A stretch of 42,259 nucleotides of DNA, taken from NCBI GenBank assembly GCA_017882715.1, contig JADGOY010000013.1:1-42259 (forward strand), written 5' to 3'. Position numbers and translations under genes: made by a program. The notes beneath the pieces were generated by a model, which worked only from the letters and a program-made list of their open reading frames with translations, made no database searches and had not been told where the DNA came from. Below, in pieces: positions 1-42,259 of this stretch (position 1 is its first letter; each line of letters begins with the position of its first letter). Source of the stretch: Nakamurella sp. GTDB taxonomy: Bacteria > Actinomycetota > Actinomycetes > Mycobacteriales > Nakamurellaceae.

Positions 1-10
1 TGAAACCGAT

Positions 11-150
11 TCGCTGATCAACTGCACGTCAACGGGTCCTCATGTCCGAATTGACGCGCTCTTGATCAGCGAGTCATTCGCGATCGGGGTTGTTGATCAG
101 CGATCAGCGAATTCTCAGAAATCGGGGAAATCCGCACTCTTGATCAGCGA
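11..150. repeat. TTGATCAGCGA repeat cluster
   Basis: Copies of TTGATCAGCGA lie at 62-72, 93-103 and 140-150. A shortened GATCAGCGA is at 102-110, and an inverted copy (TCGCTGATCAA) is at 11-21. The copies at 62 and 140 share extra flank (GCNCTC before, RT after), so they look like duplicated units and not chance TGATCA palindromes. They sit just downstream of the beta-glucosidase remnant. They could be operator sites of a lost sugar regulator or debris of a mobile element; the sequence does not decide. Confidence 0.6.
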
Positions 151-291
151 ATTGCCGATGATTCGTGTTTCCGAGGCCTGTCTTGCGCGATCGCTGCCGT
201 GATCAGTGTACCGCCGGAACGACGGCGCACTGCGCACTCGTCGGCATCGCGATCGGCCGGATCGGCAGGGCGCATCGGCGCATGGATGTCG

Positions 292-690
292 GCGCGTCGA
301 GCACTGAAGAGTACCCGCGAACATCGCCACCACCGACGGCATCGGCCACCGCAGCGAGATGCGTTTCCAGCTAAGCGATCCGCGCGGCGTGCCCGAAGGC
401 CGTGTGCAACAACAGTTCGCCCAGCGTCGTCCACGCAACGCCGCGATCGCCCAAGGTAGACAAGGCCGGCTCGGAGTGGGTCCGCCAAGCGCTCGGCCGT
501 GTCGCGGATCAGCCACCCGCGGTGTTCCATCAATTCCAGCGGCGGGTCCCAGTGGTAGAGCGAGACGATTCCTCCGGGGATCGCCGAGAAGATTGTCCGG
601 AATGGACGGCGTTCCACCGCCCAGCAAGGCACCGCCCTCGATCTGGTAGGCCGCGGTCGTCACGCCGAACTCGAAGCCGGGGCAGGAACC
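292..690 (-). pseudogene. Family 1 glycoside hydrolase (beta-glucosidase) remnant
   Basis: Pieces of a GH1 beta-glucosidase appear in order on the minus strand, but in different frames and with most of the roughly 450-residue enzyme missing. Near 680-600 is an N-terminal stretch with VTTAAYQIEGG and TPSIPDN. Near 575-490 is the middle barrel segment SLYHWDPPLE followed by GWLIRDTAERLADP. Near 455-375 another frame reads LGDRGVAWTTLGE, the region that normally carries the Asn-Glu acid/base pair, ending at a stop. Near 370-295 is a piece resembling the C-terminal end, HLAAVADAVGGGDVRGY. Both catalytic glutamates are absent. The order shows one ancestral gene broken by several deletions and frameshifts; no product is expected. 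Confidence 0.75.
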
Positions 691-701
691 TGCCCCGTCA
701 G

Positions 702-1271
702 TCAGTCTTCGGGGTGATGGACCTCGGTCAGTTCAGCGCCCCGCTCGCCGATCTGCGCCCAGGGTCCGTCGGTGCTCAGCACCGCGAAGGCGCCGGCCGA
801 GAAATGTCGGAGACGTTGTAGCGCATCGGGTTCCACACCCGCGGCTGCATCGTCGCCGTGATCGGCCGGCGGTTCTCCGGCCCCGGGTCGGTTCGACGAG
901 AGTCTCGCGGTGGTCGCCAGTTCGTAGGCGGTTGCCGGAATGCCCGGCGCGTGGCCGATGACCAGCAGCGTGCGGGCCGACGCCGGGGCTCGGCAGATGA
1001 CGTCGACGATGTCGTCGATGCCACCGCCGTACAGGTCGTCGACCAACTCGACGGGCGTGGTGATCCCGGTGAGTTCGAGTGTCTGGCGGGTGCGGGCCGC
1101 GGTCGAACACAGCACGGCGTCGACCGTGCTCACCCGCCCGCGGATCCACCTGCCGGCCGCGACCGCATCCCGGGAGCCGTGCGTGGTGAGCGGTCGATCG
1201 TGATCGCGATACCCGCCGGGATGGGCCGCCTCGGCGTGCCGCATCAAGATCAGCACTCGGGAATCTGGCAT
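702..1271 (-). CDS. SixA-like histidine phosphatase
   Basis: A 189-residue cytosolic protein of the histidine phosphatase superfamily. The phosphate-binding motif LMRHAEA with its catalytic His is at residues 10-16, followed by the second-half motif VIGHAPG. Arg and His in these motifs form the phosphohistidine pocket. Size and the compact single domain match the SixA branch, which removes phosphate from histidine-phosphorylated proteins; small-molecule substrates are also possible. The ATG at 1271 is preceded by GGAG six bases upstream. The gene runs away from the sigma factor gene and ends just before the beta-glucosidase remnant. An insertion of about 20 residues follows the second His motif (rich in Gly, Asp and Ala). 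Confidence 0.85.
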   Translation of the reverse strand: MPDSRVLILMRHAEAAHPGGYRDHDRPLTTHGSRDAVAAGRWIRGRVSTVDAVLCSTAARTRQTLELTGITTPVELVDDLYGGGIDDIVDVICRAPASARTLLVIGHAPGIPATAYELATTARLSSNRPGAGEPPADHGDDAAAGVEPDALQRLRHFSAGAFAVLSTDGPWAQIGERGAELTEVHHPED

Positions 1272-1565
1272 GAGCGGCTCCGGTGCGCTGGGCTGGCGAC
1301 ATTGGTCTGCCGATCATGCCCCGATAGGTCGGTCGCCGCAGGCGAGGCCGCGCGGACATCCGCTGGTTGGCCGGTTGGCGACTTGTCCCGAACGTCGGAA
1401 ACGTGTCCCAGTGCCCGATCTCGCCGTTGGCAGTCACCAACGCCGGAGGAGCGCGGTCGGCAAGAAATCACCAGTCGACGGTTGAAACCGACTCCGCATC
1501 GTGGTGTTATGGAGATCTGGTCCAGACAAGGCGCCAGGAAAAGTCCTGAATCCCAGGAGTATCCT

Positions 1566-2393
1566 GTGCCCCCTGACGACTTCATCGACGGCTCGACTCT
1601 CCAGCTCGCCCGTCCCCAGTCAGCATCGCCCACCATCTCGTCCGCACCTCCCCGTGATCGCGCCATCCGGATGCGGGAGATGCTCGATGCCATCACCACC
1701 TGCGACGATCCCGCCGAACAGCAACGGCGGCGCGGATCGGTGATCATGGAATACCTCCCGGTCGCGCGCTCGATCGCGGGCCGCTACGCGGGTCGCGGGA
1801 TCGAGCGTGCGGACCTCGACCAGCTCGCGTTCCTCGGCCTGGTCAAGGCCGTCAGGCGTTGGCTGCCCGACCGCAGCGAGGACTTCCTGCAGTTCGCGGT
1901 ACCGACGATCGTCGGCGAGATCAAGCGCCACTTCCGTGATCAGTCGTGGCTCGTCCGGCCGCCGCGGCGGATCCAGGAGCTCCGTGCGGCGATCAACGAA
2001 TCCGAGCAGAGCCACTGGCAGCGTCACGGTGCCCGGCCGACCGACGCCGAACTGGCCGAGCTCACCGGCGCGACCGTCGGGGAGGTTTCCGAGGCGCGCG
2101 CAGCCACCCTGGTATGCCGGCCGCCGTCACTGGACGAAGAGCATGGCGCGGGCTGGGCGATGGCGCAGGGCTGCGGCGAACGCGACGCCGAACTCGACCG
2201 GGTCGAGGACCGAATTGCGGTGCAACGCCTGCTCGCGACATTGAGCGACAGGGAGCGCCAGGTCGTCGAGATGCGGTTCGGTAACGGCTGGTCTCAGTCC
2301 CGCATCGGTTCGGAAATCGGCGTCAGTCAGATGCAGGTGTCTCGCTGGTTGCGGGCCATCGGGCAGAAACTGCGGGACTCCTGGGAGGTCTGA
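1566..2393 (+). CDS. RNA polymerase sigma factor, SigB/SigF type
   Basis: A 275-residue group 3 sigma factor. Region 2 is MEYLPVARSIAGRY through DLDQLAFLGLVKAV and VPTIVGEIKRHFRD. Region 3 follows (RRIQELRAAI), and region 4 is LSDRERQVVEMRF with the helix-turn-helix SQSRIGSEIGVSQMQVSRWL. The VGEIKRHFRD signature is typical of stress and sporulation sigma factors of the SigB/SigF/WhiG group. The reading frame is open far upstream, but AGGAG at 1555-1559 sits six bases before the GTG at 1566, which I take as the start; an ATG at 1509 is the alternative. Such factors are usually held by an RsbW-type anti-sigma kinase in the same operon. None is visible here, so control must come from elsewhere. 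Confidence 0.9.
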   Translation: MPPDDFIDGSTLQLARPQSASPTISSAPPRDRAIRMREMLDAITTCDDPAEQQRRRGSVIMEYLPVARSIAGRYAGRGIERADLDQLAFLGLVKAVRRWLPDRSEDFLQFAVPTIVGEIKRHFRDQSWLVRPPRRIQELRAAINESEQSHWQRHGARPTDAELAELTGATVGEVSEARAATLVCRPPSLDEEHGAGWAMAQGCGERDAELDRVEDRIAVQRLLATLSDRERQVVEMRFGNGWSQSRIGSEIGVSQMQVSRWLRAIGQKLRDSWEV

Positions 2394-2489
2394 CACACCG
2401 GCTGACAACGCGCCTCGCCGTCGCTCACGGCCAGTGGCGGGGCGCAGTGCCAGGTCACGGCACGGACATCCGGAGTGCGGGCGCTCCCG

Positions 2490-3344
2490 TCACCCCGCTG
2501 CGACGGGGGGTTTCTCGTCCGACGCGCCCCCGTCGTCGGTTCCGCCGCCGTGAGCGGCTGCGGTTGTGGTCGCACCGGCAATGGCCCGGCCCGGGGCCGC
2601 AGCTCCGTCCGATGTGACCGCCTCACCGTCGATGGTGAGTTCCGCCCGATCCGCGTCGGGTAGCGCGCCGGTACGGATCAGGGTGCTCGCGATGTCGTGC
2701 AGCTTGATGTTGTGTTGCTGCGAATACCTTCGGAGCACCGCGAACGACTTCTCCGGCGTCAATCCGAACCGCTCCATCAGGATGCCCTGGGCCTGGCCGA
2801 TGAGGTGCCGGGAGTCGATCGCCCGCCACAGGTCCTGTTCGGCTCGAAATCGAGCCAGTGCCACCGAGGCGTGCGCCGCGACCACCCGGGCGATCTCGAC
2901 CTCGTCCTCGGCGAAGTCGTCGCGCGAGGGGTAATACAGATTCAAGGCGCCGAGCACACGGCGGTCGGTGAACAGATTCAGGCTCAGCACGCTGCGCAGC
3001 CCGAGCTGCGCGACCGCGGGACCCCAGCGCGGCCAGCGCGGGTCGGTCGCGGTGTCCACGATCAAGTAGGCGCCACCCTGTTCCGCGGCGCGCAGGCATG
3101 GTCCCTCGCTCAGCTGGTACTGCAGCTCGTCCGCCTTCTCCACCAGCGAATCCGAGCTTGCTGCGGTCTCTACCAGCCCATCTGCCCGCACGAGTGTCAC
3201 GCTGGCGCGCTCACAGCCGCAGCTGGCGATCGCCAGGTCGACCACGGACTGCAGCGCCTTGCGGACATCGGGATTGTCTGCGACCCGCCGCGCGGCCTCG
3301 GCCAACGTCGAATCGGACACGGCACCGGCGTCCGGCATCGTCAT
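2490..3344 (-). CDS. GAF-ANTAR transcription antitermination regulator
   Basis: A 284-residue protein. An N-terminal GAF sensor (about 25-165) contains the usual QYQLSEGPCLRAAEQ and DPRWPRWG stretches. An ANTAR RNA-binding domain (about 175-235) follows, with AIDSRHLIGQAQGILMERFG and the three-helix continuation. ANTAR domains bind paired hexaloop RNA hairpins to prevent termination. The GAF ligand is unknown. A tail of about 45 Ala/Gly/Pro-rich residues follows the ANTAR domain and looks disordered. The ATG at 3344 has GGAGG six bases upstream. It is convergent with the sigma factor gene. Two further GAF-ANTAR genes lie at 14.1-15.6 kb. Confidence 0.9.
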   Translation of the reverse strand: MTMPDAGAVSDSTLAEAARRVADNPDVRKALQSVVDLAIASCGCERASVTLVRADGLVETAASSDSLVEKADELQYQLSEGPCLRAAEQGGAYLIVDTATDPRWPRWGPAVAQLGLRSVLSLNLFTDRRVLGALNLYYPSRDDFAEDEVEIARVVAAHASVALARFRAEQDLWRAIDSRHLIGQAQGILMERFGLTPEKSFAVLRRYSQQHNIKLHDIASTLIRTGALPDADRAELTIDGEAVTSDGAAAPGRAIAGATTTAAAHGGGTDDGGASDEKPPVAAG

Positions 3345-3543
3345 GGCCTACCTCCGTCAGCGAAACCCCCGCTCCATCATGCCCGCCTGCGGAGCGTGCA
3401 AACGCCCACCCGGCACTCCGCCAGACGATACGAGCCAGTGCCCGGCGGCGGGAGTTGACATCAGATGGAGTTGACGCCGGCGGGACGTGACAGCAGTTGA
3501 CAGCAACGGTCCGACCGCGGGAGCGTGGACCGGCACGTATGAA

Positions 3544-3557
3544 CACATGCGCATGTG
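3544..3557. promoter_or_regulatory. Perfect 14-bp palindrome, likely metal-sensor operator
   Basis: CACATGCGCATGTG is a perfect palindrome 48 bases before the start of the ArsR/SmtB-family gene, inside a relatively AT-rich stretch (GTATGAACACATGCGCATG). ArsR/SmtB repressors bind imperfect 12-2-12 dyads overlapping their own promoters, so this is the natural candidate operator for the sensor and exporter pair. Confidence 0.6.
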
Positions 3558-3604
3558 ATCGAGTATGAGATGGGGATACCCCTGCACCGTCGAGGAGCAG
3601 TCCG

Positions 3605-3994
3605 GTGATGACGTCGTCAGGCAACGCTGGTGCGGTGGCGCAGCGCGCCGCCGAACACGTCGCGCTCCCTGCCCGCGCGATGATGCACTCCGGCGTCGAA
3701 GATGTGGCCGCAATGTTCAAGCTGCTGGGCGATCCGACCCGGTGCCGGATTCTGTACGCCCTGCTCGAGACGCAGGAGTTGTGCGTGCAAGACATCTCGG
3801 CGGCCACCGGCGCCTCGCAGACCTCGGTGTCGGCCGCGCTCAGACTGCTGCGGACGGCGAGGGTCGTCGCCGGGCGTCGTGACGGGCGGATGGTGCACTA
3901 CCGGATCGCCGACGGTCACGTGCGGATGGTGCTCGACATGTCGTGGGAGCACGCGGGTCACACCGGGCATGCCGTGCGGCAGGCCACCCGATGA
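3605..3994 (+). CDS. ArsR/SmtB-family zinc-type metal sensor repressor
   Basis: A 129-residue winged-helix repressor. The core MFKLLGDPTRCRILYALLE leads to LCVQDISAATGASQTSVSAAL, the recognition helix region. At the C-terminus Asp103, His105, His116 and His119 reproduce the DxH-x10-HxxH spacing of the alpha-5 zinc site of CzrA/SmtB. I infer a Zn(II) (or Co/Ni) sensor rather than an arsenic sensor. The GTG start at 3605 has AGGAG seven bases upstream; the ATG at 3608 is an alternative. The stop overlaps the next gene's start (ATGA), so repressor and cation exporter are translationally coupled, and metal binding should release the palindrome at 3544. Confidence 0.88.
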   Translation: MMTSSGNAGAVAQRAAEHVALPARAMMHSGVEDVAAMFKLLGDPTRCRILYALLETQELCVQDISAATGASQTSVSAALRLLRTARVVAGRRDGRMVHYRIADGHVRMVLDMSWEHAGHTGHAVRQATR

Positions 3995-4971
3995 TCGGTC
4001 ACCAGCATGGTCGCGGGTCGGGCCACGGTCACCGTCATGAGGACCGCGACGAGCACCACCCGGCCGCGGACCCGTCCACATCGTCCGACCCGTCCTCGGC
4101 GGCCGGTCGCTTCCGGGGACGCCTGGCGATCACCTTCGGTCTGACGGCGGCGTTCTTCGCTCTCGAGCTCGCGGTCGGCCTGCTGGCCGGGTCGCTGGCG
4201 CTGGTGGCCGATGCCGGGCACATGGCCACCGACATCGTCGCGCTCGGCGCCTCGCTGATCGCCACGCACGTGGCCGGCCGCCCGGACGGAACCGGCCGGC
4301 GCACCTACGGCCGTTATCGCGCAGAGGTGTTCGCAGCCGGTCTCGCGGTGCTGCTGATGTTCGGCGTCGGGGTGTTCATCGTGGTCGAGGCCATCGATCG
4401 GGTCAGCACCGACCCGCAGGTGGCGTCGACCCCGATGCTCGTCGTCGGGCTGATCGGTCTTGCGGTCAACGGTGTCGGGCTGGTCCTGCTCAAGGCGGGC
4501 TCCCGGGAGTCGATCAATATCCGCGGTGCGTATCTCGAGGTGCTCGGGGACGCCGCCGGGTCGGTGGGCGTGCTGATTGCCGCGCTGCTCATCCGATGGA
4601 CCAGGTCGTCGATCTGGGACGTCGTCGTTGCACTGATCATCGGGGTGTTCGTGCTGGTCCGGGCGATCGGTCTGGGTCGGTCGGTGCTCCGGGTGCTCGG
4701 TCAGCACACGCCGGAGGGCATCGATCCGGCGGACGTGGAGGCCGATCTGGCCGCGGTGCCCGGGGTGATCGAGGTGCACGACCTGCACCTGTGGGCCCTG
4801 ACGTCTGGGATGAACGTGGCGACGGCGCACCTGGTCTCGTCACCCGAGGCGGACAACCATGCGGTGCTGGACGCCGCCGGTGAAGTGCTGGGTCGGGTAC
4901 ACCGAATCGACCACGCCACCTTGCAGGTGGAGCCCGCCGATCACAGCCGCTGCGGGGAAACCGGCTGGTAA
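3991..4971 (+). CDS. Cation diffusion facilitator (CDF) metal exporter
   Basis: A 326-residue inner-membrane antiporter of the CDF/CzcD family, expected to export Zn(II) or similar ions in exchange for protons. It has a His-rich cytosolic N-terminus (residues 4-23), six membrane segments between about 45 and 245, and a C-terminal cytoplasmic domain with IEVHDLHLWAL. TM2 carries the site A half HMATD (His77, Asp81). In TM5 the expected HxxxD is ExxxD (Glu183, Asp187 in YLEVLGDAAGS), so one His ligand is replaced by Glu. The ATG at 3991 overlaps the repressor stop codon. A longer frame is open upstream, but the overlap decides the start. Confidence 0.9.
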   Translation: MIGHQHGRGSGHGHRHEDRDEHHPAADPSTSSDPSSAAGRFRGRLAITFGLTAAFFALELAVGLLAGSLALVADAGHMATDIVALGASLIATHVAGRPDGTGRRTYGRYRAEVFAAGLAVLLMFGVGVFIVVEAIDRVSTDPQVASTPMLVVGLIGLAVNGVGLVLLKAGSRESINIRGAYLEVLGDAAGSVGVLIAALLIRWTRSSIWDVVVALIIGVFVLVRAIGLGRSVLRVLGQHTPEGIDPADVEADLAAVPGVIEVHDLHLWALTSGMNVATAHLVSSPEADNHAVLDAAGEVLGRVHRIDHATLQVEPADHSRCGETGW

Positions 4972-4985
4972 GCCGCCGGCCGCCG

Positions 4986-5003
4986 GCCTGCATCGCGGCA
5001 GGC
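4986..5003. terminator. Weak hairpin between convergent genes
   Basis: GCCTGC-ATCGCG-GCAGGC forms a six-base-pair stem in the short gap between the CDF exporter and the convergent potassium channel gene. No U-tract follows. It may act as a bidirectional terminator, but the stem is short. Confidence 0.35.
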
Positions 5004-5007
5004 AGGT

Positions 5008-6087
5008 TCAGGCGTTCCGATCGCGGGGCCGCCCGGTCCGGGAAACCGCGCTGGACGGGTCGGGGTTGTCCGCATTCGCCCTGATCACCACGATCTTGTC
5101 GCCGGGCTGGAAGACCTTGACCCCGCCGGAGTCGAACCGGTGCGAGACGCCGTTGCGGATGACGGTGAGCACGATCTCGCCGCGGGCCGTCAGCCTGGCG
5201 GGTGAGAGCCCGACGTCCTCGGGACGGACCTCCCGTTCGGAGATCTGCAGGCCGGCGACGGGTTCGAGCAGGTCCTCGATGAGTTCACCGGCGTTCGGAG
5301 CGATGATCGACAGGCCGAGCAGCCGGCCCGCCGATTCCGCGGTGGGGATGACGACATCGGCGCCGCCCTGACGCAACACCCCGATGTTCTGCTCCTCCCG
5401 GGCCGCAGCGGCGATCGTCGCGTTCGGGGCCAACCGGCGGGCGGTGAGCGTCACCAGCACGCTGGTGTCGTCGCGGTCGGCGGCGACGATCACCCGATGA
5501 GCGCTGGGCACGGCTGCCTGCCGCAGCACCTCCTCGCGCCGGGCGTCACCGAGCACGCCGACGCAGCCGTCGGAGGTGGCCGCCTTGATGTTGGCGCCGT
5601 TGGTGTCGACCACCACGATGTTCTCCGACGGGTAGCCCTGGTCGATCAGTGCCCGTACCGCGGAGCGGCCCTTCATGCCGTAGCCGATGACCACCGTGTG
5701 CTTCTTCACGCGCTTCCTCCACCGGGTGGCACGGAATTGCTGCCGGCTGCGTTCGGTCAGCACCTCGATCGTGGTCCCGACCAGCACGATCAGGAAAATG
5801 AATCGCAGCGGGGTGATCAGCAGGATGTTGGTGATCCGAGCCGACTCGGTGATCGGGGTGATGTCCCCGTATCCGGTGGTCGACAGGGTGACGGTGGCGT
5901 AGTAGAGCGCAGAGACCCAGGTCTGGATCGTCCCGTTGAGATCGCGATACTCGTCACGCTCGAGATAGACGACCGTCGTGGTGACGACGATGCACATGAC
6001 CGCGATGAAGATCCGGAAGGCGATGGCGCGGATCGGCCCGTGTCGTTTCTCCGGGAGCGCGAGGCGCGCTGGGCTCTCGTTCGCCAC
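5008..6087 (-). CDS. Two-TM potassium channel with RCK (TrkA-N/TrkA-C) domains
   Basis: A 359-residue channel subunit. TM1 is about residues 20-43. A pore helix leads to the potassium filter TTGYGD (70-75), and TM2 is about 85-110. A cytoplasmic RCK domain begins near 130 with the Rossmann motif VVIGYGMKGRSAV, and a TrkA-C-like lobe follows (about 270-345). This is the MthK/Kch-like architecture, in which ligand or nucleotide binding to the RCK ring gates K+ flow. The start is a GTG at 6087. It has no obvious operon partner and lies opposite the exporter gene. Confidence 0.9.
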   Translation of the reverse strand: MANESPARLALPEKRHGPIRAIAFRIFIAVMCIVVTTTVVYLERDEYRDLNGTIQTWVSALYYATVTLSTTGYGDITPITESARITNILLITPLRFIFLIVLVGTTIEVLTERSRQQFRATRWRKRVKKHTVVIGYGMKGRSAVRALIDQGYPSENIVVVDTNGANIKAATSDGCVGVLGDARREEVLRQAAVPSAHRVIVAADRDDTSVLVTLTARRLAPNATIAAAAREEQNIGVLRQGGADVVIPTAESAGRLLGLSIIAPNAGELIEDLLEPVAGLQISEREVRPEDVGLSPARLTARGEIVLTVIRNGVSHRFDSGGVKVFQPGDKIVVIRANADNPDPSSAVSRTGRPRDRNA

Positions 6088-6290
6088 AAGGCGGCACCCT
6101 ACGCGGGCGCAGGGCGCTGACGGCGCGGCGCCCCGAGAGGCCCGCCGTACCTCCGATTGCCGAGCGTGCCTTCTCGGCGCGGATCAACTTCGCGGGCGCG
6201 CGTCAACGTTTCGTTCTTGGGACCGGTGGGGCTCGAGTGAACGACTTCATCCGCGCGGGGGTGGGCCGGGCCCGGCGCGATGTCCGAGCG

Positions 6291-7205
6291 TCAGCTGCCT
6301 GGCCGCTCCCTGTCCGCCAGGAACGCCTCGAACTGGGCGCCCAGTTCGTCCGCGGTGGGCAGCGGAGCCGACTGGGCGAGCAGACCGCGTCCGCTGGCCG
6401 ACACGAAGGCGTCGTACTGCTGCTCGAGTGCGCTCACGATCTCGGAGACCTCGGTGCTCTCGGCCATTTGCTCGGCCAGCTGGGTGCGCACCGTCGCCGC
6501 GGCCTCGTCCAAGCCGGACGTCGGCAGCAGCAGTCCGGTCGCATCCGCCGTCGCCTGGATCAATGTGCGTGCGGTCTCCGGGTACTCGGATCGAGCGATG
6601 TAGTGCGGGACGTGGGCGGCAAAGCCGATCGTGTCCCGCCCGGTCTGGCCGAACCGGTACTCCAGCAGACCAACCGCATGCCCTGGCACCTGAACCGTGC
6701 CCAGCCAGTCCTCCTGCTCGGGCAGCAGACCGGCCCGGGTGGCGTGGCTGGACATGCCCGTCGGCCGGGTGTGCGGCACCGCCATCGGAATGGCCATCAA
6801 GCCAACGGTCAGCCTGACCTCGAACCGATCGGCGACCTGGCCGACCGCAGCGACGAAGCGTTCCCACTGGGAGTCCGGCTCCGGACCGGACAGCAGCAGG
6901 AATGACGTCCCATCGGAATCGGTCAGCTGGTGGATGAGCAGCTCGGGTGCCTGATAGTCGGTGAACGCGTTGGCCTGGTAGGTCAGGATGGGTCGCCGGG
7001 CCCGGTAGTCGATCAGCTGGTCGACGTCGAAGGTGACCAGCACGGTGTGCTCCAGGCTGGACAGCAGCTGGTTCACGGCGAGCCGCACCCCGGACCCCGC
7101 GTCGATGTAGCCGTCCAGGGCCACGATCAGCACCGGCTCGCGCAGGTGATCGATCTGCGGCTGTTCCAGGTGCAGCTCGTACAGCTCGCCCGGGTCCGCG
7201 GTCAT
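6291..7205 (-). CDS. PAC2 family protein
   Basis: A 304-residue protein of the PAC2 (proteasome-assembly-chaperone 2-like) family, common in actinobacteria. The N-terminal motif VLIVALDGYIDAGSG and the following nucleoside-phosphorylase-like fold (LTYQANAFTDYQAPEL, FLLLSGPEPDSQW, VGLMAIPMAVPHTRP) are typical. The C-terminal 60 residues are helical and Glu/Ala-rich. Its biochemical role in bacteria is not settled; a link to proteasome or ATP-grasp enzymes has been suggested for relatives. The ATG at 7205 is weakly preceded by AGGACGG. It lies about 100 bases downstream of purU on the same strand. Confidence 0.85.
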   Translation of the reverse strand: MTADPGELYELHLEQPQIDHLREPVLIVALDGYIDAGSGVRLAVNQLLSSLEHTVLVTFDVDQLIDYRARRPILTYQANAFTDYQAPELLIHQLTDSDGTSFLLLSGPEPDSQWERFVAAVGQVADRFEVRLTVGLMAIPMAVPHTRPTGMSSHATRAGLLPEQEDWLGTVQVPGHAVGLLEYRFGQTGRDTIGFAAHVPHYIARSEYPETARTLIQATADATGLLLPTSGLDEAAATVRTQLAEQMAESTEVSEIVSALEQQYDAFVSASGRGLLAQSAPLPTADELGAQFEAFLADRERPGS

Positions 7206-7305
7206 GGTGTCCGTCCTGGTCTGTCGGTCTTTCTTCCTCGTGACACCATCGTCACCCGGTACTTGCTCACAGGCAACGCGGGAGGGGCGGTTGTCATTCC
7301 CGCTC

Positions 7306-8175
7306 TCAGCTGAACACGATGGTCCGCGCGCCGTCCTGCAACACCCGATTCTGCAGGTGATAGGTCAATCCGCGGGCCAGCACCGCCTTCTCGATGTCCC
7401 GGCCCCGGCGCACCATGTCGGAGGGGGAGTCGCCGTGATCGACCCTGATCACGTCCTGGTCGATGATCGGCCCGGCGTCCAATTCGGCGCTGACGTAGTG
7501 GCAGGTCGCGCCGATGATCTTGACGCCGCGGGCGTAGGCCTGGTGATACGGGCGGGCACCGCGGAACGAGGGCAGGAACCCGTGGTGGATGTTGATCAGG
7601 CGCCCCGCCCACGCGTCGCACAGCTGCGCCGGGATCACCTGCATGTAACGTGCCAGCACGATCGCGTCCGGCGCATGGGCGTCGACCTCCCGGCGGATCC
7701 GCTCGAACGCGGTCGCCTTGCCCACCTCGTCCCTGGGCACCGGGATGTGCCGGAACGGCAACCCGAACAACCTCGCCACCGGCTCGAGCTCGACGTGATT
7801 GCCGATGACGACCGCGACGTCCGCGGCCAGCTCGCCGGAATGCCAGCGGGCCAGCAGTTCGTACAGGCAGTGGCCCTCCCTGGACACCAGCAGCACCACG
7901 GTCTTGCGATCGGCGCTGTCGGCGACCTGCCAGTGGTCCGCGGCGAGCTCGCCGGCCACTTCAGCGAACTGGCGGCGCAGTTCGTCGATGCCGAACCCGA
8001 CGGAATCGGCGCGGATCTCCTGCCGGGTGAAGAACCGGCCGGATTCGTCGTCCGAGTGGTACGCGGCCTCGGTGATCCAGCCGCCGATATCGGCCAGGAA
8101 GGTGGTGATCCGGGCGACGATGCCGGTGCGGTCGGGACAGCTCAGGGTCAGCACGAAACGCCGGTCGTCGCCCAC
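7306..8175 (-). CDS. purU: Formyltetrahydrofolate deformylase
   Basis: A 289-residue enzyme that hydrolyses 10-formyltetrahydrofolate to formate and tetrahydrofolate, balancing the one-carbon pool and supplying formate for purine synthesis. An N-terminal ACT domain (about 5-85, beginning FVLTLSCPDRTGIVA) is followed by the formyltransferase fold. INIHHGFLPSFRGARPY carries the catalytic Asn and His, and the later VSAELDAGPIIDQD carries the Asp. Length matches the family. The start is taken as the GTG at 8175. It is followed by the PAC2 gene on the same strand. Confidence 0.95.
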   Translation of the reverse strand: MGDDRRFVLTLSCPDRTGIVARITTFLADIGGWITEAAYHSDDESGRFFTRQEIRADSVGFGIDELRRQFAEVAGELAADHWQVADSADRKTVVLLVSREGHCLYELLARWHSGELAADVAVVIGNHVELEPVARLFGLPFRHIPVPRDEVGKATAFERIRREVDAHAPDAIVLARYMQVIPAQLCDAWAGRLINIHHGFLPSFRGARPYHQAYARGVKIIGATCHYVSAELDAGPIIDQDVIRVDHGDSPSDMVRRGRDIEKAVLARGLTYHLQNRVLQDGARTIVFS

Positions 8176-8212
8176 GGTGCATCATCGTGTCACGCCCCGG
8201 CGTCGGCTCCGA

Positions 8213-8707
8213 TCAGCCGCCGAGCCGGATCTTGGTGAACTCCTCTTCGTTCCTGAACAGCTTGCCGACCTGCTCGACGACAACTGCCTCGATCTTGGAG
8301 CCGAACATCGGGATCGGTACGACGGCCTCGCCGTCCACGGTGATCTTGGAACCATCCCCGTCCGGGATCAGCGTCATGGTGCCCTTCAGTGACGCAGGGG
8401 CGCCCTTGACCACCACCGAGAATTGCGCCGAATAGCCGTCACCATCGGCATGCCAGTCCTCGATGCGCTCGGTGGCCGGGTCGCCGGGGATCATCGACGC
8501 GACCACCGACGGCAGCACCGAGGACGGGATGCTCTGCCGGGTAACGATCTTGACGGCGTCGTCGGTGGCGTCCACGCTGACCACCGTCGAATCAAGTCCG
8601 CCGGCGTCGTGCAGCCGGGACTCGACGAAATCGTGATCGCCGAACAGCGCGAACACCTGCGCCGCAGGCGCGTCATAGTGCTGGGAGATGTTGAGCTTGG
8701 TGGGCAC
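8213..8707 (-). CDS. DUF2505 domain protein
   Basis: A 164-residue protein resembling the actinobacterial DUF2505 family, which has a START/SRPBCC-like fold expected to hold a hydrophobic ligand. KLNISQHYDAPAAQVFALF at the N-terminus is the typical opening, and the body alternates beta strands with a final helix (EAVVVEQVGKLFRNEEEF). Function is unknown. AGGAG at 8716-8720 lies eight bases before the GTG at 8707, which I prefer; the GTG at 8716 would overlap its own ribosome site. It is upstream of purU on the same strand with a gap of about 37 bases. Confidence 0.8.
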   Translation of the reverse strand: MPTKLNISQHYDAPAAQVFALFGDHDFVESRLHDAGGLDSTVVSVDATDDAVKIVTRQSIPSSVLPSVVASMIPGDPATERIEDWHADGDGYSAQFSVVVKGAPASLKGTMTLIPDGDGSKITVDGEAVVPIPMFGSKIEAVVVEQVGKLFRNEEEFTKIRLGG

Positions 8708-8852
8708 CGTTGGCACTCCTGGTCGTTGTATCTCACCGATGTCGGCAGACTGATCCCGGCCGGGGACCGACAGCGATGACTGACGGGCCGGTCGATTCGT
8801 TCGTCGATCATCACCGGCTCACCCTCCGTGCGCAACCTTCCCGTTCGGGTGG

Positions 8853-8873
8853 GGCAGGGTCGCGCTCCCTGCC
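8853..8873. terminator. Hairpin upstream of amine oxidase gene
   Basis: GGCAGGG-TCGCGCT-CCCTGCC forms a seven-base-pair GC-rich stem in the divergent gap between the DUF2505 gene and the amine oxidase gene, about 120 bases before the oxidase start. Being in a 5' region it may be part of a leader structure; it lacks a U-tract. Confidence 0.3.
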
Positions 8874-8994
8874 GCGAGGGCAGGTGAACGTTACGGTCGT
8901 CACGACCGGGTCGACGCAGATCCTCCGGTGACAGCTGGAGTCGACTGTTGTTACCCGCGGTCCAGCCCGCATCAGCGACACGAGGAGCACGCTT

Positions 8995-10971
8995 GTGGCC
9001 AATCATCCACTCGATTCCCTCAGCGCGGAGGAGTTCCGGCGCACCACGGCCGCGTTGCGGGCCGGCGGGCAGCTGACGCCGACGCGCCGATTCGCCTCCA
9101 TCACCCTGGACGAGCCGGCCAAGGCGACCGTGCTGGCCTGGCGCGCGGGCGACCTGATCGAGCGCCGGTCGCTCAGCGTGCTGTGGGACCGGGCGGACAA
9201 CAAGACCTACGAAGCGGTGGTGGCGCTGGCCGATTCGGGCGATTCCGTCTTCTCCTTCGATCACATTCCCGGGGTGACCCCGAACTTCACGGTGGACGAA
9301 TGGCACGACTGCGAGGTCGCGCTGAAGAAGGACCCGACAGTGGTCGCCGCGCTGGCCGAGCGGGGCGTGACCGACCTCGATCTGGTGCTCATCGACGTGT
9401 GGACCTACGGGCACGCGGTGATGCCCGAGCGGTGGCGCGACCGCCGGCTCGGCTGGGCGGACGTCTGGGTGCGATCCAGCCCCACCGGCAACCCCTACGC
9501 GAACCCGTTGTCCGGGCTGAAGTTCATCGTCGACATGAACACCATGGAACTGCTGGACATCGACCGGGCGCCCGTCGTCGACCCGGCGCCGGTGATGGGC
9601 GAGTACGAGCCGGATCTGGTGCCCGGTCAAACCCTTCGCACCGACATCAAGCCGCTGCACATCACCCAGCCGGACGGCCCGTCGTTCGAGATCGACGGCA
9701 ACGTCATCCGCTGGCAGAACTGGAGCTTCCGGCTGGCCTTCAATTACCGCGAGGGTCCGGTGATCCATCAGGTCACCTACGACGACCACGGCGCCGTGCG
9801 GGACATCGCGTACCGGATGTCCTTCGCCGAGATGATCGTGCCCTACCGCGATTCCAGCTTCGACCACTACCGGCGCACCGCCTACGACATCGGAGAGTGG
9901 GGGCTGGGATACATGACCACCTCGCTCGAGCTGGGCTGCGACTGTCTGGGTGAGATCCGTTATGTCGATGCCACTCTCACCGACAGCCTGGGCGAGCCGT
10001 TCGACATCAAGAACGCGATCTGCCTGCACGAAGAAGACAACGCGGTGCTGTGGAAGCACATCGATTCGATCAACGGTCGCGCCGAGGTGCGCCGGCAGCG
10101 CCGGATGGTGGTGTCCGTCCACGCCACCGTGGCCAACTACGAGTATCTGGTGTACTGGCGCTTCTACCAGGACGGCAACATCGAGTGCGAGGTGCGGGCC
10201 ACCGGGATCATGGTCACCACGCCGTATGCGGAGGATGATCCGGCGCCCCGCACCGGCACCGTGGTCGACCAGCGCACCTATGCCCCGTTCCACCAGCATT
10301 TCCTGGTCGCGCGGCTGGACCTGGATGTCGATGGGCGCACCAACACGGTGCTCGAGATCGATTCGCAGGCCGAACCCATCGGCCCGGACAACCCGCACGG
10401 GCTGGCGCTGACGACGAAGGCGACGCCGATCGCGTCCGAGTCCGAATCCGCCCGCGACTTCAAGTGGGAGACCCAGCGCGGTTGGAAGGTGATCAACCCC
10501 GAGAAGCTCAACGGGCTGGGCACCCCCGTCTCCTACAAGTTGGTGCCCGGCGCGGCGTTCCCGGTGATGATGGATCCGTCGTCCCCGCAGTACCTGCGGG
10601 CCCCGGTGATGGGTCACACGCTGTGGGTGACCCGTCAGCATGACGACGAGAAGTGGCCCGCCGGAACGTATCCCACGCAGAGTGCCACGGACGACGGGCT
10701 GACCAGGTGGATCGCCGACGACGAGCCGCTGCTGTCAACGGATCTCGTGCTGTGGTACGTCTTCGGCATCCATCACATCACCCGGCCGGAGGAGTGGCCG
10801 ATCATGGCGGTTGATGCGGTGTCGTTCTGGCTCAAGCCCTTTGGGTTCTTCGACCGCAACCCGTCGCTGGATGTGCCGCCGCAACCGGGGCACGGCCGCG
10901 CCGTGGTGGAAGGTGCCCCGGAACACGCGACGGGGCACGGCACGGCGGGTGACGGGCCGAGCTGCCATTGA
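8995..10971 (+). CDS. tynA: Copper-containing primary amine oxidase
   Basis: A 658-residue copper/topaquinone amine oxidase, oxidising primary amines to aldehydes with release of ammonia and hydrogen peroxide. The cofactor Tyr is residue 382 in the NYEY motif and the catalytic base is Asp298 in YDIGEWG; both numbers equal those of the Arthrobacter globiformis enzyme as I remember it. Copper ligands are His433 and His435 (FHQHF) and a His in the GIHHITRPEEWP motif (593/594). No signal peptide is visible, so it should be cytosolic, as in related actinobacterial enzymes. The GTG at 8995 has AGGAG upstream. Its stop lies ten bases from the convergent methyltransferase gene. Substrate (for example phenylethylamine, tyramine, histamine or a polyamine) is not decided by sequence. 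Confidence 0.93.
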   Translation: MANHPLDSLSAEEFRRTTAALRAGGQLTPTRRFASITLDEPAKATVLAWRAGDLIERRSLSVLWDRADNKTYEAVVALADSGDSVFSFDHIPGVTPNFTVDEWHDCEVALKKDPTVVAALAERGVTDLDLVLIDVWTYGHAVMPERWRDRRLGWADVWVRSSPTGNPYANPLSGLKFIVDMNTMELLDIDRAPVVDPAPVMGEYEPDLVPGQTLRTDIKPLHITQPDGPSFEIDGNVIRWQNWSFRLAFNYREGPVIHQVTYDDHGAVRDIAYRMSFAEMIVPYRDSSFDHYRRTAYDIGEWGLGYMTTSLELGCDCLGEIRYVDATLTDSLGEPFDIKNAICLHEEDNAVLWKHIDSINGRAEVRRQRRMVVSVHATVANYEYLVYWRFYQDGNIECEVRATGIMVTTPYAEDDPAPRTGTVVDQRTYAPFHQHFLVARLDLDVDGRTNTVLEIDSQAEPIGPDNPHGLALTTKATPIASESESARDFKWETQRGWKVINPEKLNGLGTPVSYKLVPGAAFPVMMDPSSPQYLRAPVMGHTLWVTRQHDDEKWPAGTYPTQSATDDGLTRWIADDEPLLSTDLVLWYVFGIHHITRPEEWPIMAVDAVSFWLKPFGFFDRNPSLDVPPQPGHGRAVVEGAPEHATGHGTAGDGPSCH

Positions 10972-10980
10972 GCGGGCTGG

Positions 10981-11793
10981 TCAGGACGGGTGGGCCAGGA
11001 TCTCGCCGTGCGGGACCAGGAACCACCCGTCGTCGGCGGTTGCCCACGCTCGCCAGGCCTGGCTCATGTCCTGCAGTTCGTCGACGGTGGCCCGACCGCT
11101 GACGACCGCCTGGTCGGCCAGCGCCGACTGCACGATCCGGTCCGCCCACATACCTCCCCACCAGGCCCGGTCGGCCGGCGTCGCGTAACACCAGACGCCG
11201 GCCGACGCCGTGGTGTCGGCCAGCCCGGCGGCGTGCGCCCAGGCCAGCAACCGGCGCCCGGCATCCGGCTCCGCGTGGTTGTCCCGTGCGCATGCCCGGT
11301 ACAGCGCGAGCCAGGCGTCGAGTCGCGGGTCCTGCGGCCACCAGGTGAATGCCGCGTAGTCGGCGTCCCTGGAGGCGATGACGCCGCCGGGCCGGCACAC
11401 CCGGGCCAGTTCGAACAGGGCGGCGACAGGGTCGGTGAGGTGTTGCAGGACCTGATGGGCGTGCACGACGTCCACGCTGTCGTCCGGCAGGTCGAGCGCG
11501 TAGACGTCACCGACGTCGAAGGTCACCGTGCCGACCCCGGCGGCGGTGGCCGCGGCCCGTGCCTCGGCCACCGCCTCGGCGGCCCGGTCGATCCCGATGA
11601 CCCGACCCGGTGCCACACGCCGGGCCAGATCGACGGTGATGGTGCCCGGCCCGCAGCCGACGTCGAGCACGGTTTGGCCGGGGCGCAGGTGCGGCAGCAG
11701 GTACCCCGCGGAGTTCTCGGCGGTGCGCCGGCGATGCGAGCGGAGCACGCTCTCCGCATGGCCGTGCGTGTAGGTGTCCTCGATCCTGGTCAC
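10981..11793 (-). CDS. SAM-dependent methyltransferase (class I, UbiE/MenG-like)
   Basis: A 270-residue methyltransferase. Motif I is VLDVGCGPGTITVDLA (about 40-55), the acidic loop is IGIDRAAEAV, then VTFDVGDVYALDLPDDSVDVV and the post-motif HQVLQHLTDPVAAL, followed by RVCRPGGVIASRDADY. This is the methyltransferase-11/UbiE-type core with a longer C-terminal helical part containing two Trp-rich patches. Substrate unknown; related actinobacterial proteins are often only called methyltransferase domain protein. The GTG at 11793 gives a protein beginning with the typical THGH-SVLRSH stretch; the ribosome site is poor. It diverges from a truncated oxidoreductase gene 45 bases away. Confidence 0.88.
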   Translation of the reverse strand: MTRIEDTYTHGHAESVLRSHRRRTAENSAGYLLPHLRPGQTVLDVGCGPGTITVDLARRVAPGRVIGIDRAAEAVAEARAAATAAGVGTVTFDVGDVYALDLPDDSVDVVHAHQVLQHLTDPVAALFELARVCRPGGVIASRDADYAAFTWWPQDPRLDAWLALYRACARDNHAEPDAGRRLLAWAHAAGLADTTASAGVWCYATPADRAWWGGMWADRIVQSALADQAVVSGRATVDELQDMSQAWRAWATADDGWFLVPHGEILAHPS

Positions 11794-11838
11794 CAGGTCA
11801 GTCTGGCCGACGATAGGTCGCAGATGAAGGGGCGATGG

Positions 11839-12045
11839 ATGCGGGCAGCGGTGATCGGGACCAACTGGGGCCGGCTGCACATCCATGCCCTGCGCCGGTC
11901 CGGCGTCCACGTGGCAGCGGTCTGCGGCGGCCCGGCCGACCACGATCGGACCTGCCAAGTTGCCCGCGAGCACGGCATCGACCCGCTCAGGCGGCCGCCA
12001 CGCATGTGCGGGGCGGCCCGGACCCGCTGGCTGAAGGTGCACTGA
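11839..12045 (+). pseudogene. Gfo/Idh/MocA oxidoreductase, N-terminal fragment
   Basis: The first 50 or so residues (MRAAVIGTNWGRLHIHALRR, then VHVAAVCGG and VAREHGIDP) match the NAD(P)-binding start of Gfo/Idh/MocA dehydrogenases, which are normally about 330-400 residues. Similarity then stops and the frame ends after 68 codons. AAGGGG lies six bases before the ATG at 11839; an in-frame ATG at 11824 is also possible. Nothing resembling the remaining Rossmann half or the C-terminal domain follows, so this is a truncated remnant, probably left by a deletion. Confidence 0.65.
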
Positions 12046-12501
12046 AATGCGGTGGCCGGTTCGTGGACGCACCCCCGTCTGGCAACCCGGGACATCGGCT
12101 GGATCAGCGAAAAATTCGGTGGTCCCGCCGGTCTCGCAGCAGCGGCGAAGACGTGGGCGCGGGTCCCATATGGTCGCATCGCCCCCGTTCTTCCCGAGGA
12201 TCTGCCTGGCGGACCCGAGAGTCTCCGCGGCCGTCCACATCTGCAGCACGGCAGTTGCGCCTTCCACCACGGACTTCGTGGTCCCACCAGACTCGCCGGA
12301 CCTCATGATTCTGTCCTGCGGCATCAATGGTCGCCGGTCAGTTAAGGTCACAGCGTGGTCAGGGGGGCCGAAGTCACTGTGGTTGCCTGCTGAGGGGTTC
12401 GGCACTGCGCAGCCGCAGCAACTCGGTACCGACGAATTGGGTTGTTGGTGGCCAACCGTCCGGCGACAAGAGAGCTCGACGGACGCATTGGGGGGACCGG
12501 C
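12046..12501. other. Intergenic region before the kinase; imperfect direct repeat
   Basis: No convincing gene is present in these 456 bases. Two 20-base segments at 12118-12137 and 12277-12296 match at 16 of 20 positions (core GTGGTCCC-CC-G-CTCGC), separated by about 140 bases. They could be traces of mobile-element ends beside the truncated oxidoreductase. TAAGGT at 12343-12348 resembles a -10 element for the downstream kinase, about 150 bases from its start; no clear -35 was seen. Confidence 0.4.
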
Positions 12502-13821
12502 ATGACGGTGTGCCTGCTGGGGGACCGGTATCAACTCGGCGACACCTTCGGGCGGGGCGGCATGTCTGTGGTGCATCGGGGCCGCGACGTGCGCATGGGA
12601 CGACAAGTCGCGATCAAACTCCTGCGGTCCGAACTCGCGCGTGATCCGTGCTTGCAGGTGCGATTCCGCCGCGAGGCGCGAAACGCCGGGACGCTCAACC
12701 ACCCGGCCATCGTGGCCGTGTACGACGCCGGAGAGATGCCGGTCGACGGCGGGGGCGTTCCCTACATCGTGATGGAGTACGTCGACGGCGAGACCCTTCG
12801 CGAGGTGCTGACGCGGGACGGGCCACTGCCTCCGCGCCGGGCAATGCTGGTGGTCGCCGACATCTGTGCCGCGCTGGATTTCTCCCATCGGCACGGAATC
12901 ATTCACCGCGACATCAAACCCGGCAATGTCATGCTCGATCGTGCGGGCGCAGTCAAGGTGATGGATTTCGGGATCGCCCGTGCGGTCACCGACGGCGATG
13001 CGACGATGACGTCCGCGTCAGCGACGATCGGAACGGCCCACTATTTGTCGCCGGAGCAGGCGCGCGGACTCACGGTGGACGCCCGCACGGACGTCTATGC
13101 GACGGGCTGCGTCTTGTACGAGTTGCTGACCGGTCTTCCGCCGTTCGTCGGCGACTCCCCGGTCCAGGTGGCCTACCGGCATGTCCGGGAGGCTCCGCAA
13201 GCGCCGAGCGCGCAGACACCCGGACTGGCCCCGGAGTTGGACACGATCGTCCTGAACGCCTTGAACAAGAATCCGCTGAACCGTTATCAGTCGGCTGCCG
13301 AGATGCGCTCCGATCTGCTGCGCGCCTGCTCCGGTCAGGCATTGCACGCCACCGCGGTGTTGTCCAACGAGGAGCGGCACGAATTGATGGGCGCCGCGGC
13401 AACGCACGAGGACGCCGCAGGGTCCGCGCCACTGCTTGCGCCACTGCTTGCGCCACCCGTGTTCGGTGCATCGGAGTGGGTCCGGCAACCCGAGACGGAG
13501 AATCGGCCGAAACGCGGCTGGGCACTGGCAGGCGCGGGCGCCCTGGGCCTCGCCCTTGCCCTGGCGGTCTGGTTGACGTTGCGCGTCATCATTGCGCCGT
13601 CGGTGCCGCACCTGGTCGCCGTGCCCGACCTGTCCGGGATGACGCTCTCGCAGGCCACCGCCCAACTCCAGGTCAGTCGACTGGCGCTGGGCGCGATCAG
13701 CCCGATCGAGTCGGCCGCGGCGAACAAGGACAAGGTCGTCGTTCAACGTCCGTCCAGCCAGACCGAGGTCTCTCAGGACTCCACGGTGAATCTCGAAATG
13801 GGCACCGTGGCGGGACATTGA
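12502..13821 (+). CDS. Membrane Ser/Thr protein kinase with one PASTA domain (PknB-like)
   Basis: A 439-residue Hanks-type kinase. The N-terminal kinase domain has the Gly loop FGRGGMSVV, Lys39 in VAIKLL, Glu58, HRDIKPGN (Asp137), DFG (Asp155) and the activation end GTAHYLSPEQARG, so it looks fully active. A Pro/Ala linker includes a 12-base direct repeat encoding LLAPLLAP. One membrane span (about 340-364) and a single extracellular PASTA domain (372-434) follow, starting VPDLSGMTLSQATAQL. PknB proper has three or four PASTA repeats, so this is a short relative, probably sensing a cell-envelope ligand. The ATG at 12502 follows a G-rich run; an open frame extends to 12442. Confidence 0.93.
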   Translation: MTVCLLGDRYQLGDTFGRGGMSVVHRGRDVRMGRQVAIKLLRSELARDPCLQVRFRREARNAGTLNHPAIVAVYDAGEMPVDGGGVPYIVMEYVDGETLREVLTRDGPLPPRRAMLVVADICAALDFSHRHGIIHRDIKPGNVMLDRAGAVKVMDFGIARAVTDGDATMTSASATIGTAHYLSPEQARGLTVDARTDVYATGCVLYELLTGLPPFVGDSPVQVAYRHVREAPQAPSAQTPGLAPELDTIVLNALNKNPLNRYQSAAEMRSDLLRACSGQALHATAVLSNEERHELMGAAATHEDAAGSAPLLAPLLAPPVFGASEWVRQPETENRPKRGWALAGAGALGLALALAVWLTLRVIIAPSVPHLVAVPDLSGMTLSQATAQLQVSRLALGAISPIESAAANKDKVVVQRPSSQTEVSQDSTVNLEMGTVAGH

Positions 13822-14090
13822 TCCCTGGTAGGTCAGCGCGACCGACCCGGCGACATGCGGCTGGGCATCATCGCGGCGTTCGGCGAAGGAGTCGCCGTGA
13901 CGGCGATTGCGACCCAGGTTCGGGACTAGGCTGACGGTGACCAGCGAGCCGCCAATGGTCGGCTGCGTTCGACCCGGACCCGTCGCGCGTCTGGTCGGGC
14001 GCATTGTGACGTGTGTTTGCAGGCGTAACCGGTGAGAAATCACGTTCCGGTCTGGACGCCGTCCCCGTGGTGTGGAGCCGGGGGTGGGCG

Positions 14091-14801
14091 ATGACGCCCG
14101 AGCGGGAGGCGGTGCAACAGACACAGCAGGCCATCCGGGCGGGAGGGCTGTGTGATCCGTGTCTGCGCCTGCTACCCGTCACGGGCGTTGCGGTCTCGAC
14201 GCTGAGCGGACCGATCCACAGCGACACGGTCTGCGCCAGCGATGGCGTCGCGTTCGGTGTCGACGAGTTGCAGTTCGATCTCGGTGAGGGTCCGTGTTGG
14301 GAGGCGTTCGCCTCCCGGCGCGCCGTGCTGGTACCGGATCTGTGGTCGGATCCGCAGCCGCGGTGGCCGGTCTTCGGCACGGCGGTGCGGGAAACCGCGG
14401 CTCGCGCGATATTCGCGTTCCCGCTGTATGTGGGCGCGACAGGGGTGGGTGTATTGGACCTGTACCGCACCGCGCCCGGTCCGTTGGATGCGCCGTCGAT
14501 CCACGATGCCCGGGTACTGGCAGACACCTTGGCCGCCGAATTGCTGCGCCGGGTGCTGTCCGCCCAGGACGTGGACGTGATGGATGGCGCGTCCGCAAAC
14601 CGGCCGAGTCCATGGCGGGACCATCCGCAGGATCGCCGGCAGATCCATCAGGCCACCGGAATGCTGATGGGTCAGCTCGATCTGCCGGTGGGCGCCGCGT
14701 TCGCCCGCCTCCGCGGGCACGCGTTCGCCACCGGGGTCACGGTGGCGAACGTGGCGGCCGCGGTGGTGTCCCGCAGGCTCCTGGTGCCGGACGACTCTTG
14801 A
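14091..14801 (+). CDS. GAF-ANTAR regulator
   Basis: A 236-residue protein with a GAF domain (about 15-160; FDLGEGPCWEAFASRRAV, SDPQPRWPVFG) and a C-terminal ANTAR domain (about 180-230; RQIHQATGMLMGQLDLPVGA). It should control transcript elongation by binding nascent RNA hairpins in response to an unknown ligand or modification. The ATG at 14091 is preceded by a GGGGGTGGG run; the frame is open to 14013. It is the first of two overlapping GAF-ANTAR genes; its TGA shares a base with an ATG of the next frame (TGATG at 14799-14803). Confidence 0.87.
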   Translation: MTPEREAVQQTQQAIRAGGLCDPCLRLLPVTGVAVSTLSGPIHSDTVCASDGVAFGVDELQFDLGEGPCWEAFASRRAVLVPDLWSDPQPRWPVFGTAVRETAARAIFAFPLYVGATGVGVLDLYRTAPGPLDAPSIHDARVLADTLAAELLRRVLSAQDVDVMDGASANRPSPWRDHPQDRRQIHQATGMLMGQLDLPVGAAFARLRGHAFATGVTVANVAAAVVSRRLLVPDDS

Positions 14802-14833
14802 TGGCATCTGATCTGCGCGGCTACGGTGGTGAT

Positions 14834-15610
14834 ATGACCGGTTCGACCCGGGAAACGCGGCTTGTCGAAGCTTTGGTGACGCTCGCGGACACCTTGGTCG
14901 CCGGGTACGACTTGGTGGAACTGATGCACTACCTGGTCGACGTGAGCGTGGAACTCCTGGACGCTGCCGCGGCCGGGCTGGTGCTCGCCGACGGCGACGG
15001 CCGGCTGGATGTGTTGGCTTCGACCAGTGAGACCACCGGACTTCTCGAGATGCTGCAGATCCGCACTGGCCGGGGACCATGCTTCGACTGCTACCGCACC
15101 GGCGAACCGCAGACGATCGAGGACGTGGCCGCGGAGGCCGACCGGTGGCCGCAATTCGCGCCGCTGGCCCTGGAGCAGGGATTCAGGTCCGTCCACGCTG
15201 TCCCGATGCGGCACCGCGACCGGACGATCGGCGCGTTGAACCTGTTCCGCGGCGAACCCGGTGAACTGGCCGAAGCCGATCGTCGCGCAGCCCAGGCGCT
15301 GGCCGATGTGGCCACGATCGGGATCCTGCAAGTGCGCGCGACCCGAGAGGTCGCCGAAGTCAACGAACAGTTGGAGCACGCGCTGGCCAGCCGCATCGTC
15401 ATCGAACAGGCCAAGGGCATCTTGGCCGAATACGGCGGGCTGACCATGGATCAGGCGTTCACGGAGTTGCGCGGTCACGCCCGTCGCCGTCGGCTCGCAC
15501 TCACCCGCCTTGCCCAGGAATTGGTCGATCGACAGCGCCAGCCCGCCGACATCTTGCGCGCCGCGGATTCCGTACTTCGTCAGTCGAACCGGCCACAGCC
15601 GCGCAGCTGA
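14834..15610 (+). CDS. GAF-ANTAR regulator (second of pair)
   Basis: A 258-residue protein with a GAF domain (about 10-165) containing QIRTGRGPCFDCYRTGEP and FRSVHAVPMRHRDRTIGAL, and an ANTAR domain (about 180-240) with LASRIVIEQAKGILAEYGGL. The fold and order match the upstream gene but the sequence has diverged, with a Cys-rich GPCFDC patch in the GAF pocket. I chose the ATG at 14834; the in-frame ATG at 14801 overlaps the previous stop codon and would give 11 more residues with direct coupling. Its role is inferred to be antitermination, possibly acting together with the partner, since ANTAR proteins work as dimers. Confidence 0.87.
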   Translation: MTGSTRETRLVEALVTLADTLVAGYDLVELMHYLVDVSVELLDAAAAGLVLADGDGRLDVLASTSETTGLLEMLQIRTGRGPCFDCYRTGEPQTIEDVAAEADRWPQFAPLALEQGFRSVHAVPMRHRDRTIGALNLFRGEPGELAEADRRAAQALADVATIGILQVRATREVAEVNEQLEHALASRIVIEQAKGILAEYGGLTMDQAFTELRGHARRRRLALTRLAQELVDRQRQPADILRAADSVLRQSNRPQPRS

Positions 15611-15876
15611 CGGTTCCCGTGGAAGGAACATGGCGGGACCGGCTCGACCCGTCGACCCCACGTTCGCCGGCCGTCGGACCCGTCGATGCCATCGGGATCT
15701 GCGGATCTGCCATTTCTGCGATGCGCTGCCAGGAATGAAGGTGGTTACGCCACAGGTTGCAAGCCGTCCTGGAGTTCTCCGGGCAATGGATATACCCCCC
15801 GGATTCGGCCGACCGTGTTCCCCGCCTTCCGGGTGGCAAACATCGTCAGGCTGTGTGGTCGGCGTTCGTGACGAAC
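15611..15876. other. Intergenic region, nothing recognised
   Basis: Between the GAF-ANTAR pair and the acyltransferase operator repeats I see no coding signal, no RNA gene and no strong hairpin. Base composition drops slightly near 15780-15800 (ATGGATATACC), which may hold promoter elements. Confidence 0.4.
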
Positions 15877-15921
15877 GTCAAGTTGTCCTTGACAAGGACG
15901 CCACGTCAAGCAAACCTTGAC
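15877..15921. promoter_or_regulatory. Two identical-spacing dyads, GTCAAG-N5-CTTGAC
   Basis: Perfect inverted repeats GTCAAG-N5-CTTGAC occur at 15877-15893 and 15905-15921, with centres 28 bases apart. The second ends two bases before the ATG of the acyltransferase gene. Both halves are exact in both copies while the five-base spacers differ, which points to selection on the arms, as for a dimeric repressor binding twice. The CTTGAC arms also contain a -35-like TTGACA. Confidence 0.75.
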
Positions 15922-15923
15922 AC

Positions 15924-16991
15924 ATGAATCGCTACGCGTTGTGCCCCGTCCGACCGCCGGCCGTCCGTGCCGCGATCGCCCACGCTGCCGGTGGACCGAC
16001 CGGTCGACCGGCTCGGCAGATCCCGGTCACCGTGTACGGCATCAACGAGCCCACCCCCGGGCCCCGCTGGCAGGCGCTGTTCCATGCCACCTGGCCCGGC
16101 TACCGGGCCTGGTACGTCAGCCACGGCGAGCAGGCTCGGCCCGATCTGCGCACCGCGACCGGGATGCTCGCCCGTCACATGCCGGAGCTGATGCCCACCT
16201 ACGCGCGGCTGGTCGAGCTGGCCGGCGGCGACGAGCTCGCGGCCAGGATGCTGACCCTCTGGGAGACGCCGCCGTTCGCACCCGCGTGCTCGCAGGCGGT
16301 GGTCGGCACGCCCGAACCGGCGCTGTGCCGGAACTACGACTATGGCGTCGACCTGTGGGAGCGAACGATCTACACCAGCGCGTTCACCGGCGGCAGGGTG
16401 ATCGGCTCGGGCGACTGCCTGTGGGGGTTGCTGGACGGAATGAACGATGCGGGTCTTGCGGTGTCGTTGGCGTTCGGCGGTCGTCCCGGGTCCGGGCGCG
16501 GTTTCGCGATCCCGATCGTCGTGCGCTATCTGCTGGAGGTCGCCGGCACGGCGGCTCAGGCGCGAGAAGTGTTGCGCGACTTGCCCATCTCGATGTCCTA
16601 CAACCTGACTGTGGTAGATGCGGCGGGTACCGCCTGCACCGCGTTCGTGGCCCCCGATATGCCCGCGGAATTCTCTGCGGCACCGGTCGCGACAAATCAT
16701 CGTGGCGAGCTGCCCGAGTACCCGCAGCGGGCGGCGCGGCTGCGCAGCGTGCCTCGGCGCGATCAACTGCGCGCCGTGCTGGCCACTGATCCGCGGCCGG
16801 CGGACCTCGCCGCGGCGTTCCTGGCCGATCCGCTCTACAACCGTGAATATTCGCGCTCGTTCGGCACCCTGTACACGGCGTTGTACCGCCCCGTGGACAA
16901 GGTGGCCGAATTCATCTGGCCCGGTCGGACGTGGCGTCGCGGGTTCGACGACCCGGACGAGACACGTCTGGTGGTCCTCGCCGGCGACTGA
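15924..16991 (+). CDS. C45-type Ntn acyltransferase/hydrolase (penicillin acyltransferase-like)
   Basis: A 355-residue protein of the C45 (acyl-CoA:6-aminopenicillanic acid acyltransferase-like) Ntn family. These enzymes self-cleave before a Cys that becomes the N-terminal nucleophile. Aligning to the fungal enzyme's Cys-Thr ... Asn-Trp-Asp pattern, the candidate is Cys122 in PACSQAVV, 15 residues before NYD; Cys135 is less likely. Conserved core pieces include GDCLWGLLDGMN, GRGFAIPIVVRYLLE and the ATNHRG motif. Substrate unknown: transfer or hydrolysis of an amide is inferred. No ribosome site precedes the ATG, since operator dyads occupy that place; leaderless translation is possible. A close paralog lies at 23346-24410. 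Confidence 0.85.
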   Translation: MNRYALCPVRPPAVRAAIAHAAGGPTGRPARQIPVTVYGINEPTPGPRWQALFHATWPGYRAWYVSHGEQARPDLRTATGMLARHMPELMPTYARLVELAGGDELAARMLTLWETPPFAPACSQAVVGTPEPALCRNYDYGVDLWERTIYTSAFTGGRVIGSGDCLWGLLDGMNDAGLAVSLAFGGRPGSGRGFAIPIVVRYLLEVAGTAAQAREVLRDLPISMSYNLTVVDAAGTACTAFVAPDMPAEFSAAPVATNHRGELPEYPQRAARLRSVPRRDQLRAVLATDPRPADLAAAFLADPLYNREYSRSFGTLYTALYRPVDKVAEFIWPGRTWRRGFDDPDETRLVVLAGD

Positions 16992-17045
16992 CATTGCCGA
17001 GGGCGCGGCGTTGACGATCGGGCGACACCCGGTGAAGGTGGTGGG

Positions 17046-17327
17046 GTGACCGACGACAACTCCGGGCCCGGCGGGCTGCTTGGCGGCGCCGCAGCGCTCA
17101 CCGAATCCTCCATCGAGGACCTCGAGGTGCTGGCTCGGACAACGGTGATCCGATTGGCCGAACGGCCCGACCCGGAGGCGTTCGCGGCGCTGCTTCGGCT
17201 GAGCGCGGTGGTGGGCGAATGCCTGGGCATCAGTGCCCGGTCGCTGGCCGTCAGCGGTTCGTGGGCCCAGGTCGGCGAGGCAGCCGGGACCACTCGGCAG
17301 GCCGCCTGGTCCCGCTGGAGTTCGTGA
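17046..17327 (+). CDS. Small helix-turn-helix protein of unknown role
   Basis: A 93-residue hypothetical protein starting at GTG 17046, 55 bases after the acyltransferase and probably co-transcribed with it. The middle is helical (SSIEDLEVLARTTVIRLAER). The C-terminal 25 residues, SWAQVGEAAGTTRQAAWSRW, resemble the helix-turn-helix found in small actinobacterial DNA-binding proteins. It could be the regulator that reads the GTCAAG dyads upstream of the acyltransferase, but that is only a positional guess. Confidence 0.65.
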   Translation: MTDDNSGPGGLLGGAAALTESSIEDLEVLARTTVIRLAERPDPEAFAALLRLSAVVGECLGISARSLAVSGSWAQVGEAAGTTRQAAWSRWSS

Positions 17328-17353
17328 GCCGTCGTCGGCCGAGAGCGTCTGCG

Positions 17354-18817
17354 CTACAGCTTGATGCCGACGTATTTCGTCTCCAGGTACTCCTCGATCC
17401 CCTCTGAGCCACCCTCGCGTCCCAGACCGGAGGCCTTGACCCCGCCGAAAGGGGCCGCCGGGTTGGAGACGATGCCCTGGTTGATCCCGACCATCCCGGT
17501 CTCCAGCCGCTCGGCCACCGTCAGTGCCCTGGTCAGGTCCTGGGTGAAGGCGTAGGCGACGAGGCCGTATTCGGTGTCGTTGGCCATGGCGATGCCCTCG
17601 TCGTCGAAGGAGAACGTGCTGATCGGCGCGACCGGGCCGAAGATCTCCTCGCGGAACATCTTCGCGCTGGTCGGCACCCCGGTCAGCACGGTCGGCGGGT
17701 AGAAGTGGCCGGGGCCGTCCAGCGCCTGCCCGCCGATCAGTAGCTGTGCGCCGTGACCGATGGCGTCGGTGACCAGTTCGGTGACCTTCTCCACGGCGGC
17801 GTTGTCGACCAGCGGCCCGACCTGCACGCCGTCCTCGATGCCGCGGCCGATGATCATGGCGCCCATCCGCTCGGCCAGCCGCTGGGAGAACTCGGCAGCC
17901 AGCGACTCGTGCACGATGAACCGGTTCGCTGCCGTGCAGGCCTCGCCGATGTTGCGCATCTTGGCCAGCATCGCGCCGTCGACCGCCTTGTCCAGGTCGG
18001 CGTCGGCGAAGACCACGAACGGGGCGTTCCCGCCGAGTTCCATCGACATCTTCAGCACCTGTTTCGCGGACTGCTCGATCAGCCGCTGACCGACGCCGGT
18101 GGACCCGGTGAAGGTCAGCTTGCGTAACCGCGGGTCGGAGATGATCGGCGCTGAGACATCACCTGACCGCGACGTCGTCATCACGTTGACGACACCGTCC
18201 GGCAGCCCGGCCTCGATCAGCACCGCGGCCAGAGCCAGTGTGGTCAAAGGGGTTTGCGCGGCGGGCTTGATCACCACGGTGCAGCCGGCGGCCAACGACG
18301 GGCCGATCTTGCGGGTGCCCATGGCCAGCGGGAAGTTCCACGGGGTGATCGCGTACACCGGTCCGACGGGCTGCTTCATGGTCAGTAGCCGGGTCCCGCC
18401 GGTCGGTGCGACGGAGTAGCGGCCGGCGATCCGCACGGCCTCCTCGGAGAACCAGCGGAAGAACTCGGCGCCGTAGCTGACCTCGCCGCGAGCCTCGGCC
18501 AGTGGCTTGCCCATTTCCAGGGTCATCAGCAGCGCGATGTCCTCGGCCCGCTCGATCAGCAACTCGAAAGCCCGGCGCAGGATCTCGCCGCGTTCGCGCG
18601 GGTCGGTGGCGGCCCAGTCGGCAGCCGCGGTGACCGCGGCATCCAGCGCGGCGATCCCTTGCGCGGTCGACGCGTCCGCGACCTCGGCGATCACCTCGCC
18701 GGTGGACGGATCCTCGACCGGCACGGTCTTCTCGGTGGAGATCCACGTGCCGCCGATCAACAAACCCTTCGGGACCGCATTCAATACCCGCGTCACCTGC
18801 TCCGATGTCACACCCAT
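17354..18817 (-). CDS. gabD: NAD(P)+-dependent succinate-semialdehyde dehydrogenase
   Basis: A 487-residue aldehyde dehydrogenase that oxidises succinate semialdehyde to succinate, the second step of the GABA route into the TCA cycle. Catalytic residues are in place: Asn161 (PWNFP), Glu260 (MELGGNAP) and Cys294 (GEACTAANRF). The cofactor stretch TFTGSTGVGQ is at about 236. The GEACTA context fits the GabD branch. The ATG at 18817 has GAGGAG six to seven bases upstream, so an upstream in-frame codon at 18838 is not needed. It lies 54 bases after gabT on the same strand: one operon, with a substrate handed from GabT to GabD. Confidence 0.93.
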   Translation of the reverse strand: MGVTSEQVTRVLNAVPKGLLIGGTWISTEKTVPVEDPSTGEVIAEVADASTAQGIAALDAAVTAAADWAATDPRERGEILRRAFELLIERAEDIALLMTLEMGKPLAEARGEVSYGAEFFRWFSEEAVRIAGRYSVAPTGGTRLLTMKQPVGPVYAITPWNFPLAMGTRKIGPSLAAGCTVVIKPAAQTPLTTLALAAVLIEAGLPDGVVNVMTTSRSGDVSAPIISDPRLRKLTFTGSTGVGQRLIEQSAKQVLKMSMELGGNAPFVVFADADLDKAVDGAMLAKMRNIGEACTAANRFIVHESLAAEFSQRLAERMGAMIIGRGIEDGVQVGPLVDNAAVEKVTELVTDAIGHGAQLLIGGQALDGPGHFYPPTVLTGVPTSAKMFREEIFGPVAPISTFSFDDEGIAMANDTEYGLVAYAFTQDLTRALTVAERLETGMVGINQGIVSNPAAPFGGVKASGLGREGGSEGIEEYLETKYVGIKL

Positions 18818-18871
18818 GGGTTTCTCCTCGTTTCGCAAGGTTGCTGTTTGTCGTGTGCCGGGGTGGCTGGA

Positions 18872-20215
18872 TCAGCCGGCCAGCGTGTCGAACGCCTGCT
18901 CGATGACGTCCAGCCCCTCGGACAGCAGGGCGTGGCCGATCACCAGCGGCGGCAGGAAACGCAGCACGTTTCCATAGGTACCCGCGGTCAGCACGACCAC
19001 ACCGGCGGTGTGGCAGGCCTTGGCGATCTGGCCGGTCAGCGCGGCGTCCGGTTCGGTGGTTCCTGGCTGGACCAGCTCCACCGCGATCATCGCGCCACGG
19101 CCGCGAATGTCGCCGATCGCCGCATGCCGGGACTGGATGGCCCGCAGCCGCTCGACCATGATCGTCTCGATATCCCTTGCGGCGCCTGCCAGGTCGAATT
19201 CCCGCATGGTTTTGATCGACCCCAGCGCGGCGGCACATGCGACGGGGTTGCCGCCGTATGTGCCGCCGAGCCCGCCGGTGTGCACGGTGTCCATCAACTC
19301 GGCCCGGCCGGTGACGCCGGCCAGCGGCAACCCACCGGCGATACCCTTGGCGGTGGTGACAAGGTCCGGGACGAGGTTCTCGTGCTCGCTGGCGAACCAG
19401 GCCCCGGTCCGGCAGAAGCCGGTCTGGATCTCGTCGGCGATCAGTAGCGCGCCGTTCTCGGCGCACCAGGAGGCAATGGCCGGCAGGAAGCCTGGTGCCG
19501 GGACGATGAAGCCGCCCTCACCTTGCACCGGCTCGATCAGTACGGCGGCGACGTTGCCCGCGCCGACCTGCGTGGTGATGATGTCGATCGCGCGCTTCGC
19601 TGCGGCCGGTCCGTCGGTGTGGCCGTCACGGAACGGGTAGGACATCGGCACCCGGTAGATCTCGGCGGCGAACGGGCCGAAGCCCTGCTTGTAGGGCATG
19701 TTCTTCGCGGTCAGCGCCATGGTGAGGTTGGTACGGCCGTGGTAGGCGTGGTCGAAGACGACGATCGCGGTCCGGCCGGTGGCGTGCCGGGCGACCTTCA
19801 CCGCGTTCTCCACGGCTTCGGAGCCGGAGTTGAACAGCGCGGATTTCTTCGCGTGGGTACCGGGGGTGACGGCGGCCAACTCCTCGCAAACCTCCACGTA
19901 CCCCTCGTACGGAGTGATCATGAAACAGGTGTGGGTGAACGCCGCGACCTGTTCCTGCACCGCCTGCACCACGCGGGGAGCGGCGTTGCCGACGCTCGTC
20001 ACGGCGATGCCGGATCCGAGGTCGATGAGTGAGTTGCCGTCGACGTCGACCAACACGCCGCCGCCGGCGCGCTCGATGAACACCGGGAACATCGCGCTCA
20101 CGCCGTTGGATACCGTTGCCTGCCTGCGGGCGAGCAGCGCTTTGGACCTCGGTCCTGGCAGTTCGGTGACGAGGCGGCGTTCCTGGACCAGGTCCTGTGT
20201 CGCGGCAACGGTCAT
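18872..20215 (-). CDS. gabT: 4-aminobutyrate--2-oxoglutarate transaminase
   Basis: A 447-residue class III PLP aminotransferase that moves the GABA amino group to 2-oxoglutarate, giving succinate semialdehyde. The PLP-binding Lys290 is in TTAKGIAGGLPLAG and Asp261 in LLIADEIQTGFCRTG holds the pyridine nitrogen. NSGSEAVENAVK binds phosphate. The sequence is of the GabT type throughout. The ATG at 20215 has GGGAG eight bases upstream; a GTG at 20239 is an alternative. It heads a gabT-gabD operon and diverges from the remnant of a PucR-type regulator, across an array of GGTGGGATCAAGC repeats. Confidence 0.93.
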   Translation of the reverse strand: MTVAATQDLVQERRLVTELPGPRSKALLARRQATVSNGVSAMFPVFIERAGGGVLVDVDGNSLIDLGSGIAVTSVGNAAPRVVQAVQEQVAAFTHTCFMITPYEGYVEVCEELAAVTPGTHAKKSALFNSGSEAVENAVKVARHATGRTAIVVFDHAYHGRTNLTMALTAKNMPYKQGFGPFAAEIYRVPMSYPFRDGHTDGPAAAKRAIDIITTQVGAGNVAAVLIEPVQGEGGFIVPAPGFLPAIASWCAENGALLIADEIQTGFCRTGAWFASEHENLVPDLVTTAKGIAGGLPLAGVTGRAELMDTVHTGGLGGTYGGNPVACAAALGSIKTMREFDLAGAARDIETIMVERLRAIQSRHAAIGDIRGRGAMIAVELVQPGTTEPDAALTGQIAKACHTAGVVVLTAGTYGNVLRFLPPLVIGHALLSEGLDVIEQAFDTLAG

Positions 20216-20245
20216 GGTGGCGGCTCCCGTCTCAGTCACTGCGGT

Positions 20246-20298
20246 GCGGTGGGATCAAGCGGTGGGATCAAGCGATGGACCAGGCGGTGGGATCAAGC
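20246..20298. promoter_or_regulatory. GGTGGGATCAAGC repeat array upstream of gabT
   Basis: Three exact copies of GGTGGGATCAAGC lie at 20248-20260, 20261-20273 and 20286-20298. A degraded fourth (GATGGACCAGGC) fills the gap between the second and third. The array sits just upstream of gabT and of the divergent PucR-type regulator remnant, where an activator would bind. Head-to-tail spacing of 13, then 25 bases is consistent with a repeated protein site or with slippage of one site. Confidence 0.65.
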
Positions 20299-20364
20299 AT
20301 CGTCCGACCAGCCGGATTGCGCTGTTTCGGGCATAGCCCGACAGCCCGGCGCACCCCGGGTGAG

Positions 20365-20755
20365 ATGTCCACCCTGCCCGGTGAGCTGGTCGATCCGACG
20401 CCGTTTCTCACCGGTGGTGAATTGCTGCTGAGCACCGGCCTGGCCTTCGAGGTCGGCAGCAGTGAGCGGCGTCGGGCCTTCCTGGCCGTTTGGCAGGCAG
20501 GGGGCGCTCTCGGCCTCCGATCGGCACCTGGTGAACGCGGCGGTACTGCTGCTGACGATCCGGCTCGAGCAGTCGACGGGTCAAGAGCGTGGGCTGGCCG
20601 GGATGCGGGTCGCGATGGTCCGGCTGCTGCTCGCGGGCCAGTCCGAGCTGGTGCGGCCGATCGCCGCCGGGCAGTGGGATCCGGCGGCCACCGAACTGGG
20701 TGTCCACCGCCACCCGTTGCATCGGATGAACGCGGCCGAACACATCCTGGGCCCA
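20365..20755 (+). pseudogene. PucR-family regulator remnant (probable former gab regulator)
   Basis: Pieces of a PucR-type transcription factor (normally about 500 residues) appear in order. GELVDPTPFLTGGELLLSTG is the typical PucR N-terminal domain start. Then in another frame comes SASDRHLVNAAVLLLTIRLE with MRVAMVRLLLAGQSELVRP from the middle. Finally there is LGVHRHPLHRMNAAEHILG, the C-terminal DNA-binding helix-turn-helix with a residue lost. Most of the sensory part and the middle-to-end linker are missing, so the gene is dead. In actinobacteria PucR-type activators are commonly divergent from gabT, which explains the position. The gab operon has thus probably lost its own regulator. Confidence 0.8.
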
Positions 20756-20771
20756 GTGTGGGAGCCCGCGG

Positions 20772-21200
20772 TCAGGCCCGCACCATCACCGCGTAGGACC
20801 CGACACCGAGCAGCCGGGCGGCGTCGATCGGTCCCTGCTCGAGCATCAGCGCGGCGAGCCGTCCCATGGCGGGGTCGAAATCGACGTCCAGCACGGTGCC
20901 GAGCTGAACCCCTGAGGTCGTCAGTACCCGCTTGTGCCGCAGGGTGTGCGGCTTGCCGGCGAGCTCGGCCAGATACTGGTCCGGTTCCACTACTGCGGCG
21001 GCGCCGGGCACCGTCACCGCGTCTACGCCGAACGCGATGATGTTTCCCCAGGGCAGTGCGCTGCCCTGGGGAGTCCTGGACAGGGTCAGCGCGACGATGC
21101 CCGGCAGCCGCGGATCCACCACGTAGTCGCTGACCTTGCCCACCGTTGACGCGGTGTCCGTACTGACCACCTTGCGGCCCATCGCCTCGGAAAAAAGCAT
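20772..21200 (-). CDS. PRC-barrel domain protein (second of pair)
   Basis: A 142-residue protein with one PRC-barrel-like unit at the N-terminus (GRKVVSTDTASTVGKVSDYV, then ALPWGNIIAFGVDAV) and a second at the C-terminus (RHKRVLTTSGVQLGTVLDVD). PRC barrels are small beta modules that bind RNA or proteins or act in assembly; no enzymatic residues are visible. The ATG at 21200 overlaps the stop of the upstream PRC gene (TGATG), so the two are coupled. Nothing of its partner or target is known from sequence. Confidence 0.75.
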   Translation of the reverse strand: MLFSEAMGRKVVSTDTASTVGKVSDYVVDPRLPGIVALTLSRTPQGSALPWGNIIAFGVDAVTVPGAAAVVEPDQYLAELAGKPHTLRHKRVLTTSGVQLGTVLDVDFDPAMGRLAALMLEQGPIDAARLLGVGSYAVMVRA

Positions 21201-21790
21201 CAACGCTGTCCCCTCAGGTGGGCCCGGAAGTCATCGACCGCGGCGCCGAACCCGGCCAGGTCGTCGGTGACGAACTCGCGGGCCGCGGCCGGCACCATCA
21301 GATACTCACCCGACGCGGACAGGGTGTCGGGCAGCGGGATCAGCATCCGGTTCGTGCCCCGCCCCAACCCCTCGGCCGGGTCGATCTCATACCCGACGAC
21401 GTCGGCCTGCCCGCCGCCGCCATCAGCGACCTCGATGACCACGTCGACGACGACGCCCAACGCGGCGCCGTCGTCGGTCAGCACCTGCGAGCCGAGGATG
21501 TCACCCGCCGCCGGCCCGGTGGACTGCATCGCGGCGAGCAGAGACTCGGTCGGGGTGAGCGCGTCCTCGTCCCGGATGATGACCGCGTCGGGACCCAGAC
21601 CCACGACTCTCTCCCAGGGCAACGCGGTCTTCAGCGGACCGGAGAACAGGCCGCGGCCGTTAAGGGTGAATCCGCCGACCTCGCCGCCGTGGGCGCCGTA
21701 CATGATGTCCTTGATCTGCGCGATGTCCTCACCGGCGAAGGTGACGACCGGCAGCTTGATGATCTCGCTGGAGCGCAGCAGAATGCTCAC
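21200..21790 (-). CDS. PRC-barrel domain protein (first of pair)
   Basis: A 196-residue protein with two PRC-barrel-like units: one N-terminal (LRSSEIIKLPVVTFAGEDIA, then LPWERVVGLGPDAVII) and one after about residue 95 (GSQVLTDDGAALGVVVDVVI). A C-terminal helix ends DDFRAHLRGQR. It shares the LPW-x5-G-x-DAV pattern with the next gene, so the two are probably ancient duplicates. The GTG at 21790 overlaps the stop of the small membrane protein gene upstream (GTGA), and its own stop overlaps the next start. All three genes should be made as one translationally coupled unit. Confidence 0.75.
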   Translation of the reverse strand: MSILLRSSEIIKLPVVTFAGEDIAQIKDIMYGAHGGEVGGFTLNGRGLFSGPLKTALPWERVVGLGPDAVIIRDEDALTPTESLLAAMQSTGPAAGDILGSQVLTDDGAALGVVVDVVIEVADGGGGQADVVGYEIDPAEGLGRGTNRMLIPLPDTLSASGEYLMVPAAAREFVTDDLAGFGAAVDDFRAHLRGQR

Positions 21791-21924
21791 CGGGCTTCGT
21801 CACCCTTGTCGCGATCACTGATGATGACCCCACCGGTGCGGCGGCGGGCCTGGATCGCCAGGACCCCACTGATCAACGCCACGATGATGATCACCACGAT
21901 GACCAACCACACCCACCACTGCAC
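21787..21924 (-). CDS. 45-residue single-pass membrane protein
   Basis: A small gene not reported by a length-limited search. The GTG at 21924 follows AGGAGG (21931-21936) by six bases. The product begins VQWWVWLVIVVIIIVALISG, a strongly hydrophobic membrane segment with Trp at the outer edge. It ends with a charged tail (QARRRTGG, then SDRDKGDEAR), so the N-terminus is likely outside and the tail in the cytoplasm. Its stop overlaps the start of the first PRC-barrel gene. I infer that it anchors or recruits the PRC-barrel proteins to the membrane; there is no direct proof. Confidence 0.7.
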   Translation of the reverse strand: MQWWVWLVIVVIIIVALISGVLAIQARRRTGGVIISDRDKGDEAR

Positions 21925-22129
21925 CGCGCACCTCCTCGGTTTCGGACGGGAATGGCACCGCCCCGGCCCAGGTCAGGACTACCCACAACAATAGTCGTGC
22001 GACTCGGGCAGGCACCGGTACTGGTACCGCAACGTGAACCAGATACTGGGCTCGACGACGAGGGATTCACGCTGTTGCTGAAGTCCTCCCACGCCTGGGC
22101 GTTGAGCATGGCCGAAGGACCGGATCCTG

Positions 22130-22402
22130 GTGCACAGGCAGGACATCACGATCCCTCTCGGCCGGCGTGTGGACATGCCCGCGGACGCCGCGGCGCTGGC
22201 CGCGAGTCGCGTCTGGTCGGTGGGCAGGATGTTCCACGCGAGCAAGCGGCTGACCGGCTTGCAGAGCACGTCCCGGCTGGTGATCTGGGTCCGGACAGTG
22301 CGGGTTTCGCCCGCCGCATCGGGCGATGTCGATGTCGATGTCGATGGCGCCAGCGGTCACCGGCCGGCGGTAGCCGCGGTGACCAGAGCGTCACCGGAGT
22401 AG
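22130..22402 (+). pseudogene. Maleylpyruvate isomerase-family (mycothiol-dependent) C-terminal fragment
   Basis: The stretch VHRQDITIPLGRRVDMPADA with the following AALAASRVWSVGRMFHASKR matches the middle/C-terminal part of actinobacterial maleylpyruvate-isomerase-family (DinB-fold) proteins, which contain HxQDI-x-PLGR and a Trp-containing helix followed by an ARRRLxG element. The first 100 residues (with the GWTVRD and HLT metal-site motifs) are missing, and similarity fades after RLTGLQ. No ribosome site is seen. A fragment holding exactly the missing N-terminal part is at 37453-37665. Confidence 0.5.
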
Positions 22403-22518
22403 TCGTGCGCGGATCCGGTCCGGACCCCGGTGCGGCTCGCCGGTCGCAGCCACGGCGGCGGGGTGCCGGTCCCGCAGATCGCTCTGAACGGTCATGAGCA
22501 AGGCGCCCTCGCATGGAC

Positions 22519-22550
22519 GATGCATCGATGCTGCATGATGTATCGACATC
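22519..22550. promoter_or_regulatory. Likely ArsR operator (repeated GATGYATCGA)
   Basis: GATGCATCGATGC (22519-22531) and GATGTATCGACATC (22537-22550) are related 13-14 base units starting 18 bases apart; the first contains the perfect palindrome GCATCGATGC. They lie 29-60 bases before the ArsR start in an unusually AT-rich patch, where an autoregulatory ArsR operator is expected. TGTCAA next to them is a -35 sequence on the opposite strand. Confidence 0.55.
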
Positions 22551-22578
22551 TGTCAATTCACATGGGAGGATGTGTGTC

Positions 22579-22956
22579 GTGATCGCTACCGCGCAGTTGC
22601 CGGTCCTGGACCTCACCGATCTGCGGGCCTGCTGCGCGCCGCTGACCGGCGGGGTGATCGACAGCGCCGACGCCGAGCGCGTCGCAACCGCGCTGAAGGC
22701 GCTGGCCGAGCCGACGCGGATCCGGTTGATCTCGCTGATCGCCGCCCAGCCGGGAGGCGAGGCGTGCGTGTGTGATCTGACCGATCCGGTGGGGCTGTCC
22801 CAGCCGACCGTTTCCCACCACCTGAAAGTCCTGGCCGATGCCGGGATCCTGACAAGGGAGCAGCGCACCAAGTGGGCGTATTACCGACTGGTCCCTGGAG
22901 CGCTGGCCGCGATCGGGGCGTTGTTGTCGAACGACCCGACGTCCCGGTCCGACTGA
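22579..22956 (+). CDS. arsR: ArsR-family arsenic(III)-type repressor
   Basis: A 125-residue winged-helix repressor. The core LKALAEPTRIRLISLIA leads to VCDLTDPVGLSQPTVSHHLKVL, the recognition helix. Adjacent Cys18-Cys19 (RACCAPL) plus Cys63/Cys65 (EACVCDL) reproduce the three-Cys arsenite site described for Corynebacterium glutamicum ArsR (adjacent Cys pair near the N-terminus plus a third in the DNA-binding region). GGGAGG ends nine bases before the GTG at 22579, which I take as start; the ATG at 22570 would overlap it. No arsenite exporter or arsenate reductase gene is near, so it either controls a distant locus or is an orphan. Confidence 0.88.
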   Translation: MIATAQLPVLDLTDLRACCAPLTGGVIDSADAERVATALKALAEPTRIRLISLIAAQPGGEACVCDLTDPVGLSQPTVSHHLKVLADAGILTREQRTKWAYYRLVPGALAAIGALLSNDPTSRSD

Positions 22957-22973
22957 AACGTCCTGCCACCTTC

Positions 22974-22993
22974 GAGCGGGAAACATCCCGCTC
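22974..22993 (+). terminator. Hairpin terminator after arsR
   Basis: GAGCGGGA-AACA-TCCCGCTC is a perfect eight-base-pair stem with a four-base loop, 18 bases after the arsR stop. There is no U-tract, as is common for actinobacterial terminators. Confidence 0.7.
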
Positions 22994-23094
22994 AAGGTCA
23001 GGTGTTTCGCCGGGAGCAGTTCGCTGACAAAGGTTCTCGACGGGGCCATGGATGTCGTCCGGACCCGGCGAACGACCTCGATGCCGTTCCCGAC

Positions 23095-23316
23095 GGGTCT
23101 TCCAAACTCCCGGTCCTCGTCACAGGCGGGACATCGGCGTCCGCGGTCGGCGGGTCGTTTCCGATCCCCGTCGTGTTGGGAAACCATCACCGTGGCTTCG
23201 AGACCATCGGTGATGCGCTCACCCGCGACCTGCACGCCGACCGCGCCGTCATCCAGGGCGCGGGACGCGCGGTGCGGATGGTCGGTGCGGGTGCCGCGGC
23301 GGTCGTCGAGTCATGA
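23095..23316 (+). pseudogene. Possible alpha/beta-hydrolase C-terminal remnant
   Basis: The stretch LPVLVTGGTSAS followed by FETIGDALTRDLHADRAVIQ and GAGRAVRMVG resembles the last third of alpha/beta hydrolases, where a VLLTGG strand is followed by the helix and a (V)IPGAGH motif bearing the catalytic His. Here the His position reads GAGRAV, so the catalytic His would be lost. There is no matching N-terminal half. The evidence is modest; a chance resemblance cannot be excluded. Confidence 0.3.
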
Positions 23317-23345
23317 GGTCGAGTGTCGGGTTCTTCCGGGGCGAT

Positions 23346-24410
23346 TCAGGACGGGTACAGCATCACATCGAAGGTGTCGTCGGCGTCGTGAAAGCCACGC
23401 CGCCACCGCCGGTCGGGCCAGCAAAGGTCCAGCACCCCATCGGCGGGCCGGTACAGCGCCGTGTAGACCGTGCCGAAGGCCCGCCGGTAATGCCCGGAAT
23501 GCAGCGGCGGTTGCAGGAACTGCTCGACGAGCTGCTCGGGGGTCGGGTCGCCGGCCACCACCTCCAGTAGGTGTGCCCGGCGCTGGACGCTCGCGTACCG
23601 CTGCGCGTGATCACCGTCATCGGGGAGTTCGCCGCGATGGTTGGTGGCGATCGGCGACGTGCTGAACTCGGGTGTCCGTCCCGGCCCGACGTAGGCAGTA
23701 AGCACGGTGCCGGCGGGATCCGCCATCGTCAGGTTGTAGGTCATCGCCACCGGTAGGCGCTGCAGGATGGCCTGCGCCTCCGCGACGGACGACGCGACCT
23801 CCAACAGGTACCGGACCACCAGCGAGACCGCGAAGCCCGGTCCGGAGCCGCGGCGGCCGCCGAAGCTCAGCGAAACCACCAGACCATCGGCGTTCATGCC
23901 GTCCAGCAGACCCCACAGACAGTCGTTGTTGCCGATGACCGACCGGCCGCGGAACGCGCTGGAGTACACGACTCGCTCCCACAGCTCGGGGGAGTAGTCG
24001 TAGTTCCGGCACAGCACCGTGGGCGGCCCGGCCAGCACTGCCTGCGAGCAACCGGGCAGGAAGCGCGGCGGATCCCACAGTGTGAGTAGGCGGGCCGCTA
24101 CCTCGTCAGCGCCGATCTGCTGGGCCAGCTCGATCATCCGCTCGTACGTCGGCACCAGTTCCGGCATGTGGCTGGCGAGCATGCGCTCGGCCAACTCCAG
24201 GGACGGCCGGGGCCGGACGTCGCGCTGCAAGTACCACTGCCGGTAGCCCGACCAGGTGGCCGCGAACAACGCCTGCCACCGTGGCCCCGGGGTCGGTTCG
24301 TGGATGCCGTACACGGTCAGTGGAATCGGGTCGGTGGGCAGGTCGGGGTCCGCCGGCGCCATGCGTCGGGGAAATGCGTCCACCGAACGCCGGCGCGGGG
24401 CTGCGGTCAT
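23346..24410 (-). CDS. C45-type Ntn acyltransferase/hydrolase (paralog)
   Basis: A 354-residue paralog of the protein at 15924-16991, with nearly identical length and long shared runs (EPTPGPRWQAL, LCRNYDY, DCLWGLLDGMN, ATNHRGELP, FGTVYTALYRP). The candidate nucleophile after self-cleavage is Cys121 in PGCSQAVL. It should act on an amide or acyl-CoA substrate in the cytosol, as no signal peptide is visible. GGAGG lies about six bases before the ATG at 24410. It is divergent from the ATP-grasp gene and shares its upstream region, unlike the first copy, and lacks that copy's GTCAAG dyads. Confidence 0.86.
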   Translation of the reverse strand: MTAAPRRRSVDAFPRRMAPADPDLPTDPIPLTVYGIHEPTPGPRWQALFAATWSGYRQWYLQRDVRPRPSLELAERMLASHMPELVPTYERMIELAQQIGADEVAARLLTLWDPPRFLPGCSQAVLAGPPTVLCRNYDYSPELWERVVYSSAFRGRSVIGNNDCLWGLLDGMNADGLVVSLSFGGRRGSGPGFAVSLVVRYLLEVASSVAEAQAILQRLPVAMTYNLTMADPAGTVLTAYVGPGRTPEFSTSPIATNHRGELPDDGDHAQRYASVQRRAHLLEVVAGDPTPEQLVEQFLQPPLHSGHYRRAFGTVYTALYRPADGVLDLCWPDRRWRRGFHDADDTFDVMLYPS

Positions 24411-24491
24411 CGCTGTCCTCCCACACCAGCATCGCAGCGATCTGCCCATCGTGCCCGCAGCGGTAGACCGCTGTTGCGCGAGCTGCGCTCA

Positions 24492-24507
24492 CTGCGCGTC
24501 CGCGCAG
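24492..24507. promoter_or_regulatory. 16-bp dyad in divergent acyltransferase/ATP-grasp promoter region
   Basis: CTGCGCG-TC-CGCGCAG is a perfect seven-base inverted repeat with a two-base gap, lying between two divergent genes. It may be a shared operator; in GC-rich DNA such dyads also arise by chance, so the call is tentative. Confidence 0.4.
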
Positions 24508-24676
24508 CCGCGGGACTATTGGCTGGTCGCGCCTGCTTCGACGCCGTACCGAAAATCTCGGCAATCGCGCGCCGAGTGCCGCGCCACCGCCCAGTTGCTG
24601 CTGTCCGGGGGGTGGGCCATGCTCGGCTGCATCGGTCTCCCCGGTGAGTCCGAACCACTCGACCGACGGAGGATTC

Positions 24677-26350
24677 ATGGTGGATCAGGTGGCCGGACGG
24701 GTCGGCTCGGCCGGTGCGGGTCGGCCGTTGCGGGGCATTGCGGAGATCCGGCACTTCTTCCGCACCAACACGACACCGGTCTTCTTTGTCGGAGCGACTC
24801 CGTTCAACCTGCTGGGGCTGGATCGATGGGTGCGGGGATTCGACTACATCACCTACTACGACGCGTGGGACGGTGCGCACCCGCGCGTGTTCACTCCTAA
24901 GGACAAGCCGTACATCGAGTTCGAGAGCGGCGAGGAGATCAACAACTATCTGTTGTTGCACCCGGAGGTCAAGGCGTTCATGCAGCGCGCCGGGGGCCGA
25001 CCCAAGGTTGCCATGGTCTTCTTCGACGAGGAAACCGAGAAGATCTGCACCGAACTCGGATTCGACCTGATCCTGCCGTCCGCCGCGTTGCGCGAGCACC
25101 TAGACTCCAAGATCGTCACCACCCGGCTCGGTGACGAGGCAGGTGCGCCCAGCGTGCCGAACATCCTGACATCTGTTGATTCCTGGGCTGAGTTGGTGGC
25201 ACAGACCTCGGCAGCGGGCCTGGGCACGGACGTCGTGCTGCAGACCCCGTACGGAGACAGCGGCAAGACCACTTTCTTCCTGACCGATGAGGCGGACTGG
25301 GACAAATACGCCGAGGACATCGTCGGCCAGCAGCAGAAGATCATGAAGCGGATCAACCACCGGGCTATCGCGGTGGAGGCCGTGCTCACCCGGCACGGCA
25401 CGGTGGTCGGCCCATTCATGACGGAGCTGACCGGTCACGCTGAGCTGACCCCGTACAAGGGTGGCTGGTGCGGCAACGAGATGTTCCCGGACGCGCTGTC
25501 CGGTGAGCGCCGAGTCAAGGCCAATCAGTTGGTGCGCCGGCTCGGTGATCGGTTGGCCGGCGAGGGATACCGCGGCTTCTTCGAGGTCGACGTGCTCGTC
25601 GACACCGACGCCGACGAGGTGTACCTGGGTGAGCTGAACCCGCGGATCAGCGGGGCCTCGGCGATCACCAACGTCACCGCGGGTGCCTACTCCGACATCC
25701 CGCTGTTCCTGTTCCACCTGCTCGAGTTCATGGACGTCGAATACGAGTTGGACGTCGACGAGATCAACCGTCGCTGGGAGGACCTCGCGTCGGTGGATCT
25801 GTGGAGCCAGATGATCATCAAGGAGACCGCGGGGGCAGTCGAGCAGCTGACCCGGACCGCGCGGACCGGCCAGTGGTATTTCGACGACGCCGGCGAACTG
25901 CATTTCCGGCGGGCGGCGCTGGACTGGCATCAGTTGCAGAACGAGAACGAGTGCTTCTTCCTCCGGATCTACGGTCCGGGTGACTACCGTTGGAAGGGCG
26001 CCGATCTCGGGGTCCTGGTGACGAAGGGTCGGTTGCAGACCGAAGAGCCGGAGGCGCCGGAGGCGAACTTGGGCGACCCGGGTTTCGGTGTTCCGATCGA
26101 GGTGGCTGCCCAGGAAGTCGAAGCCGAGCCACCGCACGGGGTGGACCTGGTGTCCGAGCACGAGTCCGATGCCGCGCCGCGCAACGAACCCGACGAGCCT
26201 GCTCCCGGTGGTCCGGCTGTCGAGAAATCGCGGCTGACGCCACGCGCGCTACGGTTGATCGACGCGATCCGCGGGCAGTTCGCCGGCATGCCGGTGGGCG
26301 AGGATTTCACGCCGCCGATCAACCCGGTGGGAGTCAAGTCCGGCGGGTGA
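24677..26350 (+). CDS. ATP-grasp ligase of unknown substrate
   Basis: A 557-residue protein. An N-terminal pre-ATP-grasp region has FFVGATPFNLLGLDRWVRG. The ATP-grasp core (about 130-330) has VVLQTPYGDSGKTTFFL, AIAVEAVLTRHGTVVGPF and the metal-binding ELNPRISGAS. A region to about 450 is unusual for the superfamily. A Glu/Pro/Ala-rich disordered linker (about 455-520) ends in a distinct tail, RLIDAIRGQFAGMPVGEDF. ATP-grasp enzymes join a carboxylate to an amine or thiol through an acyl phosphate; biotin carboxylase-like labels on relatives are not supported by a biotin-partner here. GGAGG lies just before the ATG at 24677. Context (C45 acyltransferase, serine hydrolase) suggests amide chemistry. 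Confidence 0.85.
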   Translation: MVDQVAGRVGSAGAGRPLRGIAEIRHFFRTNTTPVFFVGATPFNLLGLDRWVRGFDYITYYDAWDGAHPRVFTPKDKPYIEFESGEEINNYLLLHPEVKAFMQRAGGRPKVAMVFFDEETEKICTELGFDLILPSAALREHLDSKIVTTRLGDEAGAPSVPNILTSVDSWAELVAQTSAAGLGTDVVLQTPYGDSGKTTFFLTDEADWDKYAEDIVGQQQKIMKRINHRAIAVEAVLTRHGTVVGPFMTELTGHAELTPYKGGWCGNEMFPDALSGERRVKANQLVRRLGDRLAGEGYRGFFEVDVLVDTDADEVYLGELNPRISGASAITNVTAGAYSDIPLFLFHLLEFMDVEYELDVDEINRRWEDLASVDLWSQMIIKETAGAVEQLTRTARTGQWYFDDAGELHFRRAALDWHQLQNENECFFLRIYGPGDYRWKGADLGVLVTKGRLQTEEPEAPEANLGDPGFGVPIEVAAQEVEAEPPHGVDLVSEHESDAAPRNEPDEPAPGGPAVEKSRLTPRALRLIDAIRGQFAGMPVGEDFTPPINPVGVKSGG

Positions 26351-26470
26351 TCGCGGCGCTGGCTGAGTCGGGCGCCGCGGATGTCGGGCGCCGGGATGCG
26401 CTGATCGTTTGCACCGGTTGTTGGCCAGGCGGCGCCACCACCCGCTCGCCACCACCCGCGGCGACCCCGC

Positions 26471-27661
26471 TCACCCAAGGTGCAGCTGTAAGCCGATCAT
26501 GTCGATGGCGGCGAACGTGTCGAGGAGCTTGCTGACGTCTTGCGGCAGCGGCCACGACGACAGCTTGACCACGACAAGCCTGCGAGCCGGCTCGACCCAG
26601 ATCATCTGGCCGTGAATGCCCAGGCACAGCAACACCTCTCGGGTCGCCGAGGGCAGCCAGAACTGGTTGCGGTACATGCCGCCGGGCAGCCAGCCGTCGT
26701 TGCCCGACGCCGCGAAAACCTGCCGGGAATGGCTGGCACCGGCGTAGCTGTCGGCGATCCACCAGTCCGGAACCACCTGCTCTCCGGCGACCGCGCCACG
26801 CTCGAGCAGCATCTGACCGAACCGGCCCAGATCCCGCAGCGTAGCTGCGAGCCCCCCGTCGTGGAAGACCGCGCCGGCCGGGTCAACCGCGGCGTCCATG
26901 TCCTGCTCGGCGCCGATCCGGGACCACAGCAGCGACGACAGCAACTCCGGCATCCGAATGCCACTGGCCCGCTCGCACACCCAGCCCAGGATGTCGGTTT
27001 CGCACGAGCGGTATTCGAACGCCGCGCCGTGGTCGCGTTTGGCCCGCAGGGTGGTCAGGTACTCGTACGTCGAGAACGGGAGGCCGGCGCGCATCCGCGG
27101 CGCCCAGCCGATCACCTGTTCCAGCAACCGCACTTCAGCGGTCGGGTCGAGGTACTCCTCGGAAAACGCGACACCGGAACGCATGTCGAGCACGTCCCGG
27201 AGGGTGGCGCCCCGGTAACCGGTGGACGCCAGTTCCGGGATGTAGTAGTCCACCGCCGAATCCAGCGCCAGCGCGCCCTGCTCGGCGAGGATGCCGACGA
27301 CACAGCCGACGAGCGACTTGCTCACCGACATCAGCATGTGGGTGCGGTCGGGCGGCATCCCGGTCGGGTACTGCTCGGCGACGATCCTGCCGTCGTGGAT
27401 CACCAGGAACCCGTCGGTGTAGGTGTCGGCGATCACCGCGGCGACCGTCCCGGCGCTGCCGTCGAGCCGCCACACGACCTGGTGTTCGTGGAACCCCGAA
27501 CCCTGCGGCAACGGCCGCGCGGCCGAGACGCCACGGCTGACCCGCGCGGTCGGCACCACCTCCCGCAAATGCTGGAACGACCAGCGGTTGACCGGCGCGT
27601 TCTGCCAGTTCGCGAGCGACCAGCGGTGTTCGACGGCCGGCGGGAAGCCGATCATGGTCAT
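26471..27661 (-). CDS. Serine hydrolase, NylB/class C beta-lactamase fold
   Basis: A 396-residue serine hydrolase. The SxxK motif is Ser112-Val-Ser-Lys115 (MSVSKSLVG). Tyr217 (FEYRSCETD) takes the place of the Tyr of the YxN motif, and Tyr170 (SEEYLDP) is present. A C-terminal LGIHGQMIW replaces the KTG box. These positions nearly equal those recalled for 6-aminohexanoate-dimer hydrolase NylB (Ser112, Lys115, Tyr170, Tyr215), so linear amides or esters are more likely substrates than beta-lactams. No signal peptide; cytosolic. The ATG at 27661 has GGAG ten bases upstream. It is convergent with the ATP-grasp gene, about 120 bases away. Confidence 0.87.
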   Translation of the reverse strand: MTMIGFPPAVEHRWSLANWQNAPVNRWSFQHLREVVPTARVSRGVSAARPLPQGSGFHEHQVVWRLDGSAGTVAAVIADTYTDGFLVIHDGRIVAEQYPTGMPPDRTHMLMSVSKSLVGCVVGILAEQGALALDSAVDYYIPELASTGYRGATLRDVLDMRSGVAFSEEYLDPTAEVRLLEQVIGWAPRMRAGLPFSTYEYLTTLRAKRDHGAAFEYRSCETDILGWVCERASGIRMPELLSSLLWSRIGAEQDMDAAVDPAGAVFHDGGLAATLRDLGRFGQMLLERGAVAGEQVVPDWWIADSYAGASHSRQVFAASGNDGWLPGGMYRNQFWLPSATREVLLCLGIHGQMIWVEPARRLVVVKLSSWPLPQDVSKLLDTFAAIDMIGLQLHLG

Positions 27662-28033
27662 GGCGGGGCTGCTCCAGCAAGGGTGCGGGCCGGGCGGGAC
27701 CCCGGGCTGATTCGGGTTGCGACGTTACCCGGCGCAGCCGCGACGAGGGACATCCGACTACCAGACCTGAGCGGCGCCACTTCGCGTCGCGAAGCGGCGC
27801 TACTCGCGATCCGAGCTCCGTCCGCGATCGGCACCGCCAGATCAAGAGTTCTGGCCTTTTCGGGTCGTGCAGCAGCCTCAGAAGGCGAGAGTTTGTGATC
27901 ATTGCAGGGGTACGGGCCCGCTCTGCGGGGCGTGGGGCGCGGCGCCGGGTCGCATTCCGCGCTTCAGCCCATCTCGCCCCGACCACCCCCAGCCGGCTGC
28001 CCCCACGTCCGCCGCCGTCGTAAAGTTCGCGTC
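27662..28033. other. Divergent promoter region with a strong hairpin
   Basis: This 372-base gap separates the divergent NylB-like hydrolase gene and ilvD. At 27774-27800 GGCGCC-A-CTTCGCG-T-CGCGAAG-C-GGCGCT forms about 12 base pairs with one mismatch. A hairpin this strong is unusual between divergent starts; it may be a leader structure or a palindromic repeat. No short gene or RNA family was recognised. Confidence 0.5.
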
Positions 28034-29755
28034 ATGACCGACACCGTCGACATGTCCGACGCATCAAACACAGCCGCGCTCGTCACGCATCGCAAGCCGC
28101 ACAGCTACATCGTCACCGACGGCATAGAACGGGCGGCGGCGCGCGGGATGCTCCGCGCGGTCGGTATGGGCGACGACGACTGGCGCAAGCCGCAGATCGG
28201 CGTGGCCAGCTCGTGGAACGAGATCACCCCTTGCAATCTGTCGCTGGCCAGACTCGCGAAGGCTGCCAAGCAGGGTGTGTTCGAGGCGGACGGGTACCCG
28301 CTGGAGTTCGGCACGATCTCGGTGTCCGACGGCATCTCGATGGGCCACGGCGGGATGCACTACTCGCTGGTCAGCCGCGAGGTCATCGCCGACTCTGTGG
28401 AGACCGTGTTCCGGGCCGAGCAACTCGACGGCGGCGTGCTGCTGGCCGGCTGCGACAAGTCCGAGCCCGGCATGCTGATGGCCGCCGCACGGCTGGACAT
28501 CGCAGCGGTGTTCCTGTACGCCGGGTCGACTTTGCCGGGTCAGCTGGACGGTGAGACGGTCACCATCATCGACGCATTCGAGGCGGTCGGCGCCTGCCTG
28601 GCCGGGAAGATCACCCGGCAGCGGCTGGACGACGTCGAGAAGGCGATCTGCCCCGGCGAGGGGGCGTGCGGCGGCATGTACACCGCCAACACGATGGCCA
28701 GCGCCGCCGAGGCCCTGGGCATGTCGCTGCCCGGCAGCGCCGCCCCGCCTGCGCCGGACGCCCGCCGGGACAGCTTCGCGGTGCGCTCGGGCGAGGCCGT
28801 CGTCAAGCTCGTCGACGCCGGCATCACCGCCAGGGACATCCTGACCAAGAAGGCCTTCGAGAACGCGATCACCGTCGTCATGGCGCTGGGCGGATCCACC
28901 AACGCGGTGCTCCACCTGCTGGCCATCGCCCACGAAGCCGGCGTCGAACTTACCCTGGACGACTTCAACCGGATCGGCGACAAGACCCCGCACCTGGCGG
29001 ACGTCAAACCGTTCGGCAAGTACGTGATGACCGACATCGACCGCATCGGCGGCGTCCCGGTGGTGATGAAGGCGTTGCTGGACGCCGGCCTGCTGCACGG
29101 GGACGCGCTCACCGTCACGGGCAGGACAATGGCCGAGAACCTCGCCGAGCTGAACCCGCCGGCGCTGGACGGCGAGGTGTTGCACGCGCTGACCAATCCC
29201 ATCCACCGCACCGGCGGGATCGCCGTGCTGCAGGGTACGCTCGCCCCGGAGGGAGCGGTGGTGAAGAGCGCCGGATTCGACGCCGAGGTCTTTCAGGGGC
29301 CGGCCCGGGTCTTCGACGGCGAGCAGAGCGCGATGGACGCCATCGCCGACGGCTCGCTGCGGCCGAAGGACGTCATCGTCATCCGCTGGGAGGGCCCGAA
29401 GGGTGGACCGGGGATGCGCGAGATGCTGGCGGTGACCGGTGCGATCAAGGGCGCGGGCCTGGGCAAGGACGTGCTGCTGCTGACCGACGGCCGGTTCTCC
29501 GGCGGCACCACCGGGCTGTGCATCGGGCACGTCGCCCCGGAGGCCGCCAACGGCGGGCCCATCGCGCTGGTCCAGGATGGCGACCTGATCAGGCTTGACC
29601 TGCCGGCCAGGACCCTTGACCTGTTGGTCGAAGACGCCGTTCTGGACGAGCGCCGGAAGGCTTGGAAGCCGCGCGAGCAGAACCTCAACTTCGGCGTCGC
29701 CGGCAAGTACGCGATGCTGGTCGGGTCTGCGGCCAAGGGAGCGGTCTGCTTCTGA
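28034..29755 (+). CDS. ilvD: Dihydroxy-acid dehydratase
   Basis: A 573-residue IlvD/Edd-family enzyme that dehydrates 2,3-dihydroxy-isovalerate and -methylvalerate to the 2-oxo acids of valine and isoleucine synthesis. Cys67 (TPCN), Cys140 (AGCDKSEPG) and Cys212 ([12 protein letters not shown]) are the three ligands expected for an Fe-S cluster. Lys142 is the residue carbamylated in related enzymes, and [14 protein letters not shown] is the C-terminal signature. Length and motifs fit the IlvD branch. The ATG at 28034 starts MTDTVDMSD; its ribosome site is poor and a longer frame is open upstream. It stands alone, without other ilv genes. Confidence 0.95.
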
Positions 29756-29784
29756 GATCATTCCTCAGCTCAGCCGAGGTTGAC

Positions 29785-29818
29785 CGACGCCCGCCGGTGA
29801 AACTGTGCGCGGGCGTCG
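29785..29818 (+). terminator. Hairpin terminator after ilvD
   Basis: A perfect ten-base-pair stem CGACGCCCGC / GCGGGCGTCG with a 14-base loop begins 30 bases after the ilvD stop. No U-tract follows. Confidence 0.6.
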
Positions 29819-29972
29819 ATGCGGGCCTGCTTTCCGACGCGCACGAGGACGTAGCGCACACTCCCTGGCCGGGCCCGTCCCCGCCCTGTCTGTCACACTG
29901 AGTGGGTCGACCAGCGCAAACAGTCACCGAACGAGCGGTGGCCCTCGATGCCGGAAGACAGAATCGACTGTG

Positions 29973-29993
29973 ATCAATTGATTCATCAATTGA
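29973..29993. promoter_or_regulatory. ATCAATTGA repeat in operon promoter
   Basis: ATCAATTGA occurs at 29973-29981 and 29985-29993, each carrying the palindrome TCAATTGA, in the only strongly AT-rich patch of the neighbourhood and about 20-40 bases before the GTG at 30011. It is likely the promoter and/or operator of the downstream four-gene operon. Confidence 0.5.
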
Positions 29994-30010
29994 CGCGGGG
30001 GAGAAAAATC

Positions 30011-30064
30011 GTGGCCTCGGCCACGGAGGCAGGCCACATCACAATGATCGCCACATCACAATGA
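30011..30064 (+). CDS. 17-codon upstream frame created by a tandem duplication
   Basis: GTG 30011 is preceded by a strong ribosome site (GGGGGAG, seven bases upstream) and encodes a 17-residue peptide ending SQ-TGA, whose stop overlaps the ATG of the ATP-grasp gene (ATGA at 30061-30064). The frame contains the two copies of GCCACATCACAATGATC. If one 17-base copy is removed, the frame runs straight into the ATP-grasp gene. So this is probably the ancestral N-terminus, now separated by a frameshift, and translation of the main gene may depend on restart at 30061. Confidence 0.5.
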   Translation: MASATEAGHITMIATSQ

Positions 30065-30066
30065 TC
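30033..30066. repeat. Perfect 17-bp tandem duplication at the operon start
   Basis: GCCACATCACAATGATC is present twice without a gap (30033-30049, 30050-30066). Seventeen is not a multiple of three, so gain or loss of one copy switches the reading frame across the start of the ATP-grasp gene. Confidence 0.9.
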
Positions 30067-31101
30067 ACCGTCATGGTCACCGGAGCCGGCGGTCCTGCCG
30101 GCGTGTCCGTCATCCGTTCCTTGCTCGCACGCGGCGATGTCCGGATCATCGCCTCCGACATGGATCCGTGGGCCAGCGGGCTGTACCTGGTGCCCGCCGG
30201 TCAGCAGTGCCTGGTGCCGCCCGGACTGGCGCCCGGATTCGTCGACGCCGTCCTGAAGCTCTGTGATCAATTCCGGGTGGACGTGCTGTTCCCGACGGTG
30301 GACGTCGAACTGCCGTTGCTCGCGGCCAGAGCGGCCGAGTTCGTCGCGGCCGGCACCGCGCTGGCCTCACCCAGCCTGTTCACGCTGGAGACCTGCCTGG
30401 ACAAATACGCCCTGGCGCAGCATTGCGCCGGGTCGTCGCCGGTGCCGCGGACCGAATTGCTGGACGCGGCCGCTGCTCGGGGGCGGCAGTACCCGGTCAT
30501 CGTCAAGCCGCGGCGTGGAGCGGGATCCCGCGGCGTCCGGGTGATCGAATCCGAAGCCGAGTTGCTGGCCGTTGGCACCGATCCGGATCTGATCGTCCAG
30601 GACTTCCTCCCCGGTCAGGAGTACTCGGTCGACGTGCTCGCCGACCTGGACGGCCATGTGATCGCCGCAGTCCCGAGGCTGCGGGTGCGGGTGGATTCCG
30701 GCGTGTCGGTGGCCGGTGTGACCGTGCACGACGACGAACTCGAGTCGGTCGCCTCGGCCGTCGCGTCGGCCGTCCGGCTGACCACCGTTGCCAACGTCCA
30801 GCTGCGACGGGACGCCGAGGGGCATCCGGCACTCCTGGAGGTGAACCCCCGATTCCCGGGAGCGATGCCGTTGACGATGGCCGCCGGGGTGGACATGCCG
30901 TCGTTGCTGCTCGACCTCATTCTCGGGCGGGAGGTCCCCGATCATGTCGATTTCTCCGAGCTCGGTGTGGTCCGTTATCTCGATCATGTGATCGTCCCGC
31001 TCGACCAACTCCTCGAAGGCGCCGAGGTGGATTACCTGCCGACAGTTGCCACGGCTCAGCGAGCGCACCGGGGCAATTCGATCCTGCTCGAGCAACCATG
31101 A
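30061..31101 (+). CDS. ATP-grasp protein (CarB/PylC-like), first gene of operon
   Basis: A 346-residue ATP-grasp enzyme. A Rossmann-like N-domain starts VTGAGGPAGVSVIRSLLARG and includes SDMDPWASGLYLVP. The ATP-grasp core has VIVKPRRGAGSRGV, LIVQDFLPGQEYSVDVL and the metal site LLEVNPRFPGAMPLT. Such proteins form an acyl phosphate and join it to an amine. Substrate unknown. The ATG at 30061 lies in the second copy of a 17-base duplication and overlaps the stop of a short upstream frame; an ATG at 30073 is also possible. Its stop overlaps the next start (ATGA). Context with a PHP hydrolase and a polysaccharide synthase suggests an envelope-modifying role. Confidence 0.85.
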   Translation: MITVMVTGAGGPAGVSVIRSLLARGDVRIIASDMDPWASGLYLVPAGQQCLVPPGLAPGFVDAVLKLCDQFRVDVLFPTVDVELPLLAARAAEFVAAGTALASPSLFTLETCLDKYALAQHCAGSSPVPRTELLDAAAARGRQYPVIVKPRRGAGSRGVRVIESEAELLAVGTDPDLIVQDFLPGQEYSVDVLADLDGHVIAAVPRLRVRVDSGVSVAGVTVHDDELESVASAVASAVRLTTVANVQLRRDAEGHPALLEVNPRFPGAMPLTMAAGVDMPSLLLDLILGREVPDHVDFSELGVVRYLDHVIVPLDQLLEGAEVDYLPTVATAQRAHRGNSILLEQP

Positions 31102-31946
31102 CATTCGACCGTCGCCTGGACTTGCTCGCCGATCATCACGTGCACTCCACGTTCTCCGACGACGCACAGAGTACCCTGGCCGAGAATGTCAGTGCCGCAA
31201 GGGCTCTGGGGTTACGCGAGCTGAGGTTGGTCGACCACGTCCGGACGTCGACGACGTGGGTCCCCGAATTCCTCGGGGCAGTCGCGGCCCTGGATCGGCT
31301 TGCTGATGCCGGCCCGGTGGCGGTGCTGTCCGGGGTCGAGGCCAAGATCCTGGACGCGCGCGGCACGCTTGACCTCCCGCCGGAGATCGCGACCGGGATG
31401 CTGCGGGTGGGCCGGATCCTGATCGCCGACCACCAGTACCCGGGAATCGACGGCCCCCTCTCGCCAGGGACCGTGCTGGAGCGACGGGCCGCGGGCTGGC
31501 CGGCGTCGGACGTGCTGGACGGGCTGGTGCACGCGACAATCCTGGCGATGAAGAGCGTGGACAATGCGCAGCTGGCACATCTGTTCTCGCTGCTGCCCAA
31601 GATCGGACTGACCGAGGACGACCTCGATGACGATCACCTGACGACGCTCGCCTCGGCCGCCGCCGCGACCGGCACCGCGGTGGAGGTGAACGAAAAGTGG
31701 GGATGCCCCGGACCCCGATCCTTACGTGTCATGCGGGAGGCGGGAGTCCGGCTGGTGGCCTCGACGGACAGCCACCAGTGCGGCGACGTCGGCCGCTACC
31801 GCAGGGTGGTGGCGCTGGCCGATGAGGCCGGGCTCGGCACGATTCCCGGCGACAAGGAGAGCACCCCTGCCCCCTGGTCCGACCCGATCTCCGGTGACCG
31901 CCTGGACAACAGAGCTGGGCAGGTCGCGGATCCCGCCTCGCGATGA
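31098..31946 (+). CDS. PHP-domain metal-dependent phosphoesterase
   Basis: A 282-residue PHP (polymerase and histidinol phosphatase) domain protein. All metal-site motifs can be followed: HHVHSTFSDDA near residue 12, LVDHVRT, SGVEAKIL, IADHQYPG, VEVNEKWG and the final STDSHQCGDVG. A trinuclear metal centre is expected, removing phosphate from a small molecule, as HisJ does for histidinol phosphate. No his genes are near, so the substrate is open, perhaps a sugar or lipid phosphate used by its operon partners. Both ends overlap neighbours by four bases (ATGA), showing tight coupling with the ATP-grasp and GT2 genes. Confidence 0.87.
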   Translation: MTFDRRLDLLADHHVHSTFSDDAQSTLAENVSAARALGLRELRLVDHVRTSTTWVPEFLGAVAALDRLADAGPVAVLSGVEAKILDARGTLDLPPEIATGMLRVGRILIADHQYPGIDGPLSPGTVLERRAAGWPASDVLDGLVHATILAMKSVDNAQLAHLFSLLPKIGLTEDDLDDDHLTTLASAAAATGTAVEVNEKWGCPGPRSLRVMREAGVRLVASTDSHQCGDVGRYRRVVALADEAGLGTIPGDKESTPAPWSDPISGDRLDNRAGQVADPASR

Positions 31947-33424
31947 GTGCCGTCGCCGACGCCCTGGTCGTCGTTCTCGTGGCCATGGTGGTCCTCGGCG
32001 TGGTCCCGGTGATGGCGGGGCTGTACCAATACCTGCTCGTGCCGATCCATGCCGTGCGCAATCACTACGGCAAGGCCGCGCCGTACCTGCCGCGGGTGGC
32101 GGTGCTGGTGCCGGCCTGGAACGAGGGCGCGGTGGTCGGCCTGTCGATCGACCGGCTGATCGGGTTGGAGTACCCGCCGGAGTCGTTGCGGGTGTATGTC
32201 GTCGATGACGCGAGCACCGACGACACCCCCGAGGTGATCCTGCAGCGCGCCGCACAGTACCCCGGCCAGGTCTTCCACCTGCGCCGGGACAAGGGCGGGG
32301 AGGGCAAGGCGCACACCCTCAATCACGGCATTTCCATCCTGCTGGACGAGGACTGGATGCAGGCGCTGCTGATCATGGACGCGGACGTGATCTACCAGCC
32401 GGATTCGTTGCGCCGGATGACCCGGCATCTGGCCGATCCCCAAGTCGGGTCGGTGACCGCGTACATCCGGGAGGGCAGCACGCACCCGAAGTTCATGACC
32501 CGGTTCATCGGATACGAGTACGTCGCGGCCCAGGCCTGCGCCCGACGCGCACAGAACGTGCTGGGCGCGCTGGCCTGCCTCGCCGGCGGCGCGCAGCTGC
32601 ATTCCCGGCAGAACCTGGTGGCCATGGGCGGCCGGATCGACACCACCACCCTGGCCGAGGACACCGTCACCACCATCACCACCCAGCTGCAGGGCCGGCG
32701 GGTGGTCTTCGAGCCCTACGCGGTGGTGCTCGCCGAGGAACCGGAATCGGTCGGCGCGCTCTGGAAACAGCGGCTGCGGTGGGGCAGGGGCAACGTCCAG
32801 GTGACCAAGCGGTTCTCGCACCTGTGGTTCCACCCGTGGAAGCACCGCCAGCTCGGCGGGGTGTCCTTCGGCTTGATCTGGTTCTCCGTCCTGCTGCTCC
32901 CGGTGACCATGATCCTTTCCTCGGCCGCGCTGGTCGGCCTGTACTTCCTCGACAGTGAGATGGCCGCAAGGGTTTTCCAGTACACCTGGTTCATGGCCGG
33001 CGCGACCTATCTGTTCCTGACGGCGATGACCATCCAGGTCGACCTGCCGACCGGCCGCCGGAGCTGGCGGGAGGCGGTGTTGTTCCCCGGCGTCATCTCG
33101 TTGCTGGTGATGATGACGGCCTTCGAACCCGGTCTGCTCAACGAGAAGCTCCCCGCGGTTTTCGGGTTGCGCCTGACGGCGTTGGGCGACGCCGTCTGGA
33201 CCCTCGCGGTGTATTCGTGGATCTCGCTCTGCATGGTCGCCGCGTGGGGGGTGAAAAGGGTGGAATCCACCCGTTTCGGCGCGGTGCTGACGCCACTGCT
33301 GCTCTACGTGGTCGGCTACGGACCGCTGCTCTGCGCCATCACCTTCGACGCCTACATCAAGGAGTTCCGCGGCGCGGCGCAGGTCTGGGACAAGACCGAG
33401 AAGGTCGGCAGGGTGATGGCGTGA
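31943..33424 (+). CDS. Processive family 2 glycosyltransferase (BcsA/HasA-like membrane synthase)
   Basis: A 493-residue membrane glycosyltransferase. An N-terminal span (about 5-30) precedes the GT-A domain: VLVPAWNEG, VVDDAST, the DxD motif IMDADVIY, LAEDT (catalytic base) and the QRLRWGRGN form of QxxRW. Four or five membrane spans follow (about 310-470). This is the layout of processive synthases such as cellulose or hyaluronan synthase, which polymerise a sugar and push it through the membrane. The sugar is not predictable here. No BcsB or PilZ domain is nearby. The ATG at 31943 overlaps the PHP stop, and its own stop overlaps the next gene's GTG. Confidence 0.9.
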   Translation: MSAVADALVVVLVAMVVLGVVPVMAGLYQYLLVPIHAVRNHYGKAAPYLPRVAVLVPAWNEGAVVGLSIDRLIGLEYPPESLRVYVVDDASTDDTPEVILQRAAQYPGQVFHLRRDKGGEGKAHTLNHGISILLDEDWMQALLIMDADVIYQPDSLRRMTRHLADPQVGSVTAYIREGSTHPKFMTRFIGYEYVAAQACARRAQNVLGALACLAGGAQLHSRQNLVAMGGRIDTTTLAEDTVTTITTQLQGRRVVFEPYAVVLAEEPESVGALWKQRLRWGRGNVQVTKRFSHLWFHPWKHRQLGGVSFGLIWFSVLLLPVTMILSSAALVGLYFLDSEMAARVFQYTWFMAGATYLFLTAMTIQVDLPTGRRSWREAVLFPGVISLLVMMTAFEPGLLNEKLPAVFGLRLTALGDAVWTLAVYSWISLCMVAAWGVKRVESTRFGAVLTPLLLYVVGYGPLLCAITFDAYIKEFRGAAQVWDKTEKVGRVMA

Positions 33425-33648
33425 GTGATCGTGCCGGTGCCGGTGCCGGTGCCGGTGGCGGTGCTGATGCCCAGGCCGTGGACCGGGGTGAGAACGCCGA
33501 TCCGAACGACCCGGATGCACCGACGCCGGAGCGACTGCGCGCGGAGATCCGGGACGATCGCCGCGCCGAGCGCTACCTGATACGGGCGGGGCTGATCGCT
33601 GCGCTGGTCGTGGCGATCGCGTTGTGGTACCGGGCCCGCTACGGGTGA
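33421..33648 (+). CDS. 75-residue C-terminally anchored membrane protein
   Basis: The last gene of the four-gene operon, starting at GTG 33421 inside the GT2 stop (GTGA). The product has an Ala/Gly-rich start encoded by four GTGCCG hexamers (33431-33454), an acidic and then charged helix (TPERLRAEIRDDRRAERYLI) and one hydrophobic span (about 53-70; AGLIAALVVAIALWY) at the C-terminus. The bulk is therefore cytoplasmic. I do not recognise a family; a companion subunit of the glycosyltransferase is the obvious guess from the coupling. Hexamer copy changes would stay in frame. Confidence 0.75.
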   Translation: MSDRAGAGAGAGGGADAQAVDRGENADPNDPDAPTPERLRAEIRDDRRAERYLIRAGLIAALVVAIALWYRARYG

Positions 33649-33691
33649 CGGTGCGGTAACCCGGCGCGCGTCGTCAGGACCGTGTGATGCC

Positions 33692-33719
33692 GTCCCGGCC
33701 GTCCAACGCAGGCCGGGAC
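33692..33719. terminator. Bidirectional hairpin terminator
   Basis: GTCCCGGCC-GTCCAACGCA-GGCCGGGAC is a perfect nine-base-pair stem in the gap between the small membrane protein gene and the convergent DivIVA-like gene. It can serve both strands. Confidence 0.75.
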
Positions 33720-33733
33720 TCTCCCGACCGGGC

Positions 33734-34633
33734 TCAGTCGGTGATGGACGTGCCCACCGGCCGGTCGACCTGTGAGGGCGAACGTCCGGGAGAACGCGGC
33801 GGCGGGATCGTCGGCGCGTCCGCAGCGCCTTGCCGACGACGATCCGGCCCGGCGACTGCCGGTCGACCGGCCACCGTGACCGACCGACCGCTCACCCGTT
33901 GGTTGCGGCGTGTTCGACGGGCGTTGTTTCCCGACGAGATCCCGGCCGCTGCCGCCCCCGGCACGGCACTATTGGCTGCCTGAGCGGCGATGGGATGGGC
34001 CCGGCCGTACTGCTCCGAGAGGTGATCCAGCATGCCTTCGAGGAACTTCTCCATCTGGATGCGGGTCGCGTCCCGCAATGTCCGCAGGTAAGCGGTCTGC
34101 CCGTCGAGTTCTTCCTGCGCGATCTCCGCCGACAGGGTGAGCTCTGCGACTCGCTCTTCGTTCTCCCGCTCGAGGGCGGCAACCCGGCGCAACGCATCTT
34201 CGTAGACCGCGCGTGACTTGCTCTCGGTTTCCTGTTCCAGCACGGTCGCGTTGCGCCGCGTGGTGTCGTACAGCTCCTGCGCCTCGGCCATCACCCGGGC
34301 GCTGTAGTCGTCGGCGTACGTGATGGTGTTGTCTGCGGTGACCTGCGCAGTCGTCAGGACCGTGACCGCCTGCTCGACCTCGCTGGATTGGCTGTCCCGG
34401 TCGACGCGCTCACGCAGCTGCTGGATCTCCGCGCGGGCGTCGGCCAGTGCCTGTTCCGTGTCGGTCAACTGGGCATTCAGCCGGTCGACGGCGGCGGCTG
34501 AACGGGACAGGAATTCGTCGACCTCGGCGGCCTCGTACCCGCTCTTGCCGAAGCCCTTGGAGGTCGCGAACGTCGCCGTGGTCAGCTCCGCGCCGGTGAT
34601 TCCGCCCGGAACCCCAGAAGTCACGTCGGTCAT
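33734..34633 (-). CDS. DivIVA/Wag31-like coiled-coil protein
   Basis: A 299-residue protein. A short N-terminal DivIVA-type segment (FATSKGFGKSGYEAAEVDEFL) is followed by coiled coil (about 50-215) rich in Glu, Ala, Arg and Gln, and a basic, Pro/Gly/Ala-rich tail of about 80 residues. In actinobacteria DivIVA/Wag31 proteins mark poles and septa and direct peptidoglycan growth. The tail is longer and more basic than in Wag31, so this is likely a paralog. GGGAG lies six bases before the ATG at 34633, which I prefer over the ATG at 34639. Its position next to a glycan synthase operon may be meaningful. Confidence 0.8.
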   Translation of the reverse strand: MTDVTSGVPGGITGAELTTATFATSKGFGKSGYEAAEVDEFLSRSAAAVDRLNAQLTDTEQALADARAEIQQLRERVDRDSQSSEVEQAVTVLTTAQVTADNTITYADDYSARVMAEAQELYDTTRRNATVLEQETESKSRAVYEDALRRVAALERENEERVAELTLSAEIAQEELDGQTAYLRTLRDATRIQMEKFLEGMLDHLSEQYGRAHPIAAQAANSAVPGAAAAGISSGNNARRTRRNQRVSGRSVTVAGRPAVAGPDRRRQGAADAPTIPPPRSPGRSPSQVDRPVGTSITD

Positions 34634-34736
34634 CGCCATCTCCCTGTCGTCTGACAACACTCGGAACCATCTCGCCGACCGCAGCACAGACCATTGGCCA
34701 CTGCTGTGTCCGGCCAGCTGCCGAACACGCCGATCA

Positions 34737-35855
34737 TCAAGCCTCGCCGAACTCCTCGAACTTGATCTGCTCCTCCAAGACGCCGTCGGCCAGCAGCCGC
34801 TTGACGCTCGCTTCCACCATCGCGGGCGATCCGCAGACGAAGACGTCGTGGTCCGACCAATCGCCCTGGTCGGCGGCCACCTCGCCGATCAACCCCTGTG
34901 GCCCGTTCCAACGAGTGTCATCGGAGATGGCCGTGACCACCGACAGCCAGCCGTACCGGTTGTCGAGTGCGGCCAGAGCGTCGCGGTCATAGGCTTCCCG
35001 CACGCTGCGCGCCCCGAAGAACAGGTGTGTGCGCCGCCTCCCGGTGCCGGCGAGTTCGGCGATCATCGCCTTCATCGGTGCCAGACCGGTGCTCCCGGCC
35101 ACCATGAGCAGGGGCCGATCCGACGCCGGTTGGAGTGTCATCCGCCCGAAAGGCGGTCCGAGGCGGAGCCTGTCGCCACGCTGGCAGACGCGCACCAGCG
35201 CGGTGGACACCGGCCCACCGGGGATCAGCCGAGCGTGCAACTCGATGTCCACGCCGCCGGGGGCATTCGCCGGCGTGAAGAATCGCCACTCTCTCGGGCG
35301 CGCGAGTGATGGCTCGACGGCCAATGATTGACCGGCCAAGTACGGCACCGGCGTCTGAGTGCGCACGGTGAGCACCGCGATGTCGAACGTGCGGTGGTCC
35401 ACGTCGAGGATCTCCGCGTCCCAGAAGGCGGGCTCGGATGCGGCCACTTTCTCGGCGGCACCCGACATCGCACCGGCGACGATCCGGTAGGCCGCGGCCC
35501 AGTCGGCGCCCAGTTTGTCCGTCCAGCCTGCTCCGCTGAAATGACGAAGGGTCGCCAGCAGCGCCTCGCCGACCGCTGGGTAATGCGCTGTCAGCGTCCC
35601 GAATTTCCGGTGATCTCGGCCCAGATCCTCCAGGTAGGGCACGAGTTGCCCGGCGTTGTCGACGTCGGTGACGATGCGAACGAGCGCGCCGACCAGCCGG
35701 TCGCGTTGCTTGGTCATCCCCGGCGGGAACATGTCCCGGGTTTCTGGATAACGCAGGAACAAGTAGCTGTAGAAATACAGCGCGACCTCGTCGCCGCCGT
35801 GCGCGGCGACGGCAGCGAAGTTCTCCTTCAGCGCGGCAGTATCGATGTCCGTCAT
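34737..35855 (-). CDS. Flavohemoprotein-like globin-reductase (possible type II)
   Basis: A 372-residue fusion of a globin domain (about 1-135) and a ferredoxin-reductase-like FAD/NAD domain. Haem-site residues are Tyr29 (FYSYLF, B10), Gln50 (E7 region) and proximal His82 (GRDHRKFG). The reductase has a changed FAD stretch, REWRFFTPANAP, in place of the usual RxYS motif. The NAD site VAGSTGLAPMKAMI and the end VFVCGSPAMVEAS follow. Canonical enzymes turn NO into nitrate; divergence in the FAD stretch and overall sequence suggests the type II class known from mycobacteria, with other electron partners. The ATG at 35855 would overlap the stop of the intact form of the upstream truncated globin gene. 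Confidence 0.88.
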   Translation of the reverse strand: MTDIDTAALKENFAAVAAHGGDEVALYFYSYLFLRYPETRDMFPPGMTKQRDRLVGALVRIVTDVDNAGQLVPYLEDLGRDHRKFGTLTAHYPAVGEALLATLRHFSGAGWTDKLGADWAAAYRIVAGAMSGAAEKVAASEPAFWDAEILDVDHRTFDIAVLTVRTQTPVPYLAGQSLAVEPSLARPREWRFFTPANAPGGVDIELHARLIPGGPVSTALVRVCQRGDRLRLGPPFGRMTLQPASDRPLLMVAGSTGLAPMKAMIAELAGTGRRRTHLFFGARSVREAYDRDALAALDNRYGWLSVVTAISDDTRWNGPQGLIGEVAADQGDWSDHDVFVCGSPAMVEASVKRLLADGVLEEQIKFEEFGEA

Positions 35856-35874
35856 GGCGCCCGTCCTCGGGCCG

Positions 35875-36234
35875 TCACGATGGAGAGCCGCAACGGAGCC
35901 AGCGCGCCGAGCACGGTGCGGATGGTGCTGTCGTCGCCCCCGTTTCGACCAGGGTGGCGTTCAGGTGGCTCACCACCCGGTCGAATGCCTCGTTGGTGAT
36001 CTCCAGGCTGTGGTGCGCCCGCGCCATGTCCCGGCCGGTGTACTTCTGCGGGCCACCTGTAGCGGCCGACAGTATGTCGACCTGATGACGCTTGAGGGTG
36101 ACCATGTCGACGACGGCGAAATAGGGCGCGAGCGACGGATCGGCGTGGATGCGATCGTAGAAGTCGTCGACCGCCGACCGGAGCCCGGTCTCCGCGCCGA
36201 CACAGCTGTAGGCAGAGGCCGTCGAATCAGACAC
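35875..36234 (-). CDS. glbN: Truncated haemoglobin, group 1 (trHbN-like), C-terminal frameshift
   Basis: A 119-residue 2-on-2 globin. B10 Tyr26 (VDDFYDR), the AxxYFAxVDM segment, KRHQVDILSAATGGPQKYTG and the proximal His74 (ARAHHSLEI) are as in trHbN, which binds O2 and detoxifies NO. After LNATLVETG the sequence turns into TTAPSAPCSARW, unlike any globin. One base added to the C5 run at 35937-35941 (plus strand) restores GGDDSTIRTVLGALAPLR, the expected H helix, and a stop overlapping the flavohemoprotein ATG. So the gene is frameshifted, by mutation, slippage or sequencing error. The GTG at 36234 has GGGGAG seven bases upstream. Confidence 0.85.
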   Translation of the reverse strand: MSDSTASAYSCVGAETGLRSAVDDFYDRIHADPSLAPYFAVVDMVTLKRHQVDILSAATGGPQKYTGRDMARAHHSLEITNEAFDRVVSHLNATLVETGATTAPSAPCSARWLRCGSPS

Positions 36235-36694
36235 AAACCGGCTCCCCCCAGACGTGGTAGTTGCTCTAGGGAAGCGTAGCGCCACGGTCCGTCAGGAACC
36301 AAAGGCAGGTATCCCGTTCGGCGTGATCGAAGCCGACAATGTGGGTCGATTTGGCAGCGGGCGTGACTCGGCGTGATCGTAAATGGGTTTCGGGACGCTT
36401 TGGTGGCCCTGCTGCCCGCGGTGACTGTCGATGCGTCGACTGGTGTTCGACTGTGCTTGGTCACGGCCGTCGTCGGTGACGCCGGTCGTCGGTGACGCCG
36501 GGCGGGGGAAGAGGCCGGTGCGCTGTTGGCGATGCGGGGGCGGGGGTGATCCTGGGTTGCGCCGAGATCGAGCTGTTGATCGGCGAGCAAGCCCGAGGCA
36601 CAGGCGGGGGAAGGCGCCGTTCGTCGTGCCGTGACCGGCGTCGTTCTGAAATGCTGCGCCCAGGGGATTGCGCCCACGCCGCGACCAGACAAGG
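36235..36694. repeat. Long intergenic region with a 16-bp tandem duplication
   Basis: No gene is supported between the globin and the next protein. GTCGTCGGTGACGCCG is perfectly duplicated at 36469-36484 and 36485-36500. The stretch GGTCGATTTGGCAGCG at about 36350 also occurs (GTGGTCGATTTGGCAGCG) inside the HNH nuclease gene near 39705, which hints that this spacer may hold a scrap of a DUF222-type element. Confidence 0.5.
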
Positions 36695-36708
36695 GTGACG
36701 TACGTCAC
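36695..36708. promoter_or_regulatory. Perfect CRP/FNR-like palindrome GTGACGTACGTCAC
   Basis: GTGACGTACGTCAC is a perfect 14-base palindrome fitting the GTGA-N6-TCAC pattern of CRP/FNR-family sites. It lies 74 bases before the start of the ABM-type protein gene and upstream of the divergent globin operon (start 36234). A cAMP, NO or redox-responsive regulator is the natural reader. Confidence 0.65.
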
Positions 36709-36781
36709 AAGTGATCGAAGGCGCGGCCGGTGCATCCCGCCGACGCCTCCAACTGCTCACGCTCGTCCCCGAGGAGGCAGC

Positions 36782-37390
36782 ATGTTTATCCAGGTCATCC
36801 AGGGCAAGGTCGCCGATGCCGCGGGCCTGCAGGCGGTGATGGACCGATGGGTGGACGAATTGCAGCCCGGGGCGGAGGGCTGGCTGGGTTCCACCGGCGG
36901 GTTCACCGATGATGGAATGTTCGTCTCCACTGTGCGTTTCGCATCGCAGGATGCCGCCCGCCGCAACAGCCAGCGGCCGGAGCAGGGCGCGTGGTGGGCC
37001 GAGGCCGAGAAGTGTTTCGACGGACCGGTCACATTCTTCGACTGTCCGCAGGTGGACATCTGGATGCAGGGCGGCTCCGATCGCGCGGGGTTTGTGCAGG
37101 TCATGGAGGGCCACACCTCGGACGCCGACCGCATGCGGGAACTGATGCAGCGGTACACGGACGAAATGCACCGGATGCGGCCGGACATCATCGGTGCCAC
37201 GGTTGCCCTGCACGGCGACGGTGCCTTCGTGCAGACGGTGTACTTCACCTCCGAAGAGGAGGCCAGGGCCCACGAGAATGTGCCGCCGCCGCCGGAGATG
37301 GTGCAGGCGATGGAGCAGGAACAGAGCCTGATGGACGACGTCACGTATCTGGATCTGCACCAGCCGTGGTTGGTCTCGCCCCGCGGTTGA
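36782..37390 (+). CDS. Duplicated dimeric alpha/beta-barrel (ABM-like) protein of unknown role
   Basis: A 202-residue protein made of two similar halves: FIQVIQGKVADAAGLQAVMD with WLGSTGGFTDDGMFVSTVRF (about 2-95), and FVQVMEGHTSDADRMRELMQ with IGATVALHGDGAFVQTVYF (about 100-200). Each has the beta-alpha-beta-beta-alpha-beta pattern of antibiotic-biosynthesis-monooxygenase/dimeric alpha-beta barrel domains, so one chain should form a pseudo-dimer. Relatives degrade small aromatics or haem; no cofactor residue can be assigned here. GAGGAGG sits four bases before the ATG at 36782. The perfect GTGACGTACGTCAC site upstream and the nearby globins hint at a stress- or redox-linked role, which is inference. 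Confidence 0.75.
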   Translation: MFIQVIQGKVADAAGLQAVMDRWVDELQPGAEGWLGSTGGFTDDGMFVSTVRFASQDAARRNSQRPEQGAWWAEAEKCFDGPVTFFDCPQVDIWMQGGSDRAGFVQVMEGHTSDADRMRELMQRYTDEMHRMRPDIIGATVALHGDGAFVQTVYFTSEEEARAHENVPPPPEMVQAMEQEQSLMDDVTYLDLHQPWLVSPRG

Positions 37391-37452
37391 CCTCGTCGTG
37401 CCGCCCGTCGACAAGAGACCGGGCTGCCGGATTATTCGGTGAACGCGGCCGG

Positions 37453-37665
37453 GTGCCGCAGTCCCATCCCTTGTGGCTGGACCTTGACGAGGTCTGGCAG
37501 GCGATCGACGCGCGGCGGCTCAGCTTGACCGATGCACTGGAGCAGTTGTCCGACAATGAATGGCGACAACCGTCACTGTGTCGCGGGTGGACGGTGCGGG
37601 ATTGCACACGTCACGGCGGGATTGCACACCTCACGATGCCGCGGTGGGCGCCGGGACGCCGGTAG
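37453..37665 (+). pseudogene. Maleylpyruvate isomerase-family N-terminal fragment
   Basis: The frame reads LDLDEVWQAIDARRLSLTDA then LSDNEWRQPSLCRGWTVRD, the standard opening of mycothiol-dependent maleylpyruvate-isomerase-family (DinB-fold) proteins, and IAHLTMPR, part of the metal site. Between VRD and HLT a 20-base near-perfect tandem duplication (37596-37615, 37616-37635, one mismatch) inserts extra residues. The frame stops after about 70 codons, so two thirds of the protein are missing. A fragment with the missing later part lies at 22130-22402. Confidence 0.6.
37596..37635. repeat. 20-bp tandem duplication
   Basis: GCGGGATTGCACACSTCACG occurs twice head to tail with one difference (G or C at position 15). 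It lies inside the maleylpyruvate isomerase-family fragment and changes its frame. Confidence 0.85.
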
Positions 37666-37778
37666 TCGCTGTGATCCGGGGTCGTCCTGGTGCCAGTCGC
37701 CAACACCCAGTGATCGCGGACCGGTCCAACGCAGGCTGTCGCCCTGGGCAACCTCCAGTTGACGCATCCACCGGTTGG

Positions 37779-38993
37779 CTATGTCGTTGCCGCCAGCTCC
37801 TTTTCCAATGGGGTTCGGAATTTGGGGATTACCCGCACGCCAGCCAGCCATTCGGCGAGCCGCGCCGCCTCGGATGCGACCGCGGAGGTCGGCGCCGACC
37901 CGATGTCCTCGAGAAGACGCCAGGCCACCTGGCCGTCGGGGCGCTGTGCCCAACCACCGACGATCCGGCCGTCGCACCAGACGGTGGGACCGATGTTGCC
38001 GGTTCCGTCGAACAGAGCACGGCGGTATTCCGGGCTGATGTACCAGTCTCGGCCGGACCAGCCCATGGGCGTCGGGTCCAGGGCGGGAAGTAGGGCGACC
38101 CACGGTTCCGGTGCGTGGACGGGTTCGGTGTCGTTGCCGAGCAGCAGACCGATCTCGCCGTCAAGATCGACTTCAACGGTGTCGTTCGAGGCGACCGCCC
38201 GGCGGGTGTCCCGGAGGTTCCATCCGGTCCACCAGGCGATGTCGGCCATGGTCCCCGGTCCGAAGCAGGCGAGCCAGCGTCGGACAAGTTCTGCCCTCGC
38301 GGCGTCGGCGGACAGCTTCGGAGGTCCGTCCGGGAGCCATGTCTCGATGGGTGACCATTTGTATTGGCTGCCGATCCATCCTCCACCGGGTCGGCCGCGG
38401 ACGATCTTTCCCTCGGCCGATAGCAGGTTCAGGACTCGGGTAGTGATGTTGGCCGGCCCGCCGTAGGCCTTGCCTTCCGCGTAGGTGATTTGCGTGCGCA
38501 GACGAGGCTCAGCACGGGAGAGTTCCGCTCCGGTCGCCTCGGCGAGCTCACGCAACAGGCGAAGGACCGATTCGTCGAGTTCGGTCAGCCACACAGCGGG
38601 ATCGGGGGTGGCGGCAGCGAGATCCTTGACCAGGGCGCGGCGCAGACGCGCAGCCACGGCGTCGCTCGACGAGTGTTGGACCACGGACGCGGATGTCGTC
38701 GGTACGACGAACATCGTGCGCCTCATGCCGAGCATCCGGATCAGCGTCCGGTCTTTGTACAACGCGTCCGAGAGGTCGTTCGGGTGCATCGGTTCCGCGC
38801 GGGCCGCAGCCGAGAGGTAGACCGAAGCTGGGTCGGTCGCGTGCAGGGCGACAAGATCGTCGGCTAGTTCGGCCGGGGTGATCCCGTGAGCCTTGGCGGC
38901 GAGATGGTGACGGAGGCCAATCCGGGCGCGCCTTTCTCCAAGGCTGATAGTGCGCGAAACTCCCTTCGGTGACGCGCCTTTCGTCGGTGCCAT
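37779..38993 (-). CDS. Winged-helix DNA-binding domain protein (HTH_42 type)
   Basis: A 404-residue protein of the winged helix DNA-binding domain family (HTH_42/DUF1006-like), common in actinobacteria. Typical pieces are LGERRARIGLRHHLAA, VALHATDPASVYLSAAAR, DRTLIRMLGMRRTMFVVP, WTGWNLRDTRRA and LPALDPTPMGWSGRDWY. The family includes the E. coli glycosylase YcaQ, but the QxR/QxD-type active site of that enzyme is not obvious here, so enzymatic activity is uncertain. GAGAGG sits seven bases before the ATG at 38993. The frame is open far upstream through repeats, which I do not regard as coding. It is near a nuclease and mobile DNA. Confidence 0.82.
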   Translation of the reverse strand: MAPTKGASPKGVSRTISLGERRARIGLRHHLAAKAHGITPAELADDLVALHATDPASVYLSAAARAEPMHPNDLSDALYKDRTLIRMLGMRRTMFVVPTTSASVVQHSSSDAVAARLRRALVKDLAAATPDPAVWLTELDESVLRLLRELAEATGAELSRAEPRLRTQITYAEGKAYGGPANITTRVLNLLSAEGKIVRGRPGGGWIGSQYKWSPIETWLPDGPPKLSADAARAELVRRWLACFGPGTMADIAWWTGWNLRDTRRAVASNDTVEVDLDGEIGLLLGNDTEPVHAPEPWVALLPALDPTPMGWSGRDWYISPEYRRALFDGTGNIGPTVWCDGRIVGGWAQRPDGQVAWRLLEDIGSAPTSAVASEAARLAEWLAGVRVIPKFRTPLEKELAATT

Positions 38994-39073
38994 CGGTTGT
39001 CCTCTCGGTGCCTGGCTACTGTGAGCATTGCATTTCGGTGCGTGTCGTGCCGATGGATGTGATGCCGCTGCAG

Positions 39074-39124
39074 GCCGTCTGACGTCGTTTGCCGTCTGAC
39101 GTCGTTTGCCGTCTGACGTCGTTT
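39074..39124. repeat. 17-bp tandem repeat, three perfect copies
   Basis: GCCGTCTGACGTCGTTT is repeated three times without gaps (39074-39090, 39091-39107, 39108-39124). Each unit holds the palindrome GACGTC. The rest of the 381-base gap 38994-39374 between the winged-helix gene and the HNH nuclease gene shows no gene that I can support. Confidence 0.9.
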
Positions 39125-39374
39125 GCCGCTTGCCATTGTTGCCCTTGGCTTTCCGGGCGCCAGTCGGATCCTTTGCGCAGTCGGTCAACGCGCCCAGGTG
39201 CCGATACCTGGTGGCAGCCGCTCTGCTCTTGGGTCTGGACGCCCCCAGGATCGTAGCCAGCGACTGCGAAGTCGGCCTCCTGCTCAGTCACCAGCGCCAC
39301 CTTCCGGGCAGGCCGCTGAATCCTCCGACCATCGGCTATGGCGGGCGGTGCGGCAATCGAGCGGCGGGCTCCCA

Positions 39375-41777
39375 TCAGAAGGGCGGTTCGTCGTCACCGG
39401 TCGCGGTCGCTGCCGTTGCTGTCTGCGAGAGGGATTGGCCGGGTTGATCTTTCGGGTGGCCGGTGGTGTTGGCGGTGCGGCTGCCCGGTGTGGGCGGGTG
39501 GGGGCGGTCGATGGGCCATTCTGGGGGGCGGGTGGTGTATTTGCATCCGGTGGGGCTGGTCCATGTAATGCTGGCGTCGGGGTGTTGGTGGGCGTCCCAA
39601 AGGCCGGTGGACTTCAGGTCGTGGTGGAATTTGCACAGGCAGGCCAGGTTGCAGGGGCAGGTGGTTCCGCCGTCGAGGCGTCCGGGGCAGAATTCTTCGG
39701 AGTGGTCGATTTGGCAGCGTCGGGCTGGTTGTCGGCAGCCGGGGAATCGGCAGGTCCGGTCGCGTTGGGTGACGTGGTCGCGTTGTGATAGGCGGGGCCG
39801 ATAGGTGGTGCGGCCCAGGTCCAGGGCGTTCCCGCAGGTGGGGTCGACGGCGATGGCGGTGATGCTGGCGGCGCTCAGTGCCAGGGCGCGGCAGATGTCG
39901 GCGGGGATGGGGCCGTGTCCGTCGAGTTCGCCGGGCAGGTCGTCCAGCCCGGCCAGGGTGCTCGCCGCGATCGTCACGTTCAGGTGGGTGTGACGGCCTT
40001 GTTGGGTGGGGAAGACGAACGGCCGGAAGCTGTCGGGTGCGGCGCCGTGTCGTTCGCCGGCGGAGGGACCGTGATCCGGTGTGCCGACGCGTTCGCCGGC
40101 CGGACGACGCCGGGTGGAAGGCTTTTCGGGCTTGTCGGTCGATAGCCGGCCGGGGTGCTCGGGGTGCTCGGGGTGCTCGGGTTGGTCGGGTTGGTCGGTG
40201 GCCGGCTTCGCGGGCTGGTCGGGTTGGTCGGTGACTGGCTTCGCGCGCTGATCAACGCTCTCATCGCAGGCGTTGCGGACGGCGCTGTGGACGTCGGCGC
40301 TGTGCACGTCGGGGCTCTGGACGTCGGGGCTCTGGACGTCGGCCGCCGCGGTGTCGGGTGCGCTGGTCTGTGGTGCCGCTCCGACGGGGCAGGCCGGGTC
40401 GCCGTTGCGGTCCGTGTGGGGGTCGGTGTCGGGCGCGGTTGTGGTGGTCGGGTCGGCGGCTGGGTGGTCCATGGTGGGGTCGCGTAGCAGGGTGTCGGGG
40501 TCGAAACGGGCTGCGATGGTGGTGGGGTCGGTGATCCACGAGCAGGTCAGCGGGCCGTGGTCGATCACCGCGCGGTGACCGATAGTGGCCCGTAGGTCGA
40601 TTGCTCCTTGGGTGGCCAGCTGGTCGAAGATGTCGCTGAACACGTCGGCGCGGAGCGCCCCGATCCGGCGGTCCTCGTCGGATCTGCGGTGCAGCGTGGT
40701 CGCGACCCGGTCCAGCACGCTGAACGCCACACCGGCATGCTCGGCCGGTAGCTCGGCCAGGAACGCGGACATGCCATCGCGTTCGGGGCGCACCGACACG
40801 CCCCGTTCCGCGCGGGCCTTGGCCTGCCGTTTCTTCGCCGCCGCCGGATCCACGCAGATCACCGCACGGTCCACGATGCCCCGCAGCTGACCCGGTGTCC
40901 GGGACACCGCCTTGTCCAGCACCGCGGTTTCCACCCGGCGCCGCAGATCCGCCGGCAGGTTCTCGGTCCGGTCCAGGATCGTCAACGCGCGGCCTCGATC
41001 GATCCGCCCACCGGCCAGCGCCTGCAACGTGCCCGGCAGATCCGTGGTGAAGTCCAACGCCTGCCGCACCCGACGCTGCGCGGTCAACGGGGAGAAATGC
41101 AACGCCGCGGACACCTCGGCCACCGCGACCTTGAACACCGCCTGATCCACGATCCGGTCCAGTTCGGCGTCACCGTGCACCGCCGGACCCGACCACGCCA
41201 GATCACCACCACCGGCAATCTCGCTACCACCGCTACCGCCAGGGCCGGCGCCGGCGTCGCTGCCTGTGCCGGACACGGTCGGTGGACGGTGCAGCGGTTG
41301 ACCCGGCGCGCTCGCGTAGGCCAACAGCCCGCTCCGGGACGCGGCCACCCCCGGCACCGTGAACGCCGCCAGCCACCGGTGCTGCATGGCCTGCGTCCAG
41401 GACGCCAACTTCTCCGTCGCCGCGATCACCCCGATCATCGACGCCGGCGCCAACCGCGCCGGATCCAGCATCGCCAGCAACACCGCGGCCCGCGGACCGG
41501 GCTCGGCCGCCGCCAGGGCCGCGGCGGCCGCGTCCGGGCCATCCAACAACGCGCGCTCGGCGAACTCCTGCACCGTCACCGGCGGTGCCCACCCACTGTC
41601 AGGGGGCTCGGGCATGCTCGCCAGATGCCGGGCCAGATCACTGTTGCACTCCGCCCACACCCGCGCCGGGTCGTCCGCGACAGCGGGGTCCGGCGGCCAC
41701 CCATCCACGTCGTCGTCCGGCCAGGCATCGACGGGCCGGGATTCGGCCTCGCCGGTCAGCGCCCCCAGCACCTGCAC
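39375..41777 (-). CDS. DUF222 (13E12-type) HNH endonuclease
   Basis: An 800-residue protein of the 13E12 repeat family, multi-copy in many actinobacteria. An N-terminal DUF222 helical domain (about 70-420) has RRVRQALDFTTDLPGTLQAL and GRALTILDRTENLP. The C-terminal HNH domain has DRTCRFPGCRQPARRCQIDH, then LDGGTTCPCNLACLCKFHHD, giving His residues and a Cys-x4-Cys zinc clamp. The two are joined by an unusually long low-complexity insert (about 440-610) with repeated DVQSPDV, TDQPDQP and EHP units. Function is likely DNA cleavage linked to mobility or repair, not proven. The GTG at 41777 follows a G-rich run. It lies beside a MITE-like element and an IS1595 gene. Confidence 0.9.
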   Translation of the reverse strand: MQVLGALTGEAESRPVDAWPDDDVDGWPPDPAVADDPARVWAECNSDLARHLASMPEPPDSGWAPPVTVQEFAERALLDGPDAAAAALAAAEPGPRAAVLLAMLDPARLAPASMIGVIAATEKLASWTQAMQHRWLAAFTVPGVAASRSGLLAYASAPGQPLHRPPTVSGTGSDAGAGPGGSGGSEIAGGGDLAWSGPAVHGDAELDRIVDQAVFKVAVAEVSAALHFSPLTAQRRVRQALDFTTDLPGTLQALAGGRIDRGRALTILDRTENLPADLRRRVETAVLDKAVSRTPGQLRGIVDRAVICVDPAAAKKRQAKARAERGVSVRPERDGMSAFLAELPAEHAGVAFSVLDRVATTLHRRSDEDRRIGALRADVFSDIFDQLATQGAIDLRATIGHRAVIDHGPLTCSWITDPTTIAARFDPDTLLRDPTMDHPAADPTTTTAPDTDPHTDRNGDPACPVGAAPQTSAPDTAAADVQSPDVQSPDVHSADVHSAVRNACDESVDQRAKPVTDQPDQPAKPATDQPDQPEHPEHPEHPGRLSTDKPEKPSTRRRPAGERVGTPDHGPSAGERHGAAPDSFRPFVFPTQQGRHTHLNVTIAASTLAGLDDLPGELDGHGPIPADICRALALSAASITAIAVDPTCGNALDLGRTTYRPRLSQRDHVTQRDRTCRFPGCRQPARRCQIDHSEEFCPGRLDGGTTCPCNLACLCKFHHDLKSTGLWDAHQHPDASITWTSPTGCKYTTRPPEWPIDRPHPPTPGSRTANTTGHPKDQPGQSLSQTATAATATGDDEPPF

Positions 41778-41816
41778 CGGTCACCACCCCCTGTCTGAAA
41801 ACATCTGAACCGATAA

Positions 41817-42098
41817 TACATCTGTACTGGATAGCTGCTTGAGTCAAGTCAGGAAGTCGTCCGACTCGACTCCGTCACGGCGCCAGGACTTCTCGCCTCT
41901 TCCTCCCGATTGAGGAGCGAGGGAGTCAACGCCAGGGCTGTTCCCGTTGCTCCAATGGCCTCGATCGCCGTACGAGTGCTAGCGTTGCAGCCCAGCGTGT
42001 TTCGTGGTTCCGACCCTCCGCGGCGAGCTATTGCCACCTCCGCGCCCGAGTTTCAAGATCAACTGACTTGATTCAAGCAGGGATCCAGTACGTATGTA
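41817..42098. mobile_element. MITE-like element with about 29-36-bp terminal inverted repeats
   Basis: Left repeat 41824-41852 (begins GTACTGGATAGCTGCTTG) and right repeat 42063-42091 are inverted copies matching at 26 of 29 bases. The outer TACATNN tips extend similarity to about 36 bases. The 210 bases inside hold no transposase. A third copy of the same end (42096-42124, 27 of 29 to the left copy) caps the neighbouring IS1595-type transposase gene, so the element appears to be a non-autonomous relative that this transposase could move. Confidence 0.7.
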
Positions 42099-42124
42099 CT
42101 GGATAGTTGCTTAAGTCAAGTCAG
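42096..42124. repeat. Terminal inverted repeat of the IS1595-type element
   Basis: This 29-base copy (begins GTACTGGATAGTTGCTTA) points into the transposase gene and contains its stop codon. With the right end of the MITE-like element it forms a near-perfect palindrome around GTAT (42092-42095). Confidence 0.7.
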
Positions 42125-42259
42125 AATGGAACATCAACTGACTCAGCGGGTTTGCGCAGGTCGGCGAGGGGGTGGGGGTCGGTGTTCACGGCCTGTTGGA
42201 GGAGCCGGTAGAACAGCAGACCGCGGCTGGTGGAGCTGCGGCGGTTGAACCGGAATGTG
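42121..42259 (-). CDS. IS1595-family (ISXO2-like) transposase, C-terminal part
   Basis: The last 45 residues of a transposase cut by the window edge. TFRFNRRSSTSRGLLFYRLL followed by QQAV matches the conserved C-terminus of IS1595/ISXO2-like DDE transposases (consensus FRFNRR-x-SRGLLFYRLL-x-QAV). The stop TGA (42123-42121) lies inside the terminal inverted repeat. The catalytic residues are beyond the window, so activity cannot be judged. Confidence 0.75.
   Translation of the reverse strand, partial: TFRFNRRSSTSRGLLFYRLLQQAVNTDPHPLADLRKPAESVDVPF

Follow-up and report, generated by a model that had tools for sequence, protein, structure and literature searches.

Five synthase-dependent exopolysaccharide systems (cellulose, acetylated cellulose, PNAG, alginate and Pel) are described in PMC7112194, where Gram-negative synthase operons are also reported to carry a TPR protein. 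In Campylobacter jejuni, the ATP-grasp enzyme Cj1438C uses (S)-serinol phosphate to amidate glucuronate, after which the HAD-family protein Cj1435 removes the phosphate (PMC11800379 and PMC11800397). A third point of comparison is provided by the pathways leading to mycothiol (MshA-MshB-MshC) and bacillithiol (BshA-BshB-BshC), which combine glycosyl transfer, deacetylation by a PIG-L enzyme, and amide or amine ligation. Their glycosyltransferases are soluble, and their cysteine ligases are of folds other than ATP-grasp.

A locus of Nakamurella sp. has features of all three. It encodes an ATP-grasp ligase, a PHP phosphoesterase, a membrane GT2 glycosyltransferase and a small one-helix protein, and most of its relatives also encode a receiver domain fused to a PIG-L deacetylase. 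This gene set is probably responsible for making and exporting an amino-sugar polymer; the polymer, its substrate and its export are all features that we infer.

A four-gene locus and its relatives

The window, which is the whole 42,259-nucleotide stretch of Nakamurella sp. DNA that was analysed, contains four genes in which each adjacent pair shares four bases (ATGA at 31098, ATGA at 31943, GTGA at 33421). The features are as follows.

30033 to 30066, + strand: exact tandem repeat of 17 bases where the ATP-grasp gene starts (read from the sequence)
30061 to 31101, + strand: ATP-grasp ligase of the PRK12767/ATPgrasp_Ter type, 346 aa (Pfam, profile and fold match, residues)
31098 to 31946, + strand: PHP-family metallo-phosphoesterase, 282 aa (Pfam, model, nearest folds, metal-ligand residues)
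31943 to 33424, + strand: membrane GT2 glycosyltransferase with QxxRW, of polymer-synthase type, 493 aa (Pfam, NCBIfam, hydropathy scan)
33421 to 33648, + strand: small single-helix membrane protein, proposed GT2 subunit, 75 aa (motif and helix; no Pfam or NCBIfam family)

The overlaps and intact catalytic motifs reported in the original prediction were confirmed, with exact coordinates and with the residues kept across relatives. The start it gave, 30011, takes in the leader, because the ATP-grasp gene begins at the ATG at 30061. The first copy of the repeat opens a six-codon reading frame (ATG at 30044), and the TGA of this frame overlaps the ATP-grasp start codon. The convergent neighbour, previously called DivIVA-like, fared less well: its score is 21.1 bits where Pfam requires 28, and 20.2 where DivI1A_domain requires 22. 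A link between DivIVA and the operon was therefore rejected, as these scores lie under the cut-offs and the neighbour is not conserved (tblastn against nine 20-kb relatives gave no match).

Are the genes kept together in other genomes? By themselves, four-base overlaps are little proof; it is conservation that raises the gene set above chance. The order ATP-grasp, PHP, GT2 is found in all nine fetched relatives, in which a small-protein reading frame overlaps the GT2 stop codon. A wider set of 80 named loci comprises those found with the GT2 (including L133, L151 and L162, which repeat genomes G384, G223 and G065). The fusion of a response-regulator receiver domain to a PIG-L (GlcNAc-type) deacetylase, here REC-PIG-L, is present in 71 of them, ATP-grasp in 72, PHP in 68, a kinase in 58 and a receiver in 40. 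REC-PIG-L is usually the first operon gene, and receiver proteins and a histidine kinase often lie behind the gene set. The order REC-PIG-L, ATP-grasp, PHP, GT2 is seen at 64 loci (63, and a further one in which REC-PIG-L occurs twice). The proposal of a conserved unit thus stands, but a unit of four genes was too narrow, since it missed the receiver-PIG-L, kinase and receiver genes that belong to the same operon in most relatives. With these genes included, the likely chemistry is no longer just decoration but deacetylation and then ligation.

The gene set spans Actinomycetota to Gammaproteobacteria and Bacteroidota. A literature search, largely confined to papers readable without subscription, found neither a description of it nor any joint mention of ATP-grasp and PIG-L or of ATP-grasp, LmbE and polysaccharide. 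The gene set is apparently widespread and undescribed. Residue counts below refer to 72 gene sets that have all four enzymes (REC-PIG-L, ATP-grasp, PHP and GT2); the window genome contributes one set, and the duplicates L089 and L099 are left out.

Synthase, ligase and phosphoesterase

The GT2 matches Pfam Glyco_tranf_2_3 above the cut-off (102.8 bits). The DD, DxD, ED and QxxRW motifs of a processive polymer synthase are all found, with membrane helices on both sides; a simple hydropathy scan gave four hydrophobic segments (7-25, 307-325, 378-396 and 448-466), and D88, D89, D146, D148, E239, D240, Q276, R279 and W280 are kept in 72/72 gene sets. The original prediction staked itself on the enzyme not grouping tightly with a known synthase whose operon lacks the other genes, and in the NCBIfam scan the GT2 reached the cut-off of no known synthase model; among the NCBIfam models shown, the same is true of every window protein. 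PgaC_IcaA is the best model for the window GT2 and the top model, by member count and best E-value, for 27/27 GT2s scanned. Identification as a PgaC equivalog, that is, as the PgaC/IcaA PNAG synthase, was rejected because 125 bits is far under the cut-off of 422.3.

The small protein overlapping the GT2 matched no Pfam or NCBIfam family. Its helix is preceded by the motif E-[IL]-x-x-[DN]-x-R-x-E-R-x-L, which could serve as a marker when genomes are searched for the system. A protein of this kind is present at 74 of the 80 loci, in 66 cases beginning within a four-base overlap with the GT2, and is predicted to interact with the GT2 as an accessory inner-membrane subunit. At five of the six loci outside Actinomycetota, a gene for a TPR protein follows directly behind the gene set; Parafilimonas has no such gene there. 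All five proteins scanned have a TPR domain, and the signal for a barrel half is weak (beta-moment z between 0.5 and 2.2; no match to a barrel family). These proteins may correspond to the export pores of known polymer synthases.

The arrangement recalls the PNAG synthases (PgaABCD and IcaADBC), which likewise combine a membrane GT2 with QxxRW, a small membrane partner and a deacetylation step and, in Gram-negatives, a TPR-containing outer-membrane partner, for which the barrel is weak here. It differs from them in the low GT2 score, in a small one-helix protein of no known family, in the additional ATP-grasp and PHP enzymes, and in a deacetylase that is a receiver-fused PIG-L and not of the PgaB type. 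The PgaB-type enzyme is a polysaccharide deacetylase.

What might the ligase do? The ATP-grasp protein scores 114.3 bits with Pfam ATPgrasp_Ter, above the cut-off, and its best full-length match in both sequence and fold is PRK12767/PDB 2pn1 (profile E 3e-43; fold E 1e-23, TM 0.75). This structure gives no clue to the substrate, because its title is only an annotation as carbamoyl-phosphate-synthase-like. A CarB or carbamoyl-phosphate function was rejected, as it had rested on the name alone. The fold and the nucleotide and magnesium residues of an amide-forming ligase are present (K149, R157, E260, N262 and R264 in 72/72 gene sets), and the bond formed is predicted to be an amide. An initial scan of the genome contigs with ATP-grasp as the lone query found no relative.

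The PHP protein also lies above its Pfam cut-off (31.6 bits). Its model (pLDDT 88) is nearest in fold to YcdX, the PolX PHP domain and histidinol phosphatase, and it has the metal-ligand set of His, Asp and Glu residues of a PHP phosphoesterase: H16, D22, H47, E81, H112, H161, D224 and H226 are kept in 72/72 gene sets and H14 in 68/72. PHP is an accessory: it is missing from the gammaproteobacterial and Parafilimonas operons. In a sister cluster, GT2, ATP-grasp and PIG-L are paired with a UDP-GlcNAc 2-epimerase and a HAD phosphatase; in the sister cluster L080, HAD occupies the place expected for PHP.

In the C. jejuni HS:2 capsule, too, a GT2, an ATP-grasp ligase and a phosphatase work one after another on the glycan as it grows. 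By analogy, the ATP-grasp enzyme would place a phosphorylated amine on a uronic acid of the chain, PHP would replace HAD in dephosphorylating it, and PIG-L would act on another sugar of the repeat. Such a route has a direct biochemical precedent in Cj1438C and Cj1435 (PMC11800379 and PMC11800397), and HAD in the position of PHP at L080 is in line with it. By contrast, the listed operons, in which most flanking genes are without annotation, show no enzyme supplying a uronic acid or an amine phosphate, several of them have ATP-grasp without PHP, and their ATP-grasp is of another type than the TupA-like HS:2 ligase. We consider this route quite unlikely. The HS:2 system also differs in its HAD phosphatase, its ABC-exported capsule and its lack of a deacetylase.

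The receiver-deacetylase and a proposed pathway

In two relatives (the gene lies outside the window), the deacetylase part scores 81.1 and 77.9 bits with Pfam PIG-L, against a cut-off of 28.2. The zinc motifs of PIG-L/LmbE deacetylases (AHPDD and HxDH) are present, as AHPDD and HQDH in 72/72 gene sets. The receiver domain (Response_reg, 99.9 bits) has its phospho-acceptor aspartate, D62, and lysine, K112, in 66/72 sets each and is degenerate in about 6/72. The closest matches of the PIG-L part are BshB-type GlcNAc-malate deacetylase and BcZBP; BshB1, the best named deacetylase model, gives 105.9 bits for the Marinicella protein, against a cut-off of 182.5.

This kinship, and the parallel between mycothiol synthesis and a set of glycosyltransferase, phosphatase, PIG-L and ligase, would also fit a route to a small glycolipid or glycoside, in which the GT2 moves a single sugar to a lipid without making a polymer. 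We regard such a route as improbable. Here the glycosyltransferase is a membrane GT2 with QxxRW, nearest to polymer synthases, and has a conserved small membrane partner; the ligase is an ATP-grasp enzyme; and TPR proteins follow five loci outside Actinomycetota.

On balance, we favour a synthase-dependent exopolysaccharide system that is linked to two-component signalling and has the four genes as its biosynthetic half; in it, the GT2 would polymerise, and PIG-L and ATP-grasp would exchange an N-acyl group. Together with the small protein as its subunit, the GT2 would polymerise a hexosamine-type sugar and move the growing chain across the membrane. The PIG-L domain would act in the cytosol, taking the N-acetyl group off a HexNAc precursor or the nascent end, and ATP-grasp would place a new acyl group (an amino acid or other carboxylate) onto the freed amine. 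PHP may dephosphorylate a substrate or product. The kinase would phosphorylate receiver domains, including the one fused to the deacetylase; in this proposal, the signal therefore acts at the level of the enzyme, bypassing transcription. Of the original prediction of an exported, amide-decorated glycan, what stands is the unit itself: its genes are conserved as one set, and they encode a GT2 of the processive type, a ligase of the amide-forming type, a phosphoesterase and a small membrane protein. Amide formation and polymer export are predicted.

As in the five described systems (PMC7112194), a synthase, a proposed accessory membrane subunit and, at loci outside Actinomycetota, a TPR protein occur in one operon that hops between lineages. 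In contrast to them, a two-component receiver and kinase replace the c-di-GMP receptor, and the ligase and PHP are extra; the terms ATP-grasp and response regulator do not appear in that paper. Among the window proteins, no PilZ or similar c-di-GMP-binding regulator was found. We tentatively suggest a sixth system of this kind, extending from Actinomycetota to Gammaproteobacteria and Bacteroidota, whose product would be a re-acylated (e.g., aminoacylated) hexosamine polymer and whose fused cytosolic deacetylase would be switched by receiver phosphorylation. If so, a further polymer class would join the few described synthase-dependent exopolysaccharides, from soil, plant and marine bacteria with a little-known matrix, and a response regulator with a sugar-deacetylase output would allow a glycan to be edited by a signal without transcription.

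Distribution and split gene sets

Among 61 relatives, the same 10 genomes hold the GT2 orthologue (E < 1e-160) and ATP-grasp (E < 1e-70), and all 10 have REC-PIG-L. Against the favoured reading, ATP-grasp homologues without a GT2 orthologue occur in 21 of 394 genomes of the class. Within the genus the distribution is patchy (GT2 orthologue in 5 of 16 other genomes), and horizontal transfer is indicated because all four genes of the G009 version resemble their counterparts in other families. Both observations would suit a travelling island whose genes each serve a separate pathway. This is very unlikely, given the overlapping genes, the constant order across phyla, the correlated distances between families (Spearman 0.75 to 0.82, with no species control) and the co-occurrence of the partners at genome level even where the set is split.

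Such splits are seen in four Leifsonia genomes, in which the GT2 stands alone and REC-PIG-L, ATP-grasp and PHP are grouped elsewhere; at the two loci listed, a small protein, a receiver and a kinase-length protein (591/592 residues) follow that group. Pfam gave nothing for the genes of about 600 aa and 246 aa behind the Serinicoccus operon, nor for L089:9794-10168. In the window genome, contig C172 carries REC-PIG-L together with two receivers, and contig C4 ends with a 64%-identical kinase. This REC-PIG-L groups with the copy in relative G006 (support 87/94, under the tree's own mark and with a long-branch warning) and thus may not serve the operon. In G006 and a second relative, G004, REC-PIG-L blocks occur without ATP-grasp and GT2, which also counts against the favoured reading; among the loci scanned for it, an EAL gene lies only beside the G006 block.

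The four-gene operon and its flanks

The window carries an operon built around a GT2 synthase, whose combination of partner genes appears to be undescribed. In a literature search that took in few subscription papers, no paper was found on this gene set or on a response regulator in which the receiver is fused to a PIG-L (GlcNAc-type) deacetylase, the fusion that accompanies the operon in most of its relatives. The genes lie as the original prediction had placed them, and the successive four-base overlaps at 31098, 31943 and 33421 are exact.

Genes of the operon, in order
First: ATP-grasp enzyme, 346 aa
Second: PHP protein, 282 aa
Third: GT2 with QxxRW, 493 aa
Fourth: small protein, 75 aa, with one hydrophobic segment (residues 53-69)

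Upstream, a dihydroxy-acid dehydratase gene is separated from the operon by 305 bases. The downstream gene is convergent, as had been predicted, and its proposed likeness to DivIVA is only weakly reflected in Pfam and NCBIfam scores. On the minus strand, 34737-35855 encodes a flavohaemoprotein-like product with globin and FAD/NAD domains. An exact 17-base tandem repeat at 30033-30066 copies the stretch in which the ATP-grasp gene begins; its first copy opens a six-codon frame, the end of which overlaps the real ATP-grasp start by ATGA. This repeat may have arisen by recent duplication, or it may serve as a coupled leader.

Conservation in near and distant genomes

Is the gene order kept elsewhere? 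Among 61 genomes, comprising the window genome and 60 relatives, a GT2 orthologue (E < 1e-160) was found in 10, including the window genome, and ATP-grasp (E < 1e-70) in exactly the same 10; G043 and G018 have just more distant ATP-grasps (E < 1e-20). The window's gene order recurs in all nine fetched relative loci, where ATP-grasp, PHP and GT2 follow one another on one strand and a small one-helix reading frame overlaps the GT2 stop. A receiver plus PIG-L fusion of 320-393 residues directly precedes ATP-grasp in eight of the nine and is a divergent neighbour in the ninth; Pfam was run on two of these fusions, one of which shows PIG-L alone. In G008 and G015 the operon is longer, with genes for two receiver proteins and then for a histidine kinase.

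Across the class, 8 of 394 genomes encode the GT2 (E < 1e-50). ATP-grasp adjoins it in seven; in the eighth, a draft of ~410 contigs, GT2 lies on one contig and ATP-grasp and PHP lie on another. Scanning named genomes with the alignment of GT2 yielded at least 553 relatives; the best 80 loci were retained. Most of these come from Actinomycetota (Cellulomonas, Microbacterium, Blastococcus, Leucobacter, Leifsonia and others), and six belong to Gammaproteobacteria, Bacteroidota and Rhodothermales. When the genes of the 80 loci were clustered, 71 loci had the fusion, 72 ATP-grasp, 68 PHP, 58 a kinase-length family and 40 a receiver family. The order fusion, ATP-grasp, PHP, GT2 is found in 63, and in one more with a second fusion. 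The remaining 16, several of them on short contigs (e.g., L100, L107, L139, L144, L158), comprise GT2 alone (five), fusion, ATP-grasp and GT2 (four), ATP-grasp, PHP and GT2 (three) and four single patterns. A small hydrophobic protein follows GT2 in 74 of the 80 loci, 66 times by a four-base overlap; with the Glu that precedes the helix as the reference for alignment, position -4 is Asp or Asn in 74/74 and position -8 is Glu in 67/74.

Outside the Actinomycetota, four loci (L136, L145, L165, L141) lack PHP but have the fusion, ATP-grasp and GT2. For L141, a search of the Parafilimonas genome gave no match to PHP at E < 1e-8, and the 17 kb of sequence covered at L167 contain no PHP; the L158 sequence starts within GT2 and covers the genes from there on. 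A TPR-repeat protein follows in L136, L145, L165, L167 and L158; by eye, its N-terminus looks hydrophobic and its C-terminus barrel-like, the strand test being weak. Gram-negative synthase operons are reported to comprise a synthase, a co-polymerase or regulator, and a TPR protein with an outer-membrane pore (PMC7112194). The resemblance of the TPR loci to these operons supports, by analogy, a role in polymer export.

Enzyme identities and the proposed polymer

The ATP-grasp enzyme is nearest to 2pn1 by both sequence and fold; the nearest folds to PHP are YcdX, histidinol phosphatase and the PHP domain of PolX, and for the PIG-L domain the closest relatives are BcZBP (2ixd) and BshB (6p2t). 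PgaC_IcaA is the best match to GT2, yet far under its cut-off, and none of the four window proteins reached an NCBIfam cut-off among the matches listed (25 of 39 for ATP-grasp). In the 72 sets that have the fusion, ATP-grasp, PHP and GT2, nearly all active-site positions checked are conserved in 72/72; receiver D62 and K112 are present in 66.

The gene set, its order, the co-occurrence of its members and their active sites are direct observations. GT2 and the small protein would polymerise and export the chain, with deacetylation and then re-acylation presumably taking place in the cytosol; PHP may perform dephosphorylation, and phosphorylation may control the deacetylase. A biochemical precedent is the Campylobacter jejuni capsule, where an ATP-grasp ligase and a phosphatase are reported to act on a GT2-built chain (PMC11800379, PMC11800397). 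A sister cluster (L080:1179-8204) encodes a distant GT2, ATP-grasp, UDP-GlcNAc 2-epimerase, HAD phosphatase and PIG-L, and this content points to HexNAc chemistry. Further sister clusters with distant GT2, ATP-grasp and PIG-L are L178 and L179. On balance we lean towards a two-component-linked, synthase-dependent exopolysaccharide system. Its boldest form, a sixth synthase-dependent system making a re-acylated hexosamine polymer, with receiver phosphorylation switching the fused deacetylase, is proposed tentatively and is rather doubtful.

Split sets and possible other partners of the fusion

In the window genome, contig C172 carries the fusion (L076:813-1877; 71% identity to the G012 copy) followed by two receiver genes, and contig C4 carries a kinase (L181; 64% identity to the G006 kinase) that starts 16 bases from the contig end. 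Both the fusion block and this same-type kinase sit at contig ends, and we infer that C172 and C4 abut. Four Leifsonia loci have GT2 alone, and their genomes hold ATP-grasp and PHP elsewhere, together with the fusion in 4/4; in the two with genes listed, the small protein comes next, then a receiver and a gene of 591/592 aa. Thus, the parts share one genome even when unlinked.

The fusion, receivers and kinase are present in G004 and G006 without ATP-grasp or GT2 orthologues, a point against strict coupling. The window genome's fusion groups with the G006 copy in a tree (support 87/94, short of a strong mark). Together, these blocks and this grouping suggest that the fusion block may have other partners too. 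In G006, of the same genus, one run (L077:5750-14862) encodes a cellulose-synthase-like GT, STAS, HATPase-REC-SpoIIE, the fusion, two receivers, a kinase and EAL, which sets the deacetylase in a second glycan-related neighbourhood. In G004 (L078 ~10432-13717) and G009 (L079 ~10703-14411) the fusion and kinase blocks adjoin a divergent run with, by eye, another PIG-L-like and another GT2-like gene. ATP-grasp relatives of ~40% identity in L175, L176, L177 and L180 come from genomes of one family (f31), with no GT2 or PHP beside them. Behind the small protein in Serinicoccus (L155:9607-11433) lies a ~600-aa protein with a signal-like N-terminus and no Pfam family; L163 and L164 have genes of similar length at the same place.
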